A DNA stretch of 64,000 bases, from positions 433,205 through 497,204 of the forward strand of contig NW_001799044.1 of assembly GCF_000165425.1 (NCBI RefSeq). The letters are read 5' to 3'. Position 1 is the stretch's first letter. Each line of letters opens with the position of its first letter. Below are positions 1 to 64,000 of the stretch, piece by piece. The notes under the pieces were generated by a model. That model worked only from the letters and a program-made list of their open reading frames with translations, was not told the origin of the DNA and made no database searches. The DNA is from Paramecium tetraurelia (lineage: Eukaryota; Ciliophora; Oligohymenophorea; Peniculida; Parameciidae). The translations under genes and the position numbers were made by a program.

Positions 1-1217
1 ATAATATGATGATAAACTTAGATTGAGCAACATTCTCAGTATCACATCTACAATTTAATCAAACTATACTTAATTGTATTATTCCTCAAACACTGATGAC
101 CAATTTTACACATTTAAGCCTTGTCAAAATGTACCACCGGCCTGGATTCCTAAATAGCGGCCATGGTATAAATAACACAATCAAAGTAATTTAGAAATTT
201 AATACACCTCTGCATATATTGATTTTGGAGGAGGTGTGTGTTTAACTCAGACGAAATCATTAACAAATGAGCAAAATGTCTCTATTGGTATCGTTGCGAA
301 TGATATGACGATGGCATAGTTTTCAACTTTTACATATAATTAAATTGCCGAATTTCTTTTAATTGATTTTAAAGGGTAAATTTTACTCAGTAATCACTAT
401 GTTAAAGGGTAAGAAATAGTAGATTACTTTTAAAATGTAACAAAAACTGGTTTTAATGAAACTGACTTTGGCATCCTGCTTAACTATTAATAGAATAATT
501 CCTATACAGATCTATGCTAAATACCTATCAATAATACTTTTTGTTTATTTGATAAGTTAAGACAAAAACTATTTTATTTTAAATTGGGCCTAATTATGAA
601 TAATAAATACATTGTAGTTGCTAAATTTGATCCCTTTCTTTACTCAAGTGCAATGAATTCCTTGTTGTAGGAAATCAATGATAAAAATGATTAGATGGCT
701 ACACTTTTAATAGGCATGATAATTTTAGCCTTTTTTATCTTTTTTATCTCCTTCATTGTAACTACTCTAGTATTGTAACGTCCAATTGAATAGTTAATGT
801 ATTATTCAAATCGATAAAATAAATCAGGGAAATTTCTTTAGACCTAATTTCCAAAGATTTAAATGGGAACAAATATTGGTGAACTGAATCTAGCATTTTT
901 TAATTTATTAAATTAACAGCGTAGTAATAAAAAAGATTGCTAAGAACGTAACAAATAATTATCCTAAGAAACATACTAATATCAGAAAAATATTAATTGT
1001 ATGTATTTGAATATCCCCGATAAAATATTCCAAAATTTACTAGTAATTTATGATTTGAATATTATAGAATTTAAACTACCCAATATTATCTAACTGTTAA
1101 AATAGATTGATGTTGAGACGTGAACAAATCATAATATTTAATTTTATTAGGATGATCAATTATAAAACCTATCGTTTTGGTGAATACAAATCTGAAACTA
1201 ATTTTAATAATTGTTGA
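1..1217 (+). CDS. Cache-domain, HAMP-like membrane receptor (5' end outside window)
   Basis: The open frame enters from the left edge (codons from base 2). It reads a Cache-type extracellular sensor segment with the hallmark RPWY motif near base 155 and a following FGGGV/GIVANDM strand pattern. One strong transmembrane helix follows at about 700-780 (MIILAFFIFFISFIVTTLVL), then a short HAMP-like linker (RPIEQLMYY). Cache domains bind small ligands outside the cell and HAMP linkers pass the signal inward. No kinase or cyclase domain follows; the tail is short. A 25-nt GTA...TAG intron probably lies at about 1051-1075. If spliced the stop is TGA 1215-1217; unspliced it is 1121-1123. The ligand is unknown. 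It is convergent with the ABC gene. Confidence 0.75.
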
Positions 1218-1301
1218 ATAACTGTTGAATAATTTATTATTTTTTTTTAGTCTATATAAATAGATTCTAACTTCTATTCTATTAAATATAAATTAGATAA
1301 T

Positions 1302-4300
1302 TCAATTTAAAACCTAATGGGAAGTGATGGGCTCCTCCTGATTCTGATTTAAAAGACCTTGTTCTAACTTGTAAAAATGGCCTTTTAAGTTAACTAAATG
1401 GCCATAATTGCCTTGCTCAATAATTTATCCCTTATCAAATACATAAATGATTTTACAATTCTAAGGATAATTAAAAGATTTACCTTTATTGTAGACATCC
1501 TATGAGCTATTACAATGGAAGTCTTTTCTTTAAGACATTCTTCCAATTATTACTATACCAAAGATTCAACGTTAGAATCTAAAGCACTTGTTGACTCATC
1601 AAATAAATAAATTTTTGAATTTCTCAACAACGCCCTGGAAATAGCAATCCTTTATTTTTGACCCCCTGAAATTAGACTACCTTTGGTACCAACCTTTTTA
1701 TTAAATCCTGAATTTGTTTGATCCTCAGATTGTTCATCCATAATGAATTCATAAGCATGTGATAATTTTGATTTTTAAATGATATCCTCTTCAGTAGCAT
1801 TGGTTTAATTGTATTTAATATTATAAGCAATAGACTCATTAAAGAGTTACGGCTCTTAAGAAACAATCGAGATTTATTACCTAAGAAATCTGAGATCGTA
1901 GTCATATATTGATACACCATCCACTGTAATTTCTCCAGAATTAACATCATAAAGTCTGAAAAGAAGTTAGAATATTGTTGATTTACCACAACCAGAACAT
2001 CCAACTAAACCAACATTATGGCCTGCATCAATTTTAATACTTAAATTTTTCAAAACAATTATGTTTGGTCTTTATGGATAAGAAAAGATAACATTCTTAA
2101 ATTCAATATTACCAAGGATGTTTCTTTTAATTCTTGGATGTTAGAATTTCTATTCTCTTTAATATTCATCTTCAGTCTCTAACAGACTAAAGTAATAGGC
2201 AATTGAATTCTTGGTTTTATTATTATCCGATTAAAAATAAATAGTTTTGGCCCCTCCAACAACAGAAAATATAATGGCTAGAATGGTTTAATAAATAGCC
2301 AAAATTGGGAGATCATCATATATGTTCAGAAGGGTTCCCATCAAGAATAAATACCCATTAACAAAAAATGGTTTCATTTAGGCATACCCAGAACTGAACC
2401 CAACTTAGGCACCAAACTTTTTGACTTATTTAGGAGGCCCTTCTAATTGGTTGGCATATTAATTGACTATAAAGGTCTCTGCTCTTAATGAATAGACTGT
2501 CCTAATATTGGTTAAAGTATCCATCAACAACTTGTTACTATTTGATATATGCCTTTTGGGCAAATGATTGCTATGAACCCACAACATACCTTTCACTTAA
2601 GCATCCCCCTATATATGATATTGGAGCCAAACCAACAGCCAATAGTGTTAATTTCCATGATGATACAAATGATAAGGCAAATCCTACTATGATTGCTGAA
2701 TAATATTGACATTTAAATCCTATGATATTTTGAAAGAATTATTAAACTACTCTGGTATCATTGGTTACTTTAGGAGTTAAGAAACCTATATTATGATTTG
2801 GGTTGTCATAAAAGCTGATTGGAAGTCTTAAAAATTTCTAATAAATTTCATTTTTCATTCTAATAGTTAAGCGTTCTGAATAGACACTGAAACAAAAGCA
2901 TTCTAAAGTACTGGTTACGAAATATATAAACCCTAATATAAGTAGTGTAGTAGCACTGTTTTTAATAGTATCATCTAAAGCAATAATAAATTGTTATCTC
3001 TCATTTTCATCCTTAATGGAATTGACTCTTTGAGGATTATGAATCAATAAATTATCTATAACATCAGCTAAAATTTATGAAAATATTGGGTAAATCGATC
3101 CATTTCCTAGTGCTGCTATAGATCCAATTATAAGATATGGTAATTCTTTATAATTTAACATTATTAAACTCTTAATGCTTTTCCAAAATGACAACTCTGA
3201 TCCATTCTCTGCTGCTTCTACTTTCACTTCTTCATTACACTCCTTATCTAACTATTATTTTACATCAACCTAAGTGTTTATGACCTACACTTTAGATTTT
3301 TCAAATTAATTATTCTCTTAACTAATTATTTTACTTAGTGATCCTCCAGGTATCTTTCTTTATGTTTCCATGTCTAAAAACGTTAGAGTTCCAAAACCAG
3401 TCTCTTCTTTCTATTATTATTTGGATATCAAATAGGAGTAATGTTCACAATTTTATAGTAATTCATTATGAGTGCCTTACCCTATGATTTCTCCTTAATT
3501 AAATACAATGATATTATCACTGTCTTATACTGTAGACAATCTGTGAGCTATTACAATTCTTGTGGTTTTGTTGAATTTCTCATCAATAATTCTAGTTATT
3601 AATGATTCATTTGTTCTGTCTAAAGCACTAGTAGCTTCATCTAAAATAAGAATTTTTGGGTTTTGAAGTAGTGCTCTAGCCAAAGCTATACGTTATTTTT
3701 AACCACCACTGAATTGATTCCCATTAAATCCCACATTTGTATCCAAATGATCTACTAATTCCGATGAATTCATCAAGTTTAACATTGTTATCAATTCCTC
3801 ATCTGTTGCTCTTTAGTTGCCCAACTTTAGATTTTCACGTATTGTGGTATTAAATAAGGCTGGTTCTTACGAAACAATGGAAATTTGCTATCTGAATTAA
3901 TGTGTATCAATTTAACTCAAAGGAATTTGATCTGCTCCTATTAAAATCTACCCATTTTCAATTTCATAGAATTTCAAAAGGAGCTAGCCAATTGTAGACT
4001 TCCCAGAACCACTTTCACCTACTAAAGCTATTTTCTTTCCTTGTGGTATTACAAATGAGATATTCTTCAATACAACGTGATCTGGCTTTGATGGATAACT
4101 AAATTAAATGTTTTAAAGTTTGATATCACCATCAAGATTTTCAAAACTTACTTAATTATTTTTCACCTCCTGTTCTTGACTCTCATCAATTACTTGAAAT
4201 ACTTCCATCGCAGCTAATTTCCCCTTTGCAAAACATGATAGACATGGACCAATCTTACCCAATGACAAACTTCCCATCAATACAGATATAAAAATAGTAC

Positions 4301-5323
4301 AAATACTCCCTGAAGTATATATGGGACCTGAGTAATCAGGGGCAATCTATAATTAATTAATAGTCTTACTTAATCAGTCACCAGCACTCCACTGTAGAAA
4401 ATACCGAGAGCGTAGGTAAACTATTAAACACCACACATCGATCCAAAAGCAAGCCCATAATACAATCCATATTTAATTATGGATTTGGATGAATGTAATA
4501 TGACTCTCCTAAATTTTTCAGACTCGAATTCTTCACCATCTAGTGTTTTAACAGTTTTAATTGAACTTAATACCTAAAAATTAATTTGAAAGTTACTTCT
4601 TCAACTAAGGATGAGGATTCAATATCCGATTTTTAAATGAATTACTCTCTCCATGATGCTGATATACCAATAAGGGCAATAGTAATAGCTAATACAGGAA
4701 GAGCAGATGTAATCACCAGAGCTAGTTTCCATCCTCTATATTTATAAATTTTCTGTTTACTTAATATATCCTACTAAAAAACCGCTCAAGAATGTTGCAA
4801 TTGAAAATCCGAATGTAATAACCTTGTCCCCAATGGCATCTGATATTGCTAAGATTTCTGAATTCACTTTTGTATTTAAGGAATTTGCGTTTATTTCGTC
4901 GTACCATTTCACTTATTTCGTCAAAAGTGATTTTAAGTATTGTCTTCTCAATCTTTTGGTTTAATTTTCTGATGTTATTGAGAATGTTGTATACATAATC
5001 AGAGTCACCAAAAGAGTGCAGATTCCCAACACAAACATGTAACTATTATACTAAACCAAAAATATATACATGGTATTAAGACCAGCCTTGTTTAGTTTGG
5101 TTTCGGCATCCTCATACGCAAAGGAGTCAGTCAGATTCCCAAAAATAATTGAGTATATTGGCATTGATAAACCATTGCATATTGCTCCAATAATGCTTAT
5201 TACTATCCACACATAATCCATTTGATTGGCAAATCTGTAAAGTTACAAATAGGATACTGGCTTGGTTACCTTTCTTTTGGTTTCTAACTTTAGAGGATCA
5301 ATTTCATTCGCTTAAGTAATCAT
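1302..5323 (-). CDS. ABC transporter, subfamily B full transporter (P-glycoprotein-like)
   Basis: About 1,310 residues in the order TMD1-NBD1-TMD2-NBD2, the standard full-length ABCB arrangement. NBD1 (about 4100-3400) has Walker [10 protein letters not shown] and signature FSGGQKQR. NBD2 (about 2060-1450) has Walker [10 protein letters not shown], signature ISGGQKQR, Walker [11 protein letters not shown] and the H-loop VIAHRMSTI. Each half begins with hydrophobic helices. It should pump hydrophobic compounds or lipids across a membrane using ATP; the substrate cannot be told from sequence. The start is ATG 5323-5321. A 23-nt intron (1483-1461) is needed just after the H-loop, and other short introns are likely in the TMDs. 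The stop is TGA 1304-1302, 85 bp from the convergent receptor gene. Confidence 0.92.
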
Positions 5324-5702
5324 CTTTTATTTATTAATAAGATGCTACAATCAATTAAATGTATTCAAAATAAAACGATTAGAATTCGTCATATCAAATA
5401 ATGCTTATAATTAAATACGCATCAAATTTAATATCAGTGTTGCAGAATTTTTTCAATATTTATTTTTAAATTACTGGAAATCTAATTCGTATATAATATT
5501 AGAAATTTAAATTAAAATAGTTGATGTTGAAATTCAATTATTCGAATTTGTTTCCTTAAATTTCAAACTTCTATACTAATTAGATAACCAATTTGAAGTA
5601 AACTTATGATATCATAGTTATTTTATGTAAATAACAAGATTAAGGTACTTACTGTAAAAGAAGTGAAATTTCTAAATATTGAAATAAATATAAATTAAAT
5701 CA
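5324..5702. other. Intergenic, AT-rich
   Basis: About 380 bp between the start of the ABC gene and the stop of the MSP-domain gene, both on the minus strand. Very AT-rich. No convincing ORF, RNA gene or repeat was seen; it probably holds the ABC promoter and the neighbour's short 3' UTR. Confidence 0.5.
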
Positions 5703-6690
5703 TCAACTTGTGGCTACATACCCTAGTAGAAAACAAAAGATTGCGGAGAAAAAAACATGTTAAATAGAAACAAAGATTTACGAATCTTTTTCTTAATAAT
5801 TATTTAAGAGTGAAAGCTTTTACTATTCTAAACTCTTTTTTTCAATTTGTGATTTCTCGAGTTCATTTTACAATGATATGATTCGTTAATTCAACATTTT
5901 TATCTAAGGATCTTCCTTAACCTCATATTTAAAGCCATTCTATTTTTAAGGTTCATAAGAATGTGCTTATTAATTTTGAGTTTAACCATTCTAGATATTA
6001 TTTTGAGAACCTGAGGATTGTTTTGAAAAGGTTTGGCATTGAATCTAGAATGTTGGTTAAGTAATAAACTATTTTTCGTCACCCTCCAATACTCTACTAC
6101 TCTATTAGGATGATTCTTATATTAATTATTATTATTATTATTATTATTGTACTTATCCAATTCTCATTAGATGGCCATTTTAATCATATGTAACCTCTTA
6201 CTTTACAAACATTTGATCTTCGTAATATCTAAATTAAGAAGCTGATTAGTTGATGATACTTGATTACTTTATTAATAAATTTTAATCAATAGTAACAATC
6301 TCAATTTTAATTTTCTCTACATATGGGTTACTACTGTTGGCCTCAAAGTATTATGTTAATGACTTTGGGTCAGTCTTATTGAAGTTTTGATCATTTATAT
6401 CAGCGACCAAGATTTGCAATTTCGCATTTCCTTCATCATCAATAATACTGCTTACTTTAGAACTTTATGCATTTTACTGTAATTTTGCAATTTTATCCCT
6501 TAAACGAACCGATATAAGGTAACACCTGTATGTCTTGAGTGTTGTTGGTTCTTATCTTGAAACCACAATGGCTATAATTAAGAAATACTAAATACTGAGA
6601 AGGATAATTATTTAATAATGTTAAAGTTCCAATGAAGTGATTATCAATCTTAAAGCACTCTAATCTATCTCCCTATTAAATAGAAATCAT
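5703..6690 (-). CDS. VAP-like protein: MSP domain, coiled coil, C-terminal membrane anchor
   Basis: About 320 residues. The N-terminal ~110 residues fit an MSP/VAP immunoglobulin-like fold: a run of the type LxLxN...FKIRT followed by VLPYIGSFKGQNCKITV, like the VxPxxG...I.V core of VAP proteins. A Gln-rich linker follows, including seven glutamines written as TAA codons, then a coiled coil and a final hydrophobic helix (VFFSAIFCFLLGYVA). VAPs are ER tail-anchored proteins that tether ER to other membranes through FFAT-motif partners; that role here is inferred. One 25-nt intron beginning GTAAGC and ending AAG is needed to keep frame after the ITV strand. Start ATG 6690-6688, stop TGA 5705-5703. 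Confidence 0.75.
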
Positions 6691-6909
6691 AAATAAATAT
6701 ATTAAAATATAATGAATTTGGACTGTTTCAATTAAAATTTATTTTTGTATTTTTTTGTATGCAACTTGAATTTGAATTTCATTTCCAGTTATATAATTGA
6801 TGAATAACATATATATGAACCATTCAGCCTGCATAATCTTTATATAAAACAATTAAAAGTATTATTAGATTATGTAAATATACTGATTATTTTAACAATA
6901 ACAAATCAA

Positions 6910-8598
6910 TCATTTATTCTATGCTATCCATTCGCTGAGATCTTTATGGGCATCCTTATATTCTTGAGAATCAACACTAACTGTAGCTAAGACTTCCTTC
7001 AATAAATCTTCCACTGTTGGACTAGCATAAAGTTGCTTTTCTTTTATTACATTTTGTGTATATAATGCTTTTTCGTGCTTATATTCAGCTGCCACATTAC
7101 TATCTAAGGCATCATCTGGGTTTGGATCAATTAATAAACTTCTAATAGAAAGGAGAACTGAAAATACAGACAAGGCAGGACTCCATTGATCTTTTAATAC
7201 ATCTAAACAAACTGCTCCTGAGGCTTTGCTTATATTTGGATGATGCATTTTAGTAAAAAATGAAATTTTAGGAGGTTTGAATGGGTAATCCTGAGGAATT
7301 ACACAAGTTAACTAATAGATTCCATTCTCAAATGGAGTGTTTTTTGGGCCTAACATTAATATTTTCCAAAGTCCAATATCATCAGCAGTTGGATAAATTT
7401 TACATTCACCATAATTTTTAGTTAGAGCATCATTTAATTCCTTTAATACTCTTCTTTCTCTTCCATTTCCGCAACCACCTATAGCCTTTTTACCTTCAAC
7501 AGCTGTTTTATTAGCTGCCTATTGAATATCCAAAGCTTCTGCTTCTTTGGCTCTTTTTATAATTTCTTCTCTTTTCATCACTGCCTTATTTGATACGTCT
7601 ACTGTTACAACCTTCATTCCTTCGGTATCAAATGGCTTTCCTTTGATGGCATCCAAATCTACTACATTAGTTGGATATTCCACCTTTTCTCTTCTACTTG
7701 TACTTAAAATACTTTCAATTTCAAATAGAGACATTCCTTATCCCAAGTCTCTTGGACAATAGCATCTTCCATTACTAGCATGTGTCAAGGTCTTTAAACC
7801 AACACAGTTATCTCCAACAACAAATGAATCTATGATTATTTTATGATCAAAGATCCTTTAAACTAAAGTATTAGGTTTACTGGCTGAAGCATTATCCTCT
7901 CCATCAGTTAATGCAAGTATTCTCAACACAATATCTGGATACTTTTATTTTACTTCCAATAGTTTATTAATGGCATAATCGATTGCATCATAACATTTTG
8001 TTGAACCACCAGGATTAGCATCATCTACCAGTTTTATAAACTTATTGAAGTCACTTGTAAACTCACATTTATCAAACAATGTTGATCCAAACCATACCAA
8101 TTTCACGATGTGGTTGAATTCAAAGGCTAAGGTCTTGTCAGCAAAGGCTGAGAAGAAGGCATTTACTGCCCCCATTCTTGAAAGCTCTTTATCTCCAAAG
8201 AATTATGAACTCATTGAACCTGAGATATCATAAAGTACAACAATGGCTTCAGCAGGATCTTATTATTAAATTATTTAAGGAGATTCTGTGACATTATCTT
8301 ATGATTGTTATTATTATTGTTATTATTGTTATTATATTATGTTATCTGCTACCTTTTCGACTAATTTGACGGTGTCATTTTATTTTAATAGTTATCCAAT
8401 TATATCTGATGAATTAAGCATAAAATCATCTGAATCATTGCATTAAACATTATTTGGAAACAAACTTATTCCTTACTCTTATAATTTTTGTAAAATAATT
8501 TCTTTGAGCTTTTCAATTGTTTGAGTAGGATCAGGCACTGAAAATTTAAGTTTGATATCTTTGAAAATCAATTTTAGAACTAAACTATCTTAAATCAT
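6910..8598 (-). CDS. UBL-vWA-UBC fusion: von Willebrand A domain fused to a ubiquitin E2
   Basis: One uninterrupted 562-residue frame with no intron. Residues ~4-85 resemble a ubiquitin-like beta-grasp (two strands, helix TIEKLKEIILQKL, closing strand). A Gln tract of TAA/TAG/CAA codons follows. A vWA domain (~118-310) has an intact MIDAS set: DISGS at ~124, a GGST loop and ALTDGED. A UBC domain (~400-545) has HPN and the catalytic Cys in GAVCLDVL (~464), with the usual Trp downstream (DQWSPALS). Known E2s accept ubiquitin on that Cys; vWA domains bind protein partners through a metal. The combination suggests an E2 with a built-in substrate or ligase adaptor, which is inference. Start ATG 8598-8596; stop TGA 6912-6910. 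Confidence 0.88.
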
Positions 8599-9221
8599 TT
8601 TTATTTATTAAATCTGTGTTGAATATAAAAATTTTATTTAGAAATTTTCTACAACACTGATTAATCCTGATGAGTTATTAGGATTATTTTTTTCAATTAA
8701 ATTAACTTGGCAATTTGGTAACATTCATGAATAAAACATCTCTGAAAGATTGATCATAGGTAATTATAACAACTCTACGTTGATCGTTATAATATAAAAA
8801 CCAAATTATTATATATATTAATAAGCAAGATAGTAATTGGGAATTAAAATATAACGTTAAAATATGAAATGATACAATAGAAAACTATTTGAATCAAAGT
8901 GATTTAAAATTAATCTTGAAGAAAATCCACTATGCTATTTCTATAAATTATTTAATTTTTATAAATCTAAACAAATTAGATAAATCAAAAAGGATTTTAT
9001 TATAAGAATCTAAAAGAATGGATGTTTTAATGAATGGACCTCTAATAGACAATATCTTAAGTTTTTTATAATTATAAAGGTAAGGAAATATTCAGAAAAT
9101 TGAAAAGCAATAAAATATGATTTAATTATAGAACAACAGTTTTCAAAACTAAGATTCATATAAAAATTTGATTATTCTTTTCTAAATTTTATAATTTTTG
9201 TAATAATTCTCATCATATTTT
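8599..9221. other. Intergenic, AT-rich
   Basis: About 620 bp, extremely AT-rich, between two minus-strand genes. I see no sustained TGA-free frame with protein-like composition, no RNA gene and no repeat beyond short A/T runs. Confidence 0.45.
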
Positions 9222-10214
9222 TCAATTAATATAATACTCAGAATCTTAAGTAAAAATACTTTTATTTTTATTCAAATAATCTAGAACCAAATCTTTATTA
9301 TATAATGCTACTTATTTTGCGGTACAAAATGTATCATCAGGATATGTTCCATCTGGTCTTGGATGAAATTCTACTTGAAAAAATAATTATAGATTTAAGT
9401 TTGATGTGTCTTTATAATGATTAACCAAACCATACGTATGAGAGTTAATAGATTTAACTTTATCTACCTCAATCTATCCTTGGTTTGTCTTGTTTTTTTA
9501 TATTTTTATGATACTGATATGATCGATAAAATTTGCAGAGTTTATGAAATCTTAAATTGGAATTGGTTTTTCATCAGGAGCATTCCTACCAATTAAGTTT
9601 TTCTATATTTTTTCATCTTATTTAAAAGCCACTTTTTTTTACTTTTTGCATTTCGCTTTGCATTTGTTGTTTTTAATCAATACATTTGTTGTATTTAACT
9701 ATTATTGAATTCTTAATTTTTTTGAAGGTTTTGTTTTAGATGACTCTCTAATATCAATTTAAATGTTAGACATTCGTTCTTCTAATGAATGTATGTCAAA
9801 TGATTATTACGGGGAATCTGTATGTTTTTTGACGATGATGGATTTAGACAAATTTTATGATTTTTTTTTGTATTTCTTTGAGGTTTTTTTATTTTTCTTT
9901 TGTTTATTCTAAAATCATATGAATATGTAAACTTGGGTTTCATTATTGATGGCCTCAATAGGTATATAAATTTCTTCACTTTCGTCGTGGTGAATTATGA
10001 TAGATTCCTCCTTCTTAGGATGTTTAGATAGATGCTTTGCTTGTTCCTTTTTCCAATTATCTTGTAGTTAGATATTTATTTATCTTTTTGTGAGTTTAGG
10101 ATTCTTTAACTTGAAATCCTCAAAACAATGGTTGATATAATCCTCTACTGAAGTATATTTCTTAATTATCGAGTTTTTTGAATTCATTTTTTGAATTTTA
10201 TTTTTGCTCTTCAT
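9222..10214 (-). CDS. Basic protein with HMG-box-like N-terminus and chromo(shadow)-like C-terminus
   Basis: 322 residues after removing one 24-nt intron (GTTTAC...TTTTAG) near the middle. The first ~60 residues (DYINHCFEDFKLKNPK...LQDNWKKEQ) have the spacing of an HMG box or related DNA-binding helix set. The middle is very Lys-rich and disordered-looking. The last ~80 residues run EVDKVKSINSHTYGLVNHYKD, then FFQVEF...FCTAKQVA, then LVLDYL. This resembles a chromo or chromo-shadow domain as in HP1 proteins. If right, it is a chromatin protein, plausible in a ciliate with separate germline and somatic nuclei. Both domain calls rest on pattern only. Start is the first in-frame ATG 10214-10212 (10187 is an alternative). 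Confidence 0.6.
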
Positions 10215-11036
10215 TCTTCGAATTTTACTTCAAATTCATATTATTTAAAGAAAATTTAATAAAATTATTTACTATTTTTATAAATGAATTGAAGTAATTT
10301 TTAAAAAGATTTGATTGAATCAAAAGAAAGATTGTGAAGCACGCCAACAACAATTCAGTTAACTATCATCACGACATTCCAAATCAAAGTCCTCAAAGAT
10401 GTAAGTTAAAAGTATGTCACCCATAAAATGCCATGCTTCTGAATTGTTTCAGGAGCAATTTAACGACAAAGATTGAAAGAGTTAAGTTTATACTATAAGA
10501 TCTTGGGTTTAATATAAGATACAGGTTAATTTTGTAATTAAATTTGTCATTAAAGTGATTTTACTACTAATAAGTTCTGATGCGAAAATTCTATAGTATT
10601 AATGATCCACCCAAATAAAATTAAAAATTTCAAACCTATAGTAGGTAAGGGATAAAAATGATACTATATAAATTTAGATTCAGGAATAGATTATGTGATT
10701 TCTTATAAATATTATCCTTGATATAAATCAACTACAGTATTAGGAGCTCTTAGAACTGTGTAGATTGGTTGCAAATATGACATCAGTGATCATAAAAATT
10801 TAATTAGAAATTAACAGAAGAAAGTTCAGTGGCTAAGAAATAACAATAATGAAATATTTTCACTTATTAAAAAATAACATATTTTTATATCATCGTCCAA
10901 TCTTTAAATAGAGCTTTTTTGTATCTTTTGTTAATTGAAAAGTTGAGTAACATAAGGTTTCTACCTGACTGACTTTTCTTGTTAATTCAATACATTTTAG
11001 AATAGAGATTTTAATATATAAATATATTATATTTAT
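10215..11036. other. Intergenic between divergent genes
   Basis: About 820 bp separating divergently transcribed genes. AT-rich, with no convincing coding frame on either strand. It should contain both promoters; I see no recognisable element beyond A/T runs. Confidence 0.45.
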
Positions 11037-12499
11037 ATGCTTAAATCAATTAGACGTAAGTTATAATCTATAACAGAATATGAAAATGAAAATTATGAGG
11101 TATAAATAATTAAGATTTAGATTACAATAGAATTACTTCTACGAGGTGAGTTGAGTAAAACAGAGTTGGAATTTTTGATGAAAAACTTTGGGAATTTAAA
11201 ATTCTTTGAGGAATAGAAAGCAAAACTTCCACTTTATCTTTATACTCAAATCTACAAGAACCTTAATTATGAGAATGTTAAAGCTTATGAATCTGTGTTT
11301 AATTATGGTATTAGTAAATGTTATGACTAGGTGATATGGGATCCACGTATTATATAATTCTGAAAGGGGAGGTCGTGGTATTGCTACCAAAGCCTCAGAT
11401 ACAAGAAGATCTCTTTAATCATAGATTGACAGTTGATTAGATGAGATAGCGAATTGAGAATGAGAAAAGGAAATAATTTAGTGATTTTAATGAATTCTTA
11501 ACAATTGCATATTCAGACTTCATAAAGGTTAGAACCTTAAAGGCTGGAGATACTTTCGGTGAGTTGGCTCTTATAACAAAATCAAAGAGAACAGCAACTA
11601 TAATATGTAGTGTCGACTGCCATTTTATGACTCTCTAGAAAAATGCTTTCGATCGTATATTATATGAGCATCATAATTCAATTCACAAGTAGCAACTAGC
11701 CTTCTTTGATAACATTCCTTATTTGCATGGGATACCTGACCAGCATCTGACTCAATTGATGCATTAAATGATTGAGATATAACCTAAATTAAACAGCACA
11801 ATTTATAAGGAAAATGAAGAGTCACACTCAGTTTATTTTATAATGACTGGGGAAGTGGAATTATCATATCAAATAAATAATCGATAACGGATTGTAATAT
11901 CTTTAATGACTAAAGGAGCTATTTTTGGAGAAAATGAAATTCTTAAAGGAGTTAAAAGGTCTCAAAAGGCTACATGCAAGAGTAATGAGACTATACTGAT
12001 GACATTGAGTGCTCAATAGTTTCTTTCAACTTTAGAAAATCATAACTTAACTAATGATTGTTCCAAGAAGTCAGAGTTAAAGGCAGAGAGACATTCAAAA
12101 TAAATACTCTTGAGGAGGAAGGCAACTGAATCGTTACTTACTTGTCGTCCTCCAACCAAGACCATTTTGAATTTAGATTCAGAAATAACTCGCTTTCATT
12201 CGACTAGACAGATTTCTTTGAGCAATAGACTCAGTAATCATCCACCAATTACCAGCACCAATTGTCTAATCCCTATTGAAATTCCACATTATATCAAATT
12301 GATGCCACAGTATCAAAGATAAACTCATTCAATTTTTAAATTAAGTAATAGCAATAGACTAAAAAATCTACTAAAAACAGAAAGAAGTGAATTAACTTAA
12401 TTAAAAGGATCTTCTTACTACTCAACTACTTCTCAATAATCTCCAAAGCACTGTGTTAATATACACGTGGAGAGATTAAGAAAATCTAGACAAAGATGA
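11037..12499 (+). CDS. Soluble protein with two cyclic-nucleotide-binding domains
   Basis: 472 residues after two introns: 21 nt (GTAAGTTATAATCTATAACAG) after codon 6 and 23 nt (GTATTAG...GACTAG) at about 11309-11331. The first CNB domain has the phosphate-binding cassette FGELALITKSKRTATI, close to the PKA-R consensus with its Arg. The second has GAIFGENEILKGVKRSQKATC, a diverged cassette. There are no channel helices and no kinase domain, so it is neither a CNG channel nor PKG. It is most like a PKA regulatory subunit-type sensor, but no inhibitor sequence was seen before the first domain. The C-terminal ~130 residues are Ser/Thr/Arg-rich. Ciliates have many such proteins, which are thought to read cAMP/cGMP. 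Confidence 0.85.
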
Positions 12500-12526
12500 A
12501 TCTTATTTCTATAATGTATATACATA

Positions 12527-14183
12527 TCAAGCAGAATATATGTTATTAATTAACTCATCTTACATTTCATCTACATTTTCCTTGAGTGGTAAATCTTGAG
12601 TCTCCCTCAATTTCTATAAGGTCAATAATCCAAAAAGTAATAAAAAAAACATCCCTATTGATGAATTCAATCCAAAGGCATGGCAAAAGATCACATATGA
12701 ATCTTGGAAAATGAAGAGGAATTCAGTCAAAAATGAAAGTCCACAAAATCCGTAATGTCTCAAAGAAGTTGGGAATATTTCTAAGGCGTAGACCTAACGA
12801 TATTATAGGATTATAATACATTGATAAATCCATAGGCGAAACTTAAAGTCAATCTACACATAACTAGGACCATCATAATAAAGGTGTATACCAATTTATC
12901 ATAGAAGGTTATTAAATCACTGGCTGTTTTATTTAAAATTAATAAAGGCAGAGCAGCAATTAAGAAATGAAATATGGCACCCAAAATTAGTATTGCTTTG
13001 ATTACTTCCTTCCTTAAGTAATTTAGAGAAGCGTAGCCACTGATTAAATAACCAGTAGTAGATACTAATGATAATAGGAGATAGGTGTGATGTCTTTCTA
13101 ATCTTGAAAATCTCTCTATTTCTTTGGCTGTTTAGAATTAGCCTAAAACTACTATGCTATACAAATATAGAAGACAGAACATTCTAATTCTAATTGATTT
13201 GTATCTGAAAATAGAGGAAAAGTTGTATCCTTTTGCTTATTCATGGATCTCCTCTTAGAGTAGGATATTTTTCATTTTATCCTTCAACTCTTAAATTCTG
13301 ACCTCATCTTCTAATACCCAATTCTCTGGCATTTTTCTTTCATTTACACTTGCAATGTAATTGATTGCTAATCTTGCCTCCTCAAATTTACGTCTGATTA
13401 CCAAAATTCTTGGGGATTCCTACATAAATTTGATCAACACTGAAAATAACACTGCTGGCAATCCAAACAATAGGAGCATTGAATATTGCCAATTTAAATT
13501 AAACATTTCTATAAGTCTTGGAGATATCACTTCACCAATTCCGTAACATGTTAATAATAGAGCTGGTCCAAATTTCTAAAGATTCTCACTTGATATTTCA
13601 AAAAACAAGATCATCGATGAGTTAAAAAATCCTCTTGAAAAGAAATTAATCGCGAATAGTGCCACACTCAAAATATAGGCCGAAGGGGAGAGCATACTTA
13701 TGCAACATACGAAGCCCATCATTAGTAATGTTTCAATCATTACAGTGCTAAGTGTATAGATATTTAAAAGTACTATCTGCCCTATCTGATTTCCATTTAT
13801 TCACCGTAGTACAATGAACCCATGCTGCCTCCAATATAATAGGATGTGACCAATATGAATATTTGAATTTTATCACCGCACACCATTAAGAAGTATTTGA
13901 TCAAACTACCTAAATCTGAGTGATCCACTAATGACACCTTATTTTCCTTCGTTTTGTATTATTCACAAAATGCTCCTTCAGTACAATTCTAATAATTCAG
14001 ATCTTCTGAAAGGCATTTATATTGCTATTGATGGAAGAATAACTCTGTCATTGCTATGTGGAGCATCCCAGCAATCATATACTACAACCCCATGATAATG
14101 AGTGCTCTTCTTTGAAATGAGTGTCCATTCCCAGCTTTTATTAAAGCCTATTCAATTGTTAATACATCAATGTATTTAGGCAT
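12527..14183 (-). CDS. Major facilitator superfamily transporter (SLC22/SV2-like)
   Basis: About 520-545 residues with many hydrophobic helices. The first is RRALIIMGLQYMIAGMLHIA after the start MPKYIDVLTIEQ; a long charged/Cys-containing extracellular loop follows before helix 2 (LVTSYYIGGSMGSLYYGE), as in SLC22/SV2-type MFS carriers. A short cytosolic tail ends near NNIYSA. Several short introns are needed to hold frame (for example just after TM2, near 13790-13812), and I did not fix all of them. It should carry a small organic solute across the plasma or vesicle membrane; the substrate is unknown. Start ATG 14183-14181, stop TGA 12529-12527, only 27 bp from the convergent CNB gene. Confidence 0.8.
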
Positions 14184-15175
14184 TTTTAGTTTTTATAAAA
14201 ATGTTCAAAAAAGAACACTATCAATTTATACAAATGTACATTAATCACTAAACAAAAATCTTCAATTGAAATTTTGCAACAAAAGAAATAGTTATAAAAA
14301 CAATACCTCATGATATAATTGATAATTCAAGTATCTTTCTTTTTATTGTGTACTATCAATAATTAGTTCTTTAATTAATGATTCTAATAATTGAACTACA
14401 CAGATGACAATTGTAAATTGAATCTTTAGTTGATGGAATACAAAAATTTGTATTTATTTAGTATCCCTCATTATAGTTAAGTATTAAAACTAATAATTTA
14501 GAGGAATATTGATCTTGTGAGAACAACTAAATAAAGGTTTCTTAGAAATTTAAAAAGTATTTACAACAAAAAAATAATGGTAAAGATCAAAACAGAAAAC
14601 ATGATGATGATTTAAATAGTTACTTTATAATTTATAGGTGAACTATTAGTTTATCTTCTAAAATATTAGTGATTGCAGAGTTAATTAACCAAACTTAAAA
14701 AATAAAAATAAATTTTAAATAGTTTATCTCGATATTTCCTTTTATGATAATAAACAGAACTTTCCTTTGAATAGATTAGAGAAGTTAAGTTTACATAAAT
14801 AATTATTTCTTTAATGAGTACTAATATCACTGGCGAATCCTCTTTAAATTATATAAATTATGCATATCAGAATTAATAAATTATTTATTATAAATTGAGC
14901 AAACATATATTCTTTGTAATCATACCCATTTAGAAAAAATCATAAAGGCAACACATCATTCAATTGATTAACCTGGTTTTGGAAAGAAATACATTATTGA
15001 TTTAGGTTTGAGGAATAAAATAATTTTGATAATTGAAACATCAATTGTACAATCATGGGCCATTTGAGTATTCTGTTCATTCAAATTATGACAAATGATA
15101 ATATTATAAATTTAATAAAGAATTATTATTTGATATCTAAATTCAAACATTAAAAAAAATACATATATTAATATT
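14184..15175. other. Intergenic between divergent genes
   Basis: About 1 kb, very AT-rich, between divergent genes. TGA codons interrupt all frames frequently. I looked here for a missing N-terminal exon of the downstream GTPase and found no convincing one. No RNA gene seen. Confidence 0.45.
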
Positions 15176-16672
15176 ATGTAAGTATAGAGATAAGAACATA
15201 GCAAGTTGGCAATAATAGGTAATGTTGATTCAGGCAAATCAACGTTGGTTGGAGTGCTAACAAAGGGAATTTTAGATGATGGAAGAGGAGGAGCAAGAGA
15301 GGTTTAAATTTTAATTTATGCAGCGAGTTTTCAATTACAAGCATGAAAAAGAGAATGGAAGGACATCATCAGTAGCATAAGAAATAATGGGATTCGATGA
15401 GAATTTAAAGCAAGTGCTTCCTGAAAGATTCAATTAAAATAAAAATAAATATTGGAGTCTCGTAGTTGAAAAGAGTAGGAAGATAGTTACATTTTTGGAT
15501 CTCTGTGGTCATGAAAAATATCTAAAAACTACAATATTCGGTTTGGTAGCTATGATACCAGATTATTCTCTGATTATAGTTGGAGCCAATATGGGAGTAT
15601 CAAAAATGACAAGAGAGCATTTGGGAGTGAGTTTATTTTTGAAAATCCCATTTGCAATAGTTTTAACAAAAATTGATATAGCTCCTTAAAATGTCTACAA
15701 TGAGACTATCGAAAATATAAAAGGCTTGATTAGAAGTCCAGCAATTAAGAGAACAGCCGTAGTATTCGATGAAAAAACTGGATTGGATGAAATCGATAAA
15801 TGGGCAGCACTTATGCATGGGAATAATGTTGTTCCAATGTTTCAAGTCTCCAGTGTGACTGGAATTGGATTGCAATAATTGGCTCGTTTCATAAGCAGAG
15901 TACCAAATAGAGATGAAATAAACAAAGCCTATTAAACAGTAAATGATCCATTCCAATTTGACATACAAGAGAATTTTAATGTTCCAGGAGTTGGTGTTGT
16001 TGTAAGTGGAATAGTAAGAAGTGGAAAAGCAGGATTGAATTAACATGCTCTATTGGGACCAGATAAAGGAAAAAGTAAATATTTCATTTATTGTAATTCA
16101 TAGCATTCAAACCAGTAACCATCAAATCTATACACATAAATAGAGTACCAGTTGAATCAGCATAGGTAGGAGAATTCGCCTGTTTTGCTCTTAAGCCATC
16201 TAAGGCTGGAGATAAATTGGACAGAGCTGATTTCAGAAAGGGAATGATTTTAATTGATCCAGCTGTGAAACCTGAACCTGTTCTAGAATTCGAAGTATAT
16301 AATTGTAATTAACTTAGGCTAACATTCATGTACTCCACCATCCAACTACAATGAGTCATGGATATTAAGCAGTTATGCATTGTGGTGTTATTAGATAAGC
16401 TGTAGAAATGAAGAAAATATTCTAACATGAAGTATTAAGAACTGGAGATGTAGACACAGTGAGGTAAGACATTTCAATAATTAAAAAGATTACGATTTCT
16501 TTATGCTGCCGAGTATCTTAAAACTGAATAGATCCTTGTGATTAGAGAAGGCAGAACTAAAATATTTGGATATATATCTAAACTTATTACAGATAAACAA
16601 TTAGAGGATGAAAAGAAAGTTCAAGGAATTCCCTAATAATAATAATAATAATAATAAATATAATAAGTTTGA
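15176..16672 (+). CDS. GTPBP1/GTPBP2-like translational GTPase
   Basis: 465 residues after four introns (22, 29, 23 and 25 nt). The G domain shows G1 GNVDSGKST, the family-specific [11 protein letters not shown] segment, G3 DLCGHEKY and G4 TKID. The C-terminal beta-barrels include [17 protein letters not shown] and REGRTK, which match GTPBP1. GTPBP1 is an EF-Tu-type factor linked to ribosome rescue and mRNA decay. The P-loop begins near residue 16, so the ~150-residue N-terminal extension of animal GTPBP1 is absent. The C-terminus carries eight consecutive Gln codons written as TAA. Stop TGA 16670-16672, only 14 bp before the next gene on the same strand. Confidence 0.9.
16634..16657 (+). repeat. 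(TAA)8 trinucleotide tract coding polyglutamine
   Basis: Eight tandem TAA triplets in frame at the end of the GTPBP1-like gene. With TAA read as Gln they code a short C-terminal polyglutamine tail. Similar TAA/TAG/CAA tracts code Gln runs in the MSP-domain protein (about 6125-6149), the vWA-E2 fusion (about 8300-8340) and the tubulin-like protein (about 18980-19005). Confidence 0.9.
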
Positions 16673-16686
16673 TTATTTTATAATTT

Positions 16687-17790
16687 ATGATTAAAATCAT
16701 TACTCCTTAAGATAGAAGATATTTTGCATAACCAAAACAAGATTAAGTAGTTATGAGGTGTGATCCCTTAGCTATTGTACTCTTTAAGGAATTTAGAGCG
16801 AATCATTGTAATTATTGTTTATAGGGATCATAAACAAATCGTTGTTCAATTTGCAAATAATATTATTATTGTTCTGTTTCTTGTCAAAAGAATGATTGGA
16901 AATAACATAAAAATGAATGTCAATTATTGAGTAAAATTACTAAGGAAATGCCATGTAATATTTTAATACTCATCAGATTATTTCAGAATAATATCGACAT
17001 CTAGAATTTTTATGGGGATGTGGACAAAGACATTGATTAAGAAACCTATTAACAAGTTTTTGATTGTGCTGCTTATATTGTGAAGATAGCTTAATTAGAA
17101 AATGAAACTTTTGCGAAATTGTTGTCAATACAAGTAAAAATTCATCTAAATACATTTACTGTAACTGACATCAATGGTGACACCTTAGGAATTGCAATAT
17201 ATACTCCTGCTAATTTTTTAAATCATAAATGCATCAAAACATCAGCTAATTAAAAAAATGTGGCTAATTGCTCTCATTTTTTTAATCAAAGATAATTAAT
17301 AATAACAACTAATAATTCTTTTGTTTAAAATGAAAATGATCCATAGGAGCTCTGTATTAGTTATGGAAATATTGTTAATTTTAAAGATAGATAAAAGTTT
17401 TTAAAAGCATAATATGGATTTATTTGTGATTGTGATAGGTGTATATAAGAATAAACAAATAGTGAAGAAGAATCGGATTTATTGAATATTAAATAATAGG
17501 AATATCTAACCCTATTGAATTAATAAAAATTCAAAAAAGCATTCACTTTACTAGAGGAGATTATCGCTCTGATGCCTAAGTATTATGATAATGATAGACA
17601 TCCCTATTTAGGATGGAAAATGAATGAAGCATCAAAATTGGGATTTCACTTGAACTATCTTCTAAAAGCTGAAAATTACAGTATTCAGGCTATTAAATTA
17701 TTGGAACCCTTTTATAGTGAAAATGAATAATATAAAGAATTATTGGGTAGATTGAAAGATATCAAGGCTGAAATCAAGATGTAGAAATGA
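16687..17790 (+). CDS. SMYD-type SET/MYND-domain protein
   Basis: 367 residues, no intron. A MYND zinc finger (C-x2-C...C-x2-C...YYYCSVSCQ...H-x3-C) lies at ~45-85. It is inserted near the start of a split SET domain, the SMYD arrangement. The SET core has the NHKC motif (NHxC in the family) and ELCISYGN, and the post-SET zinc site reads CDCDRC. The ~100-residue C-terminus is helical. SMYD proteins methylate lysines on histones and cytosolic proteins using S-adenosylmethionine; the target here is unknown. The start is ATG 16687, 14 bp after the previous stop, leaving almost no room for separate UTRs. A TAA/TAG Gln-rich stretch precedes the core. Confidence 0.85.
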
Positions 17791-17895
17791 TGACATAATA
17801 TATTTTATGTATATAGTTATTGTTCTTAACTTTTATGTCTAATTTTATATATAAAAAGTAAAGCTATATTTTATTAATAATAAATTCTTGAATAA

Positions 17896-19203
17896 ATGAG
17901 AGAAATAATACATATAGGTTTGGGAAATTGTGGAGTTAGAATAGGATGCAAATTTTACGAATAGCTCATCCAAGACTATCAAATAGAGAATAATAGGACA
18001 TGTGAAAAACCAGCTGAAGGAATTGAAGTACACTTTAGTGAAATTGGGGACAAAAAGTTTGTTCCTAGATCAATCTTATGTTCAAGAGATGTCGAGCAAA
18101 TACTGGCTAATCCATAATCACTAATTTTTAATCCTAATAACTATTAATTGGAGTTGGATGAGAGTTTGCGTAAAGAGATGGAAATATGTGATAACTGCCA
18201 AGGAATATAGATTACTCATCATTTAAGCACAGACATCAGTATGTTATAAGATCTACTTCAACATTACGATAAAGTGATTTAGACTTTCACAATCTTTCCA
18301 AATCAGGAGTATGGACATGATATTGTTAAAAGTGCATAAAGTTTGAGGTTTCTCGAAGGATTAAATGTGGTTGCCTTTGACAATTCTGGATTGAATGAAT
18401 ACTATGCAAGATAATATAAATCCACTTTGACCTTTAATGATTACAATGCCTTAGTGGCAACTGTTATGAATTCAGTAACATCTCCAATGAGATAGAGCAA
18501 TACATACAATTTAGAGAAGATGTATTCTGTGTAATCGTAAATGAATGTGGAGGTTTGTAAGTTGGTTTAGGATAAGCAATCTCAAATCAATCTGTAATAG
18601 ATGGGAGATACGAAACTATTGATTGAGACAAATTAGAATGTGAATGAAAAGATCATTTAAGCCACTCTTTTAGCAAGAACCAATCAGTTAACTCCAAATC
18701 AATTGCATTAGTAATTGTAATCAACTGCGAAATCATTTTACAATAACATTATCAATTTAAATTACTAAATATCTCCATACAAACAGGAGATTTTGGTGTC
18801 CTTGTATAAATCCTCTCACATAAAGTTTAAATTGTAATAGTTGAAGAATAACACCTAATTATTATAAACCAGAAAGGCCTTTAATGAGGTGTATCAGTGG
18901 GATGAGAACCAAGGCAATCTTGAATATTTAAATAAATTGGTTTCATTGTGTGATCAAATAGTCAATACTCACTAAGAACAGCAATAATAGCAATAGCAAT
19001 AGAGTTCAGTTTAAGCATCAAGTCCGATATCAGTGTCTGAGAACAAGATGGACAGACAACGGGATTACATTAAATCGTCAGAATAAGTTGAAGCGTCTCC
19101 AAAGAAGCAAATAACTGTATCATAGTCAATTGCTCTGGGATAACCAAATGCTATACAACAGTAGAATGTAGTGGGACAGTAAGTCATATCAAGAAATGGA
19201 TGA
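17896..19203 (+). CDS. Divergent beta-tubulin-like protein lacking T3 and T4 GTP loops
   Basis: 435 residues, no intron, near normal tubulin length. It begins MREIIHIGLGNCGVRIG, matching the beta-tubulin MREI start and T1 loop. Other anchors are VPRSIL, IFNPNNY, CQGIQITHH, FDNSGL and DYNALVATVMNSVTSPMR, all collinear with beta-tubulin. Between IFNPNNY and the following helix about 18-25 residues are missing, removing the GAGNNWA-type T3 loop. The tubulin signature GGGTGSG (T4) is replaced by LSTDISM at ~110-116. GTP binding is therefore doubtful. A Gln run precedes a long Ser/Gln-rich tail instead of the acidic tubulin tail. It may equal one of the divergent ciliate tubulins already named (iota or theta), which I cannot decide. 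Start ATG 17896, stop TGA 19201-19203. Confidence 0.8.
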
Positions 19204-19246
19204 AATTAATAAAATTTAGTTTAAATTTATATATATAATAAAGAAT

Positions 19247-20015
19247 ATGAGTCAAACAATAAGAAGAACAAAATTTCGAATTAAGGATGTAATTGATAGC
19301 AATCTCAATAATCAAGAGCAATCCGCTTAGAAAGCTATATAGTCTACATATATCAAACAAAACGTAGATGACTTCAATTCTCTAAAATAAACTTTGGAAG
19401 ATCGCAAATTAACATTTATAAAATTTGCATTTCAATAGCAGGAACTAATAGAAGATCGAAATTTGGGTCCAGTTCTCACAGGATTGTCCAGACACCAGAA
19501 TATTGGGTCGATGTCAGTTAGTGAATTGATACCAAAATCTTAAATCCACACTTATCTGCTGTAGGCGTAGTAGGACAGACCGAAGAGAGTGTTGAAACGA
19601 TTTGCTCATTGGGAGTGGGACAAGGATTAAGGTCGAGATAAGAATCCAATGAGTTATTAGTTCACATAGAGAAATGAAGCTGAGATAAAATCAAGATTAA
19701 AAAAAAAGGATGGGGAAATTAGTTTGAGGAAGAGGATCCTGTAGAAATGGTAGAAACATTTACCCAGCTTGACAGGACTGAATGAATTTGGAAAACAATT
19801 TACAATGGATCATTCTTCATTGAAAAAGCCTTTTTCATTAAGTCCTTCTCCGAAGCAAGAGTCATATCGTCAAATTACAAATTGGTTGCAGGAATTGGAG
19901 GAGTTGAAACTCGACAATGAGAAAGTGAAGAAGTATAAAGTGATTAAATTAGAAAATTGGAAAGGACATTGCAGAGTTTACATAGAACATGACTAAGTTG
20001 GTGTTTATTTTTTGA
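19247..20015 (+). CDS. Unknown basic protein
   Basis: Begins MSQTIRRTKFRIKDVIDSN and runs ~248 residues, Lys/Arg/Gln-rich, with Trp-containing segments (FAHWEWDKDQ; QKWQKHLPSL). No domain recognised. The end is uncertain. A 22-nt intron (GTTTAC...CTAAG) gives a stop at 20013-20015, 15 bp short of the convergent TMP gene. Without that intron the frame continues to TGA 20105-20107 and would overlap the TMP coding end by 77 bp. I prefer the spliced form. It lies 43 bp after the tubulin-like gene on the same strand. Confidence 0.6.
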
Positions 20016-20030
20016 AGAATTAAATTTATA

Positions 20031-21101
20031 TCAAGCTGATGATCTCTCTTAGAGATAAACCTTAACGTTGGATAACTTGGTAGCTAAGATCTCCTCGACT
20101 TATCTGATGATGGAGATTTCTAATTATCTGTGTTCAGAGTCTTCAGCATATTGAGTTCTCCATGAATCGCATTCGGCTTCCTTTTATTCCTTTCCTGATG
20201 AGGCAGCGTTCAATTCGTCGGTGGCATCTTCCTTTCTCTTCTTTTATAAGTCCAAAGCTTATTAGTTGTCTTGGAGTTATCTTTCAGAGTCTTCTCTGGC
20301 GGCACTCAAGGATTCTCTTTATGAGGCGATTTCGACGACCAAAGCTTCGAAGTCTAATTAGGCTTAGATTTCGGTTTATCTGGCATCTTCAAGGGCTTCA
20401 GCCAATTAATTGCTGACTTCACCTAATTTTCCGAGGACGTTGTTCAATTGTTCAGCTGAGAAGGTTGAGGCAACTTACATAAGAGCAAGGATTGGGTTGG
20501 ATGCACCAATCTTGTTTAATTAGGTCAAGGCAGCCAAGACTTCTTAATCTGGTTGGATTGAGCTCAACTTTTAGATGATGACTTCAACAGCCTCAATGAC
20601 GTTTTCGGTTTCATTCTCGAATCTGATGAAACTTTCAGCATCTTCAGCTCTTTATTCTCTGATTTGGGTTTCTTATTCGTTCAAGATGTCTAATTGGACT
20701 TATTTGTTTTCAACATCTTAGGTTAATTATTCAACCTTGGCACTGAGGGTTTAGATTTCTTAGGTTGATTCGGTGATTTCGTTGGAAGCGAAGTCAATTC
20801 TTCTGTTGTATTAGTAGATTTCTGTTTCGCAATCAACTTCATCTTAAGCGTGCTTTTAGTCAGCTTCTTATTAGTTGAGGATGAGGTTTTCTCTCAATTA
20901 TTGTAACATTTTGGCAATATCTCCCAATGGGGCCTTGTTGTTGTATTAGAGAGCAATTGTGTCTAACAATTTTCTTCCTAATTCGTGTTCTTCCATGGCT
21001 TCCAATTGTGTGAAAACTGCCTTGCTTGGATCGTTGGATCTCTTAACAAAGACAGCTTGTGTGAGTGTCAATCCCAAAAGAGCAATAAGAATCAATTTCA
21101 T
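20031..21101 (-). CDS. Trichocyst matrix protein (TMP) gene 1
   Basis: 356 residues, intact and intronless. A signal peptide (MKLILIALLGLTLTQA) is followed by a pro-region, then long heptad-rich coiled-coil segments with many Gln, Glu and Ala. The family-typical C-terminal block contains RQVEEILATKLSNVKVYL. TMPs are processed from precursors and crystallise in the trichocyst, the secretory organelle that Paramecium fires on stimulation. Codon use is noticeably richer in GC and strongly biased compared with neighbours, as expected for an abundant protein. Start ATG 21101-21099, stop TGA 20033-20031. Three more members, one broken, lie within the next 19 kb. Confidence 0.9.
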
Positions 21102-21701
21102 ATTTAATTTATGTTTCACATCAAACTATTATTCCTTTTTACAATCACACTATTCGTTTTTACTAAATTATTTAATTTCTTTTATTTAACATTTAATCTC
21201 ATCAGATCATAAATAACTATTTCTAACATTCTCAAACCAATTCCAATATTAGATACTAATCCAATTTCTTAATAAGTTAAACATTGTAGTTATGCATGAA
21301 AAATAAAAAAAATATCTTCTTATTTTAAATAAAAAACCTTTTTAATTGATGAAAAGTGTTATTCTAATTAACTCCATTAAGGATTAACAGAATCAGAAAC
21401 TCAATATATGAAGAGAAAAATTATTTAAATAAATCTTTTCTATGGATTATTTCCTTAAATTTAGAATAAGTTTAAGACTGTTAATATCATAATAGTCTTA
21501 AATATTTTAAAAAAAATATTACTATTTTGAATTATTGAATTCTGCTATAGTCTGGATTTATTTGAACAAAATTTTAAATGAATTAGATTATTAAACAATG
21601 AATTTAAATTATTTATTCGATTATTAGTATACTAATACATAAATTTATGATTGGTTGCTATTATAATATATGATTATTATATATTTTTATAATATACATT
21701 T
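21102..21701. other. Intergenic, AT-rich
   Basis: About 600 bp upstream of TMP gene 1 and downstream of the clathrin light chain gene. Very AT-rich with no coding signal. It contains the TMP promoter; no element could be identified by eye. Confidence 0.45.
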
Positions 21702-22308
21702 TCACTTAGTCAAATCTTTCCTCTTGTTAAGTATGGCTTGTCTCATTTTGGCTACATCTTTTTCCCCAGGGTATTCTCCATCTTTCAAAGCAATGTTGGA
21801 TGCTATCTTATCCCAAGAGTTTTTCTTTGGTAGCATGAATAACACAATACATATTCGCTCTTATTTTGAGACCTGAGTTCTTAAGCCTGTTGATTTGCAG
21901 TCTTTCGTGCCTCAATGTCTTTTTTCAATTCCCTTCATATACAATATACATATAGATATACGTTTAGAACTGAAGTAAATATTGTTAACCCTTCTCCTTT
22001 CTTTATTATTTTTAAATTCTTTCTTCCTAATCTTTCTCCCTTACAAGTTTGATTCTTTCTTCTTCTAACTCTCTTAATTTTTCTCTTCTCTTTTGTTATT
22101 CTGCACTCTAAATAGGAATTAGTCTGCCATTAATACCACTAAAGTAACTCCAGCATTAGGTGCAATAGGGATTTCAAATGGTTATCTGGCTTAATTAAGA
22201 ATTCCAAAGTACCATACCTGCATCATTAAACATTAATGGTTGAGCTGCAATTTCAGGCTCTACATATGTCTCAATTGTGCCAGCTGGATCATCGAAAAAT
22301 TCGTCCAT
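21702..22308 (-). CDS. Clathrin light chain
   Basis: About 164 residues in five exons (introns of about 28, 29, 29 and 26 nt). The acidic N-terminus MDEFFDDPAGTIE is followed by a central charged coiled coil (QKRREKLRELEEERIKL). The C-terminus has NSWDKIASNI followed by KDVAKMRQAILNKRKD, matching the conserved W...KDVSRMR...L end of clathrin light chains. It binds the heavy-chain hub and regulates coat assembly in endocytosis. It is shorter than animal light chains (~230-250 residues), as in other protists. Start ATG 22308-22306, stop TGA 21704-21702. Intron ends were chosen to keep frame; two of them end AAG. Confidence 0.8.
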
Positions 22309-22437
22309 TTTATAATTTAATAAATAATTTATTGGAAAACAAAAAAAATGTAATTGGTTTTTTGAATGATTATTCGAGTACTAAAATCTGAAAATAATAT
22401 TGGTATCCTGATTAATTTTTGCATTATATGTAAATCC

Positions 22438-23547
22438 TCATTTTCCAAGATACAATGCATCCATACAAGATTTACTGGATTCAATTCTAAATCTTTTACC
22501 CTCGAACTCTTCCTTTCCATATAGAGTGAACACAGCATCTTTGGGTAATTTGATACTTTTAATTTATCCATTGTAATCTAACTTAGCTTTATTATCACAA
22601 ATCTTGACCTCTTATCCTTGATAATCACAATCACTATATAAATAAGCACAATTTTAATCATAATATTTAACTTCTTGATTACCAATATAAAATCCATAAA
22701 AGCTAAGTGATTTAATGGTTGATTCGTCCCCTAATTATATATATTTATAATTTACAAGTTCCAAATTCAACTTTGATTTGATTGTCATCATTCTCCTATT
22801 CTTCATTTACTTCTATTCTAATGTGATCGCTTAAGGATGTAAATCCTGAAATACCCATCAATTACACAAAATCTACAATGTCATTTGGGATTTCATATGA
22901 AGAGACCAATATCTTTTATGCGTCTTTAGAAGTTGAAAACCATGTGTGATCATCAGAATCTACAATGATTCCCAAATCATCAGTCTTGAAACTGTTCTCG
23001 AAGTTGGATATAAGAAGACAAAGCTTGAATTCTTTGGCACCACTTGCTGCAATTTTTACAATGTCTTTATTTAATTCGACTATTTCCTGATTGAATTATT
23101 TCTTGTCTTAAAAGGTGGCTCCAACCAAATACGAATTAACTAGAGGAGTTGTATCACTATCATAATTGAATAGAGGCAATTAGATTTCTGATTCTTATGA
23201 CTTAACATATTCAATGTGAACTAAAGGATTATCAGTGGCCATCCAATTATATGAGATTTAATCAATATGATCTCCTTTAACTCTTATGGTGAAACCTCGT
23301 TTAATTTTAGCTTAGTACCTTATTAATTAACATTCAAAATTTCACTCATGAATGAAGAACCACTCATATCCAATAAACTAATCGAATAAGCAATCTTCGG
23401 AGTTCTTGAGAATTGTTTTTTGAATTTGATATTTATATCTACATCTTTATTAATGATATTTTGAATTGAAACTCCTGTCTCTGATTCGTATAGAAAATGC
23501 TCAGCCTAACACAAATAAATCAAACCTAGAATGATTAACCAATTCAT
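22438..23547 (-). CDS. Secreted H-type lectin with crystallin-like C-terminal module
   Basis: About 353 residues after two introns (23 and 25 nt). A signal peptide (MNWLIILGLIYLCQA) is followed by repeated beta-strand segments such as FKKQFSRTPKIAYSISLLDM and FTIRVKGDHIDQISYNWMAT, which match the H-type lectin fold. The middle repeats the idea less clearly. The last ~85 residues (CAYLYSDCDYQGQEVKIC...FTLYGKEEFEGKRFRIES) show the Greek-key pattern of a beta/gamma-crystallin domain, often calcium-binding. Its likely place is outside the cell or in secretory granules. Cys are frequent. Start ATG 23547-23545, stop TGA 22440-22438. The carbohydrate ligand is unknown. Confidence 0.75.
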
Positions 23548-23591
23548 TTCCGTTTTTAATAATATATATTATATAATTATACACTAGTTTA

Positions 23592-25721
23592 TCATATCAA
23601 TATTTTAGATGTCAGGTCTTTAATCACCTATCCTTTCTATAACTAATAATCCTCCATGTAATACACTACTTAATCTAAAGTAATATCAAAATGAGTTGTG
23701 AATAAAATAGTGCTATTTTATTTGAGTAGGTATTTTAAAATCGAATAAGCCAAGGAATGACCATCAATAGAACTAGTTCCTCTTCCCAATTCATCAATCA
23801 ACAATAAGCTATTTTGGGTATCAATCATTCTTCGAACCTCTTGCATTTCCACATAAAATGTACTTTCTCTTATTGTATCATATGCACCCATTCTACAATG
23901 TATTTCATTAAATGTCTTAAACTCCATCTATTAACATGGGACATAACACCCCAACATAGCCAATATCACTAGTAGCCCAACTGATCTTAGAATTGTTGAT
24001 TTTCCTGCCCCATTATATCCTGTTAAAACGATACATTTTTCAATCGTCAGATTATTAGGAACACAATTTTAGATTAAAGGGTGGCGGAAATCTCTTAAAA
24101 CTAATTAGTTTTAAGTTGATAAAGTGGGGAGACACTTGTGTTAATCATTTTCTAAATATTTGGACATAGCTATTAAGACATCCAGATCGCTAATTTAATT
24201 GATTATTTCTTAAAAATACTCTTTATGTTTCAATATATTCTCAATTACTTATTAATAGAATAACTGAATAAATATTTTTAATTAATCCAAAAGTTTAATG
24301 TGTTATTATTATTTCTTTTAAAGAAATTGAGTAGTGTATTTTCTATAACCCTTTCTTTTATTTGAAAATAATAACTATTAAGGCGTCTTATATTCTTCAG
24401 GCATTTCTATTTCAAATGCTTAATATGTAATTTTAGGGTCATTCTCATAAAGTTGACTCTTTATTCTTAAGTATTCATCATTAGCCTCATCTTCCACTTT
24501 TTCTAAGCTTTCTAATATCTAATTATACTAAGTTCTTTCTTAATTTTGTGGTACTAAAACATCAAGATTTTCACCTTCCCACACAAACTCTTATGAAATC
24601 TTCTACAAGATATTATCATTTAGTTCTTAAAGGTTTCTTAGTTGTTCACTTTGATAATTTTATTTGTTAATATAAATCTTCTGTTTTAATTACACCAGAA
24701 TATATTTTACATTATTTAGGAATTATTTCAATATTGAACTATCTTTTGGGGCATTAAACACTCTAGCCATTTAATGTTGCAAAGATCCAACCCTCTTAAT
24801 TTCAGCTAAAAAACTGTCTCTGAAGACTTAGTGATTTCTCATATCCTATTATGCCAATTATCTGTCCATTATCCCATCGATTGGAATTTTTCTTAACGTC
24901 ATTTACAATTTTCTTTAACCCTCTTTAGTTACTGGCTAAATCAAGGGTTTGAAGAATAACTATTTTATTGCATTATCAGATATTAAACAGAATTTTGAAA
25001 ACAATGGAGAATTATCAATAAAGGTGATCTATGATATTCCATTAATAAACCTTTCTTTAAAGAATATCTCTAACTATTCGAAAGCACTATCACCTTTAGC
25101 TGCATTTTTTATAGCCAAGGTCTTTATTTTTTCATTTGTTATTATTTCAGTAATCTTTATAAAATTTAAATTCTCATCACTCGTTTTATAGGCTACTTTG
25201 CTGATGGTATCTAGCACAATGGCTTCATTCTTATATAGTGAAACCAAATAATTAGTTTCAATATTTTATAAATTCTCTCCCAATATACCAAAACCCAATA
25301 GTCCCTTGCTATAGATTCCAGTTATAAAGCGATCTCTTAATTAGTTTTATGTCATTTGAAATAAAGATTATTCACAAAAAACTATTTTTCGATCTGTTTA
25401 CATAATTAATGTATGAACATGTTCTATTACAGATGCTTCATTTAATCCTATCATATAATTTGGAATTTTCCATTATAAATCAATGTACCTTCTAATAAAG
25501 TGAGCATCCTCTGAATAGGCCAAAAAAAAACTGCCCCTCTATAATAATACGAGATCTTATTGATAGTCCTTTTTGATTTCTTAGTATTGAGCTTCCAAAG
25601 GTGTTAGATCAGAGATAGGATTAGACTTCGATTTAGATTTCGACTTTATTAATTGTTCACAATCAAATAGAGCATTATCAGAAAGTTCAACATCAAAGCA
25701 ATTTAACTTTTTAGTTTTCAT
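23592..25721 (-). CDS. MutS homologue (MSH family), compact and divergent
   Basis: About 690 residues with short introns. The N-terminus has LTPLEAQYQEIKKDY, the start of a mismatch-binding domain. The Phe-x-Glu mismatch wedge expected in GxFYEL is replaced in GSFFLAYSEDA, so the Glu is lost. The connector and lever regions are diverged. The ATPase is well kept: Walker A TGYNGAGKSTIL, FNEIHCRMGA, STFYVEMQEVRRM, Walker B LLLIDELGRGTSS and TTHFD. The C-terminus stops ~38 residues after THFD, so the usual helix-turn-helix dimer tail is largely missing. It could be a diverged MSH3/MSH6-type repair factor or a meiotic MSH. Start ATG 25721-25719; stop TGA 23594-23592. Confidence 0.85.
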
Positions 25722-25887
25722 AAAACCTAATTATAATTAATATAGAAAATGAATATTGTGTCTTGGATTATATTATCTAATATGAGTAACCAAAACATTA
25801 GTTTCTTGTTTTGCCTTATCAACCTATGATTATCAAAACTAATTCATCAAAAGTTTATAATATTTAATTTGAATAGTAATTTTGAGC

Positions 25888-26100
25888 ATGAGTTCAAAAA
25901 ATTAATAATAGACTTATTCATAGATGTATTCAGAAGAGAAGGTAGTGACTCTATCTAACATGGAAGTTAAGTGGTTAAACTTATTAAAGTAAATTTCAAA
26001 TGATGACTTGGATATGTTGAGGAGATAATTTGAAAAATAAAAATAATCATTAAAGGATATTGAAGAAAAAAATGAATAACAAACAATAGAAGAAAAGTGA
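25888..26100 (+). CDS. Small charged helical ORF
   Basis: 70 codons from ATG 25888 to TGA 26098-26100, encoding a Lys/Glu/Gln-rich, probably helical peptide (VKWLNLLKQISNDDLDML; FEKQKQSLKDIEEKNEQQ). An internal ATG lies at 25924. No domain recognised. It lies divergently 166 bp from the MutS gene. Composition is protein-like, but a frame this short with TGA as the only stop can occur by chance. Confidence 0.45.
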
Positions 26101-26583
26101 TAGAATAAAAAACCTTCTTATCTCATAGCTTTGTGATTTTAATTCATCATTTAATTTTATATATATAAACCTTGTTTTTCAGCTTCAAAGAATAATATAA
26201 GGGATTAAATGATTATATACTTTTTTAATTCTTTTATTACTTAAATTTTAGAAGATAAAGCCATCTTTTTTAATTTTAAGTTTTTAGTTAGTATAAGATT
26301 AAAAGTTACATATAAATTTTGAAACAAATTGAACTCTATATTATGTCATTTTATTTAGAGATGATTCATAATAATAATATCTATAATAGATTTATAATGA
26401 TTGAGTTTAACTTATTGAATTTTATGTTGTTCAGGAATAGTTGAATTTTTTGCAATAAATTAATTTCCTATCTCTCGCCATTTAAGAGAATCATAACGAT
26501 TATTTATAAAGGAATAAGAAACTATTAAAAAATGTAAATATTGAACTTAGAACTATTGTTCATAATTTATTTTTTTTAATAAA
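26101..26583. other. Intergenic, AT-rich
   Basis: About 480 bp between convergent genes. Very AT-rich, with no sustained frame and no RNA gene or repeat recognised. Confidence 0.45.
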
Positions 26584-27772
26584 TCAATTTCTTTTGCTGA
26601 TGAATTGAGCGGTGGTTGATAATTTCTCGCTGATGTGTTCTTAAAGTCTATCAACGATTTCATTTTAAGCAGCTCTAAAGAAGGATATTATTGATGATAC
26701 CTTTCAGCAGTTTAGGTTTTCATAGATTTCTGATTAGACTGCATACCATGCTTATTATCCAGCAAGTCTCTCTTCACTGTTTTCTAATTCCAAGGTGTGG
26801 AATTCGATCCATGATTAAGCATCTTCAATGGTATCCTTTTATTCTTAGATTTAGACTTCCAATTAAGCTTTTCTTTCAACCAATCTGGTGTGTTCATTGC
26901 TCAAATGAACGCTGAATTCAGCCCAGTGTGCAGCTTATCTGTCTTCAACGTCCTTTATAATTGGATTAATTAAATACAGTCTTGGTAGCCTTTTCTGAGA
27001 CTAATTATTATCTGATTTCGCTCAAATAATTAAGCAATCTTGGTCAAAGCCTTTTGGTTGACTCCGTGAGTGGCTAATTCGGTAAGAGCAATAACGACTG
27101 GCTAAGATGGATAATAGAAATAAAGAATTTACTTGTAAGAGTTGGCTGTGTGATGTGTTGTCGGTGAGTCTCTTGTGAACTGTTTCATACTTTGATTTAA
27201 CTTAGACAAATGAAGCACCTAAGCTCAAATGTTGGATGAGTTTGGCAGCATCATCAATAGCTTCAATAACATCATCGATGGCAGCAACCTTGGCAACGAA
27301 GGTTTCGTGTTATTAGTTTCTTGTGGCTTCTTCTCTAGCATAAGTTTATTCATTTGTTGCAATGTCTGAAATTGTAACTCTGATGTCTTCTTCAGAAACA
27401 GCCAAAGCTTCGATTGTGTCATCTCTCAATTAAGTGTTGGATGAGATTTGATTTTAGTGATACAAGATTTCCTTTTCCAAATCCTCGACGATCTATTACA
27501 TTGTTAAATATTCTTACTCTGTTGTTTGTGGTTGTATCAACTTCAAAAGTGTGATCATGGTCATTTTAATCTTATTATAATCCAGCAGCAACACCATTCA
27601 ATAACATATTAACTTCATTGGCTGGTGTTTAAGCTTATAAGTGTGCCTTGATTGCTGACAACACAACATTTCCAAATGGATTAGAATCAATCTAAGCCAA
27701 GCTTGCATGTGTATCTACAAACTTGGAAGCTGCAAGAGCAAGAACCAATGTCAAGATGGCTAGTTTTTGCAT
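26584..27772 (-). CDS. Trichocyst matrix protein gene 2
   Basis: About 365-375 residues with at least three introns: 25 nt GTAAGAATAT...AATAG near 27515, about 31 nt GTAAATTC...CATCTTAG near 27100-27130, and one more around 26980. Signal peptide MQKLAILTLVLALAASKF. The body is coiled coil rich in Ala, Glu, Gln and Asp (QTYAREEATRNQQHETFVAK; LGASFVQVKSKYETVHKRL). The end is LQEHISEKLSTTAQFISKRN. It is clearly a TMP family member but of a different subfamily from gene 1. Predicted location: trichocyst lumen as a processed crystalline matrix subunit. Start ATG 27772-27770, stop TGA 26586-26584. Confidence 0.85.
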
Positions 27773-28447
27773 ATATTTAATTTAATGTTTTAAAAACGGA
27801 TCGAAAAATGCTTATGTATGTAATTAATTTATAAATATTTATCCCCATTTTCTTATAATTTTCCTATAATCATATATATCAACTTTTCATATTATTCAAT
27901 TAATCCAATTTTTCTACAATCTCATCCCCTACCTCTCTCTTTTTGCATAATTTATAGTAATTTTTATATATCCTCAATCCTCATCATTACCAAATTTTTA
28001 TTAAAATAGAATAATTAATTTATTATTTCTCTAGATATTCTTAATTCTAAACAAAGACCAGATAGTAGCATATTTTTATAATTCCCCTCCCATTATTTTC
28101 ATCTTACTTAACTAAATCCTTCTCTTTAGTTAATCAAACTAATCATCTATGACAGATACACTATTAATTAGATTCTTAGATTTCTTATTATTTACTTTTG
28201 AGTCAATTCATTATTTTATTCTATGATTTCTTGAAAAAAACTAGAAATATTAATTAATCATATTATAATATGGCCAGATAATTGCTATATAATTTTAATG
28301 AATTTATATTATATAGTCTTTATTAGAAATAGCTAGACTGATTTCTAGTATGAAAGACAAAAGGTGAGATTGCTAGTGGTTTATGAGGTTGTTTTAATTT
28401 ATTAATTAAAATCTTGCAAATATTCAAAAAATAATTTAATTTTTCTA
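27773..28447. other. Intergenic between divergent genes
   Basis: About 675 bp of AT-rich sequence between divergent TMP gene 2 and the eS19 gene, both expected to be highly expressed. No coding frame or RNA gene is visible. Confidence 0.45.
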
Positions 28448-28941
28448 ATGTCAGCTCCATTTTATACAGTGAAAGTATGCTCATGATATTAATTAAAGGA
28501 TGTACCAGCTTAAGATTTCATTCGCGGTTATGCAGAATACTTGAAAAAAAATAACAAGATCAAGATTCCAGAGTGGGCTTCAATTGTTAAGACAGGTCTT
28601 GGAAAAGAAACCTCACCAATTGACTAAGATTGGATGTATGTTAGAGCTGCAGCACTTGCTCGTAAAATTTATGTTAGAGGCCATTGGGTATTAATAATTA
28701 ATTAAAACTTCAGGGTGTTGGAAATCTGACTCATATGTTTGGTTCAGTTAATGATAATGGCAAACACGAATCTGGATCTGGAAAAGTCATTAGATATTTA
28801 CTCTAATAATTGGAAACTATTAAAGTATTGAAGAAAGATAACAAATCTCTTTTAAAGAAGGGATCAAGAATTGTAACCAAAGAGGGATAATAAGATTTAA
28901 ATAGAATTGCAACTCAAGTTGCCTTAGCTGCCAGAAAATGA
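28448..28941 (+). CDS. RPS19: 40S ribosomal protein eS19
   Basis: 147 residues after two introns (28475-28498, 24 nt ending AAAG; 28688-28713, 26 nt ending CAG). Diagnostic stretches are TVKDVPAQDFIRGYAEYLKK, IKIPEWASIVKTG, YVRAAALARKIYVRG, GVGNLTHMFGS and KGSRIVTKEGQQDLNRIATQ, matching eS19 end to end. It is a structural protein of the small-subunit head needed for 18S rRNA maturation. The length equals that of other eukaryotes (~145). Start ATG 28448, stop TGA 28939-28941. Confidence 0.97.
28475..28498 (+). other. 24-nt intron in eS19
   Basis: GTATGCTC...TTAAAG. Removal restores the eS19 sequence across the junction (TVK|DVPAQDF). Its 3' end is AAG rather than the usual TAG, so this gene of known sequence shows that the 3' dinucleotide AG can be preceded by A here. 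Confidence 0.85.
28688..28713 (+). other. 26-nt intron in eS19
   Basis: GTATTAATAA...CTTCAG. Removal joins RGHW to GVGNLTHMFGS exactly as in other eS19 proteins, which fixes both boundaries. Confidence 0.9.
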
Positions 28942-29310
28942 TTTATAATACATCACAGAAGTACATTATTAAACATACAGAATTATAATCATAAATATAT
29001 ATTTAGATAAAATCAAAATTTTCTTCAGATTATTCATTCAAAAAAATTTTGATTCCAAAATAAGCTTAAGTTTTATTTTTAAATATTATATTTCTTCTTT
29101 TGCATGCATATTCGAAATCTCTTTTAGCCATGAATCACCATCATTAGATTTAAATGATCCTTCTAAAATTTTATTGCATCACAATATCTATCAATTCTAT
29201 TGCTCTCCATTCAATTTGCTCATAATTAGATACTCAATCTAAATTAAGGATGTTTCACTTGAAATTTATATTTATGTCCATATTAATATTCTTTTAATTT
29301 AATATAATTA

Positions 29311-30019
29311 TCAATATTGTTCAATACTAATGACTTGATTTTAAGATTCTAGTAAGGGATTATTGTAAGTCTGCTAATTCATGATTGTGTCTATAAATGT
29401 ATATGCTTATTCTTACCCAACAGTAAATGCACCTATTTGAGTAGGTGGGATTGCATTCAATTTTGCACTCAATAGTCTTATATCACTTTGATTTCCACCA
29501 AAACCTAATCTGCCCTGATTGTTACCCAAAAATACAGACGATTTGGAGGATAAATGATGAGGTTGGAAACTTGAATGTGATAATTCATTATTGAATCGAG
29601 TGAATTTAGTATTTTAGATCTAAAGCTCTAAACCCAATTTTGAATCCCAATTTTTGAATCTATCCAGTCTTACTTTAGTCTTTTAGGGAGATTCAATATA
29701 ATTTGTATTGTGTTAAATATGAGAAGAATTTTTGTGAATGCTACTAAATACAATTTGTGAGGGTGTTAAAGGGCTATTATAATAATGATAAATACTGGTA
29801 TTCCCCAACTACTACTCCTTGTAAGCCTTTGCTTTATTTTGGTGATGAGTCTCTGAATATTCTCATTCTGACTGGAGACATATTAGTTGACTAACTGGTT
29901 TTAGTGGTATAGCTAGACTCTCCAATTTTACTAATGGCAGTTGATAACATTCCAAGTTAGCTTTTTTTTGGTTTATTAACTTTGCTGGATTCCAAGCTGG
30001 CAAAAGATTGAGCGAACAT
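29311..30019 (-). CDS. Unknown Ser/Asn/Gln-rich protein
   Basis: About 225-230 residues beginning MFAQSFASLESSKVNKPKK. Low-complexity, Ser/Asn/Gln-rich, with no recognised domain. A frame change between about 29895 and 29850 requires one intron (a 22-nt GTCAG...AGAG form works). The stop used is TGA 29313-29311. The last exons are doubtful: a 26-nt GTAAGAATAA...TATAG intron near 29430-29405 would give a different C-terminus. Protein-like frames also continue on the minus strand to about 29070, so the gene may be longer or followed by a second small gene. Confidence 0.5.
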
Positions 30020-30924
30020 AATTTTATTTATGTGTAATAAAATTTAAGTTTCCCCTTTTATATGAGTCAAATATTATTAACAATTAAAGTCTAGAAAAAA
30101 CTTATAAGATGCATACTTTATCATGATATTAAATCACAGTTTGGATCCAATGAATTTTAAATATACAGTTATAAAGGACAAAGTGTCAAGTAGAATTTTG
30201 TACTAATAATCCTATCGTTATTTGGACAATATTTAAATATCAAATGCTGGCAGAAGTTAATTAAATGATTTTGTGAGTTCACCAATTTTAAATATGATTG
30301 ATTGTTAATTTTAATGACAATTCAATTCTAAAACAAGATTTGCAATCAAAAATTTACATTTCATAATCTTATCCATTTATGGTTTTTTTGAATTTTTAAT
30401 CACAAAAATAAGCATCTTTACTTTAATCCATAATAAATGTTCAAAATTATCGATTGAGATTTTTAATAGACTTAAATGTTGTTTTAAGTTTTACAATAAA
30501 TTATGTGTTTAAAAAAATACACATTTGTTATTCATTTTTTTAACATTTACTATTAAATTTAAGCTTCTAATCGCAGGTCATATTAACAATTGAGCTATAA
30601 GATACTAAGTTTTTTAATGTTGGTGATATATTTTAATCTTTAACAAGGGCAATAATGATTAAATATTTAAATCTTTGCTATTGAACAGTAACGTAATATT
30701 GTATAGGGTTTAAACTAAAATGAATGATTGATGCATTTATTATTTCAAAATAAATAGTCAGATGATTCTATTATAAAATACTTAAAGTTACATTAATACC
30801 AAAATAGTTAATGGTTCCAAACTAAAAACATAAATAAATATGATGGGGTGTTTTCTAGATGACTAGAGAATAGCAATAAATTTAAGATTCATTTTTTAAA
30901 TTGAATATATTTGTATTATGGAAA
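30020..30924. other. Intergenic, AT-rich
   Basis: About 900 bp between two minus-strand genes. Strongly AT-rich, all frames broken by TGA. No RNA gene, repeat or mobile element seen. Confidence 0.45.
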
Positions 30925-32062
30925 TCATTTTCTTCCAAGGCTGGTTTATGAGGCTAAGGATCTGACTTAGTCTTTGAACAATTAGATGACAACATCGATG
31001 ATAGCGTTTTCCTCTATAGATTATTGTGATAATTGGTACCGGCTCTTCTGACAGTTTCGGAGGCATAGAATTCTCTTTTCTCTTCCAAATCAGCGGTGGC
31101 TCCAGCAACGGCGTTCAAGGAATCTTTCCAGAGTTTAAGGGCCTTGGCTTATTAGGCAAGAACGGCTGGGAGTTGCTATAAAAATAATAAACATATGATT
31201 GTACAGTTTCTAATTTCTCAACAAAGACCGGTTCTTCTTTCTTATTCTGAAGTCAACCAGGCAACTTCGGCATTAGTATCTGAAACGTATTTGGCAAGAA
31301 GCAAATGCCAAGCATGGATTTCTTATTCTTATAAGGGTAGCAAGAGTTGATTCTAATTCAACTTATAAATCTTATAAGATTTAGAGGACTTATTCTCCGG
31401 TTGTGCCGTCTCTCTTGACTTCAGCAAGTGATTAGAATTTTTAGAGGGCATCTTATTAGAAAAGATGGCTGTAAGCTGATAATTTATCGGCGATTGTTGA
31501 AGCCTTTTCAACAAGTTCGACTCCAGCATTGTTTGTGAGGAAACCAGCAACGTCTTGTGTCAAGAGTGTGACAACTCCGATGGCATCGGCGTGATCAGCA
31601 AGGGATTTAACAAAAAGTCCATTGGCCCAACATCTTTAGTCTTGGAGTTAATTGTTTCTTCTAACGATTTCAGCAAGTCTGGCTTCAGCCCAGGCCAACC
31701 ATTAATATCCATCCTTAATGAATTAATTGTTTTGCTTACTCTGACTTAAGCTTCAACATCTGTTCTGACAGCACCAAGTCTTTCCCATTATTGTTTGTTG
31801 AGTGCGGCAACGTTAGTCAAATCACCAATGACTTGGGAAAAGATTTCTACACATTAAAATAAAATTTACCTTCGTCTGTATTGTTCTTTTTGTCAGCAGC
31901 AGCTTACACATTCACATTCTCTGTTTTCAAATCTCTTAAGAGATTGTAAACGGATTCAACGGCATCATTTCCTCTTGTGCCTGTTTGGAGAAGCACGGCG
32001 AATTTGTTTGTGTCAAGTGCAAACACAGCTGCTACGAGGCAAATCACAACGAATGTTTTCAT
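30925..32062 (-). CDS. Trichocyst matrix protein gene 3
   Basis: About 350 residues with at least three introns (23 nt near 31849-31871, one near 31170-31200, and 26 nt GTACCAATTA...TATAG near 31043-31018). Signal peptide MKTFVVICLVAAVFALDTNK. Coiled-coil body (DKLSAYSHLFQQDALQKFQS). The C-terminal block ENAIIDVVIQLFKDQVRSL and a short tail are as in other TMPs. It is the third intact member in a 12 kb stretch and belongs to yet another subgroup by sequence. Expected product: a proteolytically processed trichocyst matrix subunit. Start ATG 32062-32060, stop TGA 30927-30925. Confidence 0.85.
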
Positions 32063-32766
32063 ATTTATTTTTAATAATGCCAAAAACGGAATAAAATTTC
32101 TTCGTTTTAATGTTGGTATATATAATTGTTTTTATAATTCACACCTTAAAGGACTATGGAAATGTTTCACTTCATATAATCTTATTACCCCATTATTATT
32201 CATTCCATCTTTATTAATCCATTCTCACAATTTATTTGACTCAACTAATTCAAAATTAAACAATCCATAATAGAAAAGATACTGTTACCATTAATATAAG
32301 AATCTATCAATTTTTAATGAAAATTTGTATATCTTCAGGATCTAAATAAGAATATCATATAATCTATGGACCTCCCAATATCATAATTGAACTTATCATA
32401 GTACTTTTTTTCATTAATTTCTCTTTGAAATATTAAAAATCTTATGTATTAGGTTTTAATTAAAAAAACATAATAGATACCTCATCCAGCTATCTGGCTG
32501 ATATTAAATTTAATTAAAATAATCCGCCTATTAAATGATTGATTCAATATCAAAAATTTTAGAGTTAAAAACTATATATATGTATATTTAAATTAAATAG
32601 AGATAAGAAATAAATCTAAAAATTTAATATTTTTGCAGATGTTGATAAAAAATTTAAATTTAATATATTTTGGAAAAACTTAAGTTGTATTTTAGAATTT
32701 TATAAAATCCAAAATTTTAAGTGATATTTTGAAATGAATTGAAATAAAATTAATATATATATTAAG
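32063..32766. other. Intergenic between divergent genes
   Basis: About 700 bp of AT-rich sequence upstream of both TMP gene 3 and the double-RING gene. No ORF of note and no recognised signal. Confidence 0.45.
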
Positions 32767-34374
32767 ATGATTATGTGCACTCTTTGTGAGGACTATTTAA
32801 TAAATGATATTGTTATTCTTATACAATGTGGACATCTTTATCATATAGATTGCTTGAACAGACATAACGAATAAAATTATACAAAAATATGCCTAAATTG
32901 CTAAAATGGGACTGACTCCATTTAAATTCAATTTTTAATACATTAACCTGATTATATTGCTGAATAGTAGTTAAACTAATTAAAGATTAAGAGTAAATCT
33001 TTTTTATCAAAAATTGAATAAGAGATAGAGCTTTTAATTAAAAATTATAAATTCCTCTTGTTAGACTATTACATCATTGTAAGTGATCTGTAATAACTCA
33101 CCTCAAATAAAAATAGGCAAATCAATTATCAAATATTAAGCTCCAAGAACAAAGCAGATAGGATTATAGATGATTAAGATTTATTTTTATCCTTCCAATA
33201 ATAAAGTAATTGGAATAAAAAAGAATAAGATTACTATTAAAGTATGTAAGATAAATATAATAAAATATATCTTAAGAAGATAGACTATTAGGCAATTAGT
33301 AACTATATAGATAATATTGAAAATTAAAATGATATTGTTATTTATTTCAAAGATATTTGTTTAATACAAAATCAAGATGAAAATTCATATGATAAAAATT
33401 TAAGGTGCTTTTTATTTTAGATTTTTTAAATTCAGAATAAAGTTAAGAATGTTGAAGAAAAATTAACTCATATTCAAAACATTATAAAGTAATAAACTTG
33501 TATCCATAAACTATGCACACTTTGTTCTGATAAATAGACCACATAAATTGCAATTAGAATGAGTTGTGGGCATATTTATCATATAAAATGTTTGGAAATG
33601 GCAATCAAACAAACTTATTTTTGTCTTAATTGTTTAAATCACTTCCATACTTCTATTGTTCAATTTTAGGTTTAAGATTCGGAATAAATCAAAATAATAT
33701 AAAATAAAGAATCCTTCAAATGGACTTTAAAAGATTTAGAAATAAGAAAAATATAATTATAACTTGAAATATCTAAACATGAAAAAATTGATAGGGATTA
33801 TGCTAAAGTTATAGAGAATTTATGTGAAAAGATTAAAGAATTGATGAAAACATCAAAAGATTCAAAACAAGTTAATGAAATCCCTTAAAATCAATAAGAT
33901 TTAAATATAGATATAATAATGCAAAACAATCCAAACTTTGATCATATATCGAATGAAATAATGTGCCTGAATTCATTATTTGAAGATGAAAACAGAGTTC
34001 CTCAAACATATGATAACGTATTCTACTTTGTAGATATTTGTTATCCATAGAATCATTGTTTAAATGCATTAGATTAAAATTTATAAAATCTAATAACAAA
34101 AAGAAAAAAATTGAATGAGAGATGGGAGCTTTTAGAGGAATAGATGCAGATGACTTTAGATCGATTAGTAGACAGGTATAAATGGAAATAGGAGTAATAA
34201 AATAAAAGGCTTGGAATCAGAAGAAAGCCACCTTAAACAGAAACTAAAAGTTTAAATGAAAGAATGAATAATTTTCTAGGATTTCCAAACAATATGAAAT
34301 AATACTTTAACAAATTTTAATAGAAATAAAGTGATAGTTCTGATGAATATTCATAAACAGATAATTTTTTTTGA
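32767..34374 (+). CDS. Double RING-type zinc-finger protein with coiled coils
   Basis: 535 residues, no intron. An N-terminal finger (C-T-L-C...QCGHLYHIDCL...C-L-N-C) and a second near residue 240 (C-T-L-C...SCGHIYHIKCL...C-L-N-C) are very alike, each with the C2-CHHC-C2 layout of RING or RING-like domains. Between and after them lie helical, Lys/Glu/Gln-rich segments. RING fingers recruit E2 enzymes for ubiquitin transfer; two separated copies suggest an internal duplication. No RBR-type IBR domain was seen between them. Start ATG 32767 (a second ATG is codon 3), stop TGA 34372-34374. No substrate-binding domain recognised. Confidence 0.8.
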
Positions 34375-34916
34375 TATTATCATATTATTTTTAATTAATT
34401 AAAAGAGACTCGTCATGATTCACCATTGCATAACTTTATAACTTTTAATCAATTAACTTATATATTTATGAATGCCTTTACTATATTCTTAATAAATGCA
34501 TTTCACTAAAACAAATTGATTTATCTTAAGATTAAAATTCTTTTTGCGAATTTCATTTAATTCATTATGCAATATACAATGACATTATATGAAATCTCTC
34601 TTGCAATTACTTCATATTTTTAAGCTGTATATTTAAAACATGATCAGCAATGATTTTGAAGGTAAAGAACTGTTCATTAAATTGAGAGCAGTATTTTTCA
34701 CTTACAATAAAAATTCTTTTCTAATTAGATGTTTAGTTATTGAGTAAACCTTCTATTACATTTAATCACCTATTTTTAAAAGTTGTTAATTGAGCAATTT
34801 GGTTTCAAAAGGAACTTAAGTAATAATAAATCAATAGGAATCGAGTAATAACATAAAGTGAGACCTCTACTATTTTGAAATGCTATTTTACATTAAATTA
34901 AATAAAAATATATAAA
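34375..34916. other. Intergenic, AT-rich
   Basis: About 540 bp between two plus-strand genes. No convincing frame or signal. Confidence 0.45.
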
Positions 34917-35536
34917 ATGGAATACCCAGATGGGTACCTACTACGTAAGAATGTAACTAAGCAAGCTCTATTTTCTTGGGACCCTAAACGTACAAGTACT
35001 AAATTGAAATTGTGCCAAGACTAATTATAAGTGCTAGCTACAGATGGATCTGGATTTAAAAGTGCCATTGGTGATTAGGTATTAAGATTGCTACTTTAAG
35101 GAATTCACTCCAGGTTATAAATATTACTATGAGATTAAAATCTTGAAGGGTAGTTTAATTAAGCTTGGCGTATGCACCAAGAATGGGCTGTTCTAAGATG
35201 TAAACTCAATGCTCCACCTAAGCAAGCTTTCAGTGATAACGAAGAAGGATGGGCAATCTATAATGGTGAACTGAGACACAATTCTAATTCCACTGGCAAT
35301 AAGTATGGCAAATAATACAAGAAGGGAGACATTATAGGAGTTATGCTTAATATGATTGATGTACAAACTAACTAATTCAATTTTAAAAGGGCTAGTTATC
35401 TTTTTCAATAAACGGAGAGAATCAGGGAATTGCCTTTGAATGCAAAGAGCTTAAAGAAGTTCCATTATATGCTGCCATAGCTCCAATTTATAAGGAAGAT
35501 GGCATCGAATTGCTAATGGCAGTCAGGGAAGATTGA
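34917..35536 (+). CDS. SPRY-domain protein
   Basis: 181 residues after three introns (22, 23 and 29 nt). Nearly the whole protein is one SPRY domain: SWDPKRTS, KYYYEIKILKG, LGVCTKNG, GWAIYNGELRH, YKKGDIIGVMLNMID, LSFSINGENQGIAF, then PLYAAIAPIYKEDG. SPRY domains bind peptides or proteins and are usually joined to RING, TRIM or RyR modules. Here the domain stands alone with only ~25 residues before it. It follows the double-RING gene on the same strand, which may be coincidence. Start ATG 34917, stop TGA 35534-35536. Confidence 0.88.
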
Positions 35537-36371
35537 TTCTTAATTAATTTAATCATTATTCAGGGAAATCACACCATAATCCTATTAGCAAATTTATTCT
35601 TTTTGCTTTTAAATACCAATCAAAATCTAAAATTTAAAAATATTTATAAGTTTTATAGAGAATCGCTTAGATTTAAAATACTGTGATAATTTAATTTCAT
35701 CATACTTATGGATTATTATTGAGAAATGCTCAATTAAACTGATAAAGTATACCCTCATATTATACCATGTGAAATATATTTGATCATTTCCAATCCTTCT
35801 TTATTTTTTAAGTCAAGATTCATTTAAGATCTGTTTAAGAGTTCTTAGTTTATTTTGGTTTTGGAACTTAAATTAAATCGCTAAAGTCAGTTTTCTTATT
35901 TCTTAATTGTAGTGATGTGGTTTATTTTGTTTCTTAAAATTGCTATGGTTATTATTATTATTATATTAATTTGGTTGAAACTACTCATTTCATTTTATTA
36001 TGAAATATTTCTTTGTATCTTAAAATGCGGGTATGATAAATTCAACTAAATACAACTCTCTTTTCCTATGGATATCAATTCAAATCATTTTAATAATTAA
36101 TATTTCAATTCTAATAATAAATTAAAATATAATTTGAAATAAGTATATTCCCCCATTAGGTTCCATAATTTTAACCATTTGAATTGGTTTTGTTGCCATA
36201 ATTGTAATATTTTGTTTTATTTATAATATATCTAATTAAACTATGAACATTTAATAAGATTAAGTTTATTATTAATACAGTTTCAACTTAGGTATGAAAC
36301 TAGAGGTTTTATGAATATTTCGTTTCTATTTGAAAAACTAAAAATAAACCATTTAAAGAGCAACTTTTTTA
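35537..36371. other. Intergenic, AT-rich
   Basis: About 835 bp between two plus-strand genes, rich in T runs. No gene, RNA or repeat could be supported. Confidence 0.45.
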
Positions 36372-37101
36372 ATGGCTTGTAAACTCATTTAATAAATTAA
36401 TGTTTCCAAATCTAAATCCATCATCTAAATCAAGAGGTATATGATAACCTAGTCGAGGACAGCCCGTTAGAGTTATATTCAAGAAGAGAAGGCTAGACAA
36501 ATAGATCGAGAGAATCAATTGTTATTTCAAAAAATATTAGGCATTACAATGAAACAAAGAAACAGTTCAACAACTCCAACAAAAACAACATTAAATTATA
36601 AAACCAGAAAAGACTTTCAATAGAAGATAATGGATGAAAATTAGAAACTGTTCACTAGAATAAAATAACAAACATCGTATTACAAAATTTAGAAATCTTA
36701 AACAAAATCTTTATCTAAATAAAGAGCAAATTCATCTGTAAATATTTACAAATATATAAAATAGTATTTGCCAAGTAAGAAACTACAAGAATTATATTAG
36801 AGTAAATTAGAGTAGGGTGGATTAACTTATAAAATAAGAGTTATCATAGATGGACAGTATAGAAATTTAATTTTTTTAGATTATTTAAAATAATGGCAAC
36901 GACAGAAGAACAATCTTATACAAGAGTGTTAGAAATGATGAAGAGTGATGGTAATATAGGGTGTAAATTTGAATAGGAATTCTATTGTTGAAGAATGTGT
37001 TTCATAATGATTTTCAAAAATTGATAGAGAGTTTATAAATTTCAGATAAGATTACAATCAAAGGGATATAATTAATAGAGACTCACGGTAAATTTGGTTG
37101 A
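36372..37101 (+). CDS. CFAP97-like (KIAA1430 family) candidate
   Basis: 226 residues after two introns: 23 nt GTATAGAAATT...TTTAG near 36860-36882 and 26 nt GTAATATAGG...GAATAG near 36952-36977. The motif EEKARQIDRENQLLFQKIL resembles the core of CFAP97-domain proteins, which occur in cilia and flagella. A second similar segment is MDENQKLFTRIKQQTS. The C-terminal part (TYKIRVIIDGQLFKI...LLLKNVFHNDFQKLIESLQI) is conserved-looking but unrecognised. Start ATG 36372; a start at 36400 with a different first exon is possible. The family assignment is tentative; the coding call is firmer. The stop TGA 37099-37101 is 18 bp from the convergent neighbour. Confidence 0.6.
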
Positions 37102-37119
37102 TAAATATATATACAAAAA

Positions 37120-37578
37120 TCAATTTTGTTCATCACTATCAGTTTCCCATTCATCATCATTGTTTTCAGGTCCAGTGATTGGTCTGAAATATTCTCGTTC
37201 TCCTCTTTCGTGAAGTTCACCCTACATTTCCTCATACATTTATTCATATATTTGTTTTTCTAATTCGTCTTCCTCATTATGAGAATCATCATCCTCATTA
37301 TGAGAATCCTCATCAACCCAAGACAATTGCTCATCTTAATGGAAATGCAGATTCCCTTATTCGTCCATAAAGCATTCTGTTTTTAATTGAATTTTCTTAT
37401 TTTGCTCATATTCTACGTTTAGATCTGGATGAGAATCATCTTTATAAATGAGATCCGCCATGGTTCTATATGAAAAACTAGCAAGAATTTCTTAGGCTTG
37501 CTCCTTGGAGAGTTGATTATAGGGCTTTTTGAGATTAGTCGAAAGTTATGGTTTATCTCTTTTGAACCACTTGAACAT
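37120..37578 (-). CDS. Small acidic protein
   Basis: 152 residues, no intron. The first third is basic/neutral (MFKWFKRDKPQ...LSKEQAQEILASFSYRTMAD). The rest is strongly acidic with a repeated DSHNEDDDSHNEEDE run, and it ends EWETDSDEQN. No domain recognised. Acidic tails of this type occur in chaperones and nuclear proteins, but nothing specific supports that. Its ATG (37578-37576) is only 42 bp from the ATG of the divergent PFK-2/FBPase-2 gene, so the two share one very short promoter region. Confidence 0.75.
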
Positions 37579-37620
37579 TAAAATTATTTTAAGGCTAAGA
37601 ATTATTAAAATTTTTATAAT
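37579..37620. promoter_or_regulatory. 42-bp divergent intergenic region
   Basis: The start codons of two divergent genes (acidic protein, minus; PFK-2/FBPase-2, plus) are separated by only 42 AT-rich bases. Both 5' UTRs and any core promoter must fit here or overlap the coding regions. No specific motif was recognised. Confidence 0.5.
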
Positions 37621-39042
37621 ATGTAGGGATGCAATAGATCGTAAAAAATCGCCATCTGTACAGTTGGTTTGCCAGCTCGAGGAAAAACGTATATTTCTCG
37701 GAAATTGAATCGTTATTTTAATTGGTTGGGCTACAAGAGTAGAGTATTTATAAATGGGAATTACAGAAGAGAAATATGCGGTACGGAATGCAATTCACAA
37801 TTTTTTGATCCCCACAATGAGACAGTACAATGAACAAAAATAAATATAGGCTTAAAAAGCAAGGAGTGATTGTGCAAAAATGGCATTACAAGATTTAATA
37901 TAATTTCTTAAGAATGGAGGAGATGTAGGAATACTTGACGGAACAAACATCACAAGGGAAAGAAGACTCTAGATTGAGAGTGATTTGAAACAGTCTTTTA
38001 ATGGAATTCAAACTCTGTGGATCGAATCCATATGTAATGATTCCAAAGTGATTTAAAATAATATCCGACTGACTAAAATCAACAACCCAGATTACTGCAA
38101 TGTGAACTCTGATGAGGCTACAATAGATTTCCTGAATAGAATCAAGATGTACGAGCAAATCTATGAAACTATAACAGACGATGAGAATCTCTCATACATC
38201 AAGACTATTAACGTCGGAGCAGACGTACAAAACATGTTTCCATGCTTAGATTATAGTTCATTAAGTCTATGGCTTTCTGTTGTCCAAGATCGTATCCTTT
38301 ATTATGAATCTCCACACCTATCCGAGACCAATCTACTTATCCAGACATGGAGAGAGCCAGTACAATGTTGATGATAGAGTAGGAGGGGATTCCGATTTAT
38401 CTGAGTTAGGCGAGATGTATGCAGACAAGTTGGCAGATTTTTTCTTTAAAGAGTTCCCAACTAAAGAAACGAAAAATGAAATTATTTTCTTTACATCCAC
38501 AATGCGAAGAGCTATTCATACATCTGATGTTGTGGCTAGTAAATTAGATATTTAACCATTGCAATTAAAGACATTAGATGAAATCAATGTAGGAATATGT
38601 GATGGAATGACATATACTGAAATTGCATAGAAATTTCCCAGTGATTTTTAAGTATTCATTTTATAATATTATCACTTATTAGGAAAGGAAAATCAATAAA
38701 TTAGGTTATAGATATCCAAGAGGAGAATCATATTTAGATTTAATTAGCAGAATCGAACCAGTGATATTTGAGATTGAAAGATCTAGACAACCAGTTATGA
38801 TAATAGCTCATTAAGCAATTTTAAGATGTTTATATGCTTACTTTCATCAAAATGAGATACCAGAAGTACCCACTCTGGATATACCATTGCATTGTGTAAT
38901 AAAATTGACTCCGGCTGCCTACTTTTGCGATGAAAAAAGAGTGCTGATCAACCCTTAAACTGGGGAAATCTCAATTAAGGAAGAATATGTATAAGAATTT
39001 GTGAGATCAAAGAGCAAATAGAAGAGCTTTATTGATTTATGA
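37621..39042 (+). CDS. PFKFB: Bifunctional 6-phosphofructo-2-kinase/fructose-2,6-bisphosphatase
   Basis: 446 residues after three introns (25, 25 and 31 nt). The kinase half has the P-loop GLPARGKTYISRKLNRY, NYRREICG and ILDGTNITRERR. The phosphatase half begins IVSFIMNLHTYPRPIYLSRHGESQYN, with the phospho-acceptor His in RHGES, then DEINVGICDGM and the second His in AHQAILRCLYAY. It makes and breaks fructose-2,6-bisphosphate, the main switch between glycolysis and gluconeogenesis. All key residues of both activities appear present. Length matches the ~450-520 of other eukaryotes. Start ATG 37621, stop TGA 39040-39042. Confidence 0.95.
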
Positions 39043-39183
39043 TTAGATTCATCAAATGTTAATGGAGTGATCATCATTCATAATAATATATTTTATTTAT
39101 ATATTATGTGAAAATAAATATTCGTTTTTCGATTTTTAGCACAAAATAATCCTCAGACGTATGTCAATAATAATTTACAATAA

Positions 39184-40488
39184 ATGTTAAAACTAACTCT
39201 TTGTGTATTGTTGGTGCTTGGTGCAACAGCCATCAACGTCTAATCCTCCATCTGGACTAGTCGTGACTAAAAGGCTCTTGCTTAGATTCACTCATCTGGT
39301 TGGGGCAAGTTCATTTTGAATTATGCCGAACTCCACCATGTCAACCGGAGGTATTCTCTCTGAACTCAACAGCGAAATTGAAAAACTCGTAAACCCATAT
39401 CACTAATAATTAAGGTTGGTGAATTAGAAGAGGAATTAGCTGGAGTCCATCACGAATATAACAGAAGAACTGACGTTCATAACAGAGAAGTAGCAAGACT
39501 TGAATAAGAAATCTAAGACAAGGAAAGAGGTTACCAATAGTTTCTGATCCCTTTTAGAACTCTTCCAACGCTCACGATTTCTATGATAATGTCCTCATCC
39601 CATAAAGAGATAGATTTGCTGCCTAACTTGAATAATTATAAGAAAACACTCGCCTAAAACAGAAGAACACTCCAAGAATCCACAGTCTAAAGAGAAAACG
39701 ATCACGAGACCTTTGAAGCTTAAGTTGTCGAACACAACGATGCTATTGGTGCCATCGATGAATGCCTCTAATTATTGAGCACAATCGCTACCCCATCTCT
39801 TGCTTAAATCAAGAAGGTTTAAAAGAACCTCACCAAAATCCAAAACTCTTTGAAAAAGCACAACTAATTCCAAATCTTTGTCAAAGTCCTTTTGGAAATC
39901 ACAGTCGAATCCAACTTCGCCGATCAAGGTGCTCTCAGAGACGTATTCTATTTTCTCATTCCTAGATTATTGTCGCCTTCAACAACTTGAGAGTTGAATT
40001 AGTTGATTCTCTCAACTAAATCACAGCCGATGAAGCTTAAGCTGTTACCGACTTCAACGCCCAAGTTGTCTAATTGAACTAAGAACACGCTGAATTCTAA
40101 AGAGCTGTCGTTGTTAAGAATGCTGAAATCGAAGCCAACGCAAGTACGATTAACATATCTAATCCATTTAGCCAAGATTGAATAAACCCTTGACCTCATC
40201 GATGAACTCGATGCTGATTTAGCAACCCTCAACGGATAATTATAAGCTGAAAACGATGACTTTGCCTTTGCCACCGATGTCTACAATTCAACCGTTGCAG
40301 AATACAACAAAGAAATCAATGCTGCCAACCAAGCCTTAGAATTGCTCACATTAACCAAGATTTTAAGATTATGTTAAATCATAACTCAAAGGAGCATGAT
40401 CTATTCAATAATATCATTCAAAAGTTATCACCCATTCTAGCAAATTTTTATTTTTTCTATTCTCTTAGACTTACATAATCTCAAATGA
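39184..40488 (+). pseudogene. Trichocyst matrix protein pseudogene (three frame breaks)
   Basis: It starts as a normal TMP: signal peptide MLKLTLCVLLVLGATA, then LNYAELH. The frame then breaks at about 39333-39338 (one extra base before ATGTCAACC), again around 39531-39567, and a third time at about 39650-39655. Each break needs the same one-base skip to continue the TMP sequence. Between breaks the protein is good ([65 protein letters not shown]). Three plausible introns (about 26, 23 and 28 nt) were also seen. The usual TMP tail is lost after ALELLT near 40345, and the frame runs on to TGA 40486. Either a decayed gene copy or assembly errors; GC-rich codon use still matches TMPs. Confidence 0.75.
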
Positions 40489-40575
40489 ATATCTTCCACT
40501 TGTAATCAAATTTTGGATTGACATCTCATTATCTTATTTTATCTATAAAAATTTCACAAAACTCTGATTTTTTAA

Positions 40576-41376
40576 TCAGATGACTAATTTTTAGATTTTA
40601 GATATTACTTAATTTAGCATAGTACCAAATTAAGAAAGATGTTTGAAATATGTTGATTGATCAAACTCTTTAGCTATTAAAAACCTTCTCTATTTTGCAA
40701 TTAATTTTATACATTATTTTTTATAGACCTAATTTATCATATCAGGAGAGTTACAATTTAGCAAAGTACAATTAGGGTCATTTATGCCTGTTAACGAAAT
40801 AATCGAACAATTTAATAGCTTATATAACTCAATATGAGAGGTCCAAGAAAATCCAAATATATTCCATAGTTATTAATATTCGAGTATTGCAGCAATTTGA
40901 TTGTGATCATTCTGATAAGCTAAATCGACTAATTTATCATTTCTAAATAAAGATGATCTTTTTGATTAAATAAATCCTGTGAAAATAAGCATTTTTACTT
41001 TACTACCAGAAAATAGGATCTTAAGACTATATAAACATTGGTTACCTTTGGATTAGATTTCTAAATTTAAAGTACATCGTGAATTAGAATTACGATATCC
41101 TTATTGAAAAATTGTTTATAGCAAACAACATTTTTTATTACTGATAAAAATAGGGACTGTATACACTAGTAATAGACTTAAAAAATTATAAAAATGGTGC
41201 AATTCAAGCGAATTCAGTAATTAACATTAGATTTGTTAATTCTAATCTGAAAATAGTAAATATCTTGCTACTTCTGGACCTAAATCTAGATAGCTTTAAA
41301 TAAGAATCTTTAAAAATTTATGAATAAATTGTATTGTTTATTTTCTATCCATAAATTTTATTTTATGTCCAAGCAT
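40576..41376 (-). CDS. Orphan ORF with weak ankyrin-like segment
   Basis: A continuous 266-residue frame without intron, from ATG 41376-41374 to TGA 40578-40576. One stretch (NDKLVDLAYQNDHNQIAAIL) resembles an ankyrin repeat helix pair, with Cys and Leu-rich helices elsewhere (YNFLSLLLVYTVPIFISNKK). No other domain is seen, and composition is poorer in charged residues than its neighbours. It occupies a stretch with no other gene candidate. With TGA as the only stop, a frame of this length is suggestive but not proof; missed introns could also change its ends. Confidence 0.45.
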
Positions 41377-41653
41377 AGCCGTTTTATATAATAGTTATGT
41401 GGAGTAAGACTAATGTTTGTATTGATATAATTTATTAATTAAATTTGAAAGGATATGAATATATGTCTTCATATATATGTGTTGTAAGGTGAAAGTATCT
41501 AATCCCAAGATTGAATTAATAATTTGTTTAAGATTACAGCAGTTATTACTCTTGTTCATTTATTATTTTAATTCCTAATTATAAATTTTAATAAATTTTT
41601 CGTTTAATTTTGAAGTATTTTGTTATTATATAAAATAATAATTTGTTATCAAG

Positions 41654-43590
41654 ATGGACACAGAAGAAGAATGTTTCTCTGGAGATGAAATAGATCAATT
41701 TAATTGTCCTAAACATTCATTAATTTATACTAGTATCTTTAATTTTTAATTAATTAGATTACTGTACAACTACATAATAATTGCTGTGCCAAGAATGTAT
41801 GATCAAATGCAGTTTGAAAGTATAAAACATTATTTCAATAGAAAAAGTAAGATTCTTAATAGAAATTAGGCTTTGAATAACATTAGCTAATAAAATAAAT
41901 AATAATTGTAGAAAGTTCAAAAAATCATTAAGAATTTTAATACTTTAGATGATCAAATTCAAAAAGAAAATATTTAAATAAATAAAATGTCTCAACTCCA
42001 AATTTAATCATTAAGTTCAATTTGTACCTAAATTGTTGAGATTGTATAATTGAAATTTCAACAACTGATTGAATAAGTTGAAGTCCATAAAATTAAGCAT
42101 TAATAGACTTTACAGGATTCCAAAGTACACCTAATTATTATTTTTAAAGTGCATAATTGATGAATATAGGGGAAGAGGAACCCAATTGGAGAAGAATATT
42201 GTAAATTAGTAGAACACCTCTGGTTTTGAACAATTGAAAAAGTTTCGAGAATATTACACTATAAATTGTAAGACAATCAAAGAACTTGAAAACGAATATG
42301 ATAATTTATCACAAGCACCTAAAATTTAATACTAGTAATTGTAGATCAGAAATGCAAATGACATTGTTAAACAAATCTCTAATCTATTATGTATTTTAGA
42401 AAGAGACTCAGACTATAGAATTAAAAGAGTATCATCTAAATTGTTTTAATAACCAAACACTACAAGGGCAAGTCCATTTTCCAAAAAGGGGTTTACTTAA
42501 CATAGCTAACCTCATTTTAGTTTATAATCATCAAAGCACCAAATACGAAAGACAGAAGTCAAACAAATAACTTTAGATATACCAACAGATATAAGTTCAA
42601 TTTTAGACAAAGCATCACCTGAACAATCAATTATTAATGATTTCTTTAGTAATAAGTAATCATTAAGTGAGCATTCAATTTCAAAGATGGAGATACCTAT
42701 TTAAAATCAAACTCAATTTTATATTATCGGAGGGTTATTGAAGGGTCAAAGATAAAATCTTATTGAATTATTTGATATTTAATCAAAGTAATCTAGTTAA
42801 CATGACTTTTTGGTATCGAACCGCTATGGATTTTAAATAGCATATCATGGAAATCAAATTCTATTGATAGGAGGGAAATAAGAAGGTATTAGAACAGCTT
42901 TATGTGAATCGTATGATCCAAATTTAAAACAATCCAAGATCTCTTAATTGATACTGACCAAAGGAGTTAGTGGGTTGGCATCAAAATAAATAGGAAATAA
43001 GTTATACATTTCAGGAGGGAAAACAGATTCAGGGATTTAAGACATTTTTTAACTTATCAATTTAGATACGTATTAAACCAAAAACTTATAGTCTGTTCCT
43101 ATTAAATGTTATAATCATACATTAGTTTAAGGCAATGAACCAAATACTTTGTATTTATTTGATGAACAAGGATGTTTCAAATACGATATTACAACTAATC
43201 AATGGAAAAAAATCAAATCTCCTAATTAACCAAGAAGAAACCATGTTTCTTTGACTCTACCTGATGGTATTTGGATTTTTGGAGGAAGATCTGGCAAAAA
43301 ATACATTAAATAAATTGAGAAATATGATGAAACTGATGAATAATTTTACTAAATGGGTGAATTGGTCTGTCCTACAATTAAATTTGATGCAATAGTTAGT
43401 GATGACTATTAGTTTGTGTATTTAGTTGGAGGAAAGACATAGGAAAATATTCCTAGTTCAAATATTTGGAAGTATTTATAATTTATATATAAATCTCATT
43501 AGGTATTCCATATTGACAAATTAATGTTTACTTCACAGTTAATTCACAAAGCCAAGATATTCTCATAAATTGATACCCAAGAAAGGTTGA
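41654..43590 (+). CDS. B-box, coiled-coil, Kelch-repeat protein
   Basis: 607 residues after four introns (25, 32, 25 and 31 nt). A B-box zinc finger (CPKHSLIYTNYCTTTQQLLC then CMIKC) sits at ~18-45. A ~150-residue coiled coil rich in Gln and Lys follows, then a Ser-rich linker. From ~350 there are Kelch repeats with paired glycines (YIIGGLLKGQ, ILLIGGKQEG, LYISGGKTDS, IWIFGGRSGK, VYLVGGKT). The layout is that of a TRIM protein without RING, with a beta-propeller in place of PRY-SPRY. Such proteins usually act as scaffolds or adaptors. Start ATG 41654; stop TGA 43588-43590 if the last 31-nt intron is spliced, otherwise the frame continues to about 43890. Confidence 0.85.
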
Positions 43591-43965
43591 CTTTAATTAA
43601 TAATGTTTATTTAACTATGATAACTTTCAATTCTAATAAATAGACATTAATGTTACTTTAAAAATCTTTTTAGTAAGTAAATTAAGATATCAAGCTATTG
43701 TTGTATTTATTTTTTTTGAAACTCTTTTTTCTTATTATTGCTTCAGATTCATAAATATTAAAAAGTCTATCAGCATTAATTTGCTAACATTTCAACTTTC
43801 TTTAATTGAAAATTTATAATCTCTTGACTTATAATATTTCTTTTATATGTTTTCTCAATATTGTTATTCATTTAAAAATCGATTCACAATTCTGAGTTCT
43901 AAATACAATTCAATAATTTACATTAAATAAGCAACTATAACTAAATTATTTTAAAATTAAAAGTT
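43591..43965. other. Intergenic, AT-rich
   Basis: About 375 bp. It includes an in-frame open continuation of the Kelch gene if its last intron is retained. Nothing else recognised. Confidence 0.4.
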
Positions 43966-44843
43966 ATGAGCAAACCATCGCATAGTCCAAATGAATTGAT
44001 TGAATTTGAAAACCACAATCGAAATTCCTCCTTCGGAAAGAGTAAAATCATTATTTGAATGTAGAGTTATTGTCAACGGTTCCAAATGTTCCTGCCTTTG
44101 GCTTTGGAACTTCTAGTAGACATTAGGCATAACAAGTATACAGAGAAAATAGACTGATGGAGAAAGGTAAGCATAGCCCAGGTCCAATCTATAATCCCAC
44201 AAAAAATTTTGATTAATAAGCAGCTAGAGCTCCTAGTGCAGGAATGGGAACATCTACAAGATAGAGTTTAAACTCAAATCATTATGATCATTATAAAAGA
44301 AAAGATGTCGATGTATTGTTATTTATAATCAGTAGTTTGAACCTTAAAAAGCTGAGCATCTTAGAAAATGGTCTGCAGGAACAGTTAGAATTGGGTAAGA
44401 ACAGCGATTCCTATAGAAAGAACTGACAAAGACCCCAGGCCCCAATTATGATGTAAACTAGAGAATTCAAGGCCCTAAATATACTATGGGTAATAGAAGA
44501 GCTCATTCTGTTTCTTTTTCGACTCCAAGTAAGGTTGGACCTGGAACTTACAAACCAAAAAAAGATTTTTCAACAGAATTGCAAGAACAACCTAAATATT
44601 CATTTACTAAAGCTCCAAAAATACCTTAACAAAAGAATATAGATAAAAATTAGACATATTACGTGCAGTATAAATGTATTCTATGAATTTAGAGACAGTA
44701 TTGGAGCTCAAGTGGCATCTACTAAACCAAATAAACCATCTTTTAGTTTTGGCAAAGGAATTAGAGAAGCTAAATTAGCTATGTACAAAAACGATTTTGT
44801 AAAGATTGGGGTTAATATAAAGATCCCACATCCAAAGTTTTGA
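43966..44843 (+). CDS. STPGR-repeat (ODF3/SHIPPO-like) protein
   Basis: About 260-270 residues with at least four short introns. Repeats built round a Pro-Gly-Pro-x-Tyr core occur at GKHSPGPIYNP, KTPGPNYDV and KVGPGTYKP, alternating with FGFGTSSR, GMGTSTR, YTMGNRRAH, YSFTKAPK and FSFGKGIR. This is the STPGR pattern of ODF3/CIMAP proteins that line the inside or outside of ciliary microtubules. The first intron (23 nt, GTAAAATC...GAATGTAG) follows codon ~27. Start ATG 43966, stop TGA 44841-44843. The exon boundaries near 44320-44345 and 44660-44690 are approximate. It is likely a ciliary structural protein. Confidence 0.82.
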
Positions 44844-44855
44844 ATTAAAATTGTT

Positions 44856-46276
44856 TCACAATAATTTTATCAGAATTTCAGCATCTTTAAATCTTTAAAG
44901 CATATTCGAACTTTGTAAGACTATCACAATCGCATCGAAGTCATCAGTTTTATAATAACCACTGAAACATGGACCAGCATTTGATGTTATTCCAGTTTTT
45001 ATGCCCTCCCATCCTTCTTTTTTCAATAACTTATTTGTGTTTTTCCATTTATAATAAGTTCCCTAATTGCCTTATTCAGTTACTGCATAAGTCTTAAAAC
45101 ATCTTGTGTTTACAATTTCCATGAATTCTTTAATTTTGATGCATTCCTCAACTAATTTAAAGATGTCCAATGCACAGGAGACGTTTAATGTGTCATTTAA
45201 TCCATGAACTGAATTATAATTAGTTTTATCCATTTTTAAATTTTCAGCATGATTATTCATCATCTATAAGAATTAAGTTCTTAATTAAAATTTATTTTTT
45301 TCTATTTCTAGTTCACAATCAATATAATGTCCATTGCAATATCTTTGAATGCTATCACAAGTTTTTAAGAAAGCTATTGCATAACTTAATACCAATGCTG
45401 CATCATTTCCAGATGGTAACATCATTGCAAATAGTAACTACCTTACATTCATAATTCCTCCTGCATTTAAGAAGGCACTCGTACCATCTATGCATTCAGC
45501 ATGTCCAGGTATCTTTATTCTTATTGATTCCATATCAATTCGTTTTTCTTCTAAAAATTTTAGTGTTGTGTAGCAAGTCATCACTTTTGTAATTGATGCC
45601 ACCTCACTTTTTTATTGATCTTAATATGCATATATCTTTTTAAATATTGTTTCCCCTTTATTTCTTTTGAAAATCGCCCATTTTTTAGAGCTAACCTTGT
45701 GTTTTATTTTAGAACTGACTGGTATTGAAATTGACAGGACATCCGTTTTACTTCCTTAACTAACTATGCTCTTTTGACTCATTATACTCAAGGCTGTAGA
45801 AACTGGCTTTTTTGGCTGTTATTCTTTTCTTACAAAATACTCTTATATTAAGTCATTAGATACTTGTTACTTCTCTCTACTAAATTTCTGCATATTTTTT
45901 TATTCTATCCCTCATGACTTAACCAGGTAATATTGGAAAACTATTTATTTATAAGGTTTGAATTTGTTTTTTCTTTTTCTCTTCTTATGCATATCGTTAC
46001 AAAGCTTCCAAATAAGTTTCAATGTAAGTGTAGTCTGAATGATTTTCACTTCTTTTCTAATAATTGTATAATTCTTACTCTTTATTACATACTCTCGTTT
46101 ATGTAGTATCTTAAAGGAGTCTGCAATGGTTTATTATTATGAAGCTTAGGTGTAGCGCTTTTAAGACTCCTACCTTTTAATTCAGGAAGGGCCATTTAGG
46201 AATCATCGGAAGTAGACTGAGCACTTTTGCGATGAAATTTCTATAATGATACTGATAATCCTTCCTTTGGATTCAT
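44856..46276 (-). CDS. Peptidase S11 (D-Ala-D-Ala carboxypeptidase-like) with N-terminal extension
   Basis: 458 residues after two 22-nt introns. Residues ~1-200 are a Gln/Lys/Ser-rich extension with no signal peptide. The C-terminal ~240 residues carry all three penicillin-binding motifs: SITK (SxxK, in EVASITKVMT), SGN (SxN, in MLPSGNDAAL) and KTG (in WEGIKTGITSNAG). These are the catalytic triad motifs of bacterial DacA-type S11 peptidases, which trim peptidoglycan stem peptides. A ciliate makes no peptidoglycan, so it may attack food bacteria or have a new substrate. Introns, code and base composition are those of the host, so it is a resident gene. Start ATG 46276-46274; stop TGA 44858-44856. 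Confidence 0.85.
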
Positions 46277-47621
46277 ATAATTTTTTTTATTATATTTCTG
46301 TAATATAAGTTTTATTTAAATACATAATAATAGATAGCATGTTTATATCAAATTGGCTTTAAATACTTGTTATTATAGGAAATTTAAGTCAGATGACACA
46401 CTTCGATTTTTATGTATAGAAAAAAATAAGTTTATTTAACGTATGTTAAATCTTTTTCAAGATATCATAAATAAAGTTTATTTTTGTGAAAATTCTATTC
46501 AAAATTCTATTCAAATTCTCCTTATTATTTTTAGCTAATATTCCATACTTCCCATATTGATTAAGGAATATTTAATCAAAGCGCTAAATTTCAATAATTT
46601 ATCAGAATATATCAAAAAGGAAATAATTTTTATGATAAACACACACTCCCTGCTGTTTCAATAATATTCACTCAAAATTTATTTAGGAATGCTTAAGGTT
46701 CATTATTAATATAAAAGATTATTAAGGATTAATTCAAGATATATTAATCGTTTCTTTTATTTAAAGTAGAATTTCTGTCGATTTTTAATTAATATTTATG
46801 ATTAAATAGGCTTTAATATTAAAAAATAAATGGAGTGCAAAATAGTAGTAGAAATGAGCTTATCAATTTATGCTAAATTAAAATTATTTTAAACTTATTA
46901 ATTAAACTTTGGTCGATAACCCTTTTATTTCAATTTTTATTGCTTTAAAATTTGTCACAAAATGTAGTTGTCCTTTTTGTTAAATTTAGGATCATTATAG
47001 AAATTTGATAAATTTTGATTATGAAAAATATGAAGTATTTGCAAAAAATAAATTAAATATTATCTATGAAATATAACACGCAAATAAAGGATCAGGATAT
47101 ATTAAAAAAGAGACAAAACAAGATTGTCGCCTTTTCATTTATTTCAATAAAATTCCACAATGGTAAAATTGTTAATTTTTCACAATAAATGTATATATAA
47201 ATCTGAATACTAAGCTATTTTTATAAAAATCATAAAAAAATTCATAAATTTTATTATAATTATATTACAATAATTAGGTTGATTTAAAAGTATAGCATCT
47301 CTATACTCATTAATATTAATGGTAATTTAAACTTTCTTTCATTTTCCAATTTTTCAACATAAGAATTATTTAATTTATAATTCAAATATTATGAATACTT
47401 AGGTTTTTCAATATAATCACGGCCTTCCAATAACTTATTTAATGATATTTTAAATCTACCCTTGTTAATATAAAAATAACATAGCCATAATTTTATATTC
47501 TTTCGATTTGTGATAAAATTATCTTATAACAAAATATTTGCTTGATGAATAAAGCTACTATATTTTGATTAAAGTTAGATTTATTTAATATCTCAATACA
47601 TATATAAATTAAATTAGCAGA
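46277..47621. other. Long gene-poor, AT-rich stretch
   Basis: About 1.35 kb between divergent genes, the longest uncalled stretch. One plus-strand TGA-free frame runs from about 46900 to 47394 and includes a protein-like part (KCSCPFCQIQDHYRNL; INFDYEKYEVFAKNKLN), but no start codon or splice pattern makes a convincing gene. It could be a decayed gene fragment. The rest shows only A/T-rich sequence. Confidence 0.4.
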
Positions 47622-50600
47622 ATGTTCAAATTATTTGAACCTTATTATAAAGGATTGATTTTCTTGCTCTCATAATTTTTATAACTTGAATTCACTTAAC
47701 CTTAGATATTTTAACTCGTCCTCATAATATTAAACTAGCTATAACCTATTGCCTTTAAATTTTACCCTATTTATAACTCAGGGAAATAATTTGAGCCCAC
47801 CCTTTAATCGCTTCTTATATCATCAAGACCATACTTATTCTTACTCAGTGAACAGTCGAATACAATAGTAGTCTGTTTTTGCTTTGCATTTTAATAGATG
47901 GTTATAACATTCACACTTTACCTAATTTTAAAATCGAGAAATAAATAATTTCATGAAATAAGAGTGTCTAATTTAATCCTTTAATACATATGTCTTTATT
48001 ATTACATGGTCTCATCCACATTCTATTGCTGGTTATTAGAGATATGTATGTTGAGAGTAACATAACTATATGGTATAGTTATTGGAACCATAATGATAAT
48101 TGAAATTGGAGCAATTATAATAATCTCAGATATTGTATATTAAAGTGGATTAATTTTAAGAGTTTCTACGCAACTACCCTTAAATAATAATACGGCAAAC
48201 TACTTCATAAAACCATTAAGAATATTTCAGATAATAATTTTTTTCTTTTTTACTCATTACAAATTGAGTATGCTTTTCTAAAACATTCTCAATATTATCA
48301 TATAATCTTTGCATATTTACTAGATTTTAGAATTAAAGATATATGCAAAAGAGAAATGTGCATTAACTTCTCTTGTTTTTGCATCTATTGGAATTGCCAT
48401 TTCAATGGAATCTCTTATAATGTAGACCAGAATTAGCTATAATTTATGGCTATTGGTATCTCTTATAATGATATACTTACTATAGTATATATATAATAGA
48501 TAATTGCTAACATTATAAACTTTGGATGTAAGAAAATTGAAGTATCTTTATTCATATGTCGAAAGCCTTGATGGGAATGTTCAGTAAAATATATTAAAAA
48601 TGACTCTGATAGTATTTGAACACTAATAGAATTGTTTGAAGAATCAGTGTATTTGCAAAAAGGATATGAACATTAAGTAGAAAATATTCTAACTTATTGA
48701 AATGAAGTTTGAGTTATTTTTAGAATAGAGAACCAAAAATATCTAACAACTTATACTTGACTTAGCCTAAATATTATTCAGAAGAAGGCAATTTGTAAAG
48801 GCATAATAAGTGATCTTTAAGGTTTTCCAATCCAAAGATTATTATCAAAATAAATACAACTCATTCAATATATCTTTGACCACTCTTTGCCTTTTAGATT
48901 TTTTAAAATATTAGATTTAGAATGATGTTCTAATCTAGATGATGGAAAGAATGATCCTCACTAATCCAAATAATAAATTAATTGCTGATTCCTTAAAATA
49001 ATTCTCTATAAATGAAAACAGTGATCAATATATATAGATGAAATTAAAAAAGACAATCTTAGATAAAAGTTAATTTTATTACAATTTCATTGAGCATTCA
49101 AATAAGTTATAAGGAGATATAAATTATCCAATCAAAATTATTAGACAATTATAATAATTTCGAAATGAATTAACCGAGAGATATTAGCAATTTCCAAGTA
49201 TTTATTATAATGTTCTATATAGCTTCTAGCAATCAAAATGTATTAAAATTTTATCTATTAGAAGTCCTAAATAACTACATCGAAGCTTTTGATCTAAATA
49301 AAAATAAAGCACTCAATGACGAAAAATATTAAATGTTTCATGATTCTGTCTATAATAAACTATTTGGGTAGAATCCATCGTATATAGTTGCTGAAATTAA
49401 CAAAGATCTTGATATAGTAATTATGAGGCACTCGAAAAAGGCAATGAACAAATTTCAATCGCTTTATGGATCTAAAAAGAAAAACATTCTCGACATTTCT
49501 GTGAATGATATAATACCAGAATATGTGTACAAATAGCATAGAACACTGATTGAGCAGTTCTTCGATGAAGGAACTAATAAGTATTATTAACAATAGAATC
49601 TATCATTTGTAAAAGTGTGTGATAAGATTATGCTACCAATAGAAATGATGGTTGGTCTAGATTAAAGCAGTTCTTAGGCTTTTTCATTTCTGGTATTTTT
49701 CTATGAATAGATGGATTATAGATCGTATTTAGTAGTGAATCAATCCTTTGATATTATCAATTGCAGTGAAAATATTAGTAACCAAATTTTAGGGAATAGT
49801 TAATATTCCCCAGGATTCACTTTTACAAAAGCCCTCGGAACTATATTTAATATCATACCAGACTTTGATTCTATGATTTAATCCAATGAAAAGAATTTCT
49901 TTAATCAAAATATACGACTCTTGAGTTCGAATGCAAAATCAACTTCTCAAAGATATCTAGATTATATCTGTAATATCATAATAGAGAGGAAATTTAAAAA
50001 TGAAAATATGTGTTTCATGATTACTTTAGATAATATTAGAACAAATAATAATAATAGAAATTGCAGTGATTCTAGACTAGAAACCAGTATATTTTAGAGG
50101 TAATAAACTCAGGATTAACTCTTAATTTAAAAACTTGAGAGAATGAAAGAAGATATAGAAGAGGATATTGATAAAGTCTTCCCATATCAGGATATTTTTG
50201 ATATATCTTTAATTAAAAAAGCTAATCCTCTAAATTAAAGTGAAACTCATCATGTGGACTCCAAAATCTATATGACTGATCTATTGGTTGATCAGGAACA
50301 AACTAATCCTGTGTAATAATAATTTTAGGCCAATAACAATAACAAATTATTTAGCCCCAAAGAATCTATGTATTAGGAATTTATAAATAAGAAAAATTTT
50401 ACATTCTAGAATGAGATCAGAGATTTTGCATCTGGTTCTTCAGTAACAATGATTAAAAAGTCAAAATTTTACAAAAAATTTGAAATTATTTATTCACTTT
50501 GCAAATCCTTGAAAAGTTCCTCAAAATTAATGAAAGCAAATTACAACTTTGTACTCTTCATTCTCCTAATTATAGTTTATATAATAATTGTAAGTATATT

Positions 50601-52325
50601 ATTTAACCTAGAACTTATCACTGATATCTAATATTCGTAGTTTTATATCTGATATTAAATTGCTTTCAGTAAGATACGATGTAACAGGTCCTTTGGAGTC
50701 CTTCTCAGTCTCAAGGTTTACTTAAATAAACTATAGAGAAATGCTTAGTAGGAAAGTGATTAACTCTTCCTATGCAACTTAATTATAAATATTTCCCAAA
50801 AAAAATTTGATGTAGTCATTTGATAAAATGAAGAAAAGTATGGGGAATGTACTACTAAGAAGTGAAATTGATTAGATTTCAAATATCACTTATATGCCTA
50901 TTATGTTGTATGTAAATACTAATAATACTGGACAAGAGTATAATGTAAGCAAACGATCAGTGATAATAATGACTTTGAATTATTAGTATGAATTCAAATT
51001 ACGCTTAGATGGACTTGGAGGAGGTTTTGACAATCCTTATTATTATTTTACTTATAAGGATTATCAAATAGTAAAGTCTATGTTTGATAATTTGAATGTG
51101 GTTATTTTGGATATTACTTTAGAGAGATCAAATTAAGAAAAGTAGAAATGGATGTTTGGATATTTTCCATTTTTGGCGTTAAATTTTTTGATAACTTCAA
51201 TCATAATTTTATAGGTAGTTCGACATAACAATGAAAGGAATGCAATTATGATATATATATCTTCAATAGATTTAAATGTTATTGAATAAGAGAAATTTAG
51301 ATTAAATTATCTATCATAAATAGTAGTTTAAGATATGGATATAGTAAAAGGATTCTCGATTGATATCGATTAAGTGGATAAATAATTAGAAAAATCAAAT
51401 ATTAAGCAAAAGACATTTTTTTCGAAAAAATCAAATTCAAAACTTATTAATAATAAACCAATTCTAGGACTCACTCTTAGTATTGGACATTTTCTGCTGT
51501 TTGCAGCATTTAGCATTTACTTATTTTTAACATTCAGAACATATTTCATAAAGTATGCAAACACAGCAGTGTTTTATTAGTAAATCTCAGATTTAGGTGT
51601 TGATATACCAGCTATATATGCACAAAAAGAAATATTATTTCGAGTTAGCTTTAGATATCCTTTTCTCAACTCAACTGATGTGGATTAAACCTATGCAGTT
51701 ATTTTTAATGCCATGAATTCAGTTAAGAAGTATTAGCAACAAAATCTTGATTTACGTAATAAAGATTATTTGTTTGATGAGTATTTACTTGACTTTTTCA
51801 CAACTATAAACACTGGAAATTTATGTGAGTTTTAGAGCGATGAATTAAAATAGGAAACATAATCATTTTGTTCTTAAGTAATGCAGGGAAATTTAGTTCA
51901 AGGTTTCTCATAAACATTAATTTATATATTGAATTCTGTTGGGGTTCAATAATCAGATACTTTAAATTTTACTGTTCAACCCGCATCCACATTATTGGAG
52001 TTAGAAGGGTCAACGATTTTGACAGACATTATTGAACTTATGATAAATTAATTTTATAACAATATCGTGAATTCAACCTAAAATTTAATCTTAGATTAAG
52101 AGGTAAATTTGTAATTAACTATTTTAGTTGTTTTGTATTTTCTACTTGGTGTTTGAAATCCTGCTGGCTGTTTTCTACTTTGCTAAAGTTGACAAGCACA
52201 ATCATTAGCAATTTTTATACTTGAAATAAAGTGTGTATTTGTTCCCTCGTCACACATTAATTTTTGATGATTCCTTCTATAGGAATTTTAGAAGTATAGT
52301 GAACGAAGAAAATTTATTGGATTGA
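47622..52325 (+). CDS. Giant multi-pass membrane protein of a ciliate-expanded family
   Basis: About 1,540 residues after introns of 22, ~34 and 25 nt. The N-terminal ~270 residues contain several membrane helices (IVIGTIMIIEIGAIIIIS; LVFASIGIAISM; LWLLVSLIMIYLLQYI) and begin MFKLFEPYYKGLIFLLSQ. A helical cytosolic region has Cys-rich NCLKNQCICKKD, then a PAS-like stretch around FSFLVFFYEQMDYRSYLVVN. Near residue ~960 another helix (FVLFILLIIVYIIIVSILF) leads to a large probably extracellular domain with N-glycosylation-type sites. Helices follow at ~1150 and ~1250 and a last one near the end (LVFEILLAVFYFAK). The layout resembles the large TmcB/TmcC-type ciliate membrane proteins, whose roles are unknown. 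Stop TGA 52323-52325. Confidence 0.78.
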
Positions 52326-52418
52326 GTGGATTTGATATTTTAATTATTTATTGTTGTTTAATAAATTCAATGTAAAAATTAATTTTTATTATAAAAAATA
52401 GATAAGGATCACTTTAAA

Positions 52419-52781
52419 ATGTTAAATGGGAAGATTAATGTCTAAATGAATCATAATTATTTCGTTGACTTAATTACAAAGGCTAATCAAACTGTGAGAT
52501 CATTGAATTCAAAATTCCAAAAGAAACAAATGAGAGATAAAATGGACAAGGAGTACTTTAACGTTTTGAATGGCAAAATCAACTTCCAAATTAATGATAA
52601 AGAATACATAGATTTGATTGCAACAAAAGCTAATTACACTGTCAGACCATTAACATTAAGGTTGAGAATGCAGTAGATGAAAGCAAAAATGGATGAGGAA
52701 ATTAATGTAAGACATACACATTCATAAGTAGATTTCCAAATTGAAACACGAGAACATCTAATAATAATAAAATTTAGATGA
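52419..52781 (+). CDS. Small basic protein made of two tandem repeats
   Basis: 120 residues, no intron. It consists mostly of two ~47-residue copies: LNGKINVQMNHNYFVDLI...ANQTVRSL...MDKEYFNV and LNGKINFQINDKEYIDLI...ANYTVRPL...MDEEINV. The bases just upstream of the chosen ATG (from about 52403) read DKDHFKM in the same frame, like the end of a further repeat, so an earlier exon may exist. Family not recognised; the short basic helical repeats hint at a cytoskeletal-binding role, which is a guess. Start ATG 52419 (52446 possible), stop TGA 52779-52781, 94 bp after the giant membrane protein. Confidence 0.65.
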
Positions 52782-52842
52782 CTACTATAAAAATATATTC
52801 TTTTTGCACAAAAAGCGAAAAAACAAATTCATCAATAAAACA

Positions 52843-53537
52843 ATGGTAAATCAAGGAGAAACAAGAAGTCCTCTAACTTAAAGGAACTTTACTCAATCTT
52901 CCCCTTAGAGATAAACATAATAGTTCAATAAAACCATGTTGCCTTCTTCCCCGCTGATTCAATCAAATAAGATTAAGGTACAACAATATCAAGATTACCT
53001 CAAACTCAATCATTAAATCAGTTAACATTAGGGATAATTAAATGTATAGATCTTGAATCTCTTGGAATAAAAAGTGTAAGCAATTAGTTAAATTAGTCAC
53101 ATAGCCAAATCGCTGAAATAGTCATGCACTAAGTCTGGAGTCGATTCCTATGAGCAAGCATTAAAAACAATCCAAGTCCTCAAACAAAATATAAATTAAT
53201 AGGTCATAAAGGAATGTAATTCCATTTATGAAGAAAAATAGAACCATAAGTTGAACATTCTTGAAAAAACTTATACTGTAAAATGCATTATTAATTCAAG
53301 TATTTTTTAAGGGTTATGGACGTAATTTAATAGATGGATGATTAAATATACTAATATATGTTGAACTATAAATCCAAAAACCCAGTGCATGATCACAACT
53401 CTATTCTTGAAGATATAAATTAGATGAGAGATGATGCATATAACGAAAAAGTTCGAACTTTCAGTAAATATCACGATATAGATCAGGAAAAGAAAAGGGA
53501 TAGATAGAAACTCAACAAAGTTAAGGCATATTTTTGA
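52843..53537 (+). CDS. Coiled-coil protein, unknown
   Basis: 223 residues after one 23-nt intron (GTAAAATGCATTATTAATTCAAG, 53279-53301). The first ~45 residues are Gln/Ser/Pro-rich and disordered-looking (RSPLTQRNFTQSSPQRQTQQ). The rest is helical and charged (EQALKTIQVLKQNINQQVIK; NSILEDINQMRDDAYNEKVR; SKYHDIDQEKKRDRQKLNK). No domain recognised. Start ATG 52843, stop TGA 53535-53537. It sits between the two-repeat protein and a second coiled-coil gene on the same strand; together they could serve the same structure, but only position suggests it. Confidence 0.7.
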
Positions 53538-53637
53538 GTTATTAATTTTTATTAAAGTAACTTCAATTAATATAAATTTAACCCAATAAAATCAGGGTTA
53601 AATTATCATTAAATTCTTAATAGTTCGAACATTAAGT

Positions 53638-54762
53638 ATGTTTTAATAAAAAAAGGATGATTAATCTAAAGTGATGCTTTAAAGGTTCAATTATAATACT
53701 AAACTAACGATATTCAAAGATTCGTAACTCTATTTTTTTATTAGATTTATTAGAGCTCCTTAGAATAAAAGGCTGAACTTCTTCAATGCTTAATAAGTAT
53801 TTTTAAAAGCAATATTATTCAATTTAGAGAAAAGAATAATTATAATATATAAGATAAATTAGCTTTTCTAAGATATTTAAAAATGAATAATGCAAGACTG
53901 TTAAAATATAACAATTATGTATGTTCGAATATTTAGAATGAAATTCACAACTAATTTAAGCAAACAACAAATATAGTTTAAGATTAATGCTCTCATTTCT
54001 TAATTCAAGTTAATTGGAGGAGAGACAGTAAAATTAATAACGGAAAAGATACAAACCTGTAATTTTAATGTAAATCTTTTACAAAATGAAAACAACATAT
54101 TTAACAATCAAAAAATGATAATTAATTAATAATAATTTAACGAATACAATAATATGCAAATATAAGTTCCAAAAGATGTTGTCAAACTTTAATATGATTT
54201 CTAAAATTTACTAAACAAATATCATGGATTAGAATAGTTGTATATGAAGTAGTCAAATGAAATATTGCAATTAAAGAAATAAAATGAAAATCTAAGATGT
54301 AATGTTGAGAATTATGAATGTTAAAAATGCAAAAAGTACCAGAACTAAATAGAGGAAATAAGAGAGGAAGCAAAATAAAAAATAAGTACAATAAATAGCT
54401 TAGAGAATTAATTGAAAGAAAAATAAATTAAGAAAGATGAAATCTAAGCATAGGCATAAATTGAGTTACAGAATAAAGTTATATACTTTGAAAGTTTAAA
54501 TAAAGAAGTATTAGAAAGATTGGATAGAGTAACTAAGGACAATTAACTATTCGATATCTTATTGAGGGAGAGGGATCAAAGAATAGAATCTCTGAGTGAA
54601 GTTATTCAACAATAAGAGCTTCAGATCTAACAGGATGCAGAAAATGATAATGCCTGGAAGGAGAAGTTTATAAAAATCAATAAAGATTATCATAAATTAC
54701 TACTAGAATATAACTCAACAAAAGCTGATTTAGAAGCTTTATATGTCAGTTAAAGAAGATGA
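53638..54762 (+). CDS. Long coiled-coil protein, unknown
   Basis: About 351 residues. Two introns of about 35 and 34 nt are needed: GTTCAATTAT...TTCAAAG near 53685-53719 and GTTTAAGATT...ATTCAAG near 53977-54010. From ~120 onward the protein is almost continuous coiled coil (QNLLNKYHGLEQLYMKQSNE; NQIEEIREEAKQKISTINSL; LDRVTKDNQLFDILLRERDQ). A CxxC pair (YECQKCKKYQ) interrupts it. Such proteins in ciliates are often basal-body or cytoskeletal components, but nothing specific is visible. Start ATG 53638 depends on the first intron; ATG 53890 gives a shorter, intronless 290-residue version. Stop TGA 54760-54762. Confidence 0.65.
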
Positions 54763-55175
54763 AGTGATTTCGAATGAGTTAAATTATTTACTCCATCAAT
54801 ATTAATTTATATTTAAATACTTATATAATTTAAATCAAAACTTTCAAAAGTTTATACTTCATTAATTGCACCATAAATTAATCTATGGTAACCAAAGAAT
54901 GTGTAAATCAGAAATTGATAATTAGACTACTCAATTTATTTATTCTCCAAATATACAATAAACAGTTAATAGCCCATAATCAATAAATATATAAATTATA
55001 ATTTTATGCAAAATACTAGCCGGCCTTCCCCCCATTATACGAAATCTTCTCTAGTTAAGTATGAGCATTATGATTTAGACAATCTATTCACCAATAAGTA
55101 TAACCGTAAAAGAGTTCATTTACACGATGGCTGCAAAGATTATTTTGCATCAGAGATAAAAATGAATAATAATAT

Positions 55176-56658
55176 ATGACAAATATGATGGAAGTATCCA
55201 ACTTTGATGAAAGTCAATAACCAACATTGAAGATCATTACAAAGTTTAGTTAATATGATGAATATTTTTCAATTTAAGATCCAATTAGAATAATATAAGG
55301 AAGTGATGTACTTTGAATATTAATAAGTAGTCATAATATCCATTCGTAGTGAAATTTAATGAAAAGAAATTGCTCGACATTGATGACTTATATAATCAAT
55401 CACTTCCCCCATTGACTGGATAGGTGGTTCTATTAATCACACAAAATCCACCTTTAGAGCTAATTCACTTTATAGAAACTCAAGCATCTCAGTTCATCAT
55501 TTATTTATAAACTCCAAACCTTGAGATTCAAGAATACATTTCAAATTCTTCAACTACAAAATAGCATTCTAAGCCTGAAATAATTATTGGAAAGGTTATT
55601 GTATTAAATTAGTGTAGTTTTCTTTCAAAAAGAGTTTATCATTAATCGATCAATACATTTTTATGCCAGATTACTCCCACGAAGGTAAATAGCAAGTTGT
55701 GGAATGCATTTCCTTGTTATTAAGATTGATACCACACGAAATTGATAAATTCACATTTCTCATTAAATTGTAAGGCAACCCAATTTAAGATATTTTTTCA
55801 ATGGGATCTAGAATGAATGAAGCATTTATATAGAGGTATGAGAGTTAATTTTGGATCAATAAGATTCTGAGATAATGTTAAAATAGAAATGGAATAGTAT
55901 TAAAATAGAGAGATCAGAAAAAGACAGGTTTTGAAAAGTCACAATACATGATGTTGAGCAATAGTATTAATTCAAACAAGGGGTTCAATTTAACCGTTGA
56001 AAATACCGAGTTTATAATAAATTTAACAAAGTATCAACAAGGGAGTGGGATTATCCATGTATTTTAGTGTAAGATTTTTCAAAAGGGAGTGGAAGGCAGG
56101 ACTAATAATCATTACGATTAAGCAAAATTATTCTGCTCTTTAATATTCTTAATTAAGGAGTTGAAGGGGTTTAGTCAATATGACTAGGAGGATTTTATCA
56201 ACTTAATGAAAATAACTTAGTAGTCTTCTTTCTTATCATGTTGCTTCTGCATTAATTTGATGAAACAAGAAGACTTGAAAGAATTAAGTTAGATTAAGAT
56301 GCATTACAAGAGATACTTGGAAATTCTGATTTGTTGTGGAATCATAACAAATGAACAAGATAGTTACGTATTGTAATCCATTTTCAATAAATGTTTGAAT
56401 TGTCCAATCTATGATGTTTCTATACCGAAAAGTGAACACTTGGGCTCTGGAGACAACTTCTCATAGCATATAATCTAGGCGGAGGAAGCAGGAGAAAAAA
56501 TATATTCAGTGGATTACGATTATGCATTATCTTAGAAATCTTATCAAATAGTTCTTGGACTTTAGTAGGATTTGAATTATAGTGAATTGTAAATTGAACC
56601 ACAAAAACGATTCCCTTATTAGGCTACAACATCTATATAAAATTCGTTCATTGAATGA
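55176..56658 (+). CDS. Unknown mixed alpha/beta protein
   Basis: About 479 residues after introns of 20 and 23 nt (near 55308-55327 and 55600-55622). Start MTNMMEVSNFDESQQP. Predicted beta-rich N-terminal half (PLTGQVVLLITQNPPLELIH; FSFKKSLSLIDQYIFMPDYS), then helical segments with Cys-rich stretches (FLSCCFCINLMK; ILICCGIITNEQ). No family recognised. A 5' extension from ATG 55006 is possible: protein-like frames there end at TGA 55163-55165 or just at the ATG used, and no intron I tried joins them cleanly. Stop TGA 56656-56658. It lies 102 bp upstream of eL33. Confidence 0.6.
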
Positions 56659-56760
56659 AAATTATATCTGTATATTTTATGGGATTTGCTATAAACTCAA
56701 TATATATTATGAGTATTATGGTTTAATTTTTAAATAAAAAAATAACAAAGATTTTAATTA

Positions 56761-57196
56761 ATGAAGGGTTAAGCTGATTAAAAGAAGGAAGCAACAAAAA
56801 CAGTCAAGAAAGTTAAGACAACCAACAAAAGCGCACCAGTGAGGTAGAGTTGAAATACTAAATGTAGATTATGGGTGAAGGCTGCATTCACAGGTTTCAG
56901 AAGATCAAAGGTTTAATAAAATGAGAATTAAGCATTGCTCAAAATTCAACATGTGGAAGATGTTGCTTCAAGCAGATTCTATTGGGGAAAGAGAGTTGCA
57001 TACATTTATAAGGCCCATTCACTTAAGAACAACACAAAATTCAGAGTATGAAATTGATTTAATTCAGACTATTTGGGGTCGTATTAGTAGATCACATGGA
57101 TCAAACGGAGTTGTGATTGCTCGTTTTGGCAGAAATCTCCCACCAAGAGCTATTGGATCAACCCTTAGAGTATTCCTCTATCCCAACAGAGCTTGA
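56761..57196 (+). CDS. RPL35A: 60S ribosomal protein eL33 (L35A)
   Basis: 129 residues after introns 56844-56867 (24 nt) and 57046-57067 (22 nt). Diagnostic parts are LWVKAAFTGFRRSKVQQNEN, HALLKI-type QALLKIQHVEDV, FYWGKRVAYIYKAH and the signature KFRTIWGRISRSHGSNGVV, followed by ARFGRNLPPRAIGSTLRVFL and PNRA at the end. A Lys-rich ~25-residue N-terminal extension precedes the core, so it is slightly longer than the ~110-residue family norm. It is a structural protein of the large ribosomal subunit. Start ATG 56761, stop TGA 57194-57196. Confidence 0.97.
56844..56867 (+). other. 24-nt intron in eL33
   Basis: GTAGAGTTGA...AATGTAG. Removal joins SAPVR to LWVKAAF as in other eL33 proteins; it contains an in-frame TGA, so it must be spliced. 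Confidence 0.92.
57046..57067 (+). other. 22-nt intron in eL33
   Basis: GTATGAAATTGATTTAATTCAG. Removal joins NTKFR to TIWGRISRSHG in the conserved core of the protein, fixing both ends. Confidence 0.92.
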
Positions 57197-57375
57197 AAAT
57201 ACACACATACACAATACAAAATAATACATTAATCAATTTTAATTATTTCAATATATATATATATAAATTAAATAAGCCAAGAACCCAAAGGCTTCTAATT
57301 AATATTAAAAACATTCTGAATTTTTTACATTAATTTTAATCCTTATTAATAATCAAGAGTTTGAAATATAATATT

Positions 57376-58796
57376 ATGAATATTTTCTTATTATTTTTTT
57401 ATGGGGCCATTCCACATGTGTAATCAAATGATACTCTAATAAATGTCTAAGCTATTTGGAGACATGGAGCAAGAGACTTCTATTATTGCAATTGGGGATG
57501 TGATAAAAATAATATTCCTGATGGTGATGCCTAAATTCTTACTCCTGCAGGCATGAGACAATAATATGTTTTGGGAAAATGGCTAAGATAAAGATACATA
57601 ATTGATACTCAACTTCTGTCTCCCTAGTTTAATGAGAATGAAATTTATATAGAAAGCACAGACTACAATAGGTACAAAATATATCAATTTGAGAACCATT
57701 ATGAGTGCATATAGCAACTTATAAGGAATGTATCCAGAAGGCTCTGAACTTCCAAATGTAACAGAAGATAAGTTGTTGCCTCCTAATTCTGGTAGTAAAT
57801 CTCCTTCTATAGGAAATTATGCTCTACCCAATAAAATTTAACTCATACCAATTCATACAAAAGAAGAGGAATAAGACTATGCCTTATCAATTTATTGTTA
57901 AACTACAGGATCAACAGTCAAATAAAACAAATAAACCGAGCTATATCAGGCAATAAACTCTGCAAATTAAACTTAGGAATTATTCCAAAAGTTTAATGCA
58001 GAATTAGGTCTTGTTGGAGAGTAATAAGTAAATGATATAATTGAATTGGCTAAATGGAGAGACACTTTTACATGCAATAGATATAATGGTGACTAGTTGC
58101 CTCCAAAATTAACAGCAAAAACATTGTTTTTTATGGACGAGATTGCATTACTATCCTTTAGTTTGAGATAGTTTTAAAATTGGGAACAATCGAAATTGTA
58201 TTCGACCCCATATCTAAAATAAGTTATCGAAAACTTTGATAATTTTATTAATGGGAAATCCAAAGTTAGATACAGAGGCTCTTCCTCTCATGATTCTACG
58301 ATGCTAGGTATTATTTCCTGGTTTAAATTTGACAAGCGCTTAATGTTAAGCTGATATTTATTTAAAATAAGAATAATCAGACATCTTCTGTTTAACTGAG
58401 GTATCTTAATTAATATTTTAGAATATAGAATTCTCATCTAATCTAATAATAGAGCTGTACAACAATACCATAAATGGATTATTTATTAGAATACTTTATA
58501 ACGGGGAATATGTACCAGTGTGTTCTAAGTCAGGAACCTTTTGCTAATATGATAAATTTAAATCAATCCTCACTTAGCAATTTGTGGATTATGAAAAAGA
58601 ATGCAATTTGAAGAAGGAGATTTAGAGACCAGTAAGAATACATAATAGAATTTATAAGGTCATTTACAAGATTCCTCTTTGGGTCATACTATTTTTTGTA
58701 TTAGTGTTACTATGTACTTGCGGGATTTTTCTCTTGGTTTTCAAGGTAAAGCAAATGAAAGATCCAGATGTTTCGGAATCTACTATTTCCTAATGA
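57376..58796 (+). CDS. Membrane-bound histidine acid phosphatase
   Basis: About 450 residues. N-terminal signal-like hydrophobic run (MNIFLLFFYGAIPHVQS). The catalytic motif RHGARD is at ~31 and the proton donor HD in SSSHDSTML near ~305. A C-terminal membrane helix (WVILFFVLVLLCTCGIFLLVF) is followed by a short basic tail, so it is a type I membrane enzyme facing the lumen or outside. Such enzymes hydrolyse phosphomonoesters in lysosomes or at the surface. The first intron (22 nt, GTACAAAATA...TTTGAG) follows the DYNR segment. Splicing between about 58300 and 58430 is uncertain, with at least two alternatives that keep frame. Start ATG 57376, stop TGA 58794-58796. Confidence 0.88.
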
Positions 58797-58906
58797 TTGT
58801 CAAATATTTTATTTGTTATAACAATATTATAATAATTAACTTATTTAAACAAAGATAAGGTGAAGAGTTAAGTTGAAAATTATATACAACATACATTTAC
58901 TCTTAA

Positions 58907-59497
58907 TCATTTTTATTTTCTACTATTTTACTTTAGTCTTTTGTGCAATCTTGCTAGTTTTCCCAATCTTTTTGTTTTCTTCTTCTTGATGTTTTTTTTT
59001 AAATTATTTATTGGTTTTGATTTCTACTCAATCTCCTATATCTCATCTTTATCTATTTCATCAACTGGTTTTTTCTTCATTGCCTTTCGAATTTCTTCTA
59101 TGATTTTTTCATGCTTTTACTAATTTGATTTCTTTGCAGTAAGGAGAGTTTAGATTTTCTTCCCTTATTAGTTTAATTCCTTCTCTTCCACATTTTTAAT
59201 GTGAACTGCAGATTTAACTATCGGATTAACTACGACTTCTCCTATTTTCTTAAATAAAAATTCCTAATCAATTCTGGTGAATTGGATATTTTAATTGCCT
59301 TTTTAAAATTTATTTAAATTGTTTAATGCAAACTCATAGAAAGCCTTTTCTCTCTGGATATCATCGTTGTAATCTATGTTTTACACATTTCCATTGACGA
59401 CAATAAAGGGGTCTGTTTGTTAACTTTATAATAATTTGATCTTATTGTTAAATTTCTATTCAATGCCTTCTGGCACTGCCCCTTAATTTTTTATCAT
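58907..59497 (-). CDS. EBP2-like nucleolar rRNA-processing protein (candidate)
   Basis: 196 residues, no intron. The segment IDYNDDIQREKAFYEFALNN, then FTRIDQEFLFKK, then GKKIQTLLTAKKSNQQKHEK fits the EBP2 pattern of a DxxxREKAFYxxAL helix, a short linker and a GKxxQ helix. The C-terminus is a Lys/Arg tract (LKKNIKKKKTKRLGKLARL) suited to nucleolar targeting. EBP2 assists 27S pre-rRNA processing and 60S assembly. It is shorter than yeast EBP2 (~430) because the acidic N-terminal half is absent. The family assignment is moderate. Start ATG 59497-59495, stop TGA 58909-58907. Confidence 0.6.
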
Positions 59498-59552
59498 TAT
59501 TTAAAATATTATAAAACATATTTGATAAATGAACTAAAAGAACAAACAAACT

Positions 59553-60247
59553 TCATTTCTTAGTCTTCTTAACTGGCTTAACATCAGATTCATCATCATC
59601 ATCATCCTCATCTTCATCAAATTGGTCATCGTCATCTTCATCTCCATCTCCGTCTTTAGCTCCTAATTCGTCGTATTCATCACCTTCTTCTTCGTCACTC
59701 TAAACAATAATTAGATATTAGTATTACGGAGAATTGAATTTCTTATCCTTCCTTGTCCTTGTTATCCAACACTGATAATGATGGGAGGAGCTCGAAAATT
59801 TTATTGAAGTATCCGGGAAGTTGTGTAATTGGGTTGTCAGCCAAATCCAACTGTTGTAATTACTTAAGTTATTTCAAGGGCTCCACTTCCTACGAATTAA
59901 TGGGGATATCTTACTTCAAATGTTTTAATATTATTATCTGCAAGACTTAAACATGCTAATTTCTTGAAATTTTTGCTGATGTAGGTTATAGCTGACCCTT
60001 CTAATTGATTTGCCTCCAAAATTAGATTTTCCAAATTATTCAATTTTGGGAATCCCTCCAAGTTTTTGAGTTGGCATTCGACAAGACTCAAACTCACTAG
60101 ATTCTAATGTTATTGAATCAGATTTGCTGATTGAGAATCAAATTGACCAATTGCGATTCCCTCAATATCTAAATCTTCCAATTCTCCATTCTAAGCTTCT
60201 TATTGTGCAGTTATTTCTTTTTTAATTGATTCAAGAGTGGCAGCCAT
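59553..60247 (-). CDS. ANP32-like leucine-rich acidic protein
   Basis: 213 residues after two introns (25 nt GTAAGATATC...TTCGTAG and 28 nt at 59700-59727). The N-terminal ~140 residues contain leucine-rich repeats (LVSLSLVECQLKNLEGFPKL, LENLILEANQLEG, LACLSLADNNI, LQQLDLADNPITQLPGY) and the capping LPSLSVLDNKD. A long Asp/Glu tract (DEDEDDDDDESD) follows, then a basic end (VKPVKKTKK). This is the ANP32 layout: LRR plus acidic tail with a nuclear signal. ANP32 proteins act as histone chaperones and phosphatase regulators. Start ATG 60247-60245; stop TGA 59555-59553. Confidence 0.88.
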
Positions 60248-60761
60248 TTATTAAAATATTTATTAATAAAGTCATTTAATTCGCTTTGAAGTTAAATAAT
60301 TAGAATCTTTATAATCCGTATTTGTGGCTTATAATATTTGTTTATATTTTATTAAATATTGGAAACATATAAAGTCGAGTTTATTTTCTTATAAAATTGG
60401 ATCCCACAACCGATAACAACTACTAATGTTTTTACTCAATTCATGAATCCAAAATTATTTAGTTTCAATCATTGTTATTGATAATAAATAATTGTATATT
60501 ATTATTATTAAATCTAGTTTATAAATTCTATAATTTAGACAATACTTTTGAAAAGATTAAAATTTTAGATTCCAATTTAAATAAATCAATTTTAATTCAA
60601 TTAATTACATTCTCATTCAGAATTGACTTTATACATATATACATAATTCTTAATACTGAAAATCACATGCTCCTTCCCAAAACGAAGACATTAATGTATA
60701 TATTATATATGAATTATTTAATTTAAGGAATCACCCTTAATTGAAATCAAACCTCTCTCCA
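60248..60761. other. Intergenic, AT-rich
   Basis: About 510 bp between two minus-strand genes. A short plus-strand frame (60472-60726) is low-complexity Ile/Leu/Asn and was not accepted as a gene. Confidence 0.5.
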
Positions 60762-61860
60762 TCATTATTACACTTTAAAATACTCGGACAATAAACCCAT
60801 ATTTTCATCCACAACATCTGGTTCTAGTGTGTTCTTAAAAAATGGCTTAAATATAAAAATGCTATTACATGTCTCAGAGCCTCCTGGCAAGAAATTCTAT
60901 TGACTGGATTCAATTACAATAATTTCTAATTAATTATTGCCAATCATATATACCTTCAACAAATCCAAACCATCCTAAGTAAGCTATGTGTTTTAGAATT
61001 ATTAATCCAGCTTCCGTTCCAATTCTTCTTAAAATTAAGAATTCTATATATTACTCATTATATGTTACAGATAAAACTTATACATCATCCTACTTAGACG
61101 ATATACTGTCACAGATCAACTTCATCTACTGAATCTCGCTATCTCCTGCAAAGAGAGGGGCATTAAGGACCATTTGAGCAAATATACACCCAATAGACCA
61201 GACATCGATTGCTGTTGTATAACAAGAAGGCTTAAGTAATAACTCTGGTGGTCTGTACCACAGTGTTATCACTTCATAGGTGTAGGATCCAGGTAGTTAC
61301 TGGAAGGATCTAGCCATTCCGAAATCACCAATTTTCACTTTGCCTTAGAAAGGAATTTCTACGATACAATACCATCCTTGCTAATCAATATGTTCTAAGG
61401 CTTCAAGTCTCTATGCATACACTTCTTTTTATGGCATTCATTCATCCCTTTTAAGATCCCGTGTAAGATTTCCTATTTATGATACCCTCACAAAATTACC
61501 TAAATCTTTTACATATCCAATACATTTGATTTCAAATAGGTATCCAAGTCAACATCATAGAATTCCATCACCAATCTGATGCATTCCTAAACATATTCAA
61601 TTTCAATCAATCTTGTTTCAATTTAATTATTACTTCACAATATTTTCACATTAAACTGTTTATAATATTGATGTTTCTCTCAAGGCTACTTACGATATCC
61701 CCTAATCTTGTGACTAAATATAATTTATATTGACAACCTGCTTCTTTATCTTCTTTATAGCAACAATCTTCCCTGTCGAAGTATTTATGGCTTTATAGAC
61801 ATCTCCATAAACGCCAGATCCAACCTTCCCTAACAATTAATATTTTGAGATCTGTGACAT
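60762..61860 (-). CDS. Cyclin-dependent kinase (CDK family)
   Basis: About 330-340 residues with several short introns. The glycine loop is [14 protein letters not shown]: Tyr15 equivalent kept, Thr14 equivalent is Val. Other motifs are the catalytic Lys in VAIKKIKK, a diverged PSTAIRE region around [27 protein letters not shown], the activation-loop [17 protein letters not shown], and [13 protein letters not shown]. It ends [14 protein letters not shown] and a short tail. It therefore looks like an active CDK with an atypical cyclin-binding helix. Introns include 24 nt near 61720 and 23 nt near 60830-60852; others around 61620-61690 are not fully fixed. Start ATG 61860-61858; stop TGA 60764-60762. 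Confidence 0.9.
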
Positions 61861-62317
61861 TATGAAAAATAAATATTTCAAAAAGCTTATTATTATTTTT
61901 ACAATTATTTTTCTTATTTTTATTCAAAAGTTAAAACAGGTTTATAAAATAGGTAATTGAACTCCCCTTCTCAAATATCATTAATAAACCAAAGTTCATC
62001 TAATAGTATATTAAACATTCTTAGATATCAAGAGTAGTATTGCTAATCCGATTACATATTAGATTTTGAGAATTGTAATTTTAGATTTGTAAGGATAAAT
62101 AATCAACGCAATCCAAAAAGCATAAAACCATAAAATCTGTCTGGTATTCATTTCAATTTAACTATTAAATAATAGCAATTGTATAAGTTTTATAAACATA
62201 GATTTGATTTTGACTACGAAGTATTTCTCAAATAGAACTACCTTAGGAAAAAGCACAATTCACAAATATAAATTTTGTATTTAATAGTAAAACTCATGCA
62301 AGATATAATAAAAACAA
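61861..62317. other. Intergenic, AT-rich
   Basis: About 455 bp between the kinase start and the Piezo stop, both minus strand. No coding frame or signal recognised. Confidence 0.45.
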
Positions 62318-64000
62318 TCAGTCTAATTTTAATTTTTTTGATTCTTCTTTTAATTATTCCTGATTCTACAATTCCGCTGCTTTAATTTCTTTTTACTAAC
62401 TTTGTTAGGATTCAAACTTCTCCGACCATGCGCCTGTCATCGCCTTCACTAATTCTGGAGAGCGTAAAATATCTATCAATTCAAAATACAATAAATTTTC
62501 TCTTAAATTATAAATATTTAATATACTTTCCATAATTTTCAAGCTATCTTGCTACAGATACAGCCTAACATATAGACAATAAGTCATCTGGCTAAACCAT
62601 TTATGTAAAATCTAACATAAATACTTGAGAGGAGAATGTGCTTCTGATGCATTTTGCAATGAGAAGAATTATGGTAGTGTAAATTGTGATAACACTTAAT
62701 CCATTTGTTAAGACTGAGAATTTATCACAAACTACAAAATACAATAATCCATCAGCCAAAGTAATATTTGATTAATTTGACAATAAACTGCTATTTCCAG
62801 CATACTGAAATTCCCAATTAGACACTCCTTAAAGAGGATTTTTATTCCCATAAGAACAATTAATGTTAAGGAATACATTCTAGGCTGTTTGAAGATTACT
62901 TTTATATAGTGGAGTAGTGTTGTAACTTGTTTGAGAACTTTGATATATCCTGAGGGCTTCAATGTAGAAATTAGGTAACAAGATTCCTGAGTTATCACAA
63001 CTCTTGGCAGCCTACTTGACATATTTCAATACATCCCTTCCCAAACCTACTGTGCCATTGACTCCATTTATCAAAGGATTGTAAGGATATGAAAATTTAT
63101 ATAATGTGGGGAAGTTAAATTAGAATCTTCTACGAAATATAAAAGTTACATTAAACATGAAATTGTAGTTCTCCTCATAAGATAAGGTTTGATCCAATTC
63201 TCTTATCAATTAATTATACAGTGGAAGTGAGACTTGCCATTTTTAATTCGAAAAGTCTGATAATTAAAATCTTTAGATTCCCCCTGCATTATCTATTTAT
63301 TATTTAGTTATATCCTGTTTGGTTAGAGCTTTAATTTCCGATCTATCTCTTATAATTGGCAAATCTAATCCAAATAATTGACTGGATTGATAGAGCTCAA
63401 CGTTTAAGTTAGTGTCAACATTTACTAAATTAATAGTGAAGGTTCCACTTACAATTGGATTGTCTTAAGCAGCAGGATTAAGTGCAGAGAACAAAATTAG
63501 GGGACCAAAAATGCAAATTAAGATAAAAATAACAAAGAAAAAGAAAATGATTTTGCTTATCTTTGATATTTCTAATCCTAATTGTCTTTTCATTATCTTT
63601 TAGGAATTTATTTTTGTAAAATACAATTACCTATGGATATCCTCGAGAGTAAACCATTAATAAATATCAAGTGATGTGTATAAGCAAGTCCAATCCATCA
63701 ATACCTTTAAATCATATAAAAATGGAATTGAATAGAACGTTAGTGCAAAGTAATAGCTCAGTGAATTGTACATATACAAAAATTGGTTTCTTATTTTCAA
63801 TTCTCGATACCCATATCTAAGTTAAAGGGCAGATAAGTAAAAATAAGCACAAAACAATAGAAAATATATTACAATAGAGGTATCATATTCTTTATAATTA
63901 TCTATGTTTCTGTTCCAAAGCTACAACAAATAACAATAGACAAAACAGAATACCAATGTTAGAATCACTACTTGTAATACATACTCTTAAACAAACTAAG
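62318..64000 (-). CDS. Piezo mechanosensitive channel, C-terminal part (5' part outside window)
   Basis: The minus-strand frame enters from the right edge. It reads the conserved Piezo anchor region (TFYSIPFLYDLKVLMDWTCL then TSLDIYQWFTLEDIH). An intron of about 34 nt follows, then the outer helix region (KISKIIFFFFVIFILICIFG) and the cap start GPLILFSALNPAAQDNP. The extracellular cap of ~240 residues has several N-glycosylation sites. The inner helix region LTNGLSVITIYTTIILLIAK is next, then RENLLYFELIDILRSPELV as in the Piezo C-terminal domain. Piezos are trimeric force-gated cation channels. Some short introns near 62820 and 62600 are approximate. Stop TGA 62320-62318. The bulk of the blade lies beyond base 64000. 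Confidence 0.9.

Follow-up and report, generated by a model that had tools for sequence, protein, structure and literature searches.

A tubulin-like protein of Paramecium tetraurelia without the T3 and T4 nucleotide loops, and other loop-less tubulins of its genome

The gene, its frame and its duplicate locus

The window analysed here, a 64-kb stretch of DNA (C91:433205-497204), belongs to a Paramecium tetraurelia genome of 69.07 Mb in 231 contigs. In this genome TAA and TAG code for glutamine, and paralogous blocks show whole-genome duplication. The window holds a tubulin-like gene, P0001, which lies between a MYND-finger protein gene and an uncharacterised gene (Table 1). P0001 is read as a single open frame from ATG to TGA, with TAA/TAG read as Gln at 35 codons and no intron necessary, as a sequence-only reading of the locus had stated, and we retained this frame as the model. 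An open frame of such length is not there by chance, since TGA occurs 8 to 18 times in each of the five alternative frames (11 and 18 in the other forward frames; 14, 12 and 8 in the reverse frames). Spliced-alignment modelling preferred an intron in the tail, of 26 nt at codon 376 in one run and of 29 nt at codon 351-361 in a second, a preference to be read with a scoring that favours an early end; tail introns after codon 350 would alter the tail alone, and because both runs placed an intron there, the last 60-85 residues are the least certain part of the protein. Within the frame there are only two candidate GTA..TAG/CAG introns of 20-35 nt (codons 194 and 214). Very short introns, of 25-28 bases, occur in the models of gamma-tubulin, of the beta-tubulins L004/L005 and of L050, two of the three beta-tubulin models having introns of 27 and 28 bases, and a paper title reportedly speaks of two 27-bp introns in Paramecium beta-tubulin genes.

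A duplicate of the locus is present on C171, where the flanking genes are kept and the MYND gene and the tubulin are deleted, with a short tubulin 3' remnant left. The shared flank includes a GTP_EFTU gene, presumably eIF2-gamma-like (DNA 92% identical over 1635 bases), and a downstream stretch (96% over 1211). The dS values between neighbouring duplicates are 0.31 and 0.10, about 0.05-0.15 per lineage, and those of other tubulin duplicate pairs, where measurable, range from 0.21 to 1.46. The lower local value belongs to the reverse-strand ORF 20031-21119, without Pfam match and in our view resembling a trichocyst matrix protein; that its duplicates differ at a dS of just 0.10, when the gene next to it reaches 0.31, hints at gene conversion.

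Table 1. Positions of P0001, its elements and its neighbours (window coordinates), and of further loop-less tubulin genes (contig coordinates)
Feature	Position	Strand	Remarks
MYND-finger protein gene, neighbour	16669..17790	+	
P0001, tubulin-like protein gene	17896..19203	+	435 codons, ATG to TGA, NCBI table 6
N-terminal MREI, beta-tubulin-like	17896..17907	+	
T1 region GLGNCGVRIG	17917..17946	+	aligned with beta QGGQCGNQIG
Junction without T3 and its surroundings	18142..18150	+	beta about 92-113 in one alignment
T4 position	18217..18243	+	HHLSTDISM replaces HSLGGGTGSG
S6/T6 DNSGL	18379..18393	+	Asn204 equivalent retained
Core helix H7, NDYNALVATVMNSVTSPMRQ	18436..18495	+	Asn226 equivalent retained
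T7/H8, degenerate	18496..18555	+	1/19 identical to beta
H11 region with RKAF	18817..18900	+	
C-terminal tail	18973..19200	+	Gln-rich, non-acidic
Uncharacterised neighbour gene	19247..20107	+	start set by eye inside ORF 18884-20107; 43 nt past tubulin stop
L050	C157:358867-359860	-	without T3 and T4
L103	C156:120772-121765 (= L103:1473-2472)	+	without T3 and T4
L107	C166:87653-88931 (= L107:1154-2432)		beta-like, degenerate T1, T3, T4
L049	C159:416949-418263		beta-like, degenerate T1, T3, T4

Tubulin homology, lost elements and placement of P0001

P0001 is almost certainly a tubulin homologue that has lost its nucleotide loops. It matches the tubulin/FtsZ GTPase domain (Pfam PF00091; E 1.4e-13, 52 bits, cut-off 33), PDB beta-tubulins (best E 3.1e-18) and a profile built from 25 further tubulin models of this genome (89.7 bits), and the motifs from which homology had first been proposed are present. 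Residues 1-205 alone reach 97.4 bits against the same profile, residues 206-360 score 9.0 bits against other tubulins (1 of 2000 shuffles scored as high), and the tubulin C-terminal domain PF03953 gave no match up to E 1. By these scores, the N-terminal domain carries strong homology, and beyond it homology is weak, yet probably real; the motifs behind the collinearity with beta-tubulin proposed over about 240 residues are in place, and weak homology continues past residue 240. The RKAF motif sits at H11. AlphaFold2, given an alignment of 19 tubulins as input, which favours a tubulin fold, predicts a complete tubulin fold for P0001, with a mean pLDDT of 64.8, values of 43-54 over residues 201-250 and values below 50 from residue 369.

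Elements were compared with beta-tubulin L004 of the same genome, using element borders and GTP-contact positions as we take them to be in tubulin structures. P0001 keeps identities in S1 (5/8), T1/H1 (8/19), S4 (6/8) and H7 (8/20), and its MREI start is presumably the putative counterpart of the autoregulatory signal of beta-tubulin. The loss of T3 and T4 noticed in the sequence-only reading was borne out, as none of the 11 residues of T3 (GAGNNWA type) aligns with beta and only six of the nine T4 positions do, with one identity. T7/H8 aligns at 19/19 positions with a single identity, the M-loop at 3/14 with none, and the last 75 residues contain 19 Gln and have net charge +1, where the beta tail has -9. 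The position that we take to be that of Glu181 reads Lys. Judged by these alignments, P0001 keeps the tubulin core S1-H1, S4 to S6, H7 and H11 and is without T3, T4, the catalytic T7, the M-loop and the acidic tail.

The signature [SAG]GGTG[SA]G, as defined in the available part of one source (PMC10056924), is absent from the P0001 protein and from the three forward frames, and a regular-expression search of these frames over 17701-19300 returned nothing resembling GGGTGSG or GAGNNWA. By the T4 signature definition P0001 is no tubulin GTPase; by homology it is tubulin-derived. A missed exon restoring GGGTGSG, a possibility raised with the first reading, or a splice error with the same effect, was ruled out by these motif-free frames as far as sequence allows: the loops are absent, not interrupted, and removal of the candidate introns cannot add loop sequence.

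Canonical beta-tubulin L004 gives the best sequence score with P0001 (63.8 bits) and, like the PDB chains, is collinear with it, with the MREI start, a T1-like turn, S4 CQGIQITHH, S6 DN and H7 in common. P0001 differs from canonical beta in the losses described above and is 23-27% identical to it, depending on the alignment (about 25%). Gamma-tubulin L028 scores nearly as high (62.4 bits) and has, by eye, the FPNQ and FNPxN strings in common with P0001, but it retains GAGNNWA and AGGTGSG, and P0001 has neither.

Four trees were built: the first of 27 rows (without the near-identical L001, L003, L005, L006, L029 and L037 and the doubtful L033 and L048), the second additionally without L045, L046, L047, L050 and L103, and the third and fourth of 18 and 16 rows, with P0001 trimmed to residues 1-362 in both. 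In all four, P0001 lies outside the alpha-like tubulins on a very long branch (2.1-2.6), its position being otherwise unfixed. Where a partner is shown (first three trees), it is L043 or L043/L047, with bootstrap values of 69-88%, and in the second, third and fourth trees the pairing with L043 is flagged as two long branches meeting. AU tests did not reject P0001 with gamma-tubulin L028 (p 0.263 in the second tree, 0.278 in the third), nor with L044/L049, L039/L040 or L044/L049/L107 (0.27, 0.293 and 0.41); a clade with beta L004 and L025 was rejected in the second tree (0.028) and not in the third (0.267). Assignment of P0001 to one tubulin family failed, with long branches in all four trees.

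No close paralogue of P0001 was found elsewhere in the genome, the next protein match having E 1.4e-8 and 33% identity over residues 1-84. Viral contigs searched with P0001 gave 600 pattern matches, and those searched with four tubulins of the genome gave 101, none of either set being confirmed. The same four tubulins as queries recovered 46 tubulin loci in prokaryote genomes, 18 of which supplied the 19 proteins aligned here, at 19-23% identity to P0001. Two adjoining tubulin genes (L053:1495-2799 and 2829-4151) were observed in a Myxococcales metagenome assembly, and further tubulins (L052, L055) in two Polyangia assemblies; these are either bacterial tubulins outside Verrucomicrobia or contamination.

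Other loop-less tubulins of the genome

At least 36 tubulin genes were modelled from genome scans; the count is a minimum, since the searches score the best candidates only, and the models are predictions from sequence. This count is without L009 (the window itself), L104 (the same gene as L050) and L033 (a partial model), and C54:1335, where Tubulin_C matches in part close to the beginning of a contig, lies outside it. Seven of the 36 fail a loose glycine-loop pattern (P0001, L049, L107, L050, L103, L047 and L048), and the T4 glycine loop is missing in the first five of these. L047 is a partial model that starts after a frame break at the T4 codons, and L048, whose model is doubtful, has GGGTNSG. 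The former, a relative of L043 (C4 about 137100-138450, reverse strand), breaks its frame exactly at those codons and is a pseudogene, an assembly error or an unremoved segment; the latter (C26:4599-5735, forward strand), a degenerate alpha-tubulin whose model requires six introns, several of odd length, is probably a pseudogene.

L050 and L103 form a duplicate pair; both have 324 codons and a single 25-base intron at a shared position, and their proteins are 86% identical. Their dS is 0.87, their dN 0.071 and their dN/dS 0.082 (bootstrap 0.051-0.123); the pair is under strong purifying selection. Other tubulin pairs gave dN/dS values of 0.025 (gamma), 0.061, 0.187, 0.208 and 0.502, and two more had saturated dS. 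The Pfam Tubulin profile matches L050 at the 33-bit cut-off (9.5e-8) and L103 below it (1e-4), and L050 has weak matches in the PDB (best E 0.1), which makes it a more distant tubulin than P0001; the selection on this pair thus says nothing direct about P0001, and it gives indirect backing to the idea of loop-less tubulins with a function. The pair is arguably a stronger case of a functional pseudo-tubulin than P0001 itself.

L049 and L107 read HSTYDYSSGSS and HSLSDKFCGIS at T4, where their relative L044 keeps GGGSGSG, and T7/H8 and H11-H12 are still recognisable in both by eye. They are sisters (100/99), with L044 adjoining, in the third and fourth trees. Like P0001, both pairs are without the T4 glycine loop, L050/L103 also without T3, but they are separate lineages from it in the best tree. 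In AU tests on the fourth tree, P0001 with L049/L107 was rejected (0.013), P0001 with L050/L103 was not (0.20), all five loop-less tubulins together were nearly rejected (0.061) and L049/L107 with L050/L103 were not (0.269). The loops would have been lost three times in the best tree, two losses being the minimum that the AU tests favour.

Altered GTP sites have been published before for divergent tubulins of ciliates. Tetrahymena BLT1 and BLT4, which occur in microtubule structures and share 65% and 56% identity with canonical beta, resemble P0001 in being divergent ciliate tubulins with altered GTP-site residues and a tail without the EEEE modification motif, but for them the available part of the source reports substitutions, not loop loss (PMC3382179). 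The delta and epsilon tubulins of Sarcocystis neurona are described, in the part available, as lacking the GTP-binding signature and possibly drifting to non-functional forms (PMC10056924); they are like P0001 in that a divergent tubulin has lost the signature, unlike it in tubulin type and lineage, and the likeness is one of description, not of sequence. The partly accessible literature searched, with most subscription papers outside its scope, held no account of P0001 or of loop-less Paramecium tubulins.

Possible function of P0001

Without T3 and T4 the phosphates would have no seat in P0001, which may bind GTP not at all or weakly. Without T7, H8 and the M-loop, longitudinal and lateral microtubule contacts look impossible, and the protein would not be able to enter a protofilament by either longitudinal face. 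The sequence-only reading had suggested a microtubule cap; this idea is not favoured, because a cap requires one good longitudinal face and in P0001 degeneration has reached the plus face (loops T3, T4) as well as the minus face (T7/H8). We suggest that P0001 functions independently of nucleotide, as a monomer or within a heteromer, in a structural or regulatory role, possibly partnering tubulins or proteins that bind them. To this, the most likely reading, we would give a probability of about one half.

The partner reading is compatible with P0001 being one of the catalogued ciliate tubulin types (iota, theta or kappa). That P0001 is such a type and ordinary within it is itself a possibility somewhat short of even odds: a published title refers to several forms of tubulin in Tetrahymena and Paramecium, and, in the available part of one source, T. 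thermophila has three iota-tubulin genes, and Ichthyophthirius has none and is without tubulin isoforms that T. thermophila and P. tetraurelia possess (PMC3341644).

Alternatively, P0001 could be a gene relic, a divergent tubulin under relaxed constraint whose other duplicate is gone and whose frame is still undisrupted, which we consider unlikely. The loss of the duplicate and of the neighbouring MYND gene on C171 and the very long branch are consistent with it, and so is the lowest codon periodicity among 11 tubulin genes (7.7 per 100 codons; others 8.2-21.1). In a neutral simulation with substitutions only, runs stayed free of TGA in 32%, 12%, 2%, 0.7% and 0.6% of cases at 0.05, 0.1, 0.2, 0.3 and 0.4 substitutions/site; at the local divergence of 0.05-0.15 the frame could persist neutrally since the last duplication (32% at 0.05, 12% at 0.1), so that a recent relic is conceivable and the intact frame alone is insufficient against it. 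Against this reading, the periodicity exceeds that of all 1000 shuffles, and P0001 retains coding-type composition (GC 0.325, against 0.188 in the decayed duplicate stretch). Against a relic there is also the clean frame despite divergence to about 25% identity, and the strong purifying selection on L050/L103, another loop-less pair.

It is quite unlikely that P0001 still binds nucleotide weakly, through T1, T5, Asn204 and Asn226, and takes a place at particular microtubule sites, basal bodies for example. Part of T1 is present, as are the counterparts of Asn204 and Asn226, but on the contact list that we assume most phosphate-contacting positions are gone, the Glu181 position reads Lys, and both longitudinal faces are degenerate. 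Other divergent tubulins do act at Paramecium basal bodies, according to the available part of one source (PMC4746876). It is very improbable that the missing loops are a gene-model or assembly artefact, to be restored by a missed exon or an excised segment. Small errors are possible in principle, given the tiny introns and the programmed DNA excision of Paramecium, and modelling itself put an intron in the tail, but tail introns lie past codon 350, far from the loops, and neither the forward frames nor the two candidate introns offer loop sequence.

Returning to the partner reading, we tentatively extend it to a functional set of nucleotide-free pseudo-tubulins, whose loops disappeared in two lineages or in three (P0001; L050/L103; L049/L107) and whose members would now be non-polymerising tubulin-fold proteins, a possibility to which we give less than even odds. 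In the partly accessible literature surveyed, no such role has been assigned to eukaryotic tubulins. With loop losses in several genes, and one pair under strong selection, the tubulin fold may be used in this organism for something besides microtubule building. Tubulin is taught as a GTPase with a nucleotide-dependent fold; if the proposal is true for P0001 and L050/L103, the fold would be separable from GTP and reused, and this uncoupling is open to test in Paramecium by RNAi and tagging.
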